DNA of 64,000 nt from contig NZ_WUEH01000005.1 of NCBI RefSeq assembly GCF_010468615.1, positions 62,001 to 126,000 of the forward strand. Direction: 5' to 3'. Of this stretch, positions 1 through 64,000 are shown piece by piece (position 1 is the stretch's first letter; every line of letters begins with the position of its first letter). Origin of the DNA: Pseudodesulfovibrio sp. JC047. GTDB taxonomy: Bacteria; Desulfobacterota; Desulfovibrionia; Desulfovibrionales; Desulfovibrionaceae. The position numbers were made by a program, and so were the translations under genes. The notes below the pieces were generated by a model, which was not told where the DNA came from, did not search any database, and saw only the letters and a list, made by a program, of their open reading frames with translations.

Positions 1-317
1 AGTTTGAGCCACATGATACCGTCGGCCGGAGTATGAACCCGGAAGACCGTGGCCGTGGTTCGGCCTTCCCGGACAGCCTCGAAAAAGGCGTCCAGCAGAT
101 GCGCGTCCTCGGGGAGGAGCATCTGTTTGCGAAACGCGACGTTTTTCAGGAAAAGTCGGGCACTGTCACCAAGCGGGTGCAAGGGATAGTCGTTAAAGAA
201 TTCAATGCGGGATCGGGCTATTTCAATGCGCCAGAGCAGGGCCGGGAAGTCGTTCACAAAACTGCTGAGGTCCTGAATGGGAATAGCGTGTTGCTGAGGT
301 GCTGGATCGCGTTTCAT
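1..317 (-). CDS. PAS-domain signalling protein, N-terminal part (cut by window edge)
   Basis: Only the first 105 residues are in the window; the gene continues past position 1. The ATG at 315-317 follows a good AGGAG ribosome site (taacAGGAGacacc). The visible part has the look of a PAS fold: FPALLWRIEIARSRIEFFND near residues 24-43, then LLPEDAHLLDAFFEAVREG and VFRVHTPADGIMWLK, the pattern of S-box sensors. The output domain (histidine kinase, GGDEF or other) lies outside. Function beyond small-molecule or redox sensing cannot be judged. Confidence 0.6.
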   Translation of the reverse strand, partial: MKRDPAPQQHAIPIQDLSSFVNDFPALLWRIEIARSRIEFFNDYPLHPLGDSARLFLKNVAFRKQMLLPEDAHLLDAFFEAVREGRTTATVFRVHTPADGIMWLK

Positions 318-436
318 GGTGTCTCCTGTTACCTTTCAACGAATTACTGCAATTTGGTGAACGGGTCAACGGGAGGGACAGAGACTCGTGATGAAGTTGC
401 ACCGTCGTTTGTGCCATGTTGGTCGATTTGTTGCTT

Positions 437-1120
437 TTATTTAGGTGGATGTGTGAAAATATGACAGAGTTCATTTACTGTCAGCCCTTCGAGGCTGGAA
501 CATTCAAAATCGGCTGTGTGTAATTGTTGGCCCGGTGAATTGGGATTATTGAAACCGAGACTGCGCATTCCAGCACGTCTGGCAGCCAGAATGCCGTTGG
601 TCGAATCTTCGATGACCAGACAGTCCTTTGGGGGAACTTTTAACTTTTTCGCCGCAAGCAGGAAGATGTCCGGGGCGGGTTTGGCCTGCGGTACATCGTT
701 ACCACCCACGATTGTCGTGATGACAGTGTGCAGTCCGATGGCTTTGAGTGTCGCTTCGATAACGTCCGTGGTGTTGGACGAGGCCAGAGCAAAGGGGATG
801 TCGTGCATTGTCAGATCGTTGAGCAGGGTGGGAATCCCTGATATGGGCCGTAATCCCGATGAAGCCGCGAGAAAGGTCTTGTAGTGCGCCATTTTTTCAT
901 CAGACAAGGCCTGTGGAGCGTCTGGCAGATGGTGTTTTTCTTTCATCAACCGCCATTGCGTCACACTGGATGTGCCGATGAGGTGGCGATATTCTTCCGG
1001 TGGGCAGACAAAACCGAGTTCCGCTGCGTATTCGATGAAGATGCGTTCGTGAATGGGCTCCGAATCAAAGATGACACCGTCCATGTCAAAGAGAACCGCC
1101 CCTGGATATTTCATGTTCAT
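437..1120 (-). CDS. HAD-superfamily phosphatase / beta-phosphoglucomutase-like
   Basis: A 227-residue HAD hydrolase of the beta-phosphoglucomutase-like subfamily, probably a cytoplasmic phosphatase or phosphomutase acting on a small phosphorylated metabolite. Motif I is DMDGVIFDSEP near the N-terminus (nucleophile and acid/base Asp), motif II is the Ser in LASSNTT, motif III the Lys in QAKPAPD and motif IV is VIEDSTNGI. The helical cap lies between motifs I and II. The start is uncertain: ATG at 1120 is listed, with an in-frame GTG at 1129 and ATG at 1114 as alternatives; the GGAG upstream fits either of the first two. It stands alone, and the substrate cannot be predicted. Confidence 0.85.
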   Translation of the reverse strand: MNMKYPGAVLFDMDGVIFDSEPIHERIFIEYAAELGFVCPPEEYRHLIGTSSVTQWRLMKEKHHLPDAPQALSDEKMAHYKTFLAASSGLRPISGIPTLLNDLTMHDIPFALASSNTTDVIEATLKAIGLHTVITTIVGGNDVPQAKPAPDIFLLAAKKLKVPPKDCLVIEDSTNGILAARRAGMRSLGFNNPNSPGQQLHTADFECSSLEGLTVNELCHIFTHPPK

Positions 1121-1322
1121 CGCTGTCACCGTCTCCGTCTGTGTATAAAATGTTCATTCATGATTGTTTGTTGGCCGTCAAATGTCAAAAGCGATATGAT
1201 GATTCCCTGAAAGATTCATTGAGTGCGTCAGGGAATTTTTTTCACCGCTGTGGGGGTATCAAACTTGCATTGCCTTGCGCTTACGGTATATTAGCGTCAA
1301 TCAATTGAATGTCTGTGGTGGG

Positions 1323-2318
1323 ATGATGCTGGAGTATATGGTTCGATCTAATTATTTGCACGAGGTGCAGCGCACTTTCGGAGGCACGGTCCATTGGGAT
1401 GTCATGGGGTTTTTATCCCAGATATTCCTGGTGGTTGTGCCTATGGTGTTGGTTATTGTCCTTTGGCATTATCGGCAGATATTCACTTTTCGAATTATCC
1501 GATTTTTTGTTCGGCTTTTTTGTGCCCGGCGAAGAGCACTTGTTGAAAAATATCTGGTAGAGCGGGGAGTGTTGGTCGAAGTCTCCCTGTATTCTAATGA
1601 TGGCATCGGCAAACGGTTGTGCAGCGCCCGTATTGCAAAAGTGGTTGACGGGGAAATGCATTTGCAATTGATCGAAACCAGCCCGATGGTCGCGAGGTTG
1701 AAGAGTGCGCGGGTTATTTGTTTGATGAAACCTTTTGCGTATTCCGGTCAGCGAATCAATGCCTTTGTGACGTTTATCAGTCATATGAAACGCCGGGGTA
1801 TTGTCTTGAAGGAACTTTCGCTCTCCACTCCGATTCGGTACAAGCACATTATTCGAAGACGTCATGTTCGGCAGCGGTTTTCCCGGGAAGAGGCTGTTCG
1901 GGTCAAGGCCTGGAGTGGGAGCAGGAAGAAGAACTTTTGGAGGGCACGGCCTGACTTGCAGACCGTGAATAATCCCGCACAGTATGGCAAAGGGATGCGT
2001 TTGGCCGTAGAAAATATTTCTGCGGGGGGCATCCGTTTGTACGTGATACATCCACAAGGGACATTGCCCCCTTTGCAAAAAGGGAATCAACTTGTCCTGC
2101 GGGTGAGTATTTGGAATCCTAAAAGCAAAAAATACACGTATTTTACCGCACTGGGGACAATACGCAGTCGTTTTTCAGGAAAGGGAAACGCTATAGGGCT
2201 AGGAATTCAGTTCACATCCGAAGCCGAACAGGTTGGGAAAAAATATATTTGGAACGCTGTGGATGGCGGCGTCAACTCTCTAGAGAAGTTCCTTTCTCAA
2301 TTTCAGGATACTCCGTAA
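1323..2318 (+). CDS. Membrane-anchored PilZ-domain protein (c-di-GMP receptor)
   Basis: About 331 residues. One hydrophobic segment near residues 30-52 (FLSQIFLVVVPMVLVIVLWH) anchors it in the inner membrane, followed by a basic cytoplasmic region. A C-terminal PilZ domain begins near residue 180 with the Arg-rich RRRHVRQRF stretch (RxxxR c-di-GMP motif) and has NISAGG matching the (D/N)xSxxG half of the site. The middle resembles YcgR-type flagellar brake proteins, so motility control by c-di-GMP is a reasonable inference. An in-frame TTG at 1275 would extend it, but ATG at 1323/1326 is more natural. Convergent with fur. Confidence 0.75.
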   Translation: MMLEYMVRSNYLHEVQRTFGGTVHWDVMGFLSQIFLVVVPMVLVIVLWHYRQIFTFRIIRFFVRLFCARRRALVEKYLVERGVLVEVSLYSNDGIGKRLCSARIAKVVDGEMHLQLIETSPMVARLKSARVICLMKPFAYSGQRINAFVTFISHMKRRGIVLKELSLSTPIRYKHIIRRRHVRQRFSREEAVRVKAWSGSRKKNFWRARPDLQTVNNPAQYGKGMRLAVENISAGGIRLYVIHPQGTLPPLQKGNQLVLRVSIWNPKSKKYTYFTALGTIRSRFSGKGNAIGLGIQFTSEAEQVGKKYIWNAVDGGVNSLEKFLSQFQDTP

Positions 2319-2336
2319 AAGCTGACGAATTCGGGA

Positions 2337-2765
2337 CTATTTCGAACAGTCCGGACACAGTCCATAGAGATACATTTTATGTCTGAGCAGGGTAAACCCA
2401 TGCTTGGCGGCAAGTTCCTCTTGGCGCTGCTCAATGACCTCGTCGAGGATTTCGATATTTTTCCCGCACTTTTCACAAATCAGATGATCGTGATGATCTT
2501 TGCCATAGCACGGCTCATAACGCGTGACACCATCGGCGAAGTCGAGCGGTTCAACCAGCCCAGAATCACTGAGGAGCTTGAGCGTCCTATAGACCGTTGC
2601 CTGACCAACTGAGCTGTCTCTTTTTTTGACTTTTGCGTATAACTCCTCGGAAGATAAATGGTTATCGTGTTTGAGGAGGGTGTCCAAAATGAGACGCCGC
2701 TGGGGAGTCATCTTGAGATTTTCATTTGCCAGATAGTCTGCAAAAACATCTTGCGGGGTTTTCAT
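2337..2765 (-). CDS. fur: Fur-family metalloregulator
   Basis: A 142-residue cytoplasmic Fur/PerR-type repressor. The winged helix spans roughly residues 15-85 (MTPQRRLILDTLL, then the recognition region SVGQATVYRTLKLLSDSG). The metal-site segment is HHDHLICEKCGK, followed by a second Cys pair in LCPDC near the C-terminus, the structural zinc site of the family. The reading frame continues upstream, but the ATG at 2763-2765 gives the standard family length. Iron, peroxide (PerR) and zinc (Zur) sensing cannot be separated by eye. Only 18 bp separate its end from the convergent PilZ gene. Confidence 0.85.
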   Translation of the reverse strand: MKTPQDVFADYLANENLKMTPQRRLILDTLLKHDNHLSSEELYAKVKKRDSSVGQATVYRTLKLLSDSGLVEPLDFADGVTRYEPCYGKDHHDHLICEKCGKNIEILDEVIEQRQEELAAKHGFTLLRHKMYLYGLCPDCSK

Positions 2766-2898
2766 ACCATATCCCGTCGGTTTGTTTGAATTTCGATACA
2801 ATCTCTCAATACGGGAACCCATAAGGGGTGTCAAACGGTCCTCATATTTTTTTTGGTCTATCGCCGGACGATATTTGATAAGGATGGCATTTTCAGCC

Positions 2899-2927
2899 TT
2901 GACATTCAATGGCTTGCTTTCTACAAC
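2899..2927 (+). promoter_or_regulatory. Sigma70-type promoter for tRNA-Ser
   Basis: A -35 TTGACA (2899-2904) and a -10 TACAAC (2922-2927) are 17 bp apart and lie about 45 bp upstream of the mature tRNA 5' end, on the same strand. Confidence 0.6.
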
Positions 2928-2970
2928 CGCATTTCTGCAACGGTGTTGTCACACACTATCTTTTTTTTGC

Positions 2971-3062
2971 GGAGAGGTGGCAGAGCTCGGTTTAATGCGC
3001 TGGTCTTGAAAACCAGAGACGGGGTAACTCGTCCGGAGGTTCGAATCCTCTCCTCTCCGCCA
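2971..3062 (+). tRNA. tRNA-Ser (anticodon UGA)
   Basis: A 92-nt class II tRNA. The acceptor stem GGAGAGG pairs with CCTCTCC; the discriminator G and an encoded CCA end it at 3062. The anticodon arm is CTGGT-CTTGAAA-ACCAG, giving anticodon TGA. A long variable arm (GACGGGGTAACTCGTC) and the T arm GGAGG-TTCGAAT-CCTCT follow, as expected for serine tRNA. Its 3' end faces the integrase fossil, the usual arrangement for an integration site. Confidence 0.96.
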
Positions 3063-3093
3063 TGACAAAGTTCAACGACGTTCAAGGTCATTT

Positions 3094-3123
3094 AAAACCC
3101 CCTTTATTTAAAGGGGGTTTTTG
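3094..3123 (+). terminator. Rho-independent terminator after tRNA-Ser
   Basis: A near-perfect hairpin, AAAACCCCCTTT with AAAGGGGGTTTT around a 4-nt loop, runs into T residues 32 bp after the tRNA CCA end. Confidence 0.85.
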
Positions 3124-3139
3124 CCTTTGTCGTTTAAGT

Positions 3140-3504
3140 CTGTTCAGATTGGTTTGCCTCTCTAACATTCGTTTGACCAGGTGAGATGAGATGGGCAGAA
3201 AGGGAAGAAGTAGACCTAAAAAAATGTATGGCTCATCCCAAAGGGAAAGATGAAGATGCGTCAACAGCATATTGTTTCATTGTCTAAATAAGCCATTATT
3301 GTTTTGATGGACTTGAGGCCGTTGACTGGTGCTGGAAGGTTTTTGTTCCCAAATATGCGCACATGCGAAAGACCCATGTCTAATAATATTGTGAATGGGG
3401 CTATAAGGTGTCTGGGGTATTCGAACGAAGAAATGACTGGGCATGGGGTTAGGTCTATGGCTTCAACAAATTTGAATGAGAATGGATGGTATCCCAACCA
3501 ATAA
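3140..3504 (+). pseudogene. Fossil of a P4-type tyrosine integrase (C-terminal catalytic part)
   Basis: Translated in pieces, this stretch gives the conserved catalytic half of P4-family site-specific integrases: TFV*PGEMRWAER (first catalytic Arg region, with TGA at 3174), EVDLKK, a frameshift, NVWLIPKGKMKMRQQHIV with SLSK*AI (TAA at 3289), then LRPLTGAGRFLFPN, RPMSNNIVNGAIRCLGY and EEMTGHGVRSMAST (family motif TGHGFR), ending at NGWYPNQ before the final His/Tyr segment. At least two nonsense codons and one or two frameshifts make it dead. It starts about 80 bp after the tRNA-Ser 3' end, so it is the scar of an element that used this tRNA as its attachment site. Recognised from remembered family motifs, not by a search. 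Confidence 0.75.
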
Positions 3505-3651
3505 TTTCCCGTTAAATTTGAAAGAATGTGAGTAGATTTTAATAAAAATAGTCCATGAAGTTAGTTTAAGCAACTGAAACAGCGGGTTAAGAAATATATG
3601 GGCTAGTTATTTGGTACAGCCCCATTTAAATTGCATAGAGGTAATATTCAA

Positions 3652-4287
3652 ATGAGTAAGAATTGGACACAGACAGAACTGTTACACGAAACAGTTAAGA
3701 ACAAGAATATAATTATTAAAGGAAAACATTCTTATTATTCGGGTGCTTGGGATAATGGGTTTGAAAAATCATGTGTTCGTTACTTACATGGCGACGAGCA
3801 TACCAAAGGACGAACCCCGCCTTGGAATGTCGATAAGTTATATGTAGGTGATTACGTTTGTATCGCTGCTGAAACAGTTATTATAATGGGTGGCAACTCT
3901 ACGCACCGTATGGACTGGTTTAGTTTATATCCGTATATGGATCACATTATGGAAGCATACGAAAGCAAAGGCGACACAATTTTAAATGATGGTTGCTGGT
4001 TGGGTATGCGTTCTATGATTATGGCTGGCGTTGAGATTGGCGAGGGTGCTGTTGTTGCATCTGGCTCAATCGTAACTAAAGACGTTCCACCATACGCGGT
4101 AGTAGGCGGAAATCCTGCAAAAGTAATTAAGTACCGTTTCGACGAGGACACAATTAAACGCTTATTAGCATTGAGCATTTATGATTGGGCCCCGGAAAAG
4201 TTCGAAGCAATGAAAGATTATTTTTGTTCTATGGATATGGACGCATTAGAGCAAGCAACGAAAGCATTCGATCGGGGATGTAATTAG
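3652..4287 (+). CDS. CatB-like xenobiotic O-acetyltransferase (hexapeptide repeat)
   Basis: 211 residues, close to the family norm. It belongs to the xenobiotic acetyltransferase (CatB / virginiamycin acetyltransferase) group: SYYSGAWDNGF near residue 25, the active-site histidine in GNSTHRMDW near residue 85, then hexapeptide left-handed beta-helix turns (LNDGCWLGMRSMIMAGVEIG, GAVVASGSIVTKDV) and the closing VVGGNPAKVIKYRF. Such enzymes are trimers moving acetyl from acetyl-CoA to a hydroxyl of a small foreign compound. The frame is open to a TTG at 3631, but the ATG at 3652 has an AGAGGT site. Codon use is much more AT-rich than its neighbours, and it sits in the integrase-scarred region, so it is probably acquired cargo. 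Acceptor unknown; a resistance role is a guess. Confidence 0.85.
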   Translation: MSKNWTQTELLHETVKNKNIIIKGKHSYYSGAWDNGFEKSCVRYLHGDEHTKGRTPPWNVDKLYVGDYVCIAAETVIIMGGNSTHRMDWFSLYPYMDHIMEAYESKGDTILNDGCWLGMRSMIMAGVEIGEGAVVASGSIVTKDVPPYAVVGGNPAKVIKYRFDEDTIKRLLALSIYDWAPEKFEAMKDYFCSMDMDALEQATKAFDRGCN

Positions 4288-4490
4288 AAATAAAAAAAAA
4301 GTATTTTCGTGATTTTTTTATGGCAAGGAAAAATAAAAATTTGGGAGCAAAGAGGAGTGTGGTACAAGAAGTTGTACAAATGCTAAAATATTACTCTGTA
4401 TACATCTAAAATAAAACGATTTTATTATTCTATGTGAAGACCTCCCCTTTTCTCCATATTTTAGTCCGACGAAATTCTCGGACATCCAGA
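4288..4490. other. AT-rich non-coding stretch downstream of the acetyltransferase
   Basis: No gene seen. The stretch is strongly AT-rich, like the acetyltransferase, and includes a short inverted repeat at 4464-4483 (GTCCGA, 8-nt loop, TCGGAC). No copy of the tRNA-Ser 3' end was found here that could mark the far attachment site. Confidence 0.5.
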
Positions 4491-4512
4491 AAGCCCCTAA
4501 AAATAGGGGCTT
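4491..4512 (+). terminator. Hairpin terminator
   Basis: AAGCCCCTA and TAGGGGCTT pair perfectly around a 4-nt A loop. There is no long T tract on the + strand after it, so it may act on either strand or only stabilise the RNA. It marks the boundary between the AT-rich island and the amino-sugar locus. Confidence 0.55.
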
Positions 4513-4731
4513 ACGTTATGGTTTTTAGTAAAAACGGGCATTGGTTATGATATAGCCTGTGTGGTCTTGTATAGCTTGATTGTTGCATTGGAATAGAGTG
4601 GAAAGGACCATGCCGTTTTTCTGTCATTTGTCCCGTCTGTTTGACCGTCAGTGAAGCCCGCTGCAGAACCTTCGCATACGGGTGGAATCGGGCTGGCTCC
4701 ATCGGTTTTTCCCCTTTTGCGGTTATAGAGC

Positions 4732-5934
4732 TTACAGTGCGCAGTTTTGATGGAGTTTTTGCAGGACGAGCGCACCCGCTCCCCGGGCGTAATTTTCTTC
4801 ACGCCATGGCCGGAAGACAAGGTGTGGCATGGTGCCGAATACCTCTGAATTGCACGCTGCCATGGCATGGGAGAGCGGGGTGAAAAGCATTTTTTCGGCC
4901 AGATCGTTTTTCCCGGTAATGAGGATGGTTTCCGGGTTCAGGATACGGGTCAGGTCGGTGAGGCGTTGGCCGAGAATAGTTCCGGCTCGATCAAAGATAT
5001 CGATGAGCACCTGTTCGCCGTTTTGCGCTGCCCGGATGACGGTTTCCAGAGTGAGGGGCGTTGATTTTGGGTGCCATGCCCCGTGTTTGGCCGCTTCTCT
5101 CGCTTCTTCAAGTATGGCGTGAGGTGAGGCCTCCGCTTCCAAACAGCCTTTCATACCGCATCGGCATACGGATTCACGACAGTTGCCTCTGACGTGTCCG
5201 AATTCTCCGGCAATGCCCTGCCATCCTCGAACGAGTGTCCCATTGACGTACAATCCAAGGCCGATGCCGTGTTCGAGGGTGGTCACAAAAAAGTTCTCAA
5301 TGCCCTGAGCCGCGCCAAACCAGTGTTCGAAAATGGCCAGTGTATTGGAGCTGTTTTCAATGAATGTCTGGAATCCGGTCCGTTTTTCCACCAAATCCTT
5401 GAATGGGACATTTGACCAGTCAAAGCCTTTGTTGAAGCCGGGGTGAAAGTGAATCATGCCTTTGTCGGAATTGACCAGTCCGGGGATGCCGAGGCCGAGA
5501 CCGGAGATGTCGTCGGGTATGAAACCGAATCGGGTACAACAGGTCTTAACGGCTTCGGCTACCAAGTCAGCGATTCGTGCGGGGGTGGTCGCAGTCTCGT
5601 CCAAGAGGGTCGCGTGTGACCCGAGGACGTGCGCTTCGAGGTTGATGACGACAACACTAATCTTTCGAGCGGCTATATATGCTCCCACAACAAAGGTCCC
5701 ATCCGGATTGAGTGAAAGGTGGAAGGGGGGACGACCTGTGTGGTTGCCCGGCGCGGATTTTTCGAGAAGCAGGTTCTCTTGCAGCAGGGCAGCCGTAATG
5801 TCTGTGACAGTGGATTGTCCCAACCCTGTTTGGCGTGCAATTTCCTTGCGGGTGATGTTTCCCTGCACTCTGATTGTCCGGAGGACGTTGTCCCGGTTGA
5901 TGGCGCGCATGAGTTCCTTGTTGGCCACCGTCAT
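4732..5934 (-). CDS. ROK-family transcriptional regulator (NagC/Mlc-like)
   Basis: 400 residues: an N-terminal winged helix (about 8-60; NITRKEIARQTGLGQSTVTDI) and a C-terminal ROK sugar-binding domain with the zinc signature CRCGMKGCLE after GEFGHVRGN. ROK repressors bind a sugar or sugar phosphate and leave their operators. The reading frame runs to 5958, but the ATG at 5934 has AAGGAG six bases ahead. It is encoded upstream of, and on the same strand as, the ABC importer genes that follow at 6370-10564 (which end before it), so it is the likely regulator of the amino-sugar locus. The effector is inferred to be an amino sugar or its phosphate. Confidence 0.88.
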   Translation of the reverse strand: MTVANKELMRAINRDNVLRTIRVQGNITRKEIARQTGLGQSTVTDITAALLQENLLLEKSAPGNHTGRPPFHLSLNPDGTFVVGAYIAARKISVVVINLEAHVLGSHATLLDETATTPARIADLVAEAVKTCCTRFGFIPDDISGLGLGIPGLVNSDKGMIHFHPGFNKGFDWSNVPFKDLVEKRTGFQTFIENSSNTLAIFEHWFGAAQGIENFFVTTLEHGIGLGLYVNGTLVRGWQGIAGEFGHVRGNCRESVCRCGMKGCLEAEASPHAILEEAREAAKHGAWHPKSTPLTLETVIRAAQNGEQVLIDIFDRAGTILGQRLTDLTRILNPETILITGKNDLAEKMLFTPLSHAMAACNSEVFGTMPHLVFRPWREENYARGAGALVLQKLHQNCAL

Positions 5935-5960
5935 TTTTTGCTCCTTGAATTTGTGCATGA

Positions 5961-5989
5961 TCTATACTGGCAAGGAGTAGTTTTGACAA
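5961..5989 (-). promoter_or_regulatory. Sigma70-type promoter of the ROK regulator
   Basis: Reading on the minus strand, -35 TTGTCA (5989-5984) and -10 TATAGA (5966-5961) are separated by 17 bp. The -10 lies 27 bp upstream of the chosen start codon. Confidence 0.6.
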
Positions 5990-6369
5990 TAAAGGATACG
6001 AATCATGGATATATAGTTTGAAGGAGGTCGGTGATTCGGCCTTTTTTCATGGGATGGATCGTCAAGCTAATTCATAGAGTGTCGATATAAAATACGAAGA
6101 ATGCGTATATTGAATTTTTTGACAGGTAAGGATGTCCATGGTTAATTCTGTGGATTCGTTATTGCCCCTCGCTGCGTTGGATGTTTCTGGTCGTAAAAAC
6201 AAGAATGATCGAATTTTAACCGTACCTTCAGAACCGTCCGGGAGTGTTGGATCTCCTCGGTTTGTCCACGGATGAATACATTGGAGAGGCTCAGTCTTCC
6301 GCGTAGGGGTTGTCCATCCCCGCGTCATCATGGCCTGATTTTGCTTGAGACGATGAATTCCGAGGGTCT
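5990..6369. other. Intergenic region between the ROK regulator and the ABC transporter operon
   Basis: About 380 bp with no recognisable gene. A + strand frame of 46 codons from ATG 6132 and an 89-codon minus-strand frame have no familiar motif and are probably chance. A weak hairpin (GGTCG/CGGCC followed by TTTTTT) lies at about 6026-6047. Confidence 0.4.
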
Positions 6370-7452
6370 CTACTTCTTCCAGGCTGTTCCATCTGAACCG
6401 AATACATGAATTTTTTCAATTCTGGCGGTCAGATGGATGTGATCCCCTGTTGTCGCGCCACTCGTTCCCGGAGTGCTGGCGATGATCGCGGTTCCATCAG
6501 AAAGTGTACAGTAGAGATAGCTGACATCCCCCAGACGTTCGACCACGTCCACTTCAGCCCGGAGAAGGCTTTTTTCGGGTGATGAGAGGATGAGGTGTTC
6601 GGGTCTGATGCCGACAGTGACTGCGTTTTTTTCGGTTCCCGGATTGGGATGGGTGATCGAAATGTGCCTGTTGCCCGAAAATTCGATGGTAACCGTCTTT
6701 TCCCTGACTGATTTCACGATTCCATTGAGAAAATTCATTTTGGGTGAGCCGATGAATCCCGCCACGAATCGATTGGCCGGAGCGTTGTATAACTCCAATG
6801 GTGCGCCGACCTGTTCCACGCGTCCATCGTGAAGTACCACGATTTTGTCGGCCAGTGTCATGGCTTCCACCTGATCGTGTGTCACATAAATGATGGTCGC
6901 TTCAAGTTTCTTGTGGAGTTTGGCGATTTCGATTCGGGTCTGGACTCTGAGTGCGGCGTCAAGGTTGGAGAGCGGTTCGTCAAACAGAAAGACTTTGGGC
7001 TTGCGGACAATGGCGCGGCCAATTGCCACTCGTTGTCGCTGCCCGCCAGAAAGTTCGGCTGGGCGGCGGTTCAGGTATTTGGTCAGTTGGAGCGTCTCGG
7101 CAGCCTGTCGGACTCGGCGGTCGATTTCCTGTTTGTCATGTTTCTTGAGTTTCAGCCCGAAAGACATGTTCTTGTAGACGGTCATGTGCGGGTAGAGGGC
7201 GTATGACTGAAAGACCATGGCAATGCCTCGTTCCCGGGGCTGTACGTCGTTGACCGTGGTGTTATCAATGGAGATTTTTCCTGCGGAGACCTTTTCCAGC
7301 CCGGCAATGACTCTGAGCAGCGTGGATTTCCCACAGCCGGACGGGCCGACAAAAACCACGAACTCTCCGTCTTTGACGTCCATGTTCACATCATGAAGCA
7401 CTTTGACTTTGCCGAATGATTTATCGATATTTTTCAATTGAATGTCTGACAT
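6370..7452 (-). CDS. Sugar ABC transporter ATP-binding protein (MalK/UgpC type)
   Basis: 360 residues. The ATPase domain (about 1-235) carries Walker [10 protein letters not shown], the signature LSGGQRQR, Walker B VFLFDEP and the switch histidine in IYVTHDQ. The C-terminal third is the TOBE/OB regulatory domain (VGIRPEHL) of CUT1-class carbohydrate importers. It is the last gene of a four-gene importer operon (binding protein, two permeases, ATPase) on the minus strand, 9 bp after the MalG-like gene. It works at the inner face of the membrane. Substrate is inferred from context to be an amino sugar or disaccharide. Confidence 0.92.
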
Positions 7453-7461
7453 GTTTTCCCT

Positions 7462-8298
7462 TTATTTGACGGCACCGGCGGTAATGCCGCGGATCAGATG
7501 CCTGGACAGCACGATGTAGATTATCAGGATCGGGACGATGGCCAATGTCAATGACGCGAGTACCGCGTTCCAGTCCGTGACGTATTGACCGATGAATTGC
7601 TGGACACCGAGGGTGATGGTCTGGGTCTTTTCGCTCGGTGCAAGAATCAGGGGAAACCACAGGTCATTCCACACCGGAACCAGGGTGAAGACACCGACTG
7701 TGGCGATGGCGGGCCGGGTGAGCGGCAGAATGACCTTGAAGAAAATGGTGCATTCACTGACCCCATCGCAACGTGCGGCCTCTTTCAAGTCCTTGGGAAT
7801 CTGTTGCATGAATTCCGAAAGAATAAAGATGGCGAGCGGGATGCTCTGGGCGATGTATACCAGGACCAAGGCGGTCAGGGTATTCGCCAGATGCATGTCC
7901 ACGATGAGCTGGAGCAGACTGACCGATCCCAGCCGAATGGGAATCATGATCCCGATGGCCAGATAGAGACCGAGCCACTTGTTGCCTTTGAATTCATATT
8001 CGGACAAGGCCCAGGCGGCCATGGCCCCGAGCAGGAGCACCAGCACGAGCGTTGCGACCGTGACAATGATGGAATTCATGAAATATATTTCAAAGTCGGA
8101 ACGAACCAGCACCTTGATGAATCCCTTGAGACTGAAGGTCTCGACGCCCGGCAGGCTCATGGGGCTTCGAAAGATGGCCTTGCGCGATTTGAACGAGTTG
8201 ATAATCGTCAGAAAAATGGGCCAGAGTGCGATCAGGGTATAGGTGAGCAGGACCAGATGAATGCCGAATGTGCTGACGGCTTTTTTGGGGGATTGCAT
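7462..8298 (-). CDS. Sugar ABC transporter permease (MalG-like)
   Basis: 278 residues with about six transmembrane helices. The cytoplasmic coupling helix is the EAA motif EAARCDGVSECTIFFKVILP, which docks on the ATPase. Length and motif fit the second CUT1 permease. Nine bp separate it from the upstream permease gene, so the pair is cotranscribed and probably forms the heterodimeric channel. Confidence 0.92.
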   Translation of the reverse strand: MQSPKKAVSTFGIHLVLLTYTLIALWPIFLTIINSFKSRKAIFRSPMSLPGVETFSLKGFIKVLVRSDFEIYFMNSIIVTVATLVLVLLLGAMAAWALSEYEFKGNKWLGLYLAIGIMIPIRLGSVSLLQLIVDMHLANTLTALVLVYIAQSIPLAIFILSEFMQQIPKDLKEAARCDGVSECTIFFKVILPLTRPAIATVGVFTLVPVWNDLWFPLILAPSEKTQTITLGVQQFIGQYVTDWNAVLASLTLAIVPILIIYIVLSRHLIRGITAGAVK

Positions 8299-8307
8299 GG
8301 AGACCTC

Positions 8308-9240
8308 CTACAGGGCGTACCGGCGCAGTTTTCGTTGCAGGATGAAAATATAGAGCAGAACGCCGATGAGGATGACCATGAACATCATGGTGGCGACAGT
8401 GGCCCCCATGGTGGGGTTTCCAAGTTGGAGTTGGAATCCGAAGAAGGTTCGGTAGAACAGCGTCCCCATGATGTCGGTTGAGAAATTGGGTCCGGCCAAG
8501 GCCCCTTTGACCGCGTAAATGAGATCGAATGCGTTGAAGTTGGCTACAAAGGTCAGGATGGAAACCATGGCGATGGTGGGCATGATGAGTGGGAGCTTGA
8601 TGTGCCAGAAAATCTCCCAGTGGTTGGCCCCGTCAATGATGGCCCCTTCTACCAGATCATGCGGAATATTCAACATGGCCGCATAGATGAGCATCATGGG
8701 AATACCCACGAATTGCCAGACAGAGATGAGGGAGAGGGTGACGAGTGCCGTGCCTTCCTGCCCGAGCCAGGGCTGGAACCAGTCTGTGAGTCCGATAAGG
8801 CTGAGCAATGTCTCACTCACGCCCCAAAGCGGGCTGAGAATGAGTTGCCAGATAAAACCGATGATGACCACGGAGAGCATGGTCGGGATGAAAATGAGTG
8901 TGCGGTAGGTGGTTCGTCCTGTCAGTTTCGGTAGGCTGAGCAAGGCGGCCAGCATGATGCCAATGGGGTTTTGGACAAGCATGTGGACGCAAAAGAATTT
9001 GAAGTTGTTCAGGAGGGCGTTCCAGAACGCCGAGGACCAGGCCGGGTCCGTGATGAGTGCCACATAATTGGCCCACCCCGTGAAGAAAAGCGCACCGCTT
9101 TCATCGGTTGTGTACAGACTTAATCGGATTGAATCGAGCAGGGGATAGATCATGAACACGGTGTAGATGATCGTGGCCGGGGCCAGAAATAGGACAATGT
9201 GATATGGAAAACGGGCGAACCGACCGCCAGATGCGCTCAT
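8308..9240 (-). CDS. Sugar ABC transporter permease (MalF/UgpA-like)
   Basis: 310 residues with six predicted transmembrane helices and the coupling motif EGAIIDGANHWEIFWHIKLP. It is the first permease of the CUT1 importer and lacks the large periplasmic loop of enteric MalF. Encoded downstream of the binding-protein gene, from which it is separated by a strong hairpin. Confidence 0.92.
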   Translation of the reverse strand: MSASGGRFARFPYHIVLFLAPATIIYTVFMIYPLLDSIRLSLYTTDESGALFFTGWANYVALITDPAWSSAFWNALLNNFKFFCVHMLVQNPIGIMLAALLSLPKLTGRTTYRTLIFIPTMLSVVIIGFIWQLILSPLWGVSETLLSLIGLTDWFQPWLGQEGTALVTLSLISVWQFVGIPMMLIYAAMLNIPHDLVEGAIIDGANHWEIFWHIKLPLIMPTIAMVSILTFVANFNAFDLIYAVKGALAGPNFSTDIMGTLFYRTFFGFQLQLGNPTMGATVATMMFMVILIGVLLYIFILQRKLRRYAL

Positions 9241-9263
9241 TTGAATCCCTCGTGAAAAAGGTG

Positions 9264-9293
9264 AACAGGGACTCCACTGTTGGAGTCCCTGTT
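9264..9293 (-). terminator. Intercistronic hairpin between binding-protein and permease genes
   Basis: A perfect 12-bp stem (AACAGGGACTCC with GGAGTCCCTGTT, 6-nt loop). On the transcribed minus strand it comes right after the binding-protein stop codon and is followed a few bases later by a short T run. Such structures in binding-protein operons attenuate or protect the mRNA so that the binding protein is made in excess; that role is inferred here. Confidence 0.7.
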
Positions 9294-9301
9294 GTTTGTG
9301 A

Positions 9302-10564
9302 CTAGTGTTGTTGAGGTTTGTACCATTTTTTGAGACCGGCCTGCGTCTCTTTGGCAGCCTCTTCTGGTGTCATGGTTCCGTTGAGGACCTGGGAACTGAC
9401 ATTCCAGAGTTGATTTTCAAGATTTGGGGTGCCACGAGAGAGGATCTGGTAGGAATTGCGAATGGTGGATTCGTGGGTCTTGCGCCAGTTTACGAATTCT
9501 TGGGCAACAGGGTCTTTCAGGGACACTGCGTGGTTTGACAGGGGGAAGAACCCGGGCAGGGAGTTGGCGTATAGTGTCGCGAATTCCGGGGTGGAGAGCC
9601 ATTCAAGGAACAGCCTGGCCGCTTCCTTGTTCGGGGAGGCCGCATTCAAACCGAGTGCGATGTCGGTATGGTCCGAGATATAGCCTTTGGTCGAGCCTTC
9701 CGGCAGCGGCGGGGGAAATGCGCCGAATTTGAAATCGGCCTGTGTGTTAAAGGTGGTTATATCCCAGGAACCGGCTGGATAAATGACGGCTCGACCTAAT
9801 GTGAACAGGTTCTGGCTGTCAGGATATTTTTGTGCCTTGTATCCTTTCCCCATGTACGGTGCCCATTTGGCGAGCTGTTTCCAGGTATTGACATAGGGCG
9901 CGTCGGTGAGTTTCGCGGTTCCGGCAATCAGGGCCTTGCGACCTTTCTCGCCTTCCCAGTAGTTGGGACCGATATTCTGGAATCCCATGGTGGCCGCTTC
10001 CCATTGATCGGCTGTGCCGAATGAGAGAGGAATATAGCTGCCATCAGCCTTGATCTTTTCAAGGACAGTGAAAAATTCTGCTTCGGTTGTGGGGACAGAC
10101 AGCCCCAGTTCTTCGAAGATTTCTTTATTATAGATGAAACCGTGAATGACAGAGGCCATGGGGACCGCAAATGTGGCTGAACCGTCATCGGTTTGCCAGG
10201 CGGATTTGGCCACGTCGGAAAATTCTTTCATTCCGGCGAGATCATCGAGGGCAACAATGTACCCTTTGTTGAACAATTCGAGGGAGGCATCGAAAGGACG
10301 ACAGGTAATCAGGTCGCCGGCGGTGCCGCCAGCCAGTTTGGCATTGAGACCCGCATTGTATTCAGCCGGAGGCATGGGAGCGAAAGAAATCTTGATATCC
10401 GGGTGCTTTTTGTTGAAGGCCGGGATGATGACATCAACCCATATGTCACTGTCGTCATTGCGCCAGCTTTCGATTTTCAGTGAGGTCGCGGCAAATGCGC
10501 TGGTGGCGATCATGCTGAGTCCCAGCAGCGCAGCCAGCGCGAGTCCTGTCCATTTTTTCAACAT
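9302..10564 (-). CDS. Sugar ABC transporter periplasmic binding protein
   Basis: 420 residues. A Sec signal peptide (MLKKWTGLALAALLGLSMIA, cleavage probably after SAFA) has no lipobox Cys. The rest fits the family 1 carbohydrate-binding fold: ISFAPMPPAEYNAGLNAKLA, GGTAGDLITC, a hinge segment WEAATMGFQNIGPNYW and ALGLNAASPNKEAARLFLEW. The frame is open to 10624, but the ATG at 10564 has GGGAGG just ahead. It would deliver the sugar to the two permeases encoded next. First gene of the importer operon, 47 bp after murQ on the same strand. Confidence 0.9.
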   Translation of the reverse strand: MLKKWTGLALAALLGLSMIATSAFAATSLKIESWRNDDSDIWVDVIIPAFNKKHPDIKISFAPMPPAEYNAGLNAKLAGGTAGDLITCRPFDASLELFNKGYIVALDDLAGMKEFSDVAKSAWQTDDGSATFAVPMASVIHGFIYNKEIFEELGLSVPTTEAEFFTVLEKIKADGSYIPLSFGTADQWEAATMGFQNIGPNYWEGEKGRKALIAGTAKLTDAPYVNTWKQLAKWAPYMGKGYKAQKYPDSQNLFTLGRAVIYPAGSWDITTFNTQADFKFGAFPPPLPEGSTKGYISDHTDIALGLNAASPNKEAARLFLEWLSTPEFATLYANSLPGFFPLSNHAVSLKDPVAQEFVNWRKTHESTIRNSYQILSRGTPNLENQLWNVSSQVLNGTMTPEEAAKETQAGLKKWYKPQQH

Positions 10565-10610
10565 CGGTTCCTCCCAATTTAGCAATTTAATGGGCAATAT
10601 ACATTTCTGT

Positions 10611-11528
10611 TTATACTTCGGCAATGTGAATCAGGGCTTCTCGCAGATTCCCTCCTGATTGGTATAATTTTTCCTGTGCCTGTTTTGGTGTCATTCCCTT
10701 GGCAACGAGTACGGCTGGTTTGACGTGAAAATCTGTTTGTTTCAAGGCGGTTTGCGCTGTTTTTTCTGGGACATTTGCTATGGAGGCGACACTGCGGGCC
10801 GCCCGTTTGCGGAGCTTGGCATTGTCCGGTTCAACATCAATCAAGAGACCGTCATGGACATGGCCGAGACGGGTCATGACCAGTGTCGAGAACATGCCAA
10901 GGGCGGTTTTTTGCGCGGTCCCGGCCTTGAGTCGGGTTGAACCGGCAAGGACCTCGGGACCAGTGTCGAGCAGGATGGGATCAGTCGCGAGATGGAGCAG
11001 CAGACATCTGGGGTTATGCGCGATACCAATGACCTGAGTTCCTTGTTGTGCGGCCAATTTCGCGAATTGACAGGTGTATGGGGTTTCCCCGCTGGCCGAA
11101 ACCGCGACGAGCACGTCTTTGTCGGTCACCATGCTTTTCTTGAAATCTCGAAGCGCCGATTGTTTGTCGTCATCCCCGGGCGTGGTGATGGTCAGAACGT
11201 TGTCGGCGTCGTCAGCTCGATAGATGGCCAGACGGGATTTGGGCCAACCAAAGGTGCATGGCAATTCAATGCCATCCAACCCGGCGAGGACACCGGATGA
11301 CCCCGCTCCGACATAGATGAGTCGGCTGTCAGGCTCTTGGAGCCTTTCGACCGCACCGAGCGCCGCCTGTTCGAGGGCTTTGATGGCAGTTCGAACTGCT
11401 GCAACGCCGTTGATCTGGTCTTGCCAGACATGCGTGAGAATGTCGCTGGAAGACCATGTGTCGAAACCTGTGGAACGGGGGCAGATGCGCTCTGTCAAAA
11501 TGCGTGATTCTTTCTTTTTCTCTGACAT
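10611..11528 (-). CDS. murQ: MurQ-like N-acetylmuramic acid 6-phosphate etherase
   Basis: 305 residues, a cytoplasmic SIS-fold protein. MurQ cleaves the lactyl ether of MurNAc-6-phosphate to GlcNAc-6-phosphate plus D-lactate. Seen: IYVGAGSSGVLAGLDGIELP around residues 71-90, VAVSASGETPYT, and the family signature GPEVLAGSTRLKAGTAQK. By gap-free alignment with remembered E. coli MurQ, catalytic Glu83 corresponds to Glu88 here, while Glu114 corresponds to Asp119, a conservative but unusual change. Transcribed with the importer on the minus strand and divergent from the kinase operon. A GKRP-like sugar-phosphate sensor role is a less likely alternative. Confidence 0.82.
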   Translation of the reverse strand: MSEKKKESRILTERICPRSTGFDTWSSSDILTHVWQDQINGVAAVRTAIKALEQAALGAVERLQEPDSRLIYVGAGSSGVLAGLDGIELPCTFGWPKSRLAIYRADDADNVLTITTPGDDDKQSALRDFKKSMVTDKDVLVAVSASGETPYTCQFAKLAAQQGTQVIGIAHNPRCLLLHLATDPILLDTGPEVLAGSTRLKAGTAQKTALGMFSTLVMTRLGHVHDGLLIDVEPDNAKLRKRAARSVASIANVPEKTAQTALKQTDFHVKPAVLVAKGMTPKQAQEKLYQSGGNLREALIHIAEV

Positions 11529-11653
11529 GCCGGATTTGGTAGCACATAGGGCGCGAACGGGAAAGACAATCCGTTTATTTCGGTCACCGATTTTATCTGA
11601 TATGTTTGCTGTCCGGCTGTATATTGGATAGGGATTTTATAGGAGTGTGCACC

Positions 11654-12556
11654 ATGTTGAATGGCAAATTGTTTGTTGGAGTAGACGGCGGCGGGACCAA
11701 ATGTCGGGCGCGTATTTCCGATATGGACGGGACCATTCTCGGCGAAGGGCGAGGTGGACCGGCCAACACGCGTCTGGGATTGGACGTCGCGTTCGGAAGT
11801 ATTGTGGCGGCCACAGATATCGCCCTTGCCTCGGCTGGATTGGAGCTGGATCGGAAAAAGGATTTATATGCTGGACTTGGGCTGGCTGGGGTCTCGTTGC
11901 AACGAGAGCGGCACCTGTTGGCCTTGTTCGGCCATCCGTTCAAGTCCATGACCATCGAGTCTGATGCGTATATCGCCTGCCTTGGTGCGCACGGAGGGCA
12001 GAATGGGGGAATCCTGATCCTCGGGACAGGCAGTTGTGGGTGTGCCATTACTGACGGTGTGGAACAAACGGTCGGTGGGTGGGGCTTTGAAATTTCTGAT
12101 TACGGCAGCGGGGCGTTTATCGGGCATCAGGCCGTGCGTCGTTCTTTGTTGGCCTTTGAAGGGGTGGTTCCCATGGGCGGCTTGGCTATAGAGGTCATGG
12201 ACCGTTTGGGAAATTCTCCGGAAAGAGCGGTTCCGTGGGCGGAGAAAGCCACGCCGTCTCTGTATGGAGCGTTTGCTCCGTTGGTTTCCCATTGGGCCGA
12301 GGACGGCGATCCCATGGCCGTGGATATCATGCGACAGGCCGGATATGATACCGGATTGCTGCTCCGGGCGTTGAAAGGCACGGGAACCGAGCGGCTTGTC
12401 TTGGCCGGTGGTGTGGCGGAAGCCATCCGTCCATGGCTGTCCGAGGAGGTGAAATCGTGGCTTGTTGAGCCGATCGGGGATGCCTTGGCTGGTGCTTTGC
12501 TTTTGGCTCAAATGCGTTGTCACGGTGAGGAGTGTCGTGGAGGTCTTTATGCGTGA
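11654..12556 (+). CDS. BadF/BadG/BcrA-type amino-sugar kinase (MurK / GlcNAc kinase-like)
   Basis: 300 residues with the actin-like ATPase phosphate-1 motif VGVDGGGTKCRARI at the start, a phosphate-2 region LILGTGSCGCAI near residue 125, GWGFEISDYGSGAFIG, and the adenosine motif VLAGGVA. This family includes GlcNAc kinases and clostridial MurK, which phosphorylates MurNAc and GlcNAc at O6. It is first in the + strand operon, with AGGAG ahead of ATG 11654, and overlaps the next gene by 8 bp. Next to a MurQ homologue, MurNAc kinase activity is a good inference. Confidence 0.82.
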   Translation: MLNGKLFVGVDGGGTKCRARISDMDGTILGEGRGGPANTRLGLDVAFGSIVAATDIALASAGLELDRKKDLYAGLGLAGVSLQRERHLLALFGHPFKSMTIESDAYIACLGAHGGQNGGILILGTGSCGCAITDGVEQTVGGWGFEISDYGSGAFIGHQAVRRSLLAFEGVVPMGGLAIEVMDRLGNSPERAVPWAEKATPSLYGAFAPLVSHWAEDGDPMAVDIMRQAGYDTGLLLRALKGTGTERLVLAGGVAEAIRPWLSEEVKSWLVEPIGDALAGALLLAQMRCHGEECRGGLYA

Positions 12557-13592
12557 TGTGGTGGAACCGACTTCGACATTGATGTTTCGTGAGACTCATG
12601 AGGCCCCGGCGGTCGTTGCCTTGCAGAAGGCCCGGAATGACGATGTCTGTGCTGAGTTGGCGGCTCGATATCAAAAGACGCGACCTCGTTTTGTGACGAC
12701 TTGCGCGCGCGGCAGCTCAGATCATGCGGCCACGTATGCGAAATATCTCATGGAAGTTCATCTTGGAATTCCAGTCTTGTCCATGGCTCCTTCCGTGGGA
12801 TCAATTTATTGTCATCCCATGAATTTGAAGGGGTGCCTGTTTATTGTGATTTCCCAATCCGGAAAAAGTCCCGACCTGCTGGCCTGTGCGCAGTGGGCGC
12901 GGAAGAACGGGGCGTTTATTCTCGCAGTGGTCAATGAAGAAGATTCTCCGGCCGCACAGATGGCGGATGCCGTGCTTCCCTTGTTGGCCGGACTGGAACA
13001 GAGTGTTGCCGCGACCAAATCTTATATCGCGTCATTGAGTGCGTTGTTGCATTTTACGGCAGCGATGTCTGGAGACATGGCTTTGGGAACGGCGTTCAAT
13101 CGGTTGCCTGAGCATCTAGACGCGGCCCTTGCTCTTTCTTGGGAAGAGGCCGTTGAACCGTTGGCGGACGCCGAAACGCTGTTCGTGGTCGGGCGGGGCT
13201 TGAGTTATGGAGTGGCGTTGGAAGCGGCCTTGAAGCTCAAGGAAACATCGTCTTTGCATGGGGAAGGTATCAGTGGTGCCGAGATCATGCACGGTCCTTT
13301 GGCTCTGGTCCGCCGTCGGTCGCGGGTGTTGGCCTTCAGTCAGGAAGACGCGACCCGTCCGGGGTTGCTCGAATTGGCCGAGGTCCTGCGTGGAAAAGGG
13401 GCCAAGCTGTTCATGGCCGAAGAAGGGACACCCGAATCCGGACGGTTGCCCGTGGTCCCGGGGATGCACCCGGCAGCCGCGCCGATCGCCATGATTCAGT
13501 CCTTTTATACCATGGCCAATCAATTGGCATTGGCCCGGGGCATGAACCCGGATAATCCACCTTCGCTCAAGAAGGTGACGGAGACGCTGTGA
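12549..13592 (+). CDS. SIS-type glucosamine-6-phosphate deaminase (NagB-II-like)
   Basis: 347 residues with two SIS domains and no glutaminase domain. Seen: TCARGSSDHAATYAKY (first SIS), VISQSGKSPDLL phosphate loop, LEQSVAATKSYIASL, then VVGRGLSYGVALEAALKLKE and GISGAEIMHGPLAL (second SIS), typical of GlmS isomerase-derived deaminases. It would convert GlcN-6-phosphate to fructose-6-phosphate and ammonia. Start ATG 12549 overlaps the kinase stop and has GGAGG ahead; its stop overlaps the nagA start as TGATG, so the three genes are translationally coupled. Confidence 0.85.
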   Translation: MRDVVEPTSTLMFRETHEAPAVVALQKARNDDVCAELAARYQKTRPRFVTTCARGSSDHAATYAKYLMEVHLGIPVLSMAPSVGSIYCHPMNLKGCLFIVISQSGKSPDLLACAQWARKNGAFILAVVNEEDSPAAQMADAVLPLLAGLEQSVAATKSYIASLSALLHFTAAMSGDMALGTAFNRLPEHLDAALALSWEEAVEPLADAETLFVVGRGLSYGVALEAALKLKETSSLHGEGISGAEIMHGPLALVRRRSRVLAFSQEDATRPGLLELAEVLRGKGAKLFMAEEGTPESGRLPVVPGMHPAAAPIAMIQSFYTMANQLALARGMNPDNPPSLKKVTETL

Positions 13593-14731
13593 TGCGGACA
13601 TATTTGACAAATTGTCGGGTTTTCACCGGCGAGACATTGTATGATGGCTTGAGTGTGGAGATCGAGGATGGCCGTGTCGTGGGCTTGATTGCCGAGTGCG
13701 GGATGGCTGGTGGTGTGGAGGTCGTGGACCTTGGCGGAAACCTGCTTGCTCCCGGCTTTATTGATGTGCAGGTCAATGGCGGTGGCGGGGTCTTGTTCAA
13801 TGAGTGCCATGAGACGCATGATTTGAAAATCATTCTGGAAGCCCATCGGCGATACGGCACCACAAGTCTCATTCCCACCCTGATTTCCGATCGGTGGGAT
13901 GTCATGGTTTCGGCTGCGGGCGTGATTCGGCAGGGACTCCGGCTCGGTGTGCCGGGGTTGCTCGGTGTACATTTCGAGGGACCGTATATCAATCCCGAAC
14001 GCAAGGGGATTCATCAGGAAGCGTTTATTCGGCCAGTGGATGACGGGGCGTTCGAGTTATTCTCTGCCGGTGATTTGGGGGTGGTGATGACCACAGTGGC
14101 TCCGGAATTGGTCCCGCCTGATTTCATTCGATCCCTATCTGACGCCGGGGTTCGAGTGTGTCTCGGACATACAGCCGCGACATATGACCAGGTCCGGGCC
14201 GGTATTGCCGCCGGGGCCATTGGGGTCACTCATCTGTTCAACGCCATGTCTCCGTTGACCAGCCGGGAGCCTGGGGTGGTTGGTGCCGCATTGGACGATG
14301 CTGAAACCTGGGTCGGGGTTATCGCTGATGGACATCATATTCATTTTGCTTCGTTGCGAATTGCGTGTGCCGTCAAAGAACAGGGCAAGGTCATGCTGGT
14401 GACAGACGCCATGCCGAGTGTCGGGGCGAGCGAAAAGAATTTCACGTTGCAGGGACACCCTATTCTGGCCGAGGACGGGCGGTGCCAATCCGTCGGAGGG
14501 ACTCTTGCCGGGTCTGATCTGAACATGGCGGATGCGGTTCGCAATGCCGTTGAAAAACTGCATTTTTCAGAGGAGGAGGCATTGCGAATGGCCTCTCTGT
14601 ATCCGGCGACATTTCTTGGAGTGGATGATCGGCTTGGCCGTATCGCTGTTGGGTATCAAGCGGACTTTGTGGTGATGGATGCCGAATTTCATGTGCTTGA
14701 TACATGGATTGCCGGCGACAATTCTTTTTGA
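13592..14731 (+). CDS. nagA: N-acetylglucosamine-6-phosphate deacetylase
   Basis: 379 residues of an amidohydrolase TIM barrel. Motifs: GFIDVQVNGGGG, the metal/substrate segment HFEGPYINPERKG, LGHTAATYDQ, THLFNAMSPLTSREPG, and the catalytic Asp in VTDAMP. It removes acetate from GlcNAc-6-phosphate to give GlcN-6-phosphate for the deaminase encoded just upstream. ATG 13592 overlaps the upstream stop; an in-frame GTG at 13589 is a possible alternative. The next gene follows after 17 bp. Confidence 0.94.
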   Translation: MRTYLTNCRVFTGETLYDGLSVEIEDGRVVGLIAECGMAGGVEVVDLGGNLLAPGFIDVQVNGGGGVLFNECHETHDLKIILEAHRRYGTTSLIPTLISDRWDVMVSAAGVIRQGLRLGVPGLLGVHFEGPYINPERKGIHQEAFIRPVDDGAFELFSAGDLGVVMTTVAPELVPPDFIRSLSDAGVRVCLGHTAATYDQVRAGIAAGAIGVTHLFNAMSPLTSREPGVVGAALDDAETWVGVIADGHHIHFASLRIACAVKEQGKVMLVTDAMPSVGASEKNFTLQGHPILAEDGRCQSVGGTLAGSDLNMADAVRNAVEKLHFSEEEALRMASLYPATFLGVDDRLGRIAVGYQADFVVMDAEFHVLDTWIAGDNSF

Positions 14732-14748
14732 TTGAGTTGAGGTACGTT

Positions 14749-15825
14749 ATGCAGAAGCGAGTCAGGGTTCTGGTCGTTGGTTTGGGAAATATGGGGCGTT
14801 CGCACGCCAAGGCGTATCATGCCTTGGACGGATTCGAGATCGTGGGGCTGTGCAGTCGGCACGCCTCGTCTTTGACGGATCTTCCGCCGGAATTGGCCGC
14901 GTATCCCCGGTATGATTCATATGAAGAGGCTCTGAATGCCGTGCAACCGGACGCCGTGAGTATCAATACGTATCCTGATTCCCATGCCGAATATGCCTGT
15001 ATGGCGTTTGAAGCTGGGGCGCATGTCTTTTTGGAAAAACCTATGGCCCCCACCGTGGAGGCTTCACAAACGGTGGTGGATGCGGCGATCAAGGCCGATC
15101 GGAAATTGGTTGTCGGGTACATCCTGCGACATCATCCGTCCTGGACAAAATTTGTGGAATTGGCGCAGGGATTGGGCAGGCCATTGGTGATGCGGATGAA
15201 TTTGAATCAGCAATCCAGAGGCAGTGAATGGAGCGTTCACAAGCATCTCATGGAAACCATGTCGCCCATTGTGGATTGCGGGGTGCATTATGTGGATATC
15301 ATGTGTCTGATGTGTGGGGCCAAACCCGTGAAGGTCCATGCCATGGGCGCACGATTGTCTGATGAAATCGCACCGGATATGTATAATTACGGGCAACTTC
15401 AGGTGACCTTCGACGATGGGTCCGTGGGGTGGTATGAAGCGGGGTGGGGTCCCATGATGAGTGAGACCGCCTTTTTCGTGAAAGACGTGGTTGGTCCCGA
15501 CGGATGCGTGAGTATCGTAGCCGCTGAACAGGCTGGACAAGGGCCAGGTTCTGCGGATGTGGAAGGTCATGCCCGGGCTGGGATTTTGCGGTTGCACCAT
15601 GCTCAGACAGATGACAATGGCGAATTTGTCGAGGATGATACGCTTATTGAAATGGAGGATGAACCCGATCACGATGAATTGTGTTTTCGGGAGCAGGTTT
15701 TTTTCCTCAAGGCGATTCAAGAGGATATCGATTTGACAGACCATATGCGGGATGCGGTGAACAGTCTGCGGATCGTGTTGGCCGCAGACCGATCCGTTCG
15801 CACGGGGGACGTTATTTCATTGTAG
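14749..15825 (+). CDS. Gfo/Idh/MocA-family NAD(P)-dependent oxidoreductase
   Basis: 358 residues. The Rossmann dinucleotide motif VGLGNMGRSHAKAYH is at the N-terminus, the conserved EKPMAP motif is near residue 92, and the C-terminal substrate domain has CGVHYVDIMCLM with the catalytic-type His. Members oxidise or reduce sugars or sugar derivatives. It closes the amino-sugar operon and is followed by a terminator, so it probably acts on a sugar that enters or leaves this pathway; the substrate is not predictable. An earlier in-frame start at 14704 is rejected because ATG 14749 has a TGAGGT ribosome site and the N-terminal Rossmann strand begins right after it. Confidence 0.85.
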   Translation: MQKRVRVLVVGLGNMGRSHAKAYHALDGFEIVGLCSRHASSLTDLPPELAAYPRYDSYEEALNAVQPDAVSINTYPDSHAEYACMAFEAGAHVFLEKPMAPTVEASQTVVDAAIKADRKLVVGYILRHHPSWTKFVELAQGLGRPLVMRMNLNQQSRGSEWSVHKHLMETMSPIVDCGVHYVDIMCLMCGAKPVKVHAMGARLSDEIAPDMYNYGQLQVTFDDGSVGWYEAGWGPMMSETAFFVKDVVGPDGCVSIVAAEQAGQGPGSADVEGHARAGILRLHHAQTDDNGEFVEDDTLIEMEDEPDHDELCFREQVFFLKAIQEDIDLTDHMRDAVNSLRIVLAADRSVRTGDVISL

Positions 15826-15850
15826 AGTACAATACATCACGAGTTGATGA

Positions 15851-15888
15851 GACTGGACGGCTGTCAAAGGCGTTCAGTCTTTTTTTTG
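15851..15888 (+). terminator. Rho-independent terminator of the amino-sugar operon
   Basis: GACTGgACG and CGTtCAGTC pair across an 11-nt loop and run into eight or nine T residues, 25 bp after the oxidoreductase stop. Confidence 0.8.
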
Positions 15889-15976
15889 ATGGTTCATCGT
15901 GGGGAAGGGAATTTCAAGAATATTTGAGCCACTGTTTTTTTGTGAGAAAAAGGGAAATGGGAAAAATAATCCTAAA

Positions 15977-16023
15977 TTCATACTTTTTTACTCAAGAATT
16001 AATTCAGAGTAAAAAAGTATGAA
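15977..16023. repeat. Perfect 47-bp palindrome upstream of hmc
   Basis: Arms of 17 bp at 15977-15993 (starting TTCATAC) and 16007-16023 (ending GTATGAA) are exact reverse complements around a 13-nt centre that itself contains GAATTAATTC. It lies between the amino-sugar terminator and the hmc promoter region. It could be a regulator site, a bidirectional terminator (each arm has a run of six T or A) or a transposon scar. Confidence 0.8.
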
Positions 16024-16174
16024 AAGTATTGGCATAACAGGAAAGATACGGGCAATTGAAAATCGAAATCAAATAAATACTGTTTTAGAAAATCTAAATA
16101 TTTTAGCTATCTAATATCTTTATGAGAGTTGTTCCTATTAGTTTGAAACCCCTTGACCTTGTCTGTTAAAATAA

Positions 16175-16191
16175 CATACCGGCAGGGTATG
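16175..16191. promoter_or_regulatory. Palindrome CATACC-N5-GGTATG, possible hmc operator
   Basis: Perfect 6-bp arms with a 5-bp spacer, about 185 bp ahead of the hmcA start and about 16 bp after a TTGACC hexamer, so placed where a -10 box would be. The Rrf2-type regulator encoded at the end of the hmc cluster is one candidate ligand. Function is inferred. Confidence 0.4.
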
Positions 16192-16374
16192 AATAAAAAC
16201 CTCGTGAATAGGTGGGTTATTTAACCTCCTTGTTTGGGAGGATTTTGGATTTGATTTGAGATGCGTGCCGGGTGGCCGTGTCTGGGGGCCGAAAGAGGAC
16301 CTGGAAACAGGACCTGCAGAACGGGCTGAAAGGTCGGTTCGTTGCCATCAACGCTTTTGAGGAAGGGATCACAC

Positions 16375-17982
16375 ATGGCAAACGGTAAAAGGATGTTGCG
16401 ATTTGCTGCGATCATGATTGCGCTGGTCGGCGTGCTGGGGTTTCAGATGGAAGCCATGGGCATGTTTGATTCGGTGGAGAAGGCCACGGGTAGGCCTGAT
16501 GTGATTATGATCGACACCATCGCCAAACTGGAGTCACTTGAACAATCTGCGGTCGTGTTTCAGCACGATTTGCACACAGACGCCCTGAAAGAACAGGGTA
16601 TGAGCTGTTCTTCCTGCCATATGAAGGACGAAGAGGGGACCATGTCCCTGACGTTCAACCGGCTGGAAGGCGAAGGACTGCCCGAATTGTCCGTATCGCA
16701 GCTCAAGGACACGTATCATGACGGCTGTCTTTCCTGTCACGTCGAGAGTGGTGACAAGGGATTCAAGACTGGTCCCATGGTGGGCGAGTGTCGAAGCTGT
16801 CATCAGGCAAAGCCGGAAGTCACTGCCGAGCGCGTCGCGTCCGGTATGGACAATACACTGCACTTTTTGCATTGGGATTCCAAGGTCATCCCGGTTGATT
16901 CGGGTGAGCAGACCAACTGTGGTTCCTGTCATGCCGTGTATGACGAGACCGCTGGAAAGTCCGTGTATAAGAAAGGAGAGGAAGACAGTTGGCGATTTGC
17001 CTCTGCGTATCCTCCCGAAGAGCTGGCGGACTTGACGACACGAGAAGTTTTTCATGCCCAATGTGTGACTTGTCACCAGACACTCATTGAAGAAAAGGCA
17101 GAACGCAGCGGGCCGGTTGATTGTGCCAGTTGTCATGATGCCAAGACTGTTGAAGCTCGTACTGTTGAAAATGCCAAGACCATCGAAGCCATGGGTGGAG
17201 TGCCGCGTTTGCCCCGCAAGCAGCCTGATGCCGTGCTCATGATGGCCAAGGTCTCCGGCCCGAAGCCTGAAAAGGCCACGGGAATGGACCCGGTTGCTTT
17301 CGATCACAAGCTTCATGAATCGGCGGTCGAGACCTGCCGGTCCTGTCATGACAAGGGTGTCAATGCGCCCATGGATACGAGCTTTAAGGCCTTTCATGAT
17401 GTGAATTCGGATACGTCCTGTGTGGGATGTCATGCCAAGGAACAAAAGAAACCGGAATGCGCCGGATGCCATGCGGCCCGTCCCGTGTCCAAGGCGACGT
17501 CTGACGCAACCTGTCAGAGCTGTCACAATGCGCCTCGTCCTGCCCCGGAAGCCACTGAGGCCGAAGTGCAGACCGAAGCGATGACGGTTCTTGCCTCGCG
17601 TCCGACGAGTCAGGCCATGGTCGCCGTCAAGGATATCCCGGAAACCGTGACTATCGGCGCCCTGTCCAATGAGTACGAGCCGAGTGAAATGCCGCATCGC
17701 AAGATCGTGTTGTCGCTTCTTGATGGCATGAAGGACAATTCGCTGGCGACGACATTCCATGCCACGCCTGCGGCCATGTGCGCCGGATGCCATCATAATG
17801 CCCCGGCTACCGTGACACCACCCACGTGTGGAAGTTGTCATGCCAAGCCGTTTGCAACAGACGGTATGCCCGGCTTGAAGGCTGCGTATCATGCCCAGTG
17901 CATGAGCTGCCATACGGAAATGAAGCTCGATAAGCCCGCTGCCACGAATTGTGTCGCGTGCCACGAGAAAAAATCCAACTAA
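16375..17982 (+). CDS. hmcA: High-molecular-weight multihaem cytochrome c HmcA
   Basis: 535 residues with an N-terminal signal anchor/peptide (MLRFAAIMIALVGVLGF); periplasmic electron-wiring subunit of the Hmc complex, taking electrons from type I cytochrome c3. Fourteen CxxCH haem sites are visible, in groups of three (CSSCH, CLSCH, CRSCH), three (CGSCH, CVTCH, CASCH), four (CRSCH, CVGCH, CAGCH, CQSCH) and four (CAGCH, CGSCH, CMSCH, CVACH). D. vulgaris HmcA has sixteen, so the second group looks short. The start at 16375 has GAGGAAGGG ahead. First gene of hmcABCDEF, 18 bp before hmcB. Confidence 0.92.
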   Translation: MANGKRMLRFAAIMIALVGVLGFQMEAMGMFDSVEKATGRPDVIMIDTIAKLESLEQSAVVFQHDLHTDALKEQGMSCSSCHMKDEEGTMSLTFNRLEGEGLPELSVSQLKDTYHDGCLSCHVESGDKGFKTGPMVGECRSCHQAKPEVTAERVASGMDNTLHFLHWDSKVIPVDSGEQTNCGSCHAVYDETAGKSVYKKGEEDSWRFASAYPPEELADLTTREVFHAQCVTCHQTLIEEKAERSGPVDCASCHDAKTVEARTVENAKTIEAMGGVPRLPRKQPDAVLMMAKVSGPKPEKATGMDPVAFDHKLHESAVETCRSCHDKGVNAPMDTSFKAFHDVNSDTSCVGCHAKEQKKPECAGCHAARPVSKATSDATCQSCHNAPRPAPEATEAEVQTEAMTVLASRPTSQAMVAVKDIPETVTIGALSNEYEPSEMPHRKIVLSLLDGMKDNSLATTFHATPAAMCAGCHHNAPATVTPPTCGSCHAKPFATDGMPGLKAAYHAQCMSCHTEMKLDKPAATNCVACHEKKSN

Positions 17983-18000
17983 CCGAAGGAGAGACGCGAA

Positions 18001-19053
18001 ATGTTACGAAGAACATTCCTCGGACTGTTGGGCGCAGCTGGCGCAAGTGTCGCGCTTCCCATGTCGGCACGGGCTGGAGGGAAATCCTTTGGTCCGCATC
18101 CCGACACATTGGCCGTGCTTTTTGATGCCACCCGCTGCATTGGTTGCCGCAAATGCGAGCAGGCTTGCAACGAAGTGAACCAACTGCCTGCACCCGATTC
18201 CACGTTTGACGATTTGACAGTCCTCGACACCAAACGTCGGACTGATGAAAAAACATATACTGTCGTGAACAAGTTCCAGGGCACAAGTGCTCCGGTTTTC
18301 GTGAAAAAACAGTGTAATCACTGTTTGGAACCGGCGTGTGCCTCCGCCTGTTTTGTCAAGGCTTTCAAAAAGGAACCGAATGGAGCCGTCAGCTATGACG
18401 CTTCAGTCTGTGTCGGTTGTCGATATTGCATGATCGCCTGTCCTTTTGAAATCCCGGCCTATGAATACGATGAACCGCTGACTCCCAGAGTCATGAAGTG
18501 CACCTTGTGCGCGCCCCGTTTGGCCGAAGGCAAATTGCCCGGCTGCGTGGAGCAGTGTCCCAAGGAAGCGCTCACGTTCGGCCCGCGTGATGAGATCATC
18601 AAGATCGCCCGTGCGCGGATTGCGGCCTACCCTGATCGATACGTGGATCATATCTATGGCGAAAGGGAGATGGGCGGCACGAGCTGGATGTATCTGTCCG
18701 GTGAGCCGTTTTCCAATATTGGCCTGCGGGAGGACCTGGGAACAGCGTCCGCTCCTGAACTGACTGCCGGTGCGTTGGCTGCCGTCCCCATCGTGGTCGG
18801 CATGTGGCCGGTGTTGCTCGGTGGTATCTATGTCGTGAGCAAACGCAAGGACAAGATTGCCAACGACGAACGTGTTGCAGCAGTCAAGGATGCCCTGACC
18901 AGAGCTGGAGAAGAAGCCGAGAAAAAACTGCATGATGCGTTGTCCAAGGCCGAAGTTGCCAACAAACGACGGATCGAGGTCGAGGTCAAAAAGGCCGTTG
19001 AAGAGGCGCTGACTCCCAAGGAAGACGCCGAAACAGGTGAGGAGGAATCCTAG
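18001..19053 (+). CDS. hmcB: Hmc complex iron-sulfur protein HmcB
   Basis: 350 residues. A twin-arginine-like signal ([20 protein letters not shown]) precedes a four-cluster ferredoxin domain: [35 protein letters not shown] and a split set CTLC ... CVEQC. A hydrophobic segment near residues 258-282 ([20 protein letters not shown]) anchors the C-terminus, followed by a charged coiled-coil-like tail. It passes electrons between HmcA and the membrane subunits. Abuts hmcC (stop TAG then ATG). Confidence 0.9.
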
Positions 19054-20229
19054 ATGGCTGTTCACACCACAACGGCTGAAAAACAGTCCTTGTTCACGCC
19101 GTTTAATATTATTGCTGGCATCATTCTGGTTGCCGGGCTGATTGTCACGGTGATGCGTTTTACCGGCGGCCTCGGAGCCGTCACCAACCTTGACCAGAAC
19201 AACCCGTGGGGCATCTGGATCGGCTTCGATCTGATGTGCGGCGTTGCCCTGGCTGCCGGTGGATACACCACCTCCGCCGCTTGCTACGTGTTTGGTCTCA
19301 AGAAATATCATGCGGCCGTTCGTCCGGCCATCTTGACCGCGTTCCTCGGGTATGCCCTGGTGGTTTTTGCCCTTGGATATGACGTCGGTCGTCCCTGGCG
19401 ACTCCCATATCCTCTCTTTGTGCAGCAGGGGACGACCTCGCTGCTCTTTGAAGTGGGATTGTGCGTCATGCTGTATCTGACCGTGCTGTTCATCGAATTT
19501 TCCCCGGCCATGCTCGAATGGCTTGGTTTCAAGAAGATTCGGAAGACCGTGGTCAAATTGACACTGCTGTTGACCATTTTCGGTGTGGTTTTGTCCACGC
19601 TGCATCAATCCTCGCTGGGCGCACTGTTTATCATTGCCCCCTCGAAGTTGCATCCGCTCTGGTACTCGCAGTACCTGCCGGTTTTCTTCTTTGTGTCGAG
19701 TATCTGTGCAGGTCTGTCCATGGTCATTTTCGAAGGGACGCTTTCTCATAAGCCCATGCACCACTTGATGGACGAGGAGTACCTGAACAATCATGATGGT
19801 CTGATTCTTGGATTCGGAAAGGCCGCTTCCCTCGTGTTGTTCGGGTATTTCTCCATCAAGGTTATCGGCTTGGCCTACGACAACAACTGGCATTACCTGA
19901 CCACTGGCTTCGGCGCGTGGTATCTGGTTGAAATGCTCGGTTTCGTGGCTCTGCCATCCTTCCTGTACGCCATCGGTGTCCGGGACAGGAATATCCCCGT
20001 TATCAAATGGGCCGCAGGACTGACTGTCCTCGGCATTATCGTCAACCGATTCAACATCTCCATGGTTGCCTTCAACTACCATCTGCCTTCCGCAGAGCGG
20101 TATTTCCCGAGCTGGGGCGAGATCACCATCTCCCTGTTCGTGGTGACCATCGGTGTACTTGCCTTTCGGTTTATCAGTACCCGGATGCCCATCTTCAATG
20201 AGCATCCCGAGTACAAGAACGAACACTAG
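19054..20229 (+). CDS. hmcC: Hmc complex NrfD/PsrC-type membrane subunit HmcC
   Basis: 391 residues, almost entirely hydrophobic with about ten transmembrane helices. It is of the NrfD/PsrC family of quinone-interacting or electron-conducting membrane proteins (NNPWGIWIGFDLMCGVALAA is the family's typical second-helix entry). Together with HmcB it forms the standard iron-sulfur/NrfD pair. No haem ligands are needed in this family. Confidence 0.9.
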   Translation: MAVHTTTAEKQSLFTPFNIIAGIILVAGLIVTVMRFTGGLGAVTNLDQNNPWGIWIGFDLMCGVALAAGGYTTSAACYVFGLKKYHAAVRPAILTAFLGYALVVFALGYDVGRPWRLPYPLFVQQGTTSLLFEVGLCVMLYLTVLFIEFSPAMLEWLGFKKIRKTVVKLTLLLTIFGVVLSTLHQSSLGALFIIAPSKLHPLWYSQYLPVFFFVSSICAGLSMVIFEGTLSHKPMHHLMDEEYLNNHDGLILGFGKAASLVLFGYFSIKVIGLAYDNNWHYLTTGFGAWYLVEMLGFVALPSFLYAIGVRDRNIPVIKWAAGLTVLGIIVNRFNISMVAFNYHLPSAERYFPSWGEITISLFVVTIGVLAFRFISTRMPIFNEHPEYKNEH

Positions 20230-20246
20230 TCCTTGGAGGGAACATC

Positions 20247-20378
20247 ATGGAATTCTTTACATTACAGGATTATTACACCTTCACCAAGGGCACTGTGTAT
20301 CTCATCATGGGCGGAATTCTGGTCGGGGTCACTCTCTACTGGCAGTTCCTCATGGGTGGAAACAAAAAGGACGACTAG
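20247..20378 (+). CDS. hmcD: Small membrane subunit HmcD
   Basis: A 43-residue protein with one transmembrane helix (VYLIMGGILVGVTLYWQFLM) and a charged C-terminus (GGNKKDD). The ATG follows GGAGGG by seven bases and lies 17 bp after hmcC. Size, place and topology match HmcD of D. vulgaris, a small Hmc subunit of unknown role. Confidence 0.85.
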   Translation: MEFFTLQDYYTFTKGTVYLIMGGILVGVTLYWQFLMGGNKKDD

Positions 20379-20432
20379 GCACTACGGCCATCGTTTTCAA
20401 TTTATCGATATGACAATCAAGGAGAAGCGGAA

Positions 20433-21110
20433 ATGTACGATTTCCTGACAGGGCCGATGCTCTGGGTGACGTTTCTCGTCAGCTTTGGCGGCCTGATCGT
20501 TCGCGCCGTCATGTATGTCAAGGGCCTGAGCTGGCAGCTTGACAGAGTGGCCTACCGTCCCAACATGCGCTACGGGCTGCGAGGTGGATTCCGTTCCATT
20601 TTGGCCTTTATCATTCCGTTCAAGGCCAGACTGTGGCGGGTACGCCCCGGCTTTACCCTCATATTCTTTGCCTTTCACATCGGGCTGCTTGTCACCCCGA
20701 TCTTTTTGGAAGCACACAACGTGATGTTGCGGGATGCGTTTGGATTCAGCCTGCCCACGTTGCCCACATTGGTGGCGGACATGTTGGCTTGGATCTGTTT
20801 GGCCGGTGGTCTGTTCCTGATTTTGCGTCGAATCGCGTTCCCCGAGGTTCGCATTCTGACGACCTTCTATGACTATCTGTTGCTGGTCATTACGGTCATG
20901 CCTTTCGTGACCGGACTGATCGCACGCTACGAGATGGGTGAGTACAACTTCTGGCTGATGGCTCATATCATCAGTGCGGAAATCTGGTTGCTCTGTCTGT
21001 CTTTCACCAAGCTCAGTCACGCAGTCCTGTTCTTCATGTCCCGTATGCAGTTGGGCATGGATTACGGCATCAAGCGTGGTGGCATGAAAGGCTCGGACAT
21101 GTCCTGGTAA
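20433..21110 (+). CDS. hmcE: Hmc complex membrane cytochrome-b-like subunit HmcE
   Basis: 225 residues with about five transmembrane helices, in the nitrate reductase gamma-subunit (NarI/DsrM)-like group. Histidines in hydrophobic helices (FFAFHIGLLVTPIF, LMAHIISAEIWLL, FTKLSHAVLFFMSRM) are candidate haem b ligands. It probably pairs with HmcF as DsrM pairs with DsrK, moving electrons across the membrane. AAGGAG lies ahead of the start. Confidence 0.88.
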   Translation: MYDFLTGPMLWVTFLVSFGGLIVRAVMYVKGLSWQLDRVAYRPNMRYGLRGGFRSILAFIIPFKARLWRVRPGFTLIFFAFHIGLLVTPIFLEAHNVMLRDAFGFSLPTLPTLVADMLAWICLAGGLFLILRRIAFPEVRILTTFYDYLLLVITVMPFVTGLIARYEMGEYNFWLMAHIISAEIWLLCLSFTKLSHAVLFFMSRMQLGMDYGIKRGGMKGSDMSW

Positions 21111-21149
21111 TCGGGATTGAGACACAGCCAAAGAGAATGGAGAAGCACA

Positions 21150-22541
21150 ATGCCTGAAGGAAAATTCTGCAACAAGAAGCCCATTACCACCGATGAACAG
21201 CTCAAGCTGACTCTCGGGGACAAGGGCGGAAAGCAATATTACGAGGAAATGAACCACCTGGAGGTGGATTCGGAGAAGCTGTGGGCGACCATACAGAAAA
21301 CCTTGAAATCCAGGCTCAAGACCTGGTTGGAAATCTGTGCCCATTGTGGCCTGTGTGCCGAGTCCTGCTTTTTATATCAGGTGAACGATCGGGTGCCTGA
21401 ACAGGTGCCGTCTTACAAGATTCAATCCACCCTTGGCCAGATCGTCAAGAAAAAGGGCAAGGTGGACAACGAGTTCATGCAGATGTGCATGGAGACCGCC
21501 TGGTCCAAGTGTACCTGTTGCAACCGGTGCGGCATGTATTGTCCGCACGGCATCGACATGGGAATCATGTTCAGCTACCTGCGTGGCCTGCTGTATTCGC
21601 AGGGATTCGTTCCTTGGGAACTCAAGATCGGGTCCGGGATGCACCGGGTGTACCGCGCGCAGATGGATGTGACCACGGAAGACTGGGTCGAGACTTGTGA
21701 ATGGATGGCCGAAGAGACCGAAGAGGAATGGCCGGGACTCGAGATTCCAGTCGATAAGGTCGGTGCGGACATCATGTACACCTGCAACGCCCGTGAACCG
21801 AAACATTATCCTGAAGACATTGCCGAGGCAGCGATTCTTTTCCATGTTGCCGGAGAAAACTGGACGGTTCCGTCCGAGGGGTGGGAACAGACGTCCCTGT
21901 CCATGTTCGCCGGAGACTGGGAGTGCTGCAAGGACAATGTTCAACATGTCTACAACGCCCTGGAACGATTGAAGCCGAAACGCGCAACTGGCACCGAGTG
22001 CGGGCACGCGCACCGGGCCACGGTCATCGAAGGTCCGTACTGGGTCGGTCGTGAAGACGGTCAGCCGCCTGTTCCATATGTCCATTATGTGGAGTGGTTG
22101 GCCGAGGCATTGCGTACCGGCAAGCTCAAGATTGATCCCACCAAGCGGATCAAGGAGCCGGTCACCTTGCAGGATTCCTGCAACTACGTCCGGAATCAGG
22201 GGCTGAAAGATGTGACCCGTGAAATCATCAGCTACATTGTCGAACCCGGGTATTTCGTCGAAATGGCGCCGACCAGGGAACACAACTACTGCTGCGGTGG
22301 TGGTGGCGGTTTCAACGGTATCGGCATGTATCGGGAACAGCGCAACGTGGCACTTCGCAAGAAGATGGACCAGATTCTGGATACCGGCTGCAAGCTGGTC
22401 ATTGCTCCGTGTCACAACTGCTGGGATGCAATTCGCGATCTGGAGGAAGAATACGAAATCGGTATTCGTTGGTCCTTCCTCAAGCCGCTGGTTATCAGCA
22501 TGTTGGATGTGCCCGAGCATCTGTTGCCCAAGGACGAGTAA
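21150..22541 (+). CDS. hmcF: Hmc complex HdrD/DsrK-like iron-sulfur subunit HmcF
   Basis: 463 residues, cytoplasmic, no signal peptide. Two 4Fe-4S motifs ([11 protein letters not shown] and [14 protein letters not shown]) and a C-terminal cysteine-rich CCG-type domain ([12 protein letters not shown], then [10 protein letters not shown]) as in heterodisulfide reductase subunit D and DsrK. It is the cytoplasmic end of the Hmc electron path and a likely thiol/disulfide catalyst. The ATG at 21150 is chosen because the ribosome site AATGGAGAAG lies just ahead. Confidence 0.9.
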
Positions 22542-22560
22542 CCAAAGGACGAGGTGAGAT

Positions 22561-23454
22561 ATGTTCAGGAAGATTCTATTGGCGACCAGCGGTGCTCCGT
22601 CCACCTTTGGTGCCGCTCGTGTCGCGTTCGACATGGCCAAGCGCTACGGTGCTGAAGTCATTGTCTTCAACGTCATGGGGGTGCCGACCAAGGCTTTTTC
22701 TCAGGAGGTCAATGACGTCCGTACCGGGGAGAAGGTCGAGGTTGACGACGAGTATCGGGCCTGGGTTGAAGAGGAGTTGAAGAACACCTTTGCAAAGCAG
22801 ATCGAGTGTGTCGAATTCTCCAAGATGGTGTTGACCACCGGGGTGCCACATCGGGAAATCCTTCGCGCCGCCCGTGAAGAAGATGTCGATCTGATTGTGA
22901 TGGGAGCAAGTTCCGGTGAATCTTCGGCCTATCGGATGGGATACACTGGCTCGACCTTGCAACGTGTGGCCAAAGCGGCCCGGTGCCCGGTGCTGACCGT
23001 CCATCGCGAAACCGCTTCATATTGGGGCGGATTCGGCAATATCGTTTTTGCGACCGATTTCTCGAAACAGGCTGACCACGCATTCAAGTTCGCCCTGGCC
23101 TCTGCCAGGGAACTGGAGTGTGACCTGACGCTACTGCACGCATTGGATATCAGTGGCAAGGTACTGGATCAGAATTCTATTGAAGACGAACTCATTGCCG
23201 CGCGCCAACGTCTTCGGGACATGTATGTCCCGTTGATGGGGGATTTCAAGAACTTCGATATCGAAGTCTGGGAAGGCGTTCCGTATGTGGAAATCGTCAA
23301 GATGGCTCGGGAACGGTCTGCTGATCTGATTGTCATGGCTCACCATAGCCGTGAATTGGACCCGGAAAAAGCACGTATCGGTTCCACCATGGAACAGGTA
23401 CTCATGCGAGCCGGTTGTCCTGTCGTCAGTGTGAGCAAACCGGACAAGGTATAA
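22561..23454 (+). CDS. Tandem universal stress protein (two UspA domains)
   Basis: 297 residues made of two Usp folds, about 1-145 and 155-297. The first ends with IVMGASSGESSAYRMGYTGS and the second with IVMAHHSRELDPEKARIGST, related to the GxxGx9G(S/T) ATP-binding pattern, best kept in the first. It is 19 bp after hmcF and probably cotranscribed, suggesting a link between Hmc activity and stress or energy sensing. A regulatory binding role is inferred. Confidence 0.85.
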   Translation: MFRKILLATSGAPSTFGAARVAFDMAKRYGAEVIVFNVMGVPTKAFSQEVNDVRTGEKVEVDDEYRAWVEEELKNTFAKQIECVEFSKMVLTTGVPHREILRAAREEDVDLIVMGASSGESSAYRMGYTGSTLQRVAKAARCPVLTVHRETASYWGGFGNIVFATDFSKQADHAFKFALASARELECDLTLLHALDISGKVLDQNSIEDELIAARQRLRDMYVPLMGDFKNFDIEVWEGVPYVEIVKMARERSADLIVMAHHSRELDPEKARIGSTMEQVLMRAGCPVVSVSKPDKV

Positions 23455-23587
23455 CGAGAGGGCACAGCGTCCGGCCTGTTTTGGGCCGGATGTTCAAGGA
23501 TGAATGGTGCAGTCGATCATGGCGGGTACGGCTGTGGCACAAGCCCGGATCGAAAAAACGTTTTGGGCGTATCAGGAGGGTTTTGAT

Positions 23588-23941
23588 ATGACACAGAAGA
23601 TTCTCATCGTTGATGATGACAAGGAAATTCGTTCGTATTTGTCCGAATTGCTCAGCGACAACGGTTACGAAACCGTGACCGCTGTGGATGGGGCCGAGGC
23701 CGTTGCAATCGCACAACAGGAAAAGCCGGATCTTATTACTCTGGACTTGGAGATGCCCAATGAATGGGGTCCCCGTTTCTATCGGAAAATCAGTCAGGAT
23801 GACGCGCTCAAGCGGACTCCTGTAGTGGTGATCAGTGGCCTGAGCGGGATCAAATACGCTATCCCGAAAGCCATTGCGAGCCTGACGAAACCTTTTGAAC
23901 CTGCTCAATTGCTGAAGATCGTCAAAGACGCAATAGGGTAG
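23588..23941 (+). CDS. Stand-alone response regulator (Rrf1-like)
   Basis: 117 residues, a single receiver domain with no output domain. Acidic pocket VDDD at 9-11, phosphoacceptor Asp53 in LITLDLEMP, Ser/Thr in VVVISGLSG, and Lys in LTKPFEP. The D. vulgaris hmc operon ends with the receiver protein Rrf1, and this gene has the matching place. ATG 23588 has GGAGGG seven bases ahead. It shares the odd EWGPRFYR segment with the receiver at 24081. Confidence 0.85.
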   Translation: MTQKILIVDDDKEIRSYLSELLSDNGYETVTAVDGAEAVAIAQQEKPDLITLDLEMPNEWGPRFYRKISQDDALKRTPVVVISGLSGIKYAIPKAIASLTKPFEPAQLLKIVKDAIG

Positions 23942-23959
23942 TTGGCAGGTGTGGGGGAA

Positions 23960-23999
23960 CCGGCCTGTCTTATTTTCAGAGTAGGCAGGTCGGGTTTTC
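23960..23999 (+). terminator. Probable terminator or attenuator between the two receiver genes
   Basis: CCGGCCTG (23960-23967) pairs with CAGGTCGG (23986-23993, one G-U pair) and runs into GGTTTTCTTCTT. It would separate hmc-usp-receiver transcripts from the downstream sensor genes. Confidence 0.55.
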
Positions 24000-24080
24000 T
24001 TCTTGAACAAGTGCGCGGGTTGTGTGTACGTTCCTCGGGTTGTGGAATAAACCCGATACCTTGAACTTCAGGTAGAACGA

Positions 24081-24452
24081 ATGCCAAAGAAAATTATGGT
24101 TGTGGACGATGATCCGGATATCGTTGACTACCTTGTGACTGTATTCGAAGACCATGGATACGAAACCTGCCGCGCTTCCGACGGAATGGTTGCTTATGAT
24201 GTTGCCAAAGCGGAGAAGCCGGATCTCATTACGCTCGACATTGAAATGCCCCACGAATGGGGGCCTCGGTTTTATCGTCGGCTGACAAGTGAGAAAGCCT
24301 TTTCGGAAATTCCCGTTATCGTGATCAGTGGACTCTCTGGGATACATCTGGCCATTCGGCGAGCTGTGGCGACAATCAAGAAGCCTTTTGATCCGGCCGA
24401 TGTGATCCAGATTGTGCATGAGGCATTGGGAGAGTCTTCCGACAACGACTGA
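24081..24452 (+). CDS. Second stand-alone response regulator, paralogue of the first
   Basis: 123 residues, receiver domain only. Asp53 in LITLDIEMP is the phosphoacceptor, with VDDD at 8-11, VIVISGLSG and Lys in IKKPFDP. It shares with the 23588 gene the segments EKPDLITLD, EMPxEWGPRFYR and ISGLSGIxxAI, so one arose by tandem duplication. Likely targets of the sensor kinases that follow. Confidence 0.88.
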   Translation: MPKKIMVVDDDPDIVDYLVTVFEDHGYETCRASDGMVAYDVAKAEKPDLITLDIEMPHEWGPRFYRRLTSEKAFSEIPVIVISGLSGIHLAIRRAVATIKKPFDPADVIQIVHEALGESSDND

Positions 24453-24520
24453 TGGTTCAAGGGTGCCGGAATCATGATGCAGCCGGGGGCGGTTGTCGTG
24501 TGCGCGGTAAACCCGGGGGT

Positions 24521-26443
24521 ATGATGGACTTCAGAAGATTACTGCTCGTGGATGATGAAGAAGGCGTTCGACGTTTTCTTGGTCTTTCTTTCGAGGAATT
24601 GGGATATGAGGTTGAAACGGCTGCCAACGGTCAAACGGCGTTGGAGCTGTTTTCGTCGTTCAGGCCAGACATCGTGTTCACGGATATCAAGATGCCCGTC
24701 ATGGACGGGATCGAGCTGCTCAAACGGATCAAGACGCAGTCCCCGGACACTGAGGTTATCATGATAACCGGGCATGGGGATTTGGATTTGGCGATTGAAT
24801 CGTTGAAGTTCGATGCCTCTGATTTTATCACAAAGCCCATTAATAACGACGTTCTTGAAGTCTCTTTGGAGCGCGCCCGCACGCGTATTTCCATGAAACG
24901 CCAGTTGCGTGAGCATACGGAAAACCTCGAAAAGCTGGTCGAGGAAAAGACCCGGCGTATCGTTGAGTTGGAACGACAGAACGCGGCGTCCCAAGTGGTT
25001 CAGGGGTTCTCGTCTGCCTTGTCTGATGCGACGCAGGAAGTTGAGACCGGATCAGGTTTGTTCAATGAGCTGCCGTGTCTGGTGTCTATCCATAACCGGT
25101 ATCTTGAAATTGTCGCCCACAATACGCTGTTTGAAGAGCGGTTGGGCAACCAGGTCGGGAACAATAGTTTCGATATCTATTCCGACAGGGACTCTCCGGG
25201 AAATGCCTGTCCGGTTCAGAAGACGTTTGATACCGGCAAGGGCCAGCGGAGTAAGGAAAATTTTCTTGGCAGGGACGGAGAGGAAATTCCGGTGACGGTC
25301 TATACCGCGCCTTTGCCAAACAACGATGGCGACATCGAGTTGGTGCTGGATATTTCCGTGGATATGACTGAATTGAAACGGCTCAAGGACGAGTTGTTGA
25401 CCACCCAGTACAAGTATCAGCGCGTGTTCAACGATGCGCCGTGTTACATCACCGTTCAAAATCCGGATTTGTCCATTGCCGAGGCCAATCATCTTTTCAA
25501 GAAGGATTTTGGCGAGTCTGTGGGGAGGCCGTGTTTTGACAGCTACAAGCACCGAAGTGAACCGTGCGCTGATTGTCTGGTCCGCAAGACGTTTGCCGAT
25601 GGTGAGACCCGACAACGAGAAACCGTGGTCACCACGTTGTCTGGTGAGCAGAAGAATATGCTTGTGCAGTCCGCGCCTATTCACGATGCGGCCGGAGCCA
25701 TTGTACAGGCCATGGAAATTTCGACGGATATCACGGAAATTCGTCGTTTGCAGGATCATTTGACGTCGTTGGGCATCATGTTGGGGTCCATGTCGCATGG
25801 GGTCAAGGGGATGTTGACGTCGCTTGATGGGGGCATTTACCGGTTGGAATCCGGCTTGAAAAGGCAAGATCCAGCGCGAGTCGAAGACGCGACCCGAGTT
25901 CTTAAATCCATGATTGGTCGGGTCAAAAAAATGGTGCTCGATATTTTGTATTACGCCAAGTCCCGAGAGCTGGAGACCGAAGAGCTGGACGCATCCAGTT
26001 TCCTGAAAGAAACATTTGAAATTGCCGAAGCAAAAGCCGTCGCGGCCGGAGTGGAGAGTGTGTGTGACATTCCGGAATATTTGGGGCGATTGACGATCGA
26101 TAGTGCGGCCATGGCTGCGGCATTGGTCAATTTCCTTGAGAACGCGGTTGATGCCTGTGAGGGCCGGGATATCGCAGGGGGCGGACGAGTGGCCTTCATG
26201 GCTCGACGTACTGGGGATGTCTTGACCATGACTATTGTCGATAATGGTATGGGTATGGATCGGGAAACCCGGGAAAAGATTTTTACGTTGTTCTTTTCGT
26301 CCAAGGGGAAACGGGGCACCGGGATCGGGTTGTTTATTTCGAATCAGACCATTGAACAGCACGGCGGAGCCATCACGGTCGAGTCTTCGCCCGAGAATGG
26401 GTCGAAGTTTATTGTGACGTTGCCCATGGCCACGTCTCTCTGA
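24521..26443 (+). CDS. Hybrid receiver - PAS - PAS - histidine kinase
   Basis: 640 residues, no membrane segments, so cytoplasmic. Order: receiver domain 1-120 (Asp55 in VFTDIKMP), a coiled-coil linker of about 125-165, two PAS domains (about 185-300 and 305-420), a dimerisation/phosphoacceptor helix with His in GSMSHGVKGML (about residue 426), and a HATPase domain (NFLENAVDAC, IVDNGMGMD, GKRGTGIGL). Both PAS domains carry a C-(x2-C)-xVxKTF-type cysteine motif (NACPVQKTF, CADCLVRKTF). The start is ATG 24521 or 24524, after a GGGGG site. Probably a redox sensor; partners may be the two single receivers upstream. Confidence 0.85.
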   Translation: MMDFRRLLLVDDEEGVRRFLGLSFEELGYEVETAANGQTALELFSSFRPDIVFTDIKMPVMDGIELLKRIKTQSPDTEVIMITGHGDLDLAIESLKFDASDFITKPINNDVLEVSLERARTRISMKRQLREHTENLEKLVEEKTRRIVELERQNAASQVVQGFSSALSDATQEVETGSGLFNELPCLVSIHNRYLEIVAHNTLFEERLGNQVGNNSFDIYSDRDSPGNACPVQKTFDTGKGQRSKENFLGRDGEEIPVTVYTAPLPNNDGDIELVLDISVDMTELKRLKDELLTTQYKYQRVFNDAPCYITVQNPDLSIAEANHLFKKDFGESVGRPCFDSYKHRSEPCADCLVRKTFADGETRQRETVVTTLSGEQKNMLVQSAPIHDAAGAIVQAMEISTDITEIRRLQDHLTSLGIMLGSMSHGVKGMLTSLDGGIYRLESGLKRQDPARVEDATRVLKSMIGRVKKMVLDILYYAKSRELETEELDASSFLKETFEIAEAKAVAAGVESVCDIPEYLGRLTIDSAAMAAALVNFLENAVDACEGRDIAGGGRVAFMARRTGDVLTMTIVDNGMGMDRETREKIFTLFFSSKGKRGTGIGLFISNQTIEQHGGAITVESSPENGSKFIVTLPMATSL

Positions 26444-26537
26444 TTCCCATGATGGTATTTGATGGCACGGTGGTACGTGCTGGCTCATTTGAATCGTCGT
26501 GTGCGAGCACCATGTATTTTTGTAGGGGAGATAGGCA

Positions 26538-26978
26538 ATGAAATTGACCACACGCAGTAGATACGGGACACGATTGCTTCTCGACATCGCCCTGCATTCA
26601 AAGGACGGCCATCCCGTGCCGAGCAAACAGACTGCCGCTCGGGAAGGGTTGTCGCTCAAGTATTTGGAAAAGCTCGTCAAGGTGCTGAAAGAAGAAGGGT
26701 ACATTGTTGGAAAGCGTGGTCCCAATGGCGGCAACACCCTGATCCGAAAGCCCCGCGAGATTTCCATTGGTGAAGTCGCTCGTATCCTCGACGGTGAGGA
26801 CCAGGTGCTTGGCTGCGAAGGGGATGTGTCCACCTGTCCACGTGCTGCGGTGTGTCTCAAACGATCCATTTGGGATGACGCCAGTCTGGCCATGTACAAA
26901 ATGCTCGATTCCTTTTCTTTGGCCGATCTTATGAAGGACGCGTATCTGTGTCCGCAAAATCCGCCGCCGAAAGAATAA
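26538..26978 (+). CDS. rrf2: Rrf2-family transcriptional regulator
   Basis: 146 residues with a winged helix (MKLTTRSRYGTRLLLDIALH; LSLKYLEKLVKVLK; GYIVGKRGPNGG) and a cysteine cluster, CEGDVSTCPRAAVC, near residues 93-107 that could bind an iron-sulfur cluster as in IscR and NsrR. It corresponds to Rrf2, the last gene of the hmc cluster of D. vulgaris and the family's namesake, which represses hmc there. GGGGAGATAGGC precedes the ATG. Confidence 0.9.
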   Translation: MKLTTRSRYGTRLLLDIALHSKDGHPVPSKQTAAREGLSLKYLEKLVKVLKEEGYIVGKRGPNGGNTLIRKPREISIGEVARILDGEDQVLGCEGDVSTCPRAAVCLKRSIWDDASLAMYKMLDSFSLADLMKDAYLCPQNPPPKE

Positions 26979-27017
26979 CCGTCATGGTGGCACATCGGCA
27001 ACCATGAGGGAGGTCTC

Positions 27018-29300
27018 ATGTTGTTCAAGGGATTTCGTGAAAGCCTGATCGCCAAGCTGATGCTTTTTGGCGGTGTCACCTTGCTGGTGTGTGTGATTTT
27101 GTGGTCGTGTTTCAATATTTATCATTTCCGTCAACATCTTCGGTCCAATTCCATGTCTGATATCGCTCTGGTTTCAGAGACGATCATGTTGGCACTTCGC
27201 TATGGCATGTTGGTGGATTCTGAAGAGGATGTTGAAGAAAATATCAAGAATATCAGCCGTCAGGATGCTATCCGCTCTATCCGTATCTATAACAAGGCCG
27301 GAGAGATCGTTTTTTCAAATATCCCTGATGAGGTCGGGACGGTCCTTGACGTGACGTCGCCGTCCTGTCGGACCTGTCACCAATATTCACCGACACCGCC
27401 AACCATGCCGTTGGAGCAGCGAACGCGGTTGAATGAGGTGCGGGGGGAATCGCTCATGTCCATCATGACGCCTATTCCCAATTCAGAGGGGTGTTCGCCA
27501 GGGCCATGTCATGTCCATACGTCGGATGAGCAGGTGCTCGGCCTGTTGGATGTGACTGTGAGCATGGAGCAGAAGAACGCGACGCTTGTCATGTTTGAGC
27601 GAGCGAATATCTCCATTGCCGTAATTGTCTTCATCGCCACCTTTATCGCATTGTTTTTCTTTATTTATCGATTTGTCTTCAGGCCGATAAAGCGGTGTAT
27701 TACAGCCGCTCGCAGTTATCAATCCGATGAAATATTTACCGCGCTTCCTGTTGAACAGACCGATGAAATCGGGGCTTTGGCAGAGGAGTTCAACCGGATG
27801 GGACACCGGGTTTCTGACAAGCATCGGGAACTTATGGACCAACGTGAAGAATTTCGCCGTTTGTTTGACACGGTTCCCTGTCTGCTGAGTGTGGTCGATC
27901 TGGAGTATCGAGTCATACGACATAATAAGGAATATAAACGCCGTTTTGGAATCCCGCAGGGAAAACGGTGTTGGCAGATCAACAAGGGACGGATTGAAAA
28001 ATGTGAAGTCTGTCCTGTTGACCGAACGTTTGTCGATGGCCTGTCGCATATGAGTGAAGAAGAGGGCATGTCCAAGGAAGGCAAACCCATTCATTGGATT
28101 GTGTACACGTCGCCAGTGCGTAACAAGGAGGGCGATGTCGTGGCCGCCATGGAGATGATGATCGACATCACTTGGCGTAAGGAGCTGGAGCAGAAATTGG
28201 CGGCTTCGGAGCATCGCTATCACGCCATTTTTGATTCCATTCCCAATGCGGTTTTTGTTTTGGGTCGAGCAAAATTGGATATTCTCAATTGTAATGAAGC
28301 GGCGGAAACGATTTATGGATGGAGCCGGGATACATTGATCGGCCGATCATTCATGGATTTTTTCCGAGAAGAAGAGGTCGAGGATTGGGAGTCGGTGGTG
28401 CGGACCGTGCCGGAGATCGAATTGTGTACGCATGTTACCCATTCAGGTGCGCCGATTTTCGCGGCCCTACGTCTTTCGCCGGCCCGATTTGAAGGGACTG
28501 AAACCGTGATTGTCACCTGTACGGATGTGACCAAGAAAATGGAGACCGAGCAACAGCTCATTCAGGCCAGCAAGATGACGACGCTTGGAGAAATGTCCGC
28601 TGGTGTCGCGCATGAGTTGAATCAACCATTGACCATTTTGCAGGCCATCAGCAATTTGTTGTCACGCAAGGCAACGTCCGGATCACCATTCAAACCGGAA
28701 ATGATGCGGGAGATGGCAGATGGCATTGCAACGCATGTCCAGCGGGCCAGTAAAATCATTGAACATATGCGGGAATTTGGTCGTAAAGCAGACCTCAAGG
28801 CCATGCCGGTTCAGATGAATGAAGTTTTGGAACGTGGGTTTGAGTTTTTCAGTCAACAACTTAGTGTCCACGACATTCGTGTGACTTGGGCTTTGGAAGA
28901 AGGGTTGCCCATGATCATGGCCGATTCGAATCGATTGGAACAGGTGGTTATCAATTTGTTGCTCAATGCCCGGGATGCCATTGTCGAACGGTGGGATGGC
29001 CATGGGCCGGAAGCGGACAAGCGGATTTATATCCGTTCATTTAGCACGGAAGACTTCGTCGTTTTTTCGGTGTGCGATACAGGGTCCGGTATCCCGACGT
29101 CCATGCGGGAGCGGTTGTTCGAGCCGTTTTTTACCACAAAGAATGTGGGCAAGGGAACAGGACTGGGGCTGTCCATCTCCTACGGTATCGTGAGTGATTA
29201 TGGTGGCGAGATTGTCGCCAAATCGTGGGATTCGACCGGAGCCTGTTTTGAAATAACATTTCCCAAAGCCGAGTGTGAATTGTGCGGAGTACTGAAATAA
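27018..29300 (+). CDS. Membrane sensor histidine kinase with putative haem-binding periplasmic domain
   Basis: 760 residues. Transmembrane helix 1 is about 12-33 and helix 2 about 197-217, flanking a periplasmic domain of about 160 residues. That domain holds CRTCH at 117-121 (CxxCH) and CSPGPCH at 159-165 (Cx4CH), both c-type haem attachment patterns, and ends with LGLLDVTVSM as in DUF3365-like sensors. Then HAMP (about 218-275), two PAS domains (about 280-390 and 395-510; the first has CEVCPVDRTF), a HisKA domain with His532 in SAGVAHELNQPL, and HATPase (NLLLNARDA, DTGSGIP, GKGTGLGLSI). Encoded after rrf2, it probably reports periplasmic redox state or a gas ligand. Confidence 0.85.
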   Translation: MLFKGFRESLIAKLMLFGGVTLLVCVILWSCFNIYHFRQHLRSNSMSDIALVSETIMLALRYGMLVDSEEDVEENIKNISRQDAIRSIRIYNKAGEIVFSNIPDEVGTVLDVTSPSCRTCHQYSPTPPTMPLEQRTRLNEVRGESLMSIMTPIPNSEGCSPGPCHVHTSDEQVLGLLDVTVSMEQKNATLVMFERANISIAVIVFIATFIALFFFIYRFVFRPIKRCITAARSYQSDEIFTALPVEQTDEIGALAEEFNRMGHRVSDKHRELMDQREEFRRLFDTVPCLLSVVDLEYRVIRHNKEYKRRFGIPQGKRCWQINKGRIEKCEVCPVDRTFVDGLSHMSEEEGMSKEGKPIHWIVYTSPVRNKEGDVVAAMEMMIDITWRKELEQKLAASEHRYHAIFDSIPNAVFVLGRAKLDILNCNEAAETIYGWSRDTLIGRSFMDFFREEEVEDWESVVRTVPEIELCTHVTHSGAPIFAALRLSPARFEGTETVIVTCTDVTKKMETEQQLIQASKMTTLGEMSAGVAHELNQPLTILQAISNLLSRKATSGSPFKPEMMREMADGIATHVQRASKIIEHMREFGRKADLKAMPVQMNEVLERGFEFFSQQLSVHDIRVTWALEEGLPMIMADSNRLEQVVINLLLNARDAIVERWDGHGPEADKRIYIRSFSTEDFVVFSVCDTGSGIPTSMRERLFEPFFTTKNVGKGTGLGLSISYGIVSDYGGEIVAKSWDSTGACFEITFPKAECELCGVLK

Positions 29301-29444
29301 TGCGAGAAAAGAACGAGCCCTTCATGTGAAGAAAACGAATCTTTTCAAGAGGAAGTGTCTCCGGCGAGGGTGAGGAGCAGGAGAAAAAAATAAAATGTTG
29401 CTCCCGGAAAGCCCATGGGGATATACTCTAAGGGTGGAGGGAGT

Positions 29445-29633
29445 ATGCAGATTGAAAGAGGATTGCTTTTACTTGCCGTCGTGATTACGGCCTGTATCGG
29501 TGGCATCTTGTATCGCTGGCAGCGCCCCAAGCTCTCTGTTTCGTATTCCGTCGTGGCGATTCTTGCGGCCCTGTTTGCTGTGTATTACATACTCAATGTC
29601 GCCTTTGGCAATGGGCGAACCGGCTGGCCTTGA
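29445..29633 (+). CDS. Small two-helix membrane protein
   Basis: 62 residues with two transmembrane helices (LLLLAVVITACIGGILY and YSVVAILAALFAVYYILNVA) joined by a short basic loop (RWQRPKL). GGAGGG lies four to five bases ahead of the ATG. No family recognised. It is followed after 21 bp by a second frame of the same plan, suggesting tandem duplication. Confidence 0.6.
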   Translation: MQIERGLLLLAVVITACIGGILYRWQRPKLSVSYSVVAILAALFAVYYILNVAFGNGRTGWP

Positions 29634-29654
29634 AAACGCGAGGAGATGCCCTTC

Positions 29655-29819
29655 ATGAATGAAACCATCAGATTCGTCGCTGCACTGGGAGCCTCTGCCC
29701 TTGTTGGTGGACTGCTTGTCTGGAAATTTCGGAAAAGATGTCTCCCGTGAATACTCACGTACGTTTCCATCGGCGCAGGTGTCGCCGTCTTTTATCTCTT
29801 TAAATTCGTTGCTGATTGA
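29655..29819 (+). pseudogene. Second small membrane protein, interrupted by an in-frame TGA
   Basis: From ATG 29655 (AGGAG ahead) the frame encodes 31 residues with one helix (FVAALGASALVGGLLVWKF), meets TGA at 29748-29750, then stays open for 22 more codons with a second helix (YVSIGAGVAVFYLFKFV) and stops at 29819. Read through the TGA, it aligns almost end to end with the previous small protein in length, loop position and helix order. The simplest reading is a CGA to TGA nonsense mutation; a 31-residue single-helix product or recoding are alternatives. Confidence 0.55.
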
Positions 29820-29831
29820 GTGGTGTGGAAT

Positions 29832-30638
29832 TTACCGGCTCTCCCAGTCCTTGACTTCATCCCAGAGCGCATTCATTTGGTCCATGGTCAATTCTGAAAA
29901 CGTCAGATTGCGCATTTCGGCCAATTCTTCCATTTTTCCGAATCGGTTGAGAAATTTTTGGTTGGCGAAGTCCAATGCACTGTTAGCCTTGATACCTTTT
30001 CGACGGCCCAATTCGACCAAGGTAAAAAGATAGTCACCGAATTCCCGCTCGGATGCGTCCTGATCTTTGGCTGCGAGGGCTTCCTGCCATTCCTGCCATT
30101 CTTCCTTGAGTTGTGCCTCAACAGCTGCATCCGAGTCCCAAGTGAATTTGTTGCGGGCGGCTTTGGAGTTGATTCGGTACGCCTTGAGCAGGGGAGGCAG
30201 TCCTTTGGGAAGTGAGTCGAAAACCCGTTTTCTGCCGGTTTCCGTATTTTCTTCGCGTTTGACCCGTTCCCAGTTGTCCCAGAGTTCGTTCACGTTTTCA
30301 AAGTGCGTGTCTCCGAAGACATGAGGATGCCGTCGAATCATTTTGGCGGCACTGTACTTGATGGAATCGGTCAATGTGTGCGTGCCCTGTCGTTCGTAGA
30401 GTGTGGCAATGAAAAGGAGGATGAACATGACGTCCCCCAATTCTTCCATTGCTTCGGCCGGGTTGGCATTTCGAATACCCTCAATGAGTTCAAATGCTTC
30501 TTCTGCCAGGTAATCGCACATGGAGAGCGGTGTTTGTTCCTTGTCCCAGGGGCAGCCGTCCGGGGCGATCAGTGCGTCGATGACTTCGAGCAGTTCTTTC
30601 ATGGCGAGAGCCGGGGCGTCATGTTTTATATCACTCAT
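29832..30638 (-). CDS. mazG: Nucleoside triphosphate pyrophosphohydrolase MazG
   Basis: 268 residues, the full-length double-domain MazG. Helical EExxE metal-binding motifs are present in both halves (EEAFELIEGI then EELGDVMFILLF; SEREFGDYLFTLVELGR, with the acidic motif weaker in the second). The N-terminus reads CPWDKEQTPLSM, the typical MazG opening. It hydrolyses NTPs or dNTPs to the monophosphate and pyrophosphate in the cytoplasm, clearing damaged nucleotides or lowering ppGpp. Transcribed with cvpA. Confidence 0.93.
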   Translation of the reverse strand: MSDIKHDAPALAMKELLEVIDALIAPDGCPWDKEQTPLSMCDYLAEEAFELIEGIRNANPAEAMEELGDVMFILLFIATLYERQGTHTLTDSIKYSAAKMIRRHPHVFGDTHFENVNELWDNWERVKREENTETGRKRVFDSLPKGLPPLLKAYRINSKAARNKFTWDSDAAVEAQLKEEWQEWQEALAAKDQDASEREFGDYLFTLVELGRRKGIKANSALDFANQKFLNRFGKMEELAEMRNLTFSELTMDQMNALWDEVKDWESR

Positions 30639-30678
30639 GGTGAATATTCCTTATGCAATGGCCTGGAAAGACCACGGA

Positions 30679-31206
30679 TTATTGTTCGGTTTCGTTGACT
30701 ATGCCAAGGGCGTTTTTGGCGTTGTCCAATGCATCTTGTGGTGAAGGGATGTCAATGTGGTTGTTCAGACTGTCCATCAGGTGCTGTGCGTGTGGTGCCA
30801 GAAAGGATTTAGTCAGGACATCGGCGTTGGGTGCGAATGTGTGCAGAAAAAGCAATCCCACAAGGCCGATGAGCACTCCTTCGATTAGACCGAAGATTCC
30901 TCCGGCCGTTCGATCGAGCCAACCAAGAAGGGACAGCTCCAACATGGAACGGATCAGCTTGGTCAACAGCCAGAAAACGATGAGGGTCCCGAAAAAAATC
31001 AGCGAGTACGACAGCGCACTGACCGTGATGCCGTTTTCAATGTATAATTCCAGATGCGGCGCGACCAGATGGTCGAAATGGGAGGCCAGGAAAAGGGCCA
31101 GAATAATGGCGACGAGTGAAAGGACTTCCTGAATCAGTCCTCGGAAAAACCCGCGCACGACAAAAAGTGCAATAATGCAGATGAGAATGATATCCAAAAA
31201 ATTCAT
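30679..31206 (-). CDS. cvpA: CvpA-family membrane protein
   Basis: 175 residues with four transmembrane helices. It starts FLDIILICIIALFVVRGFFRG, the standard CvpA opening (D-xxxxxxxxxxxxxxG-x-RG), with a Gly-rich helix near residues 82-100 (DRTAGGIFGLIEGVLIGLV). CvpA-family proteins are associated with colicin V production, envelope integrity and biofilm; the biochemical role is unclear. Directly upstream of mazG on the same strand (40-bp gap). Confidence 0.88.
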   Translation of the reverse strand: MNFLDIILICIIALFVVRGFFRGLIQEVLSLVAIILALFLASHFDHLVAPHLELYIENGITVSALSYSLIFFGTLIVFWLLTKLIRSMLELSLLGWLDRTAGGIFGLIEGVLIGLVGLLFLHTFAPNADVLTKSFLAPHAQHLMDSLNNHIDIPSPQDALDNAKNALGIVNETEQ

Positions 31207-31403
31207 GCAATCATGTCCTTGATTCGCTGAAGTATTCGTTCTGCACGAGGATTTAGCAAACTGAGGAGGAAATGTGAACCGGCAGTCTGCTTTTTTTTAT
31301 ATATGTCATTGTAAAATGAGTGTTGGGCTTGTGTCCGTATGCGATCTCGGCTACATGATTTCAAGTCAGCGCAACAGCACCCAATTATATGAAGGAGCGG
31401 TGA

Positions 31404-31973
31404 ATGCAGGTTCACGAAACAGGATTTCCAGGTCTTCAGGTCCTGGTCCCTCAAGTCTTTCAGGACGAACGAGGTTTTTTCTTGGAGAGCTATAATAAGA
31501 AAGCATTTGAAGGACTTGGGATCTCCTGTGATTTTGTTCAGGACAATCACGCCTATTCCAAAGACGTCGGAGTCCTTCGAGGATTGCATTTTCAAATACC
31601 TCCGGCAGCCCAGAGCAAGTTGGTTTGGGTGACCCGTGGCGAGGTAGTGGATGTGGTGGTGGACCTTCGAAAAGGTTCCCCCATGTTTGGCCAGTGGACG
31701 CAGATTTTGCTCAATGCTGATAATTTTAAAAGATTATTTATTCCAGCTGGTTTTGCCCATGGGTATGTCACGACCAAGCCGGATACGGAATTCCAGTATA
31801 AGGTGGACTCCCCGTATTCGCCTGAACATGATGGAGGGATTGCTTGGGACGATCCTGATATTGGTGTTGATTGGGCAGCGGTTCTCAACGGACAGATTCC
31901 GATTCTGTCAGAGAAAGATAAACGGTTGCCTCGGTTAATGGATTTTGATTCCCCTTTTAACTTCGAAGGATAA
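31404..31973 (+). CDS. rfbC: dTDP-4-dehydrorhamnose 3,5-epimerase
   Basis: 189 residues, a cupin-fold homodimer. Seen: FQDERGFFLESYNKKAF, the catalytic histidine in VLRGLHFQIPPAAQSKLV, DVVVDLRKGSP, and the second active-site region FIPAGFAHGY. It makes dTDP-4-dehydro-L-rhamnose for cell-surface polysaccharide. The other rhamnose genes are not in the window. GAAGGAG precedes the ATG; manC follows after 4 bp. Confidence 0.95.
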   Translation: MQVHETGFPGLQVLVPQVFQDERGFFLESYNKKAFEGLGISCDFVQDNHAYSKDVGVLRGLHFQIPPAAQSKLVWVTRGEVVDVVVDLRKGSPMFGQWTQILLNADNFKRLFIPAGFAHGYVTTKPDTEFQYKVDSPYSPEHDGGIAWDDPDIGVDWAAVLNGQIPILSEKDKRLPRLMDFDSPFNFEG

Positions 31974-31977
31974 CGCC

Positions 31978-33408
31978 ATGTCAGAGGGTAAACATTGTCA
32001 AGCCGATTTTGCCATGCCATGCCATGCAATTATCCTTGCGGGAGGGTCTGGGACACGATTGTGGCCTTTGAGCAGAAATTTGATGCCCAAGCAATTATTG
32101 GTCTTGGGTGGGACGAGCACTCTTTTGCAGCAGACGGTTTCCAGAGTGCTGGAGGCTTTTGCTCCGTCCAACATTTGGATCGTGACCAACGAGGAGCATC
32201 TTTTTGAGGTCCGCAAACAGGTGGGAGCCTTGGATGTGGATTTAAAAGAACAGGTTTTGGCTGAACCGTTGGGGCGAAATACCTTGCCGGCAATTATGTT
32301 GGGGCTGGACAAGGTGGTCGAACGTGATCCTACGGCATTAGCCGCGGTGTTTCCATCGGACCACCTCATCAGCGACGGCAAGGCCTGGGTAAACGACCTG
32401 GTCAAGGCGTCCTTTCTGGCTGCCGACAAACGGTTCGTTACTTTTGGCGTTAAACCCCGCAAACCCGAAACGGGGTACGGATATATCGCCCTTGGTGCCT
32501 CGCTTGAACCCGGTGTCCATGTGGTGGATGGGTTTGTGGAAAAACCGGAATACGCTGTTGCCGAAACATTTGTCAGAAACGAAAGTCATTATTGGAATTG
32601 TGGCATGTTTTTGTTCTCTGCCAAACATTTTTTGACACAGGTGGCCAAATGCCAACCTGAACTCTGGGAATGGTGGCTGCGGCGGGAAACAGTTCCACTT
32701 GTTCAGGGGTATCGTGAAATCCCCAATATTTCAGTTGATTATGGCGTTGCTGAAAAAATCGACAATATTGCCGTGATCCGTGCCGGTTTTGAGTGGGATG
32801 ACCTTGGCAGTTGGGAAGCCATGTATCGTCTTGGTGACAAGGATGAAAACGGGAATGTGATTCAAGGTGATGTTTTGGCCATGGATTGTAAAAATTCCCT
32901 GCTTGTCAGCGATAGCGGTAAACTCGCGGTTGTCGGAGTCTCCGACATGATAATGATTCAGACGCGCGATGCAGCGTTGCATTGCACTATGGACCGGGTT
33001 CAGGCCGTGAAAGATGTGGTTGAAACCCTGAAAGCCGAGGGAAGTCCTCTGGTGGAAAGTCATCCGACGGTTTATCGTCCGTGGGGAAATTATACGGTGC
33101 TTGAAGAAGGGGCGCATTACAAGATCAAACGGATTCAGGTCAGCCCGGGGGCCAGATTAAGCTCGCAGATGCACCATCATCGGAGTGAACACTGGGTTGT
33201 GGTGGATGGAACCGCCGAGATTGAAGTGGATAATGAACCGCGAGTTCTTGTGGAAAATCAATCTGTTGATATCCCCAAGGCCTCACAACATCGGTTGACG
33301 AACCCTGGCAAGTTGCCGCTCAATATTATAGAAATTCAAAGTGGACCCTACTTGGAAGAAGACGATATTGTCCGATTCGACGATGTTTATGGAAGGGTTT
33401 TGAAATAA
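31978..33408 (+). CDS. manC: Mannose-1-phosphate guanylyltransferase / mannose-6-phosphate isomerase (bifunctional)
   Basis: 476 residues. The N-terminal nucleotidyltransferase has GGSGTRLWPLSR, FPSDHLISD, and FVEKPE near residue 183. The C-terminal cupin (about 345-476) begins with RPWGNYTVLEEG and carries QMHHHRSEHWVVVDGTAE, the metal-binding type II isomerase part. It supplies GDP-mannose for surface glycans. A TTG-like upstream extension is rejected since ATG 31978 follows rfbC by 4 bp. The N-terminal dozen residues (MSEGKHCQADFAMPCH) are longer than usual. Confidence 0.94.
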   Translation: MSEGKHCQADFAMPCHAIILAGGSGTRLWPLSRNLMPKQLLVLGGTSTLLQQTVSRVLEAFAPSNIWIVTNEEHLFEVRKQVGALDVDLKEQVLAEPLGRNTLPAIMLGLDKVVERDPTALAAVFPSDHLISDGKAWVNDLVKASFLAADKRFVTFGVKPRKPETGYGYIALGASLEPGVHVVDGFVEKPEYAVAETFVRNESHYWNCGMFLFSAKHFLTQVAKCQPELWEWWLRRETVPLVQGYREIPNISVDYGVAEKIDNIAVIRAGFEWDDLGSWEAMYRLGDKDENGNVIQGDVLAMDCKNSLLVSDSGKLAVVGVSDMIMIQTRDAALHCTMDRVQAVKDVVETLKAEGSPLVESHPTVYRPWGNYTVLEEGAHYKIKRIQVSPGARLSSQMHHHRSEHWVVVDGTAEIEVDNEPRVLVENQSVDIPKASQHRLTNPGKLPLNIIEIQSGPYLEEDDIVRFDDVYGRVLK

Positions 33409-33494
33409 AGGAGATGTTTGGGGTTTTGTGTATAACATATTGAATTCTAAATCGTTTTTTTGTTGAGGGAGATCGTGAAAATATTCATATTCTC

Positions 33495-33525
33495 TTGACA
33501 CGAAAACGTTCCATGCCGTATGGAA
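33495..33525 (+). promoter_or_regulatory. qrc promoter with overlapping palindrome
   Basis: -35 TTGACA (33495-33500) and -10 TATGGA (33519-33524), 18 bp apart, 56 bp ahead of qrcA. A perfect palindrome TTCCAT-N5-ATGGAA (33509-33525) covers the -10 box, the expected place for a repressor site. Confidence 0.55.
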
Positions 33526-33580
33526 ACAGAGTTCAATTGGTGTGATTTTCACATTAACTTTAGAGTGATGGGGCGAGGTT

Positions 33581-34330
33581 ATGGAGGAAAGAAAAGCATC
33601 GAAACGGTGTGGAGGGGCTCTTCCCTTTATCATCGGTTTCCTAGCCTTCTGTGTGTTGGGCTGGGCTGTGATCCCCGGATTGTTCTTCGAAAAAGAAGAA
33701 CAACCGATTTGGTTCAGCCATGCTGTGCACGTTGAAGGCGAGGGGATGGATTGCGAAAGTTGCCACTATTTCCGGGATGACGGCTCCTATGCCGGGTTCC
33801 CGACCAACGAAGTGTGTGCCGAATGTCATTCGGTTGATCCTGAAGAAGCAATGGAAGCCATTGCTGAAGCAGATATCGACCCGACTGATTACGAGGCAAT
33901 CATCAAAGCCGAGCTGGGTGCCATTGAGGACAATCTGGCTTCTTCGGATGATGACAAAATGCAGGCCGAACGCGAGTACGTGGTGAAGTATCTGATTCAG
34001 GGAAAAGAAGTTCCCTGGTTGAACTACCAGTACCAGCCGGACAATGTGTACTTCTCTCATAAGGCTCATGCCGAGCTGGATATTGCCGAAATGGCAGAGA
34101 TGAAGAAAGATCTGGCTGATGTCGTTGACCCTGCAGTGTTTGAGGGCGAGGCTCCCGAGCAGAACTGCAATCTGTGCCATGTGAAGGATATCAGCACGAA
34201 CGATGTGCCGCCGGCATTCGAACGGAATATCCTTTCCGGTTACAGCAAGATGACCATGAAGATGTGGAAGTGCGAACGGTGTCACGCCTTGAAGGGCCAG
34301 CCGAACGCCTGCTACACCTGCCATAAGTAA
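33581..34330 (+). CDS. qrcA: Quinone reductase complex multihaem cytochrome c QrcA
   Basis: 249 residues with an N-terminal uncleaved-type membrane anchor (LPFIIGFLAFCVLGWAVIPG) and a periplasmic domain. Five CxxCH sites are visible (CESCH, CAECH, CNLCH, CERCH, CYTCH); QrcA of D. vulgaris is described as hexahaem, so a sixth site is missing or non-standard here. It accepts electrons from cytochrome c3 and passes them to QrcB/C/D and menaquinone. GGGGCGAGG precedes the ATG. First of four qrc genes. Confidence 0.9.
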   Translation: MEERKASKRCGGALPFIIGFLAFCVLGWAVIPGLFFEKEEQPIWFSHAVHVEGEGMDCESCHYFRDDGSYAGFPTNEVCAECHSVDPEEAMEAIAEADIDPTDYEAIIKAELGAIEDNLASSDDDKMQAEREYVVKYLIQGKEVPWLNYQYQPDNVYFSHKAHAELDIAEMAEMKKDLADVVDPAVFEGEAPEQNCNLCHVKDISTNDVPPAFERNILSGYSKMTMKMWKCERCHALKGQPNACYTCHK

Positions 34331-34343
34331 AGGGGTACTGAGA

Positions 34344-36290
34344 ATGAGCGTAGCACGCAGAGCTTTTATCCAGTTAAGTGTGGGCGCCACCGTTGGTATC
34401 CTTTTTACACCGACGGTATGGAAAGCCCTTGATGATGTCTCCATCTGGACCCAGAACTGGCCTTGGATTCCCAAGTTGAAATACGGGGAACTCAAAGGTG
34501 TACCGACTGTGTCCAAGATGTGTGAATCCGGATGTGCCGTGAAGGTTCGCACCGTTGCTGGTGAGGCCTTTGGTGTTGAAGGAAATATGGAAAATCCGCT
34601 TTCTGGCGGTGGTGTTTGTCCCTTGTGCGCCAATGGTGTGCAGGTGAAAAACAGCCCGAATCGTATCAAGACACCCTTGTTGAACGGTGAGGTGATTTCC
34701 TGGGAAAAGGCTCAGGAGGTTGTTGCCGAGAAACTGGACGCCGCGGGCAGCAGGATTGCTGTTGTTTCCGGTGATCAGAATGGCACCGTGAATGAGGTCT
34801 TCTCCGCATTGTTGGCCGATAAGGGCAGCGATGCATTTTATACCATGCCATGTGACATGCAGGCCGCAGACAAGGCCTGGGCTGGTCTCATGGGTGGTTC
34901 TGGTCAGATCGGTTACGATCTGGAAAATGCGGATGTGGTTTTGTTGGCAGGAGCCGACGCACTTGAATCATGGGGACCGACGGTTTCCAATCTCAAGGCG
35001 TTTGCGGCTAATGAGTCCGGCAAATTCTATTTTGCTGGTCCCATGCAGACCAAAACCGCTTCCGTGACAGACAAATGGGTACCAGTTCCGGCTGAGGGCA
35101 TGGCTGCCTTCACGCTGGGTATTGCCTATTATGTCTTGCAGTCTGGCAAGACCGCGTCCATGACTGACTTCGGTCAGTTCAAGGCTATGGTCATGAATGA
35201 TTACAGCCCGGCCAAGGTCGAAGCTGCCACTGGCGTCAAGGCCGATATGATGGCTGCCATTGCAAAGGATTTATTGGCCGCGAGCAATCCGGTTGTTGTC
35301 CCTGGTGGCTCTGTTGCCGCACATGGTGCTGCATTTGCCTTGAACCTGTTGCTCGGTGGTGCCATGAAGGCAGTTCCCGAGTTCAATAAGGCTGTCGGAA
35401 TGGCCATGAGCCGTCACGAAATGTTGAAAGCGGACATTTTGGAAGGTGTTTCCACCGACCTGCTGTTCGTTTATGAAGCCAACCCGGTGTACGCGTTGCC
35501 TGAGCAGCTTAAGGTCGGATTTACTGTTGCATTTGATTCGGTGAATACCGAAACGACTGCCGCAGCTGACTTGGTGCTCCCCACGCCGCATTGTTTTGAG
35601 CGGTTCGATGATCTGGCTGCTCCGTATGGATTACCGACAGCAACGTATTCCTTGGGTGCTCCGGCGTCCAAGGCAACATTGAATGTCAAAAATGCCGCTG
35701 ATTTCATCCTCGGTCTGGCTGATCTCGGATTCGAGACCTTTGAAGAGGTTCTTGAAGCCAAAGTCGAAGCCATTGGCGCGGATATGGATGAATTGGCAGA
35801 AGGTAGTGCATTTATTTTGGATGGCGAGACTCCAGTTGCGACGAGCATGGCTCCGAGCGAATTGGGGAAAGCCGCTGTTCCTGTCAAAGGAACTGGCGCG
35901 GTGGGACTCGCCCCGTATACCTTGCTCAATGTCGGTACCGCCAATCAGGCGACCACCCCGAATGCTCCGTGTACCATCAGCAACAACCAATTGGTTGGCG
36001 ATCACATGGTCGTGATGATGGCTTCCGCCACTGCAAAGCAGCTTGGCGTGACGGTTGGCTCCAAGGTCAAGCTCTCCGGTGGAAACGGTGAGTGCGAAGC
36101 CTTGGTCCAGATCTTCGAAGGCGTTTTGCCCGGCGTTGTGGCCGCTCCTTTGGGAATGGGACACACTGTCGGCGACGAGTTCTCGAAGGGGAAGGGCGAT
36201 AACGTGTACAAGATTCTTACAGTGAGTTCCGAGGCTGCGGCCGGTGCCTCGACATGGGCCGGTTCCACTGTGAATGTCGCCAAAATCTAG
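34344..36290 (+). CDS. qrcB: Quinone reductase complex molybdopterin-oxidoreductase-like subunit QrcB
   Basis: 648 residues of the molybdopterin oxidoreductase family. It starts with a Tat-like signal, SVARRAFIQLSVGATVG, for export folded. An iron-sulfur site is formed by CESGCAVKV and CPLC near residues 56-93. The QrcB lineage is known not to bind molybdenum and to serve a structural/electron-relay role. The C-terminal domain has SNNQLVGDHMVVMM and GVTVGSKVKLSGG, as in the family's final beta-barrel. Lies 13 bp after qrcA. Confidence 0.9.
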   Translation: MSVARRAFIQLSVGATVGILFTPTVWKALDDVSIWTQNWPWIPKLKYGELKGVPTVSKMCESGCAVKVRTVAGEAFGVEGNMENPLSGGGVCPLCANGVQVKNSPNRIKTPLLNGEVISWEKAQEVVAEKLDAAGSRIAVVSGDQNGTVNEVFSALLADKGSDAFYTMPCDMQAADKAWAGLMGGSGQIGYDLENADVVLLAGADALESWGPTVSNLKAFAANESGKFYFAGPMQTKTASVTDKWVPVPAEGMAAFTLGIAYYVLQSGKTASMTDFGQFKAMVMNDYSPAKVEAATGVKADMMAAIAKDLLAASNPVVVPGGSVAAHGAAFALNLLLGGAMKAVPEFNKAVGMAMSRHEMLKADILEGVSTDLLFVYEANPVYALPEQLKVGFTVAFDSVNTETTAAADLVLPTPHCFERFDDLAAPYGLPTATYSLGAPASKATLNVKNAADFILGLADLGFETFEEVLEAKVEAIGADMDELAEGSAFILDGETPVATSMAPSELGKAAVPVKGTGAVGLAPYTLLNVGTANQATTPNAPCTISNNQLVGDHMVVMMASATAKQLGVTVGSKVKLSGGNGECEALVQIFEGVLPGVVAAPLGMGHTVGDEFSKGKGDNVYKILTVSSEAAAGASTWAGSTVNVAKI

Positions 36291-36301
36291 GGAGAACCGA
36301 C

Positions 36302-37111
36302 ATGCATATGAAAGAATTCAAAATTAGATGGGGCATGGTCATTGATATTGACAAATGCACTGGCTGCGGCGCGTGTATGGTCGGCTGCCAGGTGGAGAAC
36401 AATATCGCTCCCATGACGAAAAAGGACCCATATAACTATGTTCAGGCTTTGACCAAGGACCGTGATGACGCGTCCGATAAACTCAAGACCTTGACGTGGA
36501 TGAACGTGTATGAGTTGTCCAATGGCAAGGCTTTCCCGGAACACGAGACAGCCTATCTTCCTCGGCCCTGTATGCAGTGCGGCAACCCCGCCTGTGTGCC
36601 TGTGTGCCCGGTTGTCGCCACGGACAAGAATGAAGAGGGTGGCATTGTCTCGCAGATTTACCCCCGTTGTATCGGTTGTCGGTATTGCATGGCTGCGTGC
36701 CCGTACCACGCTCGGTATTTTAACTGGTGGGATCCGCTCTGGCCGGAAGGCATGGACAAGGGCTTGAGCCCGGCAGTGTCTCCGCGTCCTCGTGGTGTGG
36801 TTGAGAAATGCAACTTCTGTCATACTCGGTACATGAACGCAAAGGACGAGGCCCGACAGAATGGTGAGGACCCGATGAATCTGCCTGAAGGGGCATACAT
36901 CACCGCGTGTGCGGAAATTTGTCCGACCAAGGCAATCACCTTTGGCGATTTGAACAATCCCGAACACAAGGTACATCAGCTTGCCAAGAGTCCGAATGCA
37001 TTCCGTCTGCTTGAAAAGCTCGGCCTGGCACCCCAGGTCTACTACATGAGTGAACGTGAATGGGTCCGCAATCAGGGTGATAACTATAACGCCGATGGCG
37101 GCGGTCACTAG
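36302..37111 (+). CDS. qrcC: Quinone reductase complex ferredoxin-like subunit QrcC
   Basis: 269 residues with four 4Fe-4S motifs: CTGCGACMVGCQ, CMQCGNPACVPVCP, CIGCRYCMAACP, and CNFCH with CAEICP. It lacks its own signal peptide; the family subunit is taken to be exported together with QrcB. It relays electrons from QrcA to the quinone site in QrcD. Start at 36302 after GGGAGAA; 11 bp after qrcB and 11 bp before qrcD. Confidence 0.92.
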   Translation: MHMKEFKIRWGMVIDIDKCTGCGACMVGCQVENNIAPMTKKDPYNYVQALTKDRDDASDKLKTLTWMNVYELSNGKAFPEHETAYLPRPCMQCGNPACVPVCPVVATDKNEEGGIVSQIYPRCIGCRYCMAACPYHARYFNWWDPLWPEGMDKGLSPAVSPRPRGVVEKCNFCHTRYMNAKDEARQNGEDPMNLPEGAYITACAEICPTKAITFGDLNNPEHKVHQLAKSPNAFRLLEKLGLAPQVYYMSEREWVRNQGDNYNADGGGH

Positions 37112-37122
37112 GAGGCTGAACA

Positions 37123-38349
37123 ATGGATAGCAAACTCTTCCCGGAAGGGGTGCAGCGGTGCTCGTTTGGCAAGTTCCTGATCTGGACAGCCGTGATATTG
37201 GGCTTCTTCACCTGGGGGCTTTATTCCGCAGTACTCGTTTTGTACAATGGAATCGGGACCACCGGCCTGGATAACTACTTCGGGTTCGGTGCATGGATTA
37301 CTTTTGACCTTGCTGTGATCGCACTTGGCGCCGGTGCTTTTTTTACCGGTCTGCTCAAGTACATTCTCAAGATCAAACAACTTGAAAAAATTATTAATCT
37401 GACAGTTGTTGTTGGATTTATCTGTTATTCCGGTGCAATGCTGGTTTTGACGCTCGATATTGGACAGCCTGGCCGTGCGTGGTTTGGCTACTGGCATCCG
37501 AACGTTCATTCCATGCTGACGGAAGTTATCTTTTGTATCACCTGTTACTGCACTGTCTTGATCATCGAGTTTATCCCGCTGGTTCTTGAGCAGAAACAGT
37601 TGAACAAGATTCCTTTCATCCATGCGCTGGCGCACAATATGCACGTAAACATGGCTTTGTTTGCTGGTCTCGGTGCCTTTTTGTCCACCTTCCACCAGGG
37701 GTCCCTTGGTGGTATGTATGGCGTTTTGATTGGTCGTCCTTTCGCTTTCCGCGAAGGCTTCTTTATCTGGCCGTGGACATTCTTCCTGTTTATCCTTTCC
37801 GCTGTTGGTTCCGGTCCGGTTTTCACCGTGCTGGTTGCGACGTTCATGGAAAAATTGACAGGCAAGAAATTGGTCGATTTCAAGACCAAGGCTTTGATGG
37901 GCAAAATCGCTGGTACCATGCTGTGTGTGTACATGTTCTTCAAGATTCTCGATACGTGGGCATGGGCTTATGGCTACCTGCCTTCTATCGGATTGACCTT
38001 TGATGACATGTTCTATGGTGTGGCCTATGGTAAGTGGCTTTTGTTCTCGGAGATCGTGTTGTGTGGTGTTGTCCCGGCAGTCATGTTGATTGTTCCGGCC
38101 ATTCGCAATACACCATCGCTGTTGTATACTGCTGCTTTACTGGATTGTATCGGCGTTTCCCTAAATCGCTACATCTTCACCGTTCAAACCATCGCCTTCC
38201 CGGTTATGCCGTTTGACGAATGGCAGGTGTACTATCCGAACTGGGTTGAATATGCGTCTTCCATCATGATTGTGGCGTATGGATTCCTGGTTTTGACTTT
38301 GGTATATCGCTATCTTCCCTTGTTCCCGCAAGAGCGTGAACTGAACTAA
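37123..38349 (+). CDS. qrcD: Quinone reductase complex NrfD-type membrane subunit QrcD
   Basis: 408 residues with ten predicted transmembrane helices, NrfD/PsrC family. It holds the menaquinone-reducing site. Seen: FGFGAWITFDLAVIALGAGA at the typical second helix and MLVLTLDIGQPGRAWFGYWH, a stretch with conserved Asp and Arg common in NrfD-type proteins. Last gene of qrcABCD, followed by a terminator. Confidence 0.93.
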   Translation: MDSKLFPEGVQRCSFGKFLIWTAVILGFFTWGLYSAVLVLYNGIGTTGLDNYFGFGAWITFDLAVIALGAGAFFTGLLKYILKIKQLEKIINLTVVVGFICYSGAMLVLTLDIGQPGRAWFGYWHPNVHSMLTEVIFCITCYCTVLIIEFIPLVLEQKQLNKIPFIHALAHNMHVNMALFAGLGAFLSTFHQGSLGGMYGVLIGRPFAFREGFFIWPWTFFLFILSAVGSGPVFTVLVATFMEKLTGKKLVDFKTKALMGKIAGTMLCVYMFFKILDTWAWAYGYLPSIGLTFDDMFYGVAYGKWLLFSEIVLCGVVPAVMLIVPAIRNTPSLLYTAALLDCIGVSLNRYIFTVQTIAFPVMPFDEWQVYYPNWVEYASSIMIVAYGFLVLTLVYRYLPLFPQERELN

Positions 38350-38371
38350 GCGTTACCAATACTGAAAAATG

Positions 38372-38405
38372 AAAAGGTCCGTTCAAATGAGCGGGCCTTT
38401 TTTTT
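38372..38405 (+). terminator. Rho-independent terminator after qrcD
   Basis: AAAAGGtCCGtTC and GAgCGGgCCTTTT form a stem with G-U pairs and an AAAT-type loop, followed by nine T residues, about 25 bp past the qrcD stop. Confidence 0.85.
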
Positions 38406-38430
38406 GTTTATTTGATTGAGTTGGGAATGC

Positions 38431-38849
38431 CTTCGGCGACCCTTCGCCGGGGTGGCGTGGAATGTCTCCGACGGCCAGAGGGGAACCTCTTGAAAGAGGT
38501 TTCCCTCTGGACTCCCTTCCAGAACTATTTATCGCGCCTTCGGCGAGGCCATTCGTTATCGGTTGAGTGGGATTGAAGAATTAAAAAAGGGGGGGGGCAA
38601 AAAGAATATGTGTCAATTTTTTTTCAAAGTTTGTAAAAGATATTCTTTATGACATTTTTTCAAAAATTGTACGAAATTACGCTGTCGACAGCTTCGAGCG
38701 AAGCGAGCGATAAGAAGTTTCGGAGAGTCCAGAGGACCCTTTTCAAAGGGTTCTCTGGCAGGTCCAGGACAGCGTCCTGGTCTCGCTGAAGGCGACCCCC
38801 GGTAGGGTGGCTGCCGGTAGGCTTCCTTGGAAAGGGAACCTACCGGCAG
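38431..38849. repeat. Intergenic cluster of hairpin-forming repeats
   Basis: No gene in these 420 bp, but at least four strong inverted repeats: 38475-38510 (CCAGAGGG...CCCTCTGG), 38729-38758 (CCAGAGGACCC...GGGTTCTCTGG), 38764-38780 (CCAGGAC/GTCCTGG) and 38811-38849 (CTGCCGGTAGG/CCTACCGGCAG). The first two share the CCAGAGG/CCTCTGG arms and are probably copies of one repeat. CTTCGGCGA/TCGCC-type short repeats lie at 38430-38452 and 38536-38550. A nine-base G run is at 38589-38597. The last hairpin may terminate the M20 operon on the minus strand. Confidence 0.7.
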
Positions 38850-38852
38850 GGA

Positions 38853-40007
38853 TTAGATGAATGTTTCGAAAGTCCGGCGCAACACTTCGGCGGCCAAAAT
38901 GGTGCGTTCGGTCAGAGAGCGGGTGAGCATATATTCGTTGTGCGAGTGGTCCTTGCCGCCGGTGGGACCAAGGCCATCGATGACAGGTGTTCCGGCATTG
39001 GCGATGAAGTTGGCGTCAGAGACACCACCTCGCGCACTTTCTTGCACTGCGATATTGAGATCGGCACCAGCCTTAGCCACAATGTCAAACAGCTTGGTGA
39101 TTGCCGGGCTAGTTTCCATGGTGGGCCGCCCGGGAATGCGTTGCAGTGAACACTGTGTCCCGGGAATGGTAGGAGAAGCGGCGGATTGCTCAATGGCTTT
39201 TTGCAGAAGCACGCCATCCTCCTCGTGCCAGTAGCGACATTCGATCTTTGCGGAGGCTGATGGAGCAACGGTATTTGGACCAATGCCTCCTTCAACCAAC
39301 CCGACATTGAGCGAGATACCTTTGGCGGCATCGTTGAGCGCTTCGAGGCGAATTGTCTGATGGGCCATTTCGAGAATGGCACTTGCCTTTGGCCCTGAGA
39401 GGTTGCCGGAATGACCGGCTTTTCCCTGGACATTCAAGATAAAGGATATCTTGCCTTTGCGCGCGGTCACGACTTTTCCGCCGGGACCGGAACATTCGAA
39501 GACAAAAGCCGCAGCCGCTTTCCGGGCCTCTTCAATAATGAGAGCCTGGGAATTTGGCGAGCCGATTTCCTCATCCGAGTTGAAGACAAAGGTGATGGGC
39601 ATGTGATCGAGCAGTCCTGCGGTATCAAGTGCCTTGAGGGCATAGATGCCGACGACCAACCCGCCTTTCATGTCAATGACACCGGGACCGATGATGGTGT
39701 CCCCTTCCGGGCGAAAACAGTCAAACCCATCATCGGGAGGGAAAACCGTGTCCATGTGGCCGCAGAGCAAAAGCCCCGGGGCGTCGGACGTGCAGTTTTT
39801 TCGGGCGATGAGGTTGTCTCCGACGTTGTCCTGTTTTTCGCGTTGAACGGTAAACCCCATGTCAGTCATGACCTGTTCGAAAACCGTGACAACGGCGTCA
39901 GTCCCTTGCTTGTTGGGCGTGTAGCTGTTGATGCGAACGGTCTTTTCGAGCAGATCCATCATTTCCTGTTCATGGTCTGCCAGATAGGAACGAATGATGC
40001 GCTGCAT
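38853..40007 (-). CDS. M20-family metallopeptidase / carboxypeptidase G2-like amidohydrolase
   Basis: 384 residues with the M20 two-zinc catalytic domain: metal-binding CGHMDTVFPPDDGFD, catalytic FVFNSDEEIGS, bridging region ECSGPGG, and the late HNEYML histidine. The insertion lid domain (about 185-300; GKAGHSGNLSG) mediates dimers. It hydrolyses an N-acyl amino acid or dipeptide in the cytoplasm, as no signal peptide is present. Its ATG overlaps the stop of the aminomutase gene (TAATG), so the two are translationally coupled. It is the last gene of the three-gene operon. Confidence 0.88.
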   Translation of the reverse strand: MQRIIRSYLADHEQEMMDLLEKTVRINSYTPNKQGTDAVVTVFEQVMTDMGFTVQREKQDNVGDNLIARKNCTSDAPGLLLCGHMDTVFPPDDGFDCFRPEGDTIIGPGVIDMKGGLVVGIYALKALDTAGLLDHMPITFVFNSDEEIGSPNSQALIIEEARKAAAAFVFECSGPGGKVVTARKGKISFILNVQGKAGHSGNLSGPKASAILEMAHQTIRLEALNDAAKGISLNVGLVEGGIGPNTVAPSASAKIECRYWHEEDGVLLQKAIEQSAASPTIPGTQCSLQRIPGRPTMETSPAITKLFDIVAKAGADLNIAVQESARGGVSDANFIANAGTPVIDGLGPTGGKDHSHNEYMLTRSLTERTILAAEVLRRTFETFI

Positions 40008-41560
40008 TATTTCTTGCCGTACTTATTGAAGGCGAAGTCGTCGTCATTGATGTATTTTTCGTGATCCGCGTTGGGGTAATGGACTTCGCCACCCCAGGGC
40101 TTTTCGAGAATGGCTGTACCGTCTTCGTCGTAGCCGCGAACATTGTCGCGATGAAGCGGAATTTTTCCACCGGCTGCGGCAATATAGCGTGGGATGGCAT
40201 CCCCGGAGATGTTGCCGTACATGCCTTCGACGATGTCCCGTCCTTTCTGGATGGGCACGCGCATATGATAATATTGGGGGTTCCGGTAGGAACAGTTGAA
40301 GATGTAGTACGGACGCACATAGGCTTCTTGAATGGTTTCACACAGATGCCACATCTTGACTTTGGAGTCATTGATGCCGCGCAGTAAAACAGCCTGGTTG
40401 AGAACTGCGAAAACACGTTTTGAGATGTCTTTGAAGGCCTGGCGAGAAACCGGAGTGATTTCCTGTGCCGTATTGATCTGCGTGACCACTCGAACCGGAT
40501 TCCTGTCGTTGCTTTCTTCCAGAATATCCAACAGTTCCGAATCGATTCGTTGCGGTGTTGTGACCGGAACACGGGTACCGAGACGTTTCATTTTGATATG
40601 ATCGATGTCGTCAAGTTTGCCGAGCAGCCAACGCAGGGAACTGTTGGAGAGCATGAAGGCGTCACCGCCCGTAATCAAGACGTCGCGGATGGCCGGTTTG
40701 GACGCGATGTAATCCAGTGCTTCCTGATACGCCTGTTTGGAGAACGTGCGGTCAGATCCGCCGATATGGGCGATCCGTAGGCAGTGGGTGCAATACATGG
40801 CGCAGATGTTGGTGGACTTGAGCGCGACGACCCGAGGGTAAAATTGGTCCACAAGACGGACAGGGGAGTGGTCCGAAGCAACAGGGGGAATTTCTTTGCC
40901 GACCGTATCAACCATCTCGGCTGTCGGCACGGCCTGAAGCAGAACCGGGTCGTTCGGAACCGGCTGAATCAGACTGGCATAATAGGGAGTCATGCGCATC
41001 CGGTATTTTTGGGTGATACGCGCAACATCTTGAATACAGTCATCTGGCAGATTGAGACATTTTTGGAGTGTCTCTGCGGTGTCGATGCAATTGTTGAGCT
41101 GGCCGGGAAAGGAATTCCAATCATCATCGGTCATGCCTAAAACAGATTTGATGCGGGCTTGATTCTCGAGAATAGTGTCCCAGAGTTGAATTCCGCTGGG
41201 GGCTTCGACGTCTTTGCGTGCCAAATAGTCCTGTACGCGGAGTCCTGCGTCGGTGATGATTTCAAGGGCGCGTCCGACACGGCCACCAATCGTCACTGAG
41301 TGTTCATCAATCTCAACATGTTTAGCGCAGAGTTCGACAAGGCCTTCGCGAGTCAAACCGTATGCTTCGTACCCAGGACCGCCCGCTGTCTTGGCGTCTT
41401 TGAGTGCGTGGAAGAGGGCCACGATGGGCGCGGTTCCTTCGCTATTTTGGGCGTCGGCATAAAGCTGTTGCATGTTGGCGGAATCGGCTTCGGTCGCAGT
41501 GCCGTTGCCGGAAATCTGTTCAAGCAAGTCCGTCGTAAAATCATCCAGTTGAAAAGCCAT
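40007..41560 (-). CDS. KamA-family radical SAM aminomutase with non-standard substrate pocket
   Basis: 517 residues, about 100 longer than clostridial lysine 2,3-aminomutase because of an N-terminal helical extension (about 1-125). The radical-SAM cluster is CAMYCTHC (Cys253, 257, 260) and the SAM-binding ITGGDAFM follows. The PLP lysine is Lys466 in AAAGGKIPL, matching the family's PGGGGK. In lysine 2,3-aminomutase Asp293 (CDLS) and Asp330 (VVDAPGGGGK) bind the substrate amine; here these are Ser424 (NCSY) and Ala (YIAAAGGK). So lysine is unlikely, and the Lys/Asn pair reported for glutamate 2,3-aminomutase is absent too. It probably makes a beta-amino acid from an unknown alpha-amino acid. 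Confidence 0.85.
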   Translation of the reverse strand: MAFQLDDFTTDLLEQISGNGTATEADSANMQQLYADAQNSEGTAPIVALFHALKDAKTAGGPGYEAYGLTREGLVELCAKHVEIDEHSVTIGGRVGRALEIITDAGLRVQDYLARKDVEAPSGIQLWDTILENQARIKSVLGMTDDDWNSFPGQLNNCIDTAETLQKCLNLPDDCIQDVARITQKYRMRMTPYYASLIQPVPNDPVLLQAVPTAEMVDTVGKEIPPVASDHSPVRLVDQFYPRVVALKSTNICAMYCTHCLRIAHIGGSDRTFSKQAYQEALDYIASKPAIRDVLITGGDAFMLSNSSLRWLLGKLDDIDHIKMKRLGTRVPVTTPQRIDSELLDILEESNDRNPVRVVTQINTAQEITPVSRQAFKDISKRVFAVLNQAVLLRGINDSKVKMWHLCETIQEAYVRPYYIFNCSYRNPQYYHMRVPIQKGRDIVEGMYGNISGDAIPRYIAAAGGKIPLHRDNVRGYDEDGTAILEKPWGGEVHYPNADHEKYINDDDFAFNKYGKK

Positions 41561-41561
41561 A

Positions 41562-42962
41562 TCAGTACCTGTTTGTTTCCCGGTTGACGATGGATTCCGC
41601 CAACCGATGTGTTCCTTTTTTCAATTCTTGAAGCATCTCATCATGAGTAGCGGCCACGGCGGCTACGCGTCCCAGGAATGTCCCGGATCTGACCAGCACG
41701 TCTTTTCCGGTATGCTCCAGAATGACGTGTCCATGACTGCCTTTTTTTGCTGTTTCTGCAAAAAGTGCGCGTTCTGGTATATTTTGTCTGATGATGTCGG
41801 TGGTGACGACATCCTGTTCGACTTTGTGGTTGAATGTGCCCCAGTGGAGATGTCCATTGATGATGGCGTCATGATCCGGCTCGGTTGTTGTTGCCGGTAG
41901 CCCGTCGTGCAAGACGGCGTGACATTCCATATCGAACAGGTTGGGGGCTTCTTCGGGCAGGAGCTGTTCGAGCGCACTGCAAAATTCCATGGTTGTTCCC
42001 TGTTTCCGGGCATTGACTTCAATGAAGAAGATTTCATCATTTTCCGTCACAATGTAGTCGCACCCGTAGATGCCTCGAAAACCGAGTTTGCCGAGTTCCC
42101 GGCCAACGGCTGCGGTGTGATCTCTGAGATCGGCTTGGATTGTGGCGGGCAGGGTCGAAGGGAAGGTGGACCCTCTGAACTTGTTGCCATCCACGATGTT
42201 CATATCCGCGACACCGGCTACATAGACTTCGTTTTCATTGCCCACGACAGCCAGAACCGTCGGGTCCGAAGTGTGTGGGGTATATGCACTTATAAGGTAT
42301 TGGGTCTCATCGTTCGTGAAACGGGACAGGGCTTCTTCTGCGCACTGACAGACCATGCTTTGCGCACCTCCCGCACTGTGGCTGGCCGAGACGAACATGC
42401 CATGTTGGCAATGACGCTCCATGTCTTCAAGACAGTGTTTCAAGGCGGTTGTTCCGCAGCATGTCATGAAATTGACCACCGGGACGACTTGGGAAAACGT
42501 TTCGTATTGCCATGTTTTGTCATTGAGATGTTCGATGAGATCGGCTTTTGGACCGAGCAACAAGACCTGTCCGTCGTGTCCAAGGTCCAGTTCCGGACGG
42601 CTTTCGAACATCCAGACAAAAACGTGATCCTGTCGTTCCAGCAGCGTATCCAATACTGTATTGATAGAGGCTGATTGCGAGACGGTTTTGGAAAAATCGG
42701 CCATGGGAGTCCGATAGGCCACTTTTTGTCCGGCGGTTTCCATTTCGGCCCGAGCATCAGGATTGATGAGGATAAGATTGTCAAACGACGAGGTGTCGAT
42801 AAGATCCGGGGCAATGGAAATGGCCTTGAAGGGGGTGTTGAATTCTCTTTCCAAGGCCTTGGCAACAAAGTCGTTCAGTCCGTATGCCTTCAATTCACCA
42901 ATAAAGAGAAAATATGAAATCGAAGGATCCAGGTGTGTGCGAGTGAAATGCGGTTCGTCCAT
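41562..42962 (-). CDS. ATP-grasp ligase-like protein
   Basis: About 466 residues. The C-terminal half is an ATP-grasp fold: FVSASHSAGGAQSMV (flexible loop), LISAYTPHTSDPTVLAVVG, GFRGIYGCDYIV, and FFIEVNARKQGTTME, the ExNxR-type magnesium site. The N-terminal part has no familiar motif. ATP-grasp enzymes join a carboxylate to an amine or thiol via an acyl phosphate. The stop lies one base before the aminomutase ATG. The start is unclear: ATG 42962 is listed, but a TTG at 43034 would add a Cys-rich leader (MHISCCCSQQQ), and neither has a strong ribosome site. Not a biotin carboxylase; substrate unknown. Confidence 0.75.
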   Translation of the reverse strand: MDEPHFTRTHLDPSISYFLFIGELKAYGLNDFVAKALEREFNTPFKAISIAPDLIDTSSFDNLILINPDARAEMETAGQKVAYRTPMADFSKTVSQSASINTVLDTLLERQDHVFVWMFESRPELDLGHDGQVLLLGPKADLIEHLNDKTWQYETFSQVVPVVNFMTCCGTTALKHCLEDMERHCQHGMFVSASHSAGGAQSMVCQCAEEALSRFTNDETQYLISAYTPHTSDPTVLAVVGNENEVYVAGVADMNIVDGNKFRGSTFPSTLPATIQADLRDHTAAVGRELGKLGFRGIYGCDYIVTENDEIFFIEVNARKQGTTMEFCSALEQLLPEEAPNLFDMECHAVLHDGLPATTTEPDHDAIINGHLHWGTFNHKVEQDVVTTDIIRQNIPERALFAETAKKGSHGHVILEHTGKDVLVRSGTFLGRVAAVAATHDEMLQELKKGTHRLAESIVNRETNRY

Positions 42963-43265
42963 ATGTGATACATACTTTTTTAAACGTTCAACAAGTGCGG
43001 GCTGTTGTTGTGAACAGCAGCAGCTGATATGCAATTAACAGAAATCCATCGGGCTGTCTCTATTTTTGGAATAACTCGTTGCGAAAAAAAACGTTTTTTG
43101 GTAAATACCTCTATTAGCTGGTAAGCTTATACGTCGAGTTTGACGGAAGTGTAAACTGGCTCAGGCTTTGTTTTTGTGAATTTCCCTGTGGATTTTCGTT
43201 CTAGGTCGGGCTTTGAGAGGGCCGGGCCGATTGGGTTAACTGTTTTTGTTTTGGAGGAACTGAGA

Positions 43266-44234
43266 ATGAAGAAGCTTCTGTACGTCGCTCTGTTGCTGTG
43301 CCTGGGGTACATGCTCACTGCTGTTCCCGCTTCGGCTGGAAAAACGAAATTTGTGACGATTGGAACTGGTGGTATCACGGGTGTGTATTATCCCACTGGT
43401 GGCGCTATTGCCAAAATCGTGAATAAAAAGAAAGATGTCTACGGCATCCGTGCAACGGTTGAATCGACCGGCGGTTCCGTATTCAACGTGAATGCTGTCA
43501 TGGCAGGCGACCTCGAATTCGGTGTCGTGCAGTCTGATCGTCAGTTCCAGGCTTTTGAAGGTATTGCCGAATGGGAAGGCAAGCCGCAGAAGAAGCTGCG
43601 TGCGGTTTTTTCCATTCATCCCGAATCCGTGACCCTGGTTGCCGGTGCTGATACTGGTATTAAGGGCATCAAGGATCTCAAGGGCAAGAAAGTCAACATT
43701 GGAAACCCTGGTTCCGGTCAGTTGCAGAATTCCAAGGACGCGTTGAGCGCCGTTGGTCTGACCATGGATGATATTGACGCTGAAAAGGTCAAGGCCGCTG
43801 AGGCTCCTGGCTTGTTGCAGGACGGACGTATCGACGCATTTTTTTACACTGTTGGACATCCTTCCGGTGCCATCAAGGAAGCCTGTGCCGGTGCTCGTAA
43901 AGTGAATATCGTGCCCATCGTTGGTGTGGATTCCCTGTACATGGATCATCCGTACTATGCGCCGTCCATTATCCCCATGAAGAATTATCCCAGTGCCGCC
44001 AATGCAGGCAAGGATGTCAACAGCTTCGGCGTGAAGGCGACCATTGTGACTTCTGCCGATGTCCCTGATGCAGTGGTGTACGCCATTACCAAGGAAGTTT
44101 TCGAAAACTTTGATGAATTCAAGAAATTGCATCCCGCATACGCTGTCCTGACTAAAGAAGGAATGCTCCAGGGGTTATCCGCTCCGATTCATCCTGGCGC
44201 AATGAAATATTACAAGGAAGCCGGCCTGAAGTAA
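43266..44234 (+). CDS. TAXI-family TRAP transporter substrate-binding protein
   Basis: 322 residues. A Sec signal peptide (MKKLLYVALLLCLGYML, cleavage near ASAG) is followed by the TAXI signature FVTIGTGGITGVYYPTGGAIA, then VVQSDRQFQAFEG and KVNIGNPGSGQLQNSKDAL. It captures a solute in the periplasm, in this family often glutamate or another carboxylate. GGAGGAACTGAG precedes the ATG. Divergent from the ATP-grasp/aminomutase operon, with a 300-bp shared leader. Confidence 0.93.
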   Translation: MKKLLYVALLLCLGYMLTAVPASAGKTKFVTIGTGGITGVYYPTGGAIAKIVNKKKDVYGIRATVESTGGSVFNVNAVMAGDLEFGVVQSDRQFQAFEGIAEWEGKPQKKLRAVFSIHPESVTLVAGADTGIKGIKDLKGKKVNIGNPGSGQLQNSKDALSAVGLTMDDIDAEKVKAAEAPGLLQDGRIDAFFYTVGHPSGAIKEACAGARKVNIVPIVGVDSLYMDHPYYAPSIIPMKNYPSAANAGKDVNSFGVKATIVTSADVPDAVVYAITKEVFENFDEFKKLHPAYAVLTKEGMLQGLSAPIHPGAMKYYKEAGLK

Positions 44235-44379
44235 GGCGTTTTCTTTTGCAGTATCGTGACCGGGCGGTTCGCCGTCCGGTCGCATCAGGCTGAGGCCGAA
44301 TTCGGCCAGACCGCCGCCGTTTGCAGGGGAGCTTGCAAACGGTTCTTTGATTTTCGCCACCACAGCGATAGAGGGAGAA

Positions 44380-46461
44380 ATGGAAGATAAGACTTTCGAT
44401 GACAACAATGTAAAAGGAGTGGAATACGCTCGGGAACTGGCTGAAGCAGAACACGGTATGCAGGGCGACAGTGTCGGTGTCACGCGGACATTGACGATCG
44501 CCATCGCCATCATGTGGTCCCTGTTTCAATTGTCTATTGCCAGTTGGTTGATCGTGGACACCTTGTATATCAGGGCGTTTCATTTGGCATTCGCCATTCT
44601 GCTTGTTTTCTTGAACGTGCCCATGATGAAGGGGAATCCCAAATGGCGGCCTGACCTCCGCTTCCTCATGATCATGAACCGCGTGACCATTCTGGATTAT
44701 GTTTTTGGTATACTGGCTGCCTTTGCCGCATTGTATATCTTTATTGATTTTGACGGAATCGCCATGCGCTATGGAGCACCGACGACCAGGGATATCCTGT
44801 TCGGGTTGATGCTGGTCGGCCTGTTGCTCGAAGCGACCCGCCGGGTTATCGGCCCGGCTTTACCCGTGATCGCCATCCTGTTTTGCGTGTATGCGTTCCT
44901 TGGACCGTACATGCCTGACGTTATTGCGTTCAAAGGGGTTTCCCTGAATCGGTTCATAGGACAGATGGCCATGAGTTCCGAAGGTATCTACGGTATTCCG
45001 TTGGATGTGTCGGCAACGATTGTCTTTTTGTTCGTGTTGTTCGGAACCATGCTTGAAAAGGCCGGGGCCGGACATTTCTTCATTCAGTTGGCACTCTGTA
45101 TTCTCGGTGGGTTCAAAGGCGGCCCGGCCAAGGCCGCAATTCTTGGCTCCGGTCTGACCGGCATGGTTTCGGGATCATCCATCGCCAACATCGTGACCAC
45201 AGGAACCTTCACGATTCCCCTGATGAAGAAAGTCGGGTATCCGCCGACCAAGGCTGGGGCCATTGAAGTCGCGGCGTCCACGGATGGTCAGCTTGCTCCT
45301 CCGATCATGGGGGCTGCGGCCTTCATTATCGCCGAGTATGTGAACGTGCCGTATATCGAAGTCGTCAAAGCGGCTGCGGTTCCGGCGTTTGCCTCGTATG
45401 CCGCGTTGATTTACATCTCGCATATTGAGGCTTCCAAGCTCGGATTGTCGGGAATCCCCCGTGCCGAGTTGCCGAAATTCTTCCCGACACTCATGTCCGG
45501 ATTACATTTTCTGTTGCCGTTAAGTATGCTTTTGTACGAACTGATCGCTTTGCGGCATTCCCCTGAGCTGGCTGCCTTCCGGGCCATTCTCGTTTTGATG
45601 GGCATTATGTTGTTGCAGAAACCGATCAGGGCAGTGCTGGATAAGCAGCCGATTGTCCCCGCCATTATTCAGAGCCTGAAGGATATTTTTCTTTCCATGG
45701 CAGAAGGGGCGCGGAATATGGCTGGCGTTGCCATGGCAACGGCTGCGGCCGGTATTATTGTCGGTGTTGTGGCCCTTGGACTGGGGGGATTGATCACACA
45801 GATCATTGATGTCCTGTCTGGAGGCAACATCTTCTTGATGCTGGTCATTACGGCCATGGCGAGTTTGTTGATCGGGATGGGGCTGCCCACCACGGCAACA
45901 TATATTGTCATGGCGTCCCTGACCGCTCCGGCCATTGTGAGCATCGGTGGATTGCAGGGCTTCCTGGTTCCGCTTATGGCGGCGCATTTGTTCTGCTTCT
46001 ACTTCGGTATTCTGGCGGATGACACGCCGCCGGTCGGGCTGGCAGCCTACGCTGCCGCAGCCATTGCCGAGGCGCCCCCCATACCAACGGGATTGCAGGG
46101 GTTCATGTATGATATCCGAACGGCCATTTTACCGTTCATGTTCATATTCAACCATGACCTTATTTTGCATAACGTTGACAGTTGGCCGCAGGGAATATTG
46201 ATCTTCGTGATGGCGTGTATTGGAAACTTTGCATTTGCTTCGGCCACGCAAGGATGGTTCATTGCCAAGAACAAGTTCTATGATATTCCGATTCTGTTGA
46301 GCATTACGATTGTCATGTTCAGACCTGACTTCATTTCCAGGCTGATTGGTCTGCCGTATGACATGCGGTATTGGGTCTACCCCATTGGTTTGATTTTGTG
46401 GGGTGTCATGTGGATGATTCAGCGTCCGAGACAAAAGAAGGCAAGCGCCCTCACGGCGTAG
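44380..46461 (+). CDS. TRAP transporter fused 4TM/12TM permease
   Basis: 693 residues with roughly 17-18 transmembrane helices, a fusion of the small DctQ-like and large DctM-like TRAP subunits usual for TAXI systems. Seen: GAGHFFIQLALCILGGFKGG, SGSSIANIVTTGTFTIPLMK, STDGQLAPPIMGAAAFIIAE and LIGMGLPTTATYIVMASLTAPA. It moves the solute with a sodium gradient, together with the binding protein 145 bp upstream. ATG 44380 has GAGGGA ahead. Confidence 0.93.
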   Translation: MEDKTFDDNNVKGVEYARELAEAEHGMQGDSVGVTRTLTIAIAIMWSLFQLSIASWLIVDTLYIRAFHLAFAILLVFLNVPMMKGNPKWRPDLRFLMIMNRVTILDYVFGILAAFAALYIFIDFDGIAMRYGAPTTRDILFGLMLVGLLLEATRRVIGPALPVIAILFCVYAFLGPYMPDVIAFKGVSLNRFIGQMAMSSEGIYGIPLDVSATIVFLFVLFGTMLEKAGAGHFFIQLALCILGGFKGGPAKAAILGSGLTGMVSGSSIANIVTTGTFTIPLMKKVGYPPTKAGAIEVAASTDGQLAPPIMGAAAFIIAEYVNVPYIEVVKAAAVPAFASYAALIYISHIEASKLGLSGIPRAELPKFFPTLMSGLHFLLPLSMLLYELIALRHSPELAAFRAILVLMGIMLLQKPIRAVLDKQPIVPAIIQSLKDIFLSMAEGARNMAGVAMATAAAGIIVGVVALGLGGLITQIIDVLSGGNIFLMLVITAMASLLIGMGLPTTATYIVMASLTAPAIVSIGGLQGFLVPLMAAHLFCFYFGILADDTPPVGLAAYAAAAIAEAPPIPTGLQGFMYDIRTAILPFMFIFNHDLILHNVDSWPQGILIFVMACIGNFAFASATQGWFIAKNKFYDIPILLSITIVMFRPDFISRLIGLPYDMRYWVYPIGLILWGVMWMIQRPRQKKASALTA

Positions 46462-46476
46462 TGCGAGGAGACTCTT

Positions 46477-46875
46477 ATGCCTGAACTCAGTGATTACAGG
46501 AAAATGGTTCAATGCGAACGATGTCTCGAAGTCTTCTCGGCAGATTTGGAGACATGTCCAGTATGCGGCAGTGACGATTTGATTGGGTACAAGATACAGA
46601 ATCCGTTTTCCAGATTGCCCATGGAGCGGGTTTTGTATGCCACGGGTCATCTCATGTGGATGATTGGCCTGGTTGGGTGTCTTTTCCTCTTATGGAATAC
46701 CAATTCGGATGATAGCAGCCGAAATTGGATGTTTGCATGTGCGGGATTTGGTGTTCTGCTTTTCAGTATGGTCATGTCTGTCACCCTTTTCGGATTGGGT
46801 GAAATGTTGAAAAGAATGATTCGAATTCAACGCCGGGTCCGTGCTTTCATGCAGGATTATGTGAGTAACGAATAA
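46477..46875 (+). CDS. Zinc-ribbon membrane protein
   Basis: 132 residues. An N-terminal zinc ribbon, CERCLEVFSADLETCPVCGS, precedes two transmembrane helices (LMWMIGLVGCLFLLW and FACAGFGVLLFSMVMSVTLFG) and a basic tail. No specific family recognised. It starts 15 bp after the TRAP permease and precedes the terminator, so it may be an accessory of the TAXI-TRAP system, though this is context only. Confidence 0.7.
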   Translation: MPELSDYRKMVQCERCLEVFSADLETCPVCGSDDLIGYKIQNPFSRLPMERVLYATGHLMWMIGLVGCLFLLWNTNSDDSSRNWMFACAGFGVLLFSMVMSVTLFGLGEMLKRMIRIQRRVRAFMQDYVSNE

Positions 46876-46881
46876 TTCAGC

Positions 46882-46918
46882 TTTCCCGGAAGTCCCTTTG
46901 GGACTTCCGGGAAACTGC
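46882..46918 (+). terminator. Strong rho-independent terminator of the TRAP operon
   Basis: TTTCCCGGAAGTCCC and GGGACTTCCGGGAAA form a perfect 15-bp stem with a 3-nt loop, followed by CTGCTTTT. Confidence 0.85.
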
Positions 46919-47199
46919 TTTTGGCAGACTTTTTGCGTGTTTTTACGGGGATAGGTTTTTGAAAAGGCGAAAAATCGTCGGAAAAGTGAATCGTTGGAGC
47001 GTTGGTTTGACCACAGGCGTGAAATAGGGCTTTTCAAACAGTAATTTCTGTCAGTCGGAAAGTAACTGTATCTTGACTTTTTACGCGTTGTAGACAATGT
47101 TTTTTCCTGTTCAGGAGGCTCGGTCGGCAGTCAGAACAGATGAACTGCTGATGGGCTTCTTTTTTTCTTCCAAAATTTATGCTGAGGAGCAATCTTCAA

Positions 47200-47928
47200 A
47201 TGGCAATGATAGAAGTGCAGAAGCTGCACAAATGGTATGGCGATTTTCATGTATTACAGGGGATTACCGAGTCCGTGAATAAAGGGGAAGTGCTCGCGAT
47301 TTGCGGTCCTTCCGGGTCTGGTAAATCCACGTTTATTCGCTGTATCAATCGGTTGGAGGAGTACCAAAAGGGACAAATCCTGTTTGACGGCAAGGATATT
47401 CTGGATAAGGATGTCAACGTCAATGATTTGCGGGCCGAGATCGGTATCGTGTTCCAGCAGTTTAATCTGTACCCCCATCTGACTGTGCTGAAAAATGTCA
47501 CGTTGGCTCCTATCAAAGTGAAGAATGTTCCCAAGGACGAAGCTGAAACCGTTGCGCTCAGTTTGCTTGAACGGGTGGGAATCCACGATCAGGCACATAA
47601 ATATCCGTCCGAGTTGTCTGGTGGACAGCAGCAGCGTGTCGCCATTGCCCGGTCTTTGGCCATGAAGCCCAAGGTCATGCTTTTTGATGAGCCGACATCC
47701 GCTCTGGATCCAGAGATGATTAATGAAGTCCTGAATGTCATGAAGGATTTGGCCCGCGAGGGGATGACCATGCTTTGTGTCACCCATGAAATGGGTTTTG
47801 CCCGCGAAGTGTGCGACCGGGTGTTGTTCATGGATGGCGGTGTCGTGGTCGAACAGGCGGCACCGGAAGAATTTTTCAAGAATCCACAGCATGAGCGGAC
47901 CAAAAATTTCCTGAAGGAAATTCTGTAA
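47200..47928 (+). CDS. Polar amino-acid ABC transporter ATPase (GlnQ/HisP-type), without adjacent partners
   Basis: 242 residues. Walker [20 protein letters not shown]-loop [15 protein letters not shown], signature LSGGQQQR, Walker [16 protein letters not shown] and the VTHEMGFA switch, as in glutamine/histidine/general amino-acid importers. No permease or binding protein is adjacent: the gene stands alone between two terminators. ATG 47200 is preferred (GAGGAG ten bases ahead) over an in-frame ATG at 47179. A second gene of the same family at 63154 belongs to a complete-looking operon. Confidence 0.92.
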
Positions 47929-48365
47929 GCCAAAGCGGTTTGTTTTTCAACGAAGACACTGTTGGAGACTCGCAGGGTGCTTCGGCCCTTGGGATTGTCT
48001 CGTGGCGGTGTGTGCGGCTCACTGTATAGCCGTGAAAGCTGATTCTTTTTGCGTAAGGAATCGTGATTGAAGCGTGTGCCGGGGACGTTCAGGCGTTTCC
48101 GGCTTTTCTCTGATACGAGATGCATGTCTGGATGATTCTCGGTGTCTTTTGGGATGAAAGACTGTCTTCAGACTGATGCGTTGAGCGAAAAGGATTGTTT
48201 TTTTTATCTGATGTTTTTTGATTGTGAGAATTTACGTGTCCACATGGGCGCTAAAGTGTTTTTTTACGAGTAGGAAAAAGAGAAAAAAGTGTTCTTCTCC
48301 TACCAATAATTTTTGATTTAATCTTTTAAGAATATCAAAAAAATGTACCTCGAAGGAGGTTTGTT
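47929..48365. other. Intergenic region between the ABC ATPase and cbiC
   Basis: About 437 bp without a convincing gene. It includes the hairpin at 48078-48107 and, from 48200 on, a very AT-rich stretch leading to the cbiC ribosome site. A gapped inverted repeat GTAGGA...TCCTAC lies at about 48271-48302. No cobalamin riboswitch box was recognised. Confidence 0.45.
48078..48107 (+). terminator. Probable terminator downstream of the ABC ATPase
   Basis: GCCGGGGACG and CGTTTCCGGC form a 10-bp stem with two G-U pairs and a 6-nt loop, followed by TTTTC. It is 150 bp past the ATPase stop. Confidence 0.55.
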
Positions 48366-49004
48366 TTGTCAGAAATAACGATTCAGAATTTTCAAAAACC
48401 AAATGATATTGAAGCAGAGTCCTTCCGAATCATTGATTCTGAAGTTCCTGAACCGCGTCCTTACTCTGGTCATAAATGGGAAATTGTTCGGAGAATGATT
48501 CATACCACAGCCGATTTTGAGATGCTTGATTTGGTTCGATTTCACGATGGTGCCATTGAGTCAGGGACAGCTGCGTTGAAACGTGGTGCCATAATCGTGA
48601 CGGATACAGAGATGGCCAAGCGTGGGATGCCTGTGCGTCGTTTAGACCCGTTGGGGTGTACTGCCCGTTGTCTTATTAATGATCCACGTGTTGTCGAGCG
48701 TGCTCAACGTGAAGGAATGACCCGGGCAAAGGCCGCTGTTGACATCGCGGTCAACGAGGTCAAACCGGAAATATTCGTTGTAGGAAATGCGCCAACCGCG
48801 TTGATTCGGCTTGTCGAGCATGTGGATAACGGTGATATTTCTCCAGCGTTGGTCGTCGGAATGCCGGTTGGATTTGTGAATGCCGCCGAGTCCAAGGCTC
48901 TGCTCATGAGCCGCGATATCCCATACATTTCCATTGAAGGTCGGAAGGGCGGAAGCGCCTTGGCCGCGTGTGTTATCAATGCAATGGCGGTTATGGTGTT
49001 GTGA
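48366..49004 (+). CDS. cbiC: Precorrin-8X methylmutase / cobalt-precorrin-8 methylmutase
   Basis: 212 residues of the CbiC/CobH family, moving a methyl group from C-11 to C-12 to form hydrogenobyrinate or cobyrinate in cobalamin synthesis. The catalytic histidine is in RRMIHTTADFEML, and the substrate-binding end reads VVGNAPTALIRLVE and GMPVGFVNAAESK. It begins with TTG at 48366, supported by a strong AAGGAGG site; the first possible ATG would remove conserved sequence. It stands alone here, far from other cobalamin genes. Confidence 0.92.
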   Translation: MSEITIQNFQKPNDIEAESFRIIDSEVPEPRPYSGHKWEIVRRMIHTTADFEMLDLVRFHDGAIESGTAALKRGAIIVTDTEMAKRGMPVRRLDPLGCTARCLINDPRVVERAQREGMTRAKAAVDIAVNEVKPEIFVVGNAPTALIRLVEHVDNGDISPALVVGMPVGFVNAAESKALLMSRDIPYISIEGRKGGSALAACVINAMAVMVL

Positions 49005-49027
49005 TTTTTTCCATTTTTTCAGTTTCC

Positions 49028-49065
49028 AAAAAGCGTTTTGAGTGAAATCTCGGAACGCTTTTTTT
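49028..49065 (+). terminator. Rho-independent terminator after cbiC
   Basis: AAAAAGCGTTTTGAG pairs with CTCGGAACGCTTTTT (two G-U pairs) around TGAAAT and ends in a T tract, 24 bp after the cbiC stop. Confidence 0.85.
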
Positions 49066-49242
49066 GTGTTTTTTCAAAATGGTCCTGTGTGATGGTTCAA
49101 GAAAATTTGAAAAACGCTGGACACTTGAAAGAATCCTGTTAGGAATTCAGGTGAGTATCTTGAATGTTTGATACTTGCGAAGATGACTTTTTTGTAAATT
49201 CAGGTAAAACCTGAAGGAATCTTTCACGAGTTGGAAGGAGCT

Positions 49243-49527
49243 ATGGCCAGAAAAGACAAGGGAAAGAACAAAGTCACCGTTTACCCGGATTGGTGCAAGG
49301 GGTGCGGCATTTGTGTCGAATTTTGTCCGGGCAACGTGCTTGAGTTGAATGACCAAGGCAAGTCCTCGGTGGTTCGGGAAGAAAACTGTATCCGTTGTGG
49401 TTTTTGTGAGTTGCATTGTCCCGATTTTGCGATTGTGGTCAAGGACAAGGACCCTGAAAGCGATCAGAAGGTTGACCGGACAGTGATGTCCAAGGACGTC
49501 ACACAGAACGAGAGTGAGGGAAAGTAG
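49243..49527 (+). CDS. korD: 2-oxoacid:ferredoxin oxidoreductase delta (ferredoxin) subunit
   Basis: 94 residues with two 4Fe-4S motifs, CKGCGICVEFCPG and CIRCGFCELHCPD. It is the small ferredoxin subunit that collects electrons from the TPP subunit. First of korDABC; ATG 49243 follows GGAAGGAG by four bases. The operon most likely oxidises 2-oxoglutarate (or runs in the carboxylating direction) with ferredoxin. Confidence 0.92.
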   Translation: MARKDKGKNKVTVYPDWCKGCGICVEFCPGNVLELNDQGKSSVVREENCIRCGFCELHCPDFAIVVKDKDPESDQKVDRTVMSKDVTQNESEGK

Positions 49528-49530
49528 CCA

Positions 49531-50676
49531 ATGCCCAGACGCAAGAAACGCAAAGAAATTTTCGCTCTTGGCAACGAAGCGGTTGTTGAAGGAGCGTTGT
49601 TGGCAGGGTGTTCATTTTTCGGCGGGTATCCCATTACACCATCGTCCGAAATCATGGAAATTATGGCTTCTCGTCTGCCCGCTCTTGAAGACGGTGTGTT
49701 TATCCAACTTGAAGATGAAATCGCCAGTATGGGGGCCGTCGTCGGCGCATCCCTGGCAGGACGAAAGGCGATGACAGCCACCAGTGGGCCGGGATTTTCC
49801 TTGATGCAGGAGAATCTCGGGTATGCGATCATGGCGGAAGCACCGTTGGTTTTGGTCAATGTCATGCGGGGAGGCCCGTCAACGGGGCTGCCGACCTGTC
49901 CCGCACAGGGCGATGTGCAGCAAGCTCGTTGGGGAACCCATGGTGACCATCCGATTATCGTGTTGTCCGCGTCCAATGTTCAGGAATGTCTGGATATGAC
50001 GATTACCGCTTTCAACATGGCCGAAAAGTATCGGACGCCAGTCATACTGTTGCTTGACGAGGTTACTTCTCACACTCGAGAAAAGATCGAATTGCCCAAT
50101 GACGGGGAGTACGAAGTGTTTTCCCGGACTGTCCCGTCCATGCCGCCGGAATGGTATAAACCGTATGAGGAAACCGTGCGCGGTGTGCCGCCCATGCCTG
50201 CCATTGGATCAGGGTATCGGTTTCATGTGACGGGGTTGACCCATGATCGCAATGGATTTCCGACCCAACGCCCTGAAGAGGTCGTTGAGTTGATGGATCG
50301 AATTCATCGCAAGATCGATCAATTCTTTTATGATATCCAGTTGGTCGATGAAGTACAGACCGACGATGCCGAAGTGGTTGTCATCGCGTATGGCAGCGTG
50401 GCTCGATCCGCTGAATTGGCTGTTCATCAGGCTCGGGAAAACGGCGTCAAAGCTGGGTTACTCAAGTTGAAAACACTGTTCCCGTATCCGAGAAGACACA
50501 CGGAAAAATTGTTGGCACACGCAAAGACGTTGGTGGTCCCCGAAATGAATATGGGGCAGATGTCTCGCGAGGTGAAACGTGTGAATATGGGCCAGGCCGC
50601 GGTCAGGACCATCAATCGCGTGGACGGACAGATCGTCACTCCCGCGGAAATTCTCAAGGTTATCATGCAGGGGTAG
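49531..50676 (+). CDS. korA: 2-oxoacid:ferredoxin oxidoreductase alpha subunit
   Basis: 381 residues. Seen: GNEAVVEGALLAGCSFFGGYPITPSSE near the N-terminus, EDEIASMGAVVGASLAG, and ATSGPGFSLMQENLGYA, all typical of the pyrimidine-binding half. Residues 245-381 form the usual domain II (VVIAYGSVARSAELA; LKTLFPYP). Starts 3 bp after korD and ends 4 bp before korB. Confidence 0.94.
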   Translation: MPRRKKRKEIFALGNEAVVEGALLAGCSFFGGYPITPSSEIMEIMASRLPALEDGVFIQLEDEIASMGAVVGASLAGRKAMTATSGPGFSLMQENLGYAIMAEAPLVLVNVMRGGPSTGLPTCPAQGDVQQARWGTHGDHPIIVLSASNVQECLDMTITAFNMAEKYRTPVILLLDEVTSHTREKIELPNDGEYEVFSRTVPSMPPEWYKPYEETVRGVPPMPAIGSGYRFHVTGLTHDRNGFPTQRPEEVVELMDRIHRKIDQFFYDIQLVDEVQTDDAEVVVIAYGSVARSAELAVHQARENGVKAGLLKLKTLFPYPRRHTEKLLAHAKTLVVPEMNMGQMSREVKRVNMGQAAVRTINRVDGQIVTPAEILKVIMQG

Positions 50677-50680
50677 TGAC

Positions 50681-51523
50681 ATGAGTACATTTACCGGAAA
50701 TGAAATAATTCATCAGTATTTGAGGCACAACAAGAAGTTCCCGCATGTTTTGTGCGCCGGATGCGGACATGGTATTGTTTTGGGCACCCTGATCCGTTCC
50801 ATTCACGCATTAGAAATTCCCAAGGACGACGTTGTGGTCGTGGCAGGTATCGGGTGTTCCGGGCGATTGGCCGTGTACGTTGATTTCAACACCATTCACA
50901 CCACCCATGGCCGTGCTTTGAGTTTTGCCACTGGCATCAAGATGGCCAATCCGAAGCTCAATGTCATCACCATCATGGGTGACGGCGATGCGTTGTCCAT
51001 TGGTGGAAACCATCTCATTCACGCGGCGCGACGAAATATAGGGGTGACCGCTTTGGTGTTGAACAATAGCATTTATGGCATGACAGGCGGCCAGAGTTCT
51101 CCGGCAACGCCTTTGGGATCAACCACCATGACGAATCCTTACGGACAGCTCGACAGCAATTTCGACACGGTTGAGCTGGCTCGGGGGGCAGGGGCAAATT
51201 ACGTGGCTCGTGGAACTGTTTTCCATGTCAATAAATTGGAAAAGATCATGACCGAAGCCATTCAGCGTCCCGGATTCAGTGTGGTTGAAGCCATAACCCC
51301 GTGTCATACTCAGTATGGCCGCAAGAACAAGTTCAAAAATCCTGTTGAAATGTATAAATGGATGAAGAAGACCGCGATTTCCGTTGAACGGTATGCTGAA
51401 TTGCCTGAAGACAAACGGGCCGGACGGTTGCCGATCGGTGTTTTTGTCGAGCGGAATCGACCCGGCTTCGAGGAAAGCTATGCGCAACTCCGGTCGAAAT
51501 TGCAGGCAAAGGGGGGCAAGTAA
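50681..51523 (+). CDS. korB: 2-oxoacid:ferredoxin oxidoreductase beta subunit (TPP-binding)
   Basis: 280 residues. Thiamine pyrophosphate motif IMGDGDALSIGGNHLIHAAR ... LNNSIYGMTGGQ, with CAGCGHGIVLG near residue 24 and GIGCSGRLAVYVDF. It binds the TPP and a 4Fe-4S cluster with KorD/A/C. Its stop TAA overlaps the korC ATG as TAATG. Confidence 0.94.
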   Translation: MSTFTGNEIIHQYLRHNKKFPHVLCAGCGHGIVLGTLIRSIHALEIPKDDVVVVAGIGCSGRLAVYVDFNTIHTTHGRALSFATGIKMANPKLNVITIMGDGDALSIGGNHLIHAARRNIGVTALVLNNSIYGMTGGQSSPATPLGSTTMTNPYGQLDSNFDTVELARGAGANYVARGTVFHVNKLEKIMTEAIQRPGFSVVEAITPCHTQYGRKNKFKNPVEMYKWMKKTAISVERYAELPEDKRAGRLPIGVFVERNRPGFEESYAQLRSKLQAKGGK

Positions 51524-52110
51524 TGAAACCGCAACAAGAGCTTGAACGGTTTGAGATTCGGTTCTCAGGTCTTGGGGGGCAGGGAATCATTACCTTGGGC
51601 AAAATTATGGGCCAGGGTCTGGCCCTTGGGCATGGATACAATGTGACCCAGACCCAAAGCTATGGTCCCGAAGCCCGTGGCGGGTCCAGCAAGTGTGACC
51701 TGGTCATCAGTTCCGGTCCCATCAGTTATCCGAAAGCGGAAAATCTGGACCTGTTGGTTGCGTTATCTCAAGAGGCCTGCAACAGCTATTATCCCTATTT
51801 GAAGCCCGGGGGTGTGCTGGTGCTGGAGTCCGATTTGGTCAAACAGCCGCCGACCAATCAATTTCTCGGCCTGCCATATACTGCACTCGCCAAGGAAAAG
51901 GTCGGCATCCTTCAGGCCATGAATACGGTGGTTCTCGGCTCCCTGTCCTTTTTGCTTCCCTTTGTCATTCAGGGAACCATGCGGAAAAGTCTGGAGTCCA
52001 TTTTGCCACCCAAGATCAAGGCGATCAATACCAAGGCTTTCAATTTGGGCCATCGGCTCGCCAAAAAGGAATGGGGAGAAGAGGCCGGGGACTCCTGGCG
52101 CACGGAATAA
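51523..52110 (+). CDS. korC: 2-oxoacid:ferredoxin oxidoreductase gamma subunit
   Basis: 195 residues. Opens FEIRFSGLGGQGIITLGKIM, the gamma-subunit nucleotide-like motif, then QSYGPEARGGSSKCDLVIS. Last gene of korDABC, followed by a shared bidirectional terminator. Confidence 0.94.
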   Translation: MKPQQELERFEIRFSGLGGQGIITLGKIMGQGLALGHGYNVTQTQSYGPEARGGSSKCDLVISSGPISYPKAENLDLLVALSQEACNSYYPYLKPGGVLVLESDLVKQPPTNQFLGLPYTALAKEKVGILQAMNTVVLGSLSFLLPFVIQGTMRKSLESILPPKIKAINTKAFNLGHRLAKKEWGEEAGDSWRTE

Positions 52111-52186
52111 TTCGACAGAACTTTATTGGAAAAAAAGTTCCGGGATATCGTGAGTCGAGATATTCCTGAAGCGCAGACAAAGAGAA

Positions 52187-52217
52187 GGCCACGGTTGCAG
52201 ATGCAGCTGTGGCCTTG
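52187..52217. terminator. Bidirectional terminator between korC and the FlgO-like gene
   Basis: GGCCACGGTTGCA and TGCAGCTGTGGCC form a long stem with one mismatch region. T residues follow on the + strand, and purine-rich AGAGAA (T-rich on the complement) flanks the other side. Confidence 0.7.
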
Positions 52218-52238
52218 TTTGTTGGATCGGTCGGATAA

Positions 52239-52898
52239 TTATTCAAAGGTGTTTTTGACGGTGGGCATCATGCCTTCATTTTGAGGCAGTTGCGGGAGCA
52301 TCTCCCGGACATTATCCGTGATCGGGATGGTCCAGTTGTGGGCGGATACCACTGCGGAATCAACCAATCGTATGACTTTGGAAGAAAGGTAGATCGTGTT
52401 GTCTCCGAGAACATACGTGCCGGAAAGCATGGCTGATCGCGGAGGCAATCGACCTGACATGGTTGCGGTCAGGCTTTTGTAGTCTTCGGCAGTGGTCCCC
52501 GGAGCGTAAAGGTAGTCCGTGACATCGGGGGTGCCATCCGTGACCAGCACTCCTCGTTGAACCAGCCGGTCCGCGATTTGTTGTGTCATGACCGAACCGA
52601 AAATGGCCGCATCGCCGGGATCCTGAGGGTTGGTGAACCGAGAAACAAAGATTGCCGATTTGGGGGTGAGTTCACTTTTGCCGACATTGGCATATATTTC
52701 GTCAGCCGCTCTGTAGTTCAGTTCAATGAGAGGGATGGCTGCGGTCTCATGATAGGGCCGTGCCGTCGGGGTGGTGTCAAAAACATAGTTGAATCCGTCC
52801 GATGTGGTTTGTTTGCCGTCTTCCCACATGCGATTACCACATCCCGCAGTGAGGAGTGTGGTAGAGAGTATCAAAAAAACCAGTATGTCCTTGTTCAT
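52239..52898 (-). CDS. FlgO-family outer-membrane lipoprotein
   Basis: 219 residues. A lipoprotein signal MNKDILVFLILSTTLLTAGC with the lipobox LTAGC puts the mature N-terminus at Cys20. The body fits the FlgO domain (AADEIYANV, FVSRFTNPQD, FGSVMTQQIADRLVQRGVLV, LSGTYVLGDNTIYLSSKVIR), which in vibrios is needed for flagellar outer-membrane stability. No Asp at +2 is present, consistent with outer-membrane sorting. Located close to motAB. Confidence 0.8.
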   Translation of the reverse strand: MNKDILVFLILSTTLLTAGCGNRMWEDGKQTTSDGFNYVFDTTPTARPYHETAAIPLIELNYRAADEIYANVGKSELTPKSAIFVSRFTNPQDPGDAAIFGSVMTQQIADRLVQRGVLVTDGTPDVTDYLYAPGTTAEDYKSLTATMSGRLPPRSAMLSGTYVLGDNTIYLSSKVIRLVDSAVVSAHNWTIPITDNVREMLPQLPQNEGMMPTVKNTFE

Positions 52899-52961
52899 CT
52901 ATGCCATCCTGAAGTCGTTGTCCCTTTGAGTGCCAAATCGTTTCAACGATCTGTCACCTAT

Positions 52962-53801
52962 CTATTCGGCTGTCCCGACCATTTTCTTTAGGAGCGCACG
53001 AATAAGTTGTATCATGGCTGCCGAGGATTTTTCAGCCTGGGCAATCACGGCATCCAGAGGGACCTTCTTCATGCAGTCCGGCAGGTTTTTGTTGGTCAGG
53101 CAGGACAGGCCGAGCAGGCGGATACCCATATGGTGCGCAGCGATCGCTTCCAGACAGGTGGACATGCCGATGGCGTCGGCTCCCAGGTTTCGATACATGC
53201 GGGTTTCGGCCGGAGTTTCCATGTTTGGTCCCATGATTTGCATATACACACCCCGTTCCAGTCGGATGCCCAACTCCAGAGCCGTGGATATCGCCAGTTG
53301 TCGCAATGCCGGGTCATAGGCGGAGCACATGTCCGGGAATCGTTCACCCCAGGTGTCCACATTTTCTCCTCGAAGCGGAGTGTGTCCTGTCAGGTTAATC
53401 TGATCCTCGATGACCATGGGAGATCCGGTTGCAAATGAGGGGTTGAGCGCACCCGCTGCGTTGGTGAGGATCAATGTCTTGATTCCGAGTTCTCCGAGAA
53501 CGCGGATGTTGTGTGTGGCTTCCTGCGCGGAAAATCCTTCATACAGATGGAATCGTCCCTGAAGGGCAAGCACGGGGAGACCTTCAAGCGTGCCTGAAAT
53601 TAGTTGCCCGGTGTGACTCTTGACCGTGGAAACCGGGAATTCATCGATGGCTTCATAGGGAATGGAAATCGGGTTTTCAATGGCATCAGCCAGTGCCCCA
53701 AGACCGGTTCCGGTCACCAGAGCGACAGTCTGTCCTTGAACTTTGCCTAACTTTTCCTGTATGTATGCGGCAGAATGTTGTATCTTTTTATGGTATTCCA
53801 T
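52962..53801 (-). CDS. Purine nucleoside phosphorylase (trimeric, inosine/guanosine type)
   Basis: 279 residues. Phosphate-binding GTGLGALADAI near residue 31, STVKSHTGQLISGTLEG, GRFHLYEGFS, the purine-site TNAAGALNP and the ribose-site MGPNMETPAETRM fit PunA-type phosphorylases. It cleaves purine nucleosides with phosphate for salvage. The reading frame extends 140 codons upstream, but that part overlaps the divergent motA and has no homology-like content; ATG 53801 has GAGGGGCC ahead. Confidence 0.92.
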   Translation of the reverse strand: MEYHKKIQHSAAYIQEKLGKVQGQTVALVTGTGLGALADAIENPISIPYEAIDEFPVSTVKSHTGQLISGTLEGLPVLALQGRFHLYEGFSAQEATHNIRVLGELGIKTLILTNAAGALNPSFATGSPMVIEDQINLTGHTPLRGENVDTWGERFPDMCSAYDPALRQLAISTALELGIRLERGVYMQIMGPNMETPAETRMYRNLGADAIGMSTCLEAIAAHHMGIRLLGLSCLTNKNLPDCMKKVPLDAVIAQAEKSSAAMIQLIRALLKKMVGTAE

Positions 53802-53891
53802 GCTGGCCCCTCTATTTTTTGATTGTTTTTTTGTTTGGGAAAACAGTGTGTGAATGGATTGAATTGAACCCATGAAGGACAGGCTTTTCGT

Positions 53892-54647
53892 ATGGATATT
53901 GTGACACTCCTTGGCCTTACCGTTGGTCTCGCGCTTATCATCGGTGCCATTGTCATCGGTGGAGCTGTTGATGTTTTTATCAATGTTCCCGGCATGATGA
54001 TTGTTGTTGGCGGCACGTTGGCGTCCATTATGGTCGCGTTTCCCTTTGAAGAAGTCATACAGGCCTTCAAGGCGGCCTTCAAGATTTTTGCTTCTCGAAA
54101 GACCCGGGTTCGCGATGTCGTGAACATCATGGTCAAGGTGGCTGAAATCAGCCGACGGGAAGGGCTGCTTGCCTTGGAAAATGTGCAGACGGAAAATATG
54201 GTTCTCAAGAAATCCTGTCAACTGATTGCGGATAACGCTGATCCGGATCTCATCCGCTCAACGCTCGCTATCGAGATCAGCTCCATGCGACGACGGCATC
54301 AGGTCGGGCAGGATGTCTTCAAACGGCTGGCAGCCTTGGCTCCGTCTTTCGGGATGATGGGAACCCTGATTGGTCTTGTGCAAATGCTGTCGCAGTTGGA
54401 AGATCCCGAATCCATTGGTCCGGCAATGGCCGTCGCTCTTTTGACGACATTTTATGGTTCGGCCATGTCCACGTTGTTTTTTATTCCCATGGCCGCCAAG
54501 TTGAAAGCACGGACTTTGCAGGAGCAATTACATTTGGAAGTCATTTTCGAAGGGGCGAAGTCCATTCTTGAAAACAACAATCCGAGGCTTGTCTATGAGA
54601 AGCTGTCATCCTTCCTGGCCCCGGCAGAACGTGAGACGCAACGATGA
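53892..54647 (+). CDS. motA: Flagellar motor stator protein MotA
   Basis: 251 residues with four transmembrane helices: the first pair near residues 4-24 and 32-50, and the second pair around 150-200 (FGMMGTLIGLVQML, AVALLTTFYGSAMSTLFFIP). The cytoplasmic loop carries the charged residues that touch FliG. It makes the stator ion channel with MotB. It overlaps motB by 4 bp (ATGA). Confidence 0.95.
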   Translation: MDIVTLLGLTVGLALIIGAIVIGGAVDVFINVPGMMIVVGGTLASIMVAFPFEEVIQAFKAAFKIFASRKTRVRDVVNIMVKVAEISRREGLLALENVQTENMVLKKSCQLIADNADPDLIRSTLAIEISSMRRRHQVGQDVFKRLAALAPSFGMMGTLIGLVQMLSQLEDPESIGPAMAVALLTTFYGSAMSTLFFIPMAAKLKARTLQEQLHLEVIFEGAKSILENNNPRLVYEKLSSFLAPAERETQR

Positions 54648-55384
54648 AAGATGATGATCGGTCGATTTTTTTGCAGGAAGAGGAAGAAGACGGCGGCAAT
54701 GAATGGTTGACGACTTTTGCCGATCTTTCCATGCTGTTGCTCGTCTTTTTTGTCTTGCTCTATTCGATGTCCACCATTGATACCCATAAGTTTTCCGAGA
54801 CGTTTTCGTCGGTCACACAGGCTTTGCAGGGCAAGATGCGGCAGATTTCTACCAGTCGGATTACCCGGGAAGAAGCCGGGGTGCTCATCGATCAGGCTTT
54901 GATGCGTCGTCAGATCATTGAATCTCAACGCAAGGTTTTTGCCGAGGTCAAGACGTTGCAGACCAAGAAAGGCATCGAGGGACTGGTCAGTGCGAATTTC
55001 GAGGATGGCCGAATTGTCATTCGGGTACCGGGTGACGTCATGTTTCCTTCTGGTCGAGTGACGCTTACGCCCGAAGGCGCACGGCTGGTCGCAACGCTCA
55101 AGGATTTTTTCATTCAGCACAAGGATCAGACGATCAAGATTGTCGGATATACGGATAATGTCCGTCCGAGTCGGCGATCGCGTTTCAAGGATAATTGGGA
55201 GTTCTCCGCATTGCGTGCAGTGAATGTCCTGCGGGAATTACTGAAGATGGGAATAGAGTCCACCAGATTGACCGCCACGGGTCTTGCCTATCTGAATCCA
55301 CTGGTTCCGAACTCATCCGCTGAATATCGAGCCAAAAATCGGCGTGTTGAATTCGTGCTTGAAAAACGGGTATCGGGTCAGTAG
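54644..55384 (+). CDS. motB: Flagellar motor stator protein MotB
   Basis: 246 residues. A single transmembrane helix (MLLLVFFVLLYSMSTI) follows WLTTFADLS, with Asp27 as the ion-binding residue. The C-terminal OmpA-like peptidoglycan-binding domain (about 105-246) has IVGYTDNVRPS and NWEFSALRAVNVLRELL. It anchors the stator to the cell wall. Translationally coupled to motA. Confidence 0.95.
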   Translation: MKDDDRSIFLQEEEEDGGNEWLTTFADLSMLLLVFFVLLYSMSTIDTHKFSETFSSVTQALQGKMRQISTSRITREEAGVLIDQALMRRQIIESQRKVFAEVKTLQTKKGIEGLVSANFEDGRIVIRVPGDVMFPSGRVTLTPEGARLVATLKDFFIQHKDQTIKIVGYTDNVRPSRRSRFKDNWEFSALRAVNVLRELLKMGIESTRLTATGLAYLNPLVPNSSAEYRAKNRRVEFVLEKRVSGQ

Positions 55385-55424
55385 TGTCGCTCGGCGATTT
55401 TATTGAATTGTATTTGGGGGAATC

Positions 55425-55805
55425 ATGGATTTTGAAATAAGCATACCTGAAGATCAGGATCGGTTGCGAAAGGCTTTTCGTACAAAGGTTCCCGGCCTGA
55501 CGGCCCGGTTTCCGGAACAGAATTATGTTTTGGATGTCATGGATTTGAGTGCCACTGGGTGTGCCGTGCTTGACCCCGAAAAGCGGTTTTCGGAAAAGCA
55601 GGTGCTTGAAGTGGAGTTACTCATCAACAAGAAATTCTTTTTGCGTGGTGTATCCTCATCGGTTATGCGAGTCTTGGATAATGGTATTGTCGGGCTGAAT
55701 TTTGTCGATCTTGAACGACAGAAACAGATCAAGTTGGACAAGCTTGTTCTTGAAGTCCAGAAACGACTGATTGCCTTACGCAAGAAAAAAAGGGAGCAGG
55801 GCTGA
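55425..55805 (+). CDS. Small PilZ-domain protein
   Basis: 126 residues forming one PilZ-like domain. The N-terminal arginines (RLRKAFRTKVPG) stand where the RxxxR c-di-GMP motif is expected, and DLSATGCAVLDPE matches the (D/N)xSxxG half. It follows motB by 40 bp and precedes the carboxylase genes by 2 bp, so motility regulation by c-di-GMP is a reasonable inference. Confidence 0.75.
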   Translation: MDFEISIPEDQDRLRKAFRTKVPGLTARFPEQNYVLDVMDLSATGCAVLDPEKRFSEKQVLEVELLINKKFFLRGVSSSVMRVLDNGIVGLNFVDLERQKQIKLDKLVLEVQKRLIALRKKKREQG

Positions 55806-55807
55806 TC

Positions 55808-57235
55808 GTGGCACGCATGAATCAGGAGCAGCATAAGGTCCTCATAGCCAATCGTGGTGAAATAGCCATGCGGGTGATGAGGGCCTGCCAGCGTCTGGGG
55901 TTGGATTTCGTGTGTGTCTGCACACCGGAAGACACGGCGTCGGGGCATGTTGCGCTTGCCCGGGAACTTGCTGGAGATAGTGCTGTTTATACGATTACTT
56001 CGTATCTGGATGCCAATGAACTTTTTTCTGTGGCCGATGCCAGTGGTGCCACGGCCGTTCATCCCGGGTACGGTTTTTTTGCTGAAGATTTTCGGTTCGC
56101 ACGACGTGTGGTCCGTCGTGATCGGCCTATGGCTTTCATTGGCCCATCGTGGTGGGTGATTCGGGATTTGGGAGATAAAATTAATACCAAACGCATTGCT
56201 CGAAGTCTGAATGTCCCGACTGTTCCCGGCTCTGACCGGCCGGTGTACAGTGAGCTTGAAGCGGATGAAATAGCGTCCAGTCTGTTTGATTTTCAAGCGA
56301 GCCAGGGCATTCTCAATGGCGTGATCATGGTCAAGGCCTCGGCAGGTGGTGGCGGGATGGGCATTGAAGAGGTCGGAGATCTGGACGAATTTCGGTCTGT
56401 TTTTCGGCGTATTCGAAATTATGCCAAGCGAAATTTCGGTGATGAAGGGGTGCTCATCGAGCAGCGCATTTTTGATTTCAATCATCTGGAAGTCCAGGTG
56501 GTGAGTGAGCGCAGTGGGAAACAGCATGTTCATTTCGGGACGAGAAATTGTTCCGTGCAGTCAACGGGCAAGCAGAAACGCATCGAAGTCGCGCCCGGGT
56601 TTGCTCCTGGCGTGGTGCCCTATACTTTTGACGCAGGCAAAGTCCTTGAAGAGATCACACAGCATTCCTTGGCTATGGCGCGGGAATCAGGGTATGATAA
56701 CGTGGGAACCTGGGAATGGATCATCACCCCGAGAGGGGAGCCGTTTCTCATGGAAGTCAATACTCGTATCCAAGTTGAAAACGGGGTGTCCGCGATTATT
56801 TCCAAGGTGGACGGACAACCGATCGATATCATTACCGAGCAAATTCGTTTGGCGCTGGGCGAACCCATGGGGTACAGTCAGGAAGACATCGAGCTTGACG
56901 GTGTTGGCATTGAATACCGGATCGTTGCCGAGAATACGGGCAACTGGTTTACACCGTGTGCCGGTCGCATTACCCGTTTTGAGTGGGAAGTACAGGACTG
57001 GTTGGATGTGTATACACAGGTTCCTGTCGGTGTGCCCTACGAAATTCCCATGGAATTTGATCCCAATTTGGCATTGGCGATTATTTGGGGCAAAAATCTG
57101 GATGAGGCCAAGAATCGGGGACGACAGTTTCTAGATTCCCTGATGTTGGATGGTGATGTTGGTGGTTCTGCTGACGATTTTTATACCAATATTGAGTATT
57201 TGAAAGGCAAGACCGAAAGACTTCTGGAGTTTTAG
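55808..57235 (+). CDS. Biotin carboxylase-like subunit of an acyl-CoA carboxylase
   Basis: 475 residues. The N-terminal biotin carboxylase domain is clear (LIANRGEIAMRVMRACQ, TAVHPGYGFFAED), as are the Gly-rich ATP loop VKASAGGGGMGI and the metal site MEVNTRIQVEN. The last motif departs from the usual QVEHPVTE (here QVENGVSA). It would carboxylate biotin with ATP and bicarbonate. Start is GTG 55808 (GGGAGC ahead) or ATG 55817. Immediately followed by the fused carboxyltransferase gene, with no gap. Confidence 0.88.
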   Translation: MARMNQEQHKVLIANRGEIAMRVMRACQRLGLDFVCVCTPEDTASGHVALARELAGDSAVYTITSYLDANELFSVADASGATAVHPGYGFFAEDFRFARRVVRRDRPMAFIGPSWWVIRDLGDKINTKRIARSLNVPTVPGSDRPVYSELEADEIASSLFDFQASQGILNGVIMVKASAGGGGMGIEEVGDLDEFRSVFRRIRNYAKRNFGDEGVLIEQRIFDFNHLEVQVVSERSGKQHVHFGTRNCSVQSTGKQKRIEVAPGFAPGVVPYTFDAGKVLEEITQHSLAMARESGYDNVGTWEWIITPRGEPFLMEVNTRIQVENGVSAIISKVDGQPIDIITEQIRLALGEPMGYSQEDIELDGVGIEYRIVAENTGNWFTPCAGRITRFEWEVQDWLDVYTQVPVGVPYEIPMEFDPNLALAIIWGKNLDEAKNRGRQFLDSLMLDGDVGGSADDFYTNIEYLKGKTERLLEF

Positions 57236-59503
57236 ATGGATAGAGCAAAAAAAGTCCAGAATCTGAAAGACCGTTTGCGGTATATCCGTGAAATTTTTGC
57301 GGGGAAGGAAGACGATTCCATTCGTCTGCTCTCTGCTCGTTTGAACGAGTTGTTGGAATTGAATCAATCGCAGTCGGGCGGAGTCTCAGCCAATGCATTG
57401 GCACGCCTTGAGGATTTGTTCGATTTTTCCGAACGGAAGCTCGATACCACGCTGACCCCGATGGACAAAGTGCGTATTGTTCGGCATCCACAGCGGATGT
57501 GCCTCAAGGACATTCTTGAAAATGTGTACGATAACTACACGGAAATCGGTGGGCGTGGCGAGTTTAACATCGATCCGTCCATGCTGATTGCCCGGGCTGT
57601 CTTTTCTCGGCGGGTCAATGGCAAGGTCATCAACCAGATGGTCATGGTTATTGGACAGGAAAAAGGGCATGGCGAAGCCTTCCGCAATGGCGGATCTGTC
57701 AAGCCGTCCGGCAATGCCAAGGCTTTGCAGTACATGAAAGTCGCTGAAACCGAAAATATTCCGATCCATACCTTTGTTTTTACGCCTGGGGCATATCCGG
57801 TGGAAGATTGGCCCGGTGCAGCGCAGCAGATAGCGAAAAATTTGTATGAGTTGGCCGCGTTGAAAGTCCCGGTGATTTCGGTTTTTTCCGAAGGAGGGTC
57901 AGGTGGTGCTGAAGCCATTGGGTTGGCTGATCGTCGCATCATGCTTTCTCACGGGTATTATTCGGTTATTTCACCCGAAGGCGCGGCTGCCATCGAGGCC
58001 GGTTTGCGTGGCGGGACCCGGGCAACCCCGGAGCTGATTGAAAAATGTGCGAGCCAGTTGTGCATTACCGCTGAGGATAATCTTCGAAATGGGTACATTG
58101 ATCGCATTTTGCAAGAGCCTCCATTGGGTGCGAGGCCGAATCATTATGAATTTTTTCGGGAACTACGGCGGGAGTTGATTCAGGCGACCAATGAAGTGGT
58201 CAGCGGTGTCAAACCCATGAAATTGTACAGGGCTATGGCGGTTCGTGCGAGTAAAACCGATGATGCCGAATCCATCTACATGCGCTGGACGCTTTCAAAA
58301 TCCGCGTTGCATCGTTTGGTGGATCAGCGACAGCGGAAATACCGTAGTTTGAGCCGACATGCCCGTCTGGATGGGACCGGGATCGTCAACCGGGCCGTCA
58401 CCGCAACCAAGGGCGCGGTGTGGGCCACCCATTCTTTTTTCCGATATGATCTTTTGGGACGGCAGAAAAAACGTCTGGACGCCATGTTCGAGGATATTGG
58501 TGCCGAGGCGCATCTGGTTCGACACAAGTTGCTTATGCCGTTGAAGAAAACGGTTGATAAGGTCTTGCCGGGCAATGGGGTGGATACCCCGGTGGTGGGC
58601 GAAGACGTCATGAATCGGTTGACCCGATTGTCCTGCCCCGAGGATGGAGCGTGCCTTGTGGGGAGCGAGTGGGCATGGACCAGTCCCCGTAGTCAGGAAG
58701 ATCGGACCATCACCTGTCCCAATGTCCGTACACAACATTGTCCTGATTTATGGGTGCCTGACTTGTTTGGTGATTTTGCTGGAGTCTGTCCGTCCTGCGG
58801 TCATCATTTCCCCATGGAATATCGGTGGTATCTGGAAAATGTTTTCGAATACAACGAGTCCAAGGAATTCAACCAGCAGTTGGAAGCCGTCAACCCGTTG
58901 GGGTATGAAAAATTTGATCTCAAATTGGACAAGGCCAAGGAAAAGACCGGCTTGAAATCCGCGTGTATGACCTTTGAAACATCCATTGAGGATGTGGACG
59001 CTGTTGTTGCCGTCTTGTGTGCACCATTCCGGGGTGGAAGTGTGGGCGCGGCTGAAGGTGAAAAATTTATTCGGGCTGCGGAACGGGCCGGACGCAAACG
59101 TCAGCCGTTTATAGCCTATGTTCACGGCACGGCCGGTATCCGTATTCAGGAAGGGGTGAACGGCGTCATTCAGATGCCTCGGTGCACCATTGCGGTCCGG
59201 CGGTATATCGATGCTGGCGGATTGTATCTCGTGCTGTACGACACGAACTCCTATGCTGGCCCGGTTGCCAGCTTTCTGGGGTGTTCGCCCTATCAATTTG
59301 CCGTACAGTCGTCGAATATCGGGTTCGCTGGGCCTGGGGTGATTACCGAGACCACAGGCATCACCACGCCACCCAATTATCACCGTGCGTATCATGCCCT
59401 CTCCCGAGGGCACATCCATGGTATTTGGGATAGACGAGAGGTCAAAAAAAACCTCCATCAGTCGCTCTTGACCATGGGTGGTCGCAACCTATACTATCGG
59501 TAG
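57236..59503 (+). CDS. Fused acyl-CoA carboxyltransferase (AccA-like then AccD-like)
   Basis: 755 residues. The first part (about 1-330) is AccA-like: ILENVYDNYTEIGGRGEF, GQEKGHG, FVFTPGAYP, SEGGSGGAEAIGLADR. A linker leads to an AccD-like part (about 460-755) with a four-Cys zinc site (CPNVRTQHC, then CPSCGHHFPM near 520) and AAEGEKFIRAAERAGRKRQP, GIRIQEGVNGVIQMP. It transfers the carboxyl group from biotin to acetyl-CoA or another acyl-CoA. The alpha-before-beta order is the reverse of the usual single-chain order. No internal start codon with a ribosome site was needed, so it is read as one polypeptide. Confidence 0.85.
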   Translation: MDRAKKVQNLKDRLRYIREIFAGKEDDSIRLLSARLNELLELNQSQSGGVSANALARLEDLFDFSERKLDTTLTPMDKVRIVRHPQRMCLKDILENVYDNYTEIGGRGEFNIDPSMLIARAVFSRRVNGKVINQMVMVIGQEKGHGEAFRNGGSVKPSGNAKALQYMKVAETENIPIHTFVFTPGAYPVEDWPGAAQQIAKNLYELAALKVPVISVFSEGGSGGAEAIGLADRRIMLSHGYYSVISPEGAAAIEAGLRGGTRATPELIEKCASQLCITAEDNLRNGYIDRILQEPPLGARPNHYEFFRELRRELIQATNEVVSGVKPMKLYRAMAVRASKTDDAESIYMRWTLSKSALHRLVDQRQRKYRSLSRHARLDGTGIVNRAVTATKGAVWATHSFFRYDLLGRQKKRLDAMFEDIGAEAHLVRHKLLMPLKKTVDKVLPGNGVDTPVVGEDVMNRLTRLSCPEDGACLVGSEWAWTSPRSQEDRTITCPNVRTQHCPDLWVPDLFGDFAGVCPSCGHHFPMEYRWYLENVFEYNESKEFNQQLEAVNPLGYEKFDLKLDKAKEKTGLKSACMTFETSIEDVDAVVAVLCAPFRGGSVGAAEGEKFIRAAERAGRKRQPFIAYVHGTAGIRIQEGVNGVIQMPRCTIAVRRYIDAGGLYLVLYDTNSYAGPVASFLGCSPYQFAVQSSNIGFAGPGVITETTGITTPPNYHRAYHALSRGHIHGIWDRREVKKNLHQSLLTMGGRNLYYR

Positions 59504-59587
59504 TCCACAGTCCGCTCTTGGCGGGCCGTTCCTTTTGTCCCTTCAGTATGAAGGCAAAAAGTAAAAAAGAGAATACAAGGAAAGATA

Positions 59588-60235
59588 GTGCTGAATATCA
59601 AAGAGTTACTTGATAAGGTTAAAGCGTCTCCCTATCGTGAAATCGTGATCCGTGCTCCGCATACCGGCGTTGTTGAATTCGCTGGACTGAAACAGGGCGA
59701 CATGGTTCGCGGACCTCGGGGTGACTACATGGAAAAACCCGGCACTTTGCTGGCCCATTTGACCAGAGAAAAGAACAAAAAATCGATTTTGGCACCAGAA
59801 AAAGGTGAAATCGAGTCCGTGCATCTGCGTCATGAAGGGCAGTTTGTCGAGGCTGGCGAGCCACTTGTGGTTATCAAGCATTATCTGACCCGCAAGGAAG
59901 TCATCGAGTTGATTTTGCAGGAGGCACTGTATTTGTTTCGTGCTCCTGAACGGGCAAAATATTATTTTGTTCCCGAAGTCGATCAGAAACTCAAGGTCTC
60001 TGGAAAGCGGTCCGTCAAGGTCCACGATGGTATGGAGATTCTTATTGTTTCCCGTATGAAACGGGAAACACCCCTGGCCTATACCGGGCCTGAGGGGATT
60101 ATTTATTCTGTGTATTTTGGTCGTGGTGACAATGTGGATGAGGGCGGTCCCCTGATTGGTGTCTGCCCTGAAGATCAATTGACCCTCATTCAGGATGTGG
60201 TCGCACGCATCCAAAGTGAATGGGAAGAAGAGTAG
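59588..60235 (+). CDS. Biotinyl/lipoyl-domain-like protein with atypical lysine motif
   Basis: 215 residues, GTG start at 59588 with AAGGAAAG ahead. Two barrel-sandwich-like stretches are seen: PHTGVVEFAGLKQGD to PLVVIKHYL, and ILIVSRMKRETPLAYTGPEG to the end. In the first, REKNKKSILAPEKGEI lines up with the biotin site (E)AMKMxxxxxAP, so the lysine eight residues before AP is kept, but both flanking Met are lost. It is probably the biotin carrier of the carboxylase encoded upstream, 84 bp away. Lipoyl-type or non-biotin roles cannot be excluded. Confidence 0.6.
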   Translation: MLNIKELLDKVKASPYREIVIRAPHTGVVEFAGLKQGDMVRGPRGDYMEKPGTLLAHLTREKNKKSILAPEKGEIESVHLRHEGQFVEAGEPLVVIKHYLTRKEVIELILQEALYLFRAPERAKYYFVPEVDQKLKVSGKRSVKVHDGMEILIVSRMKRETPLAYTGPEGIIYSVYFGRGDNVDEGGPLIGVCPEDQLTLIQDVVARIQSEWEEE

Positions 60236-60241
60236 GACTCC

Positions 60242-60583
60242 ATGGGCAAACTCCTTCAAGTTCGGGTGATAGCGTGGACCGTCAGTGAATCTGACGTTGA
60301 AAAAGCATTTCCTTCGCTTTGGAAGCTTGTGTGGCAGGACCCACAAGTTATTCAGAAAAAAGGTGTTCTTGAACTGACAGGAGCTGTATTTGACGCCGTC
60401 CGAGTCGGATTGATCGACGCGGATAAGGCGGCCGCTTTGAAAGATGGTGCTGAAAAAGCCGAAGGAATACGGCTGGACATTGAAAAGCGTCTCGGTGAAT
60501 GGAAGCCCGGAGAAGCGGATAAGCTCATCTATCAATTGGAAGATTTATTAGAGAGTCTTGAAGAAATTGCCTCTCAATTTTAA
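60242..60583 (+). CDS. Conserved-looking hypothetical protein
   Basis: 113 residues, soluble, acidic, mostly helical in appearance. It begins MGKLLQVRVIAWTV and ends with an amphipathic Leu/Glu-rich helix (KLIYQLEDLLESLEEIASQF) that could mediate dimerisation. No family recognised. It starts 6 bp after the biotinyl-like gene and may be an accessory of the carboxylase; ssb follows after 34 bp. Confidence 0.7.
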   Translation: MGKLLQVRVIAWTVSESDVEKAFPSLWKLVWQDPQVIQKKGVLELTGAVFDAVRVGLIDADKAAALKDGAEKAEGIRLDIEKRLGEWKPGEADKLIYQLEDLLESLEEIASQF

Positions 60584-60617
60584 AGACTGAAGTAGACAAG
60601 TATTGTAAGGAGTTAAT

Positions 60618-61169
60618 ATGGCTGGCAGCATGAACAAAGTGATTCTTATCGGCAGATTGGGACGTGATCCCGAGTTGTCTTATACGCCCGCCGGACAGGC
60701 TCGGGCAAAGTTTTCTATTGCCACGGACGAAGGCTACCGTGACAGGCAAACTGGTCAGAAGGTCGAAAAGACTGAGTGGCACAACATTGTTGCTTGGCGG
60801 CAGACCGCTGAATTTTGCGGCAACTACCTTGGTAAAGGCCGTTTGGTGATGGTCGAAGGCAAGTTGCAGACGCGTAAATGGCAGGATCAGAACACTGGTC
60901 AGGATCGCTATATGACCGAGATTGTCGCAGACAGAGTTCAAGGTCTTGATCGGGCGACCGATGGTGCCGGTTCTCAGACAGGTGGCGGATATCAGAAGTC
61001 TCAGGGTGGATATCAGCAACAACAGCAGGGTGGACAGCAGCAGAATCAGGGTGGGTATGCGCAGCAGAATCAGGCGCAGGCTCCTCGTCAACAGCCTCAA
61101 CAGCAAGAAGAGGACCTTGGTCCCGCATTCCCTTCGGAGGCCAGTGGGATGGACGATGTGCCGTTCTAA
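60618..61169 (+). CDS. ssb: Single-stranded DNA-binding protein
   Basis: 183 residues. The OB fold runs from MNKVILIGRLGRDPEL to about residue 110 (TEWHNIVAWRQTAEFCGNYL, GKLQTRKWQDQNTG). A Gln/Gly-rich disordered linker (about 120-165) leads to the acidic partner-binding tail GMDDVPF. It binds single-stranded DNA as a tetramer and recruits repair and replication proteins. AAGGAG precedes the ATG. Confidence 0.96.
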   Translation: MAGSMNKVILIGRLGRDPELSYTPAGQARAKFSIATDEGYRDRQTGQKVEKTEWHNIVAWRQTAEFCGNYLGKGRLVMVEGKLQTRKWQDQNTGQDRYMTEIVADRVQGLDRATDGAGSQTGGGYQKSQGGYQQQQQGGQQQNQGGYAQQNQAQAPRQQPQQQEEDLGPAFPSEASGMDDVPF

Positions 61170-61251
61170 TCGGGCATGTTAAGAGAGTGGCTCGTTGGGG
61201 GAAGTGTAAAAAGCTATTAACCTAATACTCGTCAGAGTTAAGAGTAGTTCT

Positions 61252-61279
61252 GAGGGCGGTATATCCGCCCTCTTTTTTT
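61252..61279 (+). terminator. Rho-independent terminator after ssb
   Basis: GAGGGCGG and CCGCCCTC pair across a TATAT loop and are followed by seven T residues, 83 bp after the ssb stop. Confidence 0.88.
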
Positions 61280-61296
61280 GGAGTCTGGTCCCAATG

Positions 61297-61846
61297 AGAG
61301 CCCCCCAGCTCTGCTGGGGCGGCCATAGAAGTTTGACTTATGCGAGAGTAGCATGACGCCTTCCCCCTTGTGAGTTGCTCAAAGTGAGCAAGGGAGAGGC
61401 TTCAATGAAGTACAATTCGAGCCCATGTCATACAAAATAGGACTGCAAGTACCATATCGTTTGAATACCTCAGTCTCGCCGTAAGGTGCTGTTTGGAAAA
61501 CTGAGAAACTACTTGGGCGATGTGTTCCATACATTGGCAGTACATCGAGAAAGCAAAATATTGGAAGGGCACCTGTGTGCTGAGCCTGTGCATATGTATA
61601 CTGCAATTCTGCCCAAATATGCTGTGTCTCAAGTGGATTGTTACATAAAGGGGAAGAGCGGCGAGGAGTCCAAGGTCGGGCAAAAGGGTTTGCTGGGCAG
61701 AGCCTTTGGGCGCGTGGATATTACGCCACCACAGTGGGGCGAGACGAAAAGGTGATAAGGGAATACATCCGTAAGCAAGAGCATGAGGACAAGCGGATAG
61801 AGCAATTGAAATTCCGCCTTTAGGCGGTTCTCAAAGCCTCTTTGAG
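61297..61846 (+). mobile_element. Degenerate IS200/IS605-type element
   Basis: The left end begins near a hairpin GCCCCCCAG/CTGGGGC (61297-61317), followed by a leader hairpin CCTTGTGAGTTGCTC/GAGCAAGG-type (about 61367-61394) as in IS200 5' leaders. The broken transposase frame is at 61405-61823. Two subterminal hairpins close the right end: CCGCC/GGCGG (61814-61827) and CTCAAAG/CTTTGAG (61830-61846). Exact ends are uncertain because this family makes no target duplications. Confidence 0.7.
61405..61823 (+). pseudogene. tnpA: Dead IS200-type Y1 transposase
   Basis: From ATG 61405 the frame gives MKYNSS..., TAG in place of Trp (before DCKYHIV), TGA in place of Trp (before IPQSRRKVLFG), then GKLRNYLGDVFHTLAVHRES, KILEGHLCAEPVHM, PKYAVSQVDCYIKGKS. 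A frameshift near 61640-61700 moves the end to another frame (SLWARGYYATTVGRDEKVIR, EYIRKQEHEDKRIEQLKF). The catalytic HUH metal motif, normally DHVHM, reads EPVHM, so one histidine is lost. The gene cannot encode an active enzyme. Confidence 0.8.
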
Positions 61847-61847
61847 T

Positions 61848-61951
61848 GGTCCACAAATGGTGGATTCAATCGTTTGAACCGCGTTTTTGGCGGTAAGTTG
61901 GAAGAGGTCTTGAGGGAGATTAACGAGAGCCTTTGGGATGAGGTTGGGTAA
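61848..61951 (+). pseudogene. 3'-end fragment resembling type I restriction subunit HsdR
   Basis: An in-frame stretch directly after the IS right end reads GFNRLNRVFGGKLEEVLREI and NESLWDEVG, then TAA at 61949-61951. This resembles the extreme C-terminus of HsdR (RLN-x-VFxGxLxxxLxxINExLW). No start codon or upstream part remains, so insertion or deletion at the IS removed the rest. Recognition is from memory of the family and only moderately sure; the hsdM fragment nearby supports it. Confidence 0.45.
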
Positions 61952-61953
61952 TT

Positions 61954-62724
61954 ATGAGTATGTTGGAAAAATATGTTGATGCGTTGAACGCTGAATTTGA
62001 GAATTTCACTGATCTGCAAAAACAAATTTTGAAAACCCATTATGAGGTGTTTGCCCAGAAAGCAACGGCACCGCAATTGGCGGCACATCTTGGGATAGAT
62101 TATCGCACAATCAACAGATCGTACGGTACCTTTGCAAAACGGATTAATTCGAGAGTCAAGCCTGACTCTGATAAATGTGAATGGCATTTGGATGGAATTG
62201 TAACCGCCAAAAAGAATGAGGACAAGCATTGGGTTCTCAGTCTTCGGCCTCTCTTTGCGGAAGCTCTTGAGTTGGTAGGACTTGTTGAGGTTGATAAAAC
62301 TGTTGAGATTGTCGCTGAAATCAAGTCTGATTTAGTTAATAAAACAACAGTGGAAGCCATTGTAAACGCACGAATCGGACAAGGTCGTTTTCGACATGCC
62401 CTCATTGAGTTTTGGAGAGGATGTTGCGCTGTTACTGGCGTGGAAGATGCAAGACTGTTGAGAGCTTCCCACATCAAGCCGTGGGCTGTAAGCAGCAATA
62501 CAGAGCGGCTTGATCCTGCGAATGGTTTGCTCTTGAGTCCATCACTGGATGCAGCTTTTGATGCAGGGCTGATCTCTTTCTCTGACAGCGGGAAAATTCT
62601 TATAAGCGATGCTGCTGAAGATTTGCACAAACTTGGAATCAGCAGTCAGATGAAGATCAACGGCCTGACAAAGGCTCACAAAAACTACCTTCAATATCAC
62701 CAAAAAAAAGTATTCAAAGGATAA
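61954..62724 (+). CDS. HNH endonuclease-domain protein
   Basis: 256 residues. The C-terminal part (about 135-235) is an HNH_2-type nuclease: RFRHALIEFWRGCCAVTG, LLRASHIKPWA with the catalytic His, DPANGLLLSPSLDAAFDAGL. The N-terminal region has a helix-turn-helix-like segment (TAPQLAAHLGIDYRTINRSY). Such proteins are common in restriction and other defence loci and in mobile DNA. The frame is intact and starts 2 bp after the hsdR-like stop, so it was probably part of the same operon. DNA target unknown. Confidence 0.82.
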   Translation: MSMLEKYVDALNAEFENFTDLQKQILKTHYEVFAQKATAPQLAAHLGIDYRTINRSYGTFAKRINSRVKPDSDKCEWHLDGIVTAKKNEDKHWVLSLRPLFAEALELVGLVEVDKTVEIVAEIKSDLVNKTTVEAIVNARIGQGRFRHALIEFWRGCCAVTGVEDARLLRASHIKPWAVSSNTERLDPANGLLLSPSLDAAFDAGLISFSDSGKILISDAAEDLHKLGISSQMKINGLTKAHKNYLQYHQKKVFKG

Positions 62725-62733
62725 AAGTTTTTA

Positions 62734-63153
62734 ATGACCACCACGCACGATATCGTTTAAAAACTCTGGAAACTTTGCAAAATCCTTTGAGGTGACGGCG
62801 TTTCCTATCACTTGTACGTCAATGAACGTACCTACCTCTTCTTTTTCAAGATGGCGGAAGAGACCGGCAAAGAGTCTCAGCTCCCGGAAGAGTATTGGTG
62901 GAACAAGCTGGTTAGCGACATTGATGACCTGGACTGGTACAGCGCACGGGAAGAAGGGCTTGGCGACCTCTATGAAGGGTTGCTTGAGAAGCACGCCACC
63001 GAGTTGAAGAAAGGGGCGGAACAGTACTTTACATCTCGTCGGCTGAGTGAGTGTATGGTGGACTTGATTCAGCCCTCTGCCACTGGAACAGGCGGTTTGA
63101 GGAAGCAGACGAACAAAGGCCCCCAGCGGTATGCCGGAGGCCTTGCATTGTAA
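62734..63153 (+). pseudogene. hsdM: Fossil 5' part of type I restriction methyltransferase HsdM
   Basis: From ATG 62734: MTTTHDIV, TAA (62758), KLWKLCKIL, TGA (62788), GDGVSYHLYVNERTYLFFFK, MAEETGKESQLPEEYWWNKL, then directly DIDDLDWYSAREEGLGDLYE, GLLEKHATELKKGAEQYFTS, and a short non-native tail. These are the known N-terminal blocks of HsdM (DGVTYHQYVTELTYLLFLKM; ARQEGLGDLYEGLLEK; GAGQYFTPR), with two nonsense codons, an internal deletion of several dozen residues before DIDDLDW, and loss of everything from the NPP(Y/F) catalytic motif on. Confidence 0.8.
63116..63144 (-). terminator. Terminator of the amino-acid ABC operon (minus strand)
   Basis: Reading on the minus strand, AAGGCCtCCgGC and GCtGGgGGCCTT pair over an ATAC loop and run into TTTGTT, just past the stop of the ABC ATPase gene. 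Confidence 0.65.
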
Positions 63154-63900
63154 TCAGTGTTGTAGAATTTGGCTCAGGAAGAGCTTTGTTCGGTCGTATT
63201 GGGGGTTGGTGAAGAATTCTTCAGGGGAGTTCTCTTCGACTATTTCGCCGGAGTCCATGAAGATGACGCGATCGGCCACGGTGCGGGCAAAGCCCATTTC
63301 GTGGGTGACGCAGACCATGGTCATTTTTTCTTCCGCAAGTTCGATCATGACATCCAACACCTCTTTGATCATTTCTGGATCAAGGGCGGATGTCGGTTCA
63401 TCAAAGAGCAGGCTTTTGGGATTCATGCACAGTGCGCGGGCAATGGCGACACGTTGTTGCTGGCCGCCGGACAATTGGCCCGGGTATTTCTGAGCCTGTT
63501 CGGCGATGCGGACACGACCGAGATAGTGCATGGCGATTTCTTCCGCTTCCTTTTTGGGCATTTTACGGACCCAGACCGGGGCGAGAATCAGGTTTTCCAG
63601 CACGGTCATGTGTGGGAACAGGTTGAAATTCTGGAAGACCATACCGACTTCCGTGCGAATCTTTTCGATTCCTTTGAGGTTGCCGGTCAGTTCCGTGCCT
63701 TCGACAGTGATTGAGCCTTCCTGATGGTGTTCAAGCTGGTTCATGCATCGAATGAGTGTCGATTTGCCGGAGCCGGACGGTCCACAGATGACAATTCGTT
63801 CACCATGATGGACCTGAAGATCGATATTTTTGAGAACGTGAAAGTCGTCATACCACTTGTTCAGTCCCTTGACGTCAATCACCACTTTTTGAGATTCCAT
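63154..63900 (-). CDS. Polar amino-acid ABC transporter ATPase (GlnQ-type)
   Basis: 248 residues. Walker [20 protein letters not shown]-loop [15 protein letters not shown], signature LSGGQQQR, Walker [16 protein letters not shown], switch VTHEMGFA. It drives an importer for polar amino acids such as glutamine or glutamate at the inner membrane. It closes an operon on the minus strand, 12 bp after a permease gene whose end is visible. Strong similarity to the lone ATPase at 47200. Confidence 0.94.
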
Positions 63901-63912
63901 AATTCAGCCTTA

Positions 63913-64000
63913 TCAGTTGTTTTTTTTGGGGCCGCGTTTTTCGAGAGAACGACCATAGCGGCTCATGCCAAAACAGATGCACCAGTACACGATCGCGCAG
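63913..64000 (-). CDS. Amino-acid ABC transporter permease, C-terminal end (cut by window edge)
   Basis: The last 29 codons are in the window, reading AIVYWCICFGMSRYGRSLEK then RGPKKNN and TGA at 63915-63913. The hydrophobic end followed by SRYGRSLEKR is typical for HisM/GlnP-type permeases (usually SRxxxxLER). It is upstream of, and cotranscribed with, the ATPase gene. Confidence 0.75.
   Translation of the reverse strand, partial: CAIVYWCICFGMSRYGRSLEKRGPKKNN

Follow-up and report, generated by a model that had tools for sequence, protein, structure and literature searches.

A ligase–aminomutase–hydrolase gene set with a divergent TAXI-TRAP importer in Pseudodesulfovibrio, possibly serving a glutamate-type beta-amino-acid amide or dipeptide

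Introduction

Several described systems share parts with the locus analyzed here. The N-acetylglutaminylglutamine amide system makes a neutral glutamine dipeptide solute and comprises an asparagine synthetase-like protein, a GNAT/ATP-grasp protein, and an M42 peptidase. EpmA and EpmB modify elongation factor P, and BesA and PGM1 make products of the signal, antimetabolite, or antibiotic-like kind. TeaABC is of the DctP rather than the TAXI type, and AblA is an aminomutase of the KamA family. In the accessible part of PMC1224877, the AblA/AblB pathway to N-epsilon-acetyl-beta-lysine appears as a two-step operon by which a beta-amino acid is made and then capped. The same part of that source gives beta-glutamate and beta-glutamine as known compatible solutes and states that, in methanogens, early NMR work excluded formation of beta-glutamate by a glutamate aminomutase, so that this solute precedent involves another route. 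According to the available portion of PMC9337991, the osmoprotectant genes eam (beta-glutamate) and ablA are occasionally accompanied by Na+ riboswitches, and an equally partial text of PMC7174268 describes TeaABC as recovering ectoine that is otherwise lost from the cell.

The window analyzed here is a stretch of 64,000 nucleotides from Pseudodesulfovibrio sp. JC047 (contig NZ_WUEH01000005.1, positions 62,001 to 126,000). Within it, six genes on two divergent transcripts may serve to make, break down, and recapture a glutamate-type beta-amino-acid amide or dipeptide, likeliest a compatible solute, a reading to which a probability of roughly 0.45 is assigned. The locus is reminiscent of the AblA/AblB operon as outlined in the accessible part of PMC1224877, from which it differs by the loss of the aminomutase Asp pair, by an ATP-grasp ligase in place of the acetyltransferase, and by the addition of a hydrolase and an importer. 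As in the N-acetylglutaminylglutamine amide system, an ATP-grasp ligase and a peptidase share an operon; unlike that system, the triple gave no GNAT or amidotransferase match and contains a radical SAM aminomutase and an M20 enzyme. The proposed recapture of a self-made solute parallels TeaABC, as far as the available text of PMC7174268 describes it, although the solute would be a different one. No description of an operon of this make-up was found in the open-access literature.

Results

The three genes of the core lie on the minus strand in the order ligase, aminomutase, M20 hydrolase. The features of the locus are as follows.

38853..40007, minus strand: M20 metallohydrolase, carboxypeptidase G2-like, 384 aa; best PDB match 1cg2 (E 5.9e-45)
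40007..41560, minus strand: KamA-family radical SAM aminomutase (TIGR00238), 517 aa, with an N-terminal extension of ~105 aa
41562..42962, minus strand: ATP-grasp ligase, 466 aa; start moved from 43034; PF02655 match marginal
42963..43265, no strand: divergent promoter region; conserved core with palindrome A6CGT6, five genus members aligned
43266..44234, plus strand: TAXI-type TRAP solute-binding protein, 322 aa; TIGR02122 342.3 versus cut-off 84.35
44383..46461, plus strand: TRAP fused permease; TIGR02123 623.4 versus cut-off 320.65
46477..46875, plus strand: small protein, zinc-ribbon-like with hydrophobic stretches (by eye)

Re-reading of the coordinates confirmed the tight packing of the core described in an earlier note on this DNA: 1 bp separates the ligase stop TGA (41564-41562) from the aminomutase ATG (41560), and the aminomutase stop and M20 start (ATG from 40007) overlap by one base in a TAATG. 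The three products would probably be made in a fixed ratio. Pfam and NCBIfam profile scores bore out the ATP-grasp, KamA-like, and M20 family calls. The ligase gene itself is real, whereas its previously proposed TTG start at 43034 appears over-extended; because in L021, L055, and L056 the ATG aligned with ligase residue 25 is preceded by in-frame stops, the true start is probably ATG 42962, at which no clear ribosome-binding site was seen. A Pfam scan of the ligase, the aminomutase, the M20 protein, and the three importer genes gave no match to an acetyltransferase or GNAT domain, in keeping with the initial observation that the triple has a ligase instead. With no acetyltransferase partner, the set is not an N-acetyl-beta-lysine (AblA plus AblB) operon. 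Its nearest named relative, L021 from a Pseudodesulfovibrio MAG (Desulfovibrionaceae), carries the same triple at 76, 92, and 78% identity.

Searches for the ligase covered 297 genomes of the phylum, 199 of the family, and 36 of the genus, and a ligase profile was run against 395 phylum genomes overlapping the 297-genome set. Strong matches, when pooled, amounted to 13 distinct genomes with this ligase clade (L022 and L057 are the same, as are L021 and G581, and each was counted once); short matches with E of about 1e-7 or weaker were set aside as belonging to other ATP-grasp proteins. Five of these genomes, the window's included, belong to the genus, four to other genera of the family (G298, G337, G338, and G358), and four lie outside the family (G012, G058, G135, and G502). 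Within the genus the set is rare and patchy (5/36 genomes). The earlier note named as a refutation that the three genes might prove to be rarely neighbors; genome comparison did not bear this out, a KamA gene directly following the ligase in 13/13 genomes of the clade. In G338 (L058) it is split across two frames near codon 336 and was counted as adjacent while being excluded from the alignments and tree. No stop codon separates ligase and KamA in G135 (L052), where both lie in a single open frame of 922 aa, a fusion that links the two activities. An M20 gene comes next in 11 of the 13, the exceptions being G012, where the contig ends first, and G502 (L100), which has none. Since the ligase-KamA pair recurs in every genome of the clade and M20 in 11, the arrangement is not due to chance. 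A ligase paralog of 32-34% identity with no adjacent KamA gene is encoded in three congeneric genomes kept out of the 13 (G213, G277, and G378); beside the paralog lies a B12-type radical SAM gene, by family match in L053 and L054 and by resemblance only in L061. A scan of genome contigs returned two close loci. Plasmids gave no match to the window ligase; for the L051 ligase there were three weak Streptomyces matches, of which two carry a PGM1-related annotation.

The aminomutase scored 243.6 bits against TIGR00238 (cut-off 199.2) and carries the residues of a KamA radical SAM enzyme, with the CxxxCxxC cysteines C253, C257, and C260, K466, and R262 present in 40/40 aligned rows. The cysteines are presumably those of the iron-sulfur cluster, and R262 and K466 are taken to correspond to R134 (the carboxylate Arg) and K337 (the PLP lysine) of lysine 2,3-aminomutase (LAM). 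At the positions of LAM D293 and D330, presumably the Asp pair that binds the epsilon-amino group of lysine, the window enzyme has S424 and A462. Asp occupies both positions in 27/27 other aligned KamA loci, these being the best-scoring among the matches listed rather than a survey. Among the ten rows of the window clade, Ser is accompanied by Ala in eight and by Thr in L050 and L100, and the clade is further marked by an insertion of one residue (S-Y/F-RNPQ) and by the loss of three residues ahead of the PLP lysine. Conversion of lysine to beta-lysine was rejected because the Asp pair is missing, which agrees with the earlier view that this is not the classical pathway; the score against the lysine 2,3-aminomutase (AblA) model TIGR03820, 272.9 versus 525.4, likewise places the enzyme outside that family.

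The best equivalog model for the window aminomutase was that of glutamate 2,3-aminomutase (TIGR04368; eam). With 320 bits against a cut-off of 650, Ser/Ala rather than Lys/Asn at the two pocket positions, a remodeled pocket, and the N-terminal extension, the enzyme is nevertheless no member of that family. A single locus in the 395-genome search, L101, exceeded the TIGR04368 cut-off (716 bits), and it has the Lys/Asn pair. The aminomutases of the distant triples L051 and L052 scored just below 650 (632.5 and 607.9, the next score being 520) and have Lys/Thr, sharing the Lys of L101 and differing from it by Thr in place of Asn. By these scores and residues, the distant triples are predicted to have a glutamate-type aminomutase. 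For the window clade, the remodeled pocket suggests that lysine is not the substrate and that free glutamate may not be either. That this clade keeps neither the Lys nor the Asn of L101 counts against the preferred reading. A tree gave separate, well-supported groups for the 27 Asp/Asp enzymes, for L051 with L052, and for the window clade, with L101 outside all of them; the root and sister order of this tree are not fixed, given long branches and the long L052 row.

The KamA kin also include EpmB (TIGR03821, 177.7 bits), as might be expected if ligase and aminomutase together modified a cofactor or macromolecule, for example with a beta-amino-acid tail. That score misses the EpmB cut-off of 369.3, however, so the window enzyme is not an EpmB, and neither M20 nor TAXI-TRAP has an evident place in such a scheme, which is regarded as very improbable.

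The ligase narrowly passed the PF02655 cut-off (24.5 bits versus 23.2; 34.9 for the L051 ligase) and is thereby assigned an ATP-grasp domain. In an 11-row alignment 89 columns were invariant, among them K149, D302, E315, N317, R319, and K320. AlphaFold runs from three-sequence alignments gave poor models (mean pLDDT 42 for the ligase, 45 for the aminomutase). Kin of the ligase are remote only, namely BesA, PGM1, biotin carboxylases, and carbamoyl-phosphate synthase; it belongs to neither BesA nor PGM1, with 24.4 against 750 for the BesA model and PDB matches that span part of the protein. The presence of BesA and PGM1 among the nearest named ligases, together with the patchy spread in the genus, would suit a specialized metabolite such as a signal, an antimetabolite, or an antibiotic-like dipeptide, with M20 acting in self-protection or maturation. 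When neighborhoods were compared against 12 window genes, however, it was an importer rather than an exporter that adjoined the set in the window's family, and a specialized metabolite is considered unlikely.

The M20 protein matched PF01546 (98.7 versus 24.6) and PF07687 (58.8 versus 21) and is nearest to carboxypeptidase G2 (1cg2). Like that enzyme it has the zinc ligands, the catalytic Glu, and the equivalents of N275, R288, and R324, all invariant in 10/10 aligned relatives and presumed to play the roles that these sites have in carboxypeptidase G2; unlike it, the K208 equivalent is changed. No NCBIfam equivalog cut-off was reached (PRK07338, 266.7 versus 357).

Conservation of the three-gene set held up, whereas its limitation to three genes did not: the importer genes at 43266-46875, absent from the operon as first drawn, are part of it in the window's family, where the TAXI gene, the TRAP permease, and the small gene diverge from the ligase in 9/9 members. 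Both TIGR02122 and TIGR02123 exceeded their cut-offs, identifying a TAXI TRAP transporter, and the small protein had no Pfam or NCBIfam match. In G058 (L051), three genes stand between the ligase and an upstream TAXI-TRAP pair (67 and 57% identity); the stretches of L052 (14 kb) and L100 (13 kb) gave no importer match, and that of L050 was too short to judge. The lack of an importer match in L052 and L100, and of M20 in L100, counts against the preferred reading.

In the genus, the site is flanked by a molybdopterin/iron-sulfur/NrfD gene cluster and a GlnQ-like ABC gene. Nine triple-less genus genomes had a TAXI match; in the six inspected, the same flanks enclose a TAXI gene, and the TRAP permease, small gene, and triple were unmatched within 11.5 kb. 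A TRAP permease of at least 74% identity occurs in 8/199 family genomes, including all seven with the triple (Fisher p 4e-12, kinship between genomes ignored). At 59-65% identity, a TRAP permease without the triple occurs in 16/199 family genomes, with an adjacent TAXI match in 15 and the small gene in 15; the small gene follows TRAP in triple-bearing family operons and in most triple-less ones. As TRAP-TAXI loci also occur without the triple, the importer was rejected as its exclusive partner. This independent life of the importer is a further point against the preferred reading.

The best PDB match of the TAXI protein was 8s4j, VcGluP. VcGluP binds glutamate, with affinity chiefly through Y45 and Q93, according to the accessible part of PMC11574862. 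As in VcGluP, the nine equivalents Y45, Y46, S75, Q93, H123, E125, G156, Y200, and G203 are kept in the window protein; unlike VcGluP, Gln replaces D157 and Thr replaces M201. The H123 and D157 positions are His/Gln in 10/10 triple-linked TAXI proteins and Ala/Asn in 14/14 from triple-less TRAP operons of other genera (14 of the 16 such loci gave rows for this comparison). Because L151 and the triple-less genus members also have His (one Tyr) and Gln, the pattern may be explained by kinship.

Adjacency of the importer to the triple would also fit salvage, in which glutamate-like peptides or amides are taken up and cut by M20, a beta-amino acid is converted by the aminomutase into its alpha form, and a fragment is activated or stored by the ligase. 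In G331, an importer whose TRAP permease has 81% identity faces an M20 gene that shares 33% identity with that of the window, with ligase and aminomutase absent from the 19 kb read, and the L051 neighborhood includes an enoyl-CoA hydratase gene and an acyl-CoA-ligase-type gene, located between ligase and importer, which could hint at catabolism. The constant core, however, is ligase plus aminomutase and not M20 plus importer, as the M20-less L100 and the L052 fusion illustrate, and catabolism needs no ATP-spending ligase. Salvage is judged rather unlikely.

In the shared intergenic region, a candidate sigma-54 promoter within the conserved core was discarded, since inspection by eye showed its spacing to be too long by one base. 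An Rfam search of window positions 38000-49000 returned nothing at gathering score, and none of eight sub-threshold matches was a Na+ riboswitch. The lack of such a match near the operon counts against an osmoprotectant role.

Discussion

Substrate, order of steps, direction, and role are proposed here from gene content, recurrence, catalytic residues, and importer family. Between them, aminomutase, ligase, hydrolase, and importer supply what making, removing, and recapturing a beta-amino-acid amide or dipeptide would require, and a glutamate-like amino acid is indicated because the aminomutase, the hydrolase, and the importer all lean that way. In the proposed scheme, the aminomutase would shift the alpha-amino group to carbon 3, and the ligase, using ATP, would join an amine or a second amino acid to that product or to its precursor. 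M20 would cleave the ligase-formed bond when the pool must drop, and the TAXI-TRAP importer would take up leaked product or deliver the glutamate precursor. Making and recycling of a beta-amino-acid amide or dipeptide, as the earlier note had suggested, is thus still what we infer, now with a glutamate-type amino acid. A compatible solute is the best single guess for the role, with salvage and specialized metabolism as live rivals.

The steps might also run in the reverse order, the ligase first building an amide or a gamma-glutamyl-type dipeptide and the aminomutase then acting on the larger molecule, to give a beta-peptide solute recaptured by its own TRAP importer. The window-type aminomutase has lost the distal-pocket anchoring residues, and the loop preceding its PLP lysine is shortened by three residues. 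This order is considered unlikely; if true, it would mean a radical SAM 2,3-aminomutase with a dipeptide substrate and a new class of beta-peptide solutes.

If the preferred reading, production and recapture of a glutamate-type beta-amino-acid amide or dipeptide, is true, sulfate reducers would make such a compound by a route not found in searches of the open-access literature, and KamA chemistry would extend past the enzymes with dedicated models, namely those for lysine, glutamate, and arginine. An unnamed ATP-grasp clade would gain a function, and the TAXI importer a likely ligand.

Divergent promoter and importer flank

The promoter region between the divergent ligase and importer genes (window 42963–43265) contains a block of ∼45 bp with the palindrome A6CGT6, and this palindrome-bearing block is almost invariant across five members of the genus. 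Beyond the importer, just 437 bp (window 47929–48365) lie between the gene for a GlnQ-like ABC ATPase and cbiC. The two genes are separated by ∼2.6 kb in three relatives bearing the ligase–aminomutase–M20 triple (L021, L055, and L056) and in the triple-less locus L121, and in L055 this interval holds two ABC permease genes. The GlnQ-like gene of the window is probably an orphan left by deletion.

Variant loci of the triple and importer

At three loci, a paralogous ligase (32–34%) adjoins a gene for a B12-binding radical SAM protein, an assignment made by family match in L053 and L054 and by resemblance in L061. A fused ligase-aminomutase is encoded close to glnE, glnA, and genes for an ammonium transporter and a class-I glutamine amidotransferase (L052:6369–13933). 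In genome G338, two frames share the aminomutase gene, split near codon 336 (L058:8047–8060), reflecting either real decay or an assembly error.

In genome G331, a lone M20 gene (L151:7636–8823), its product 33% identical to the window M20, lies opposite the same TAXI-TRAP-small-gene operon as that of the window. Triple-less genomes of the genus (L121–L126) retain an open TAXI binding-protein gene adjoining a GlnQ-like ABC gene, with no match to a TRAP permease beside it at these loci; their TAXI protein is an orphan binding protein.
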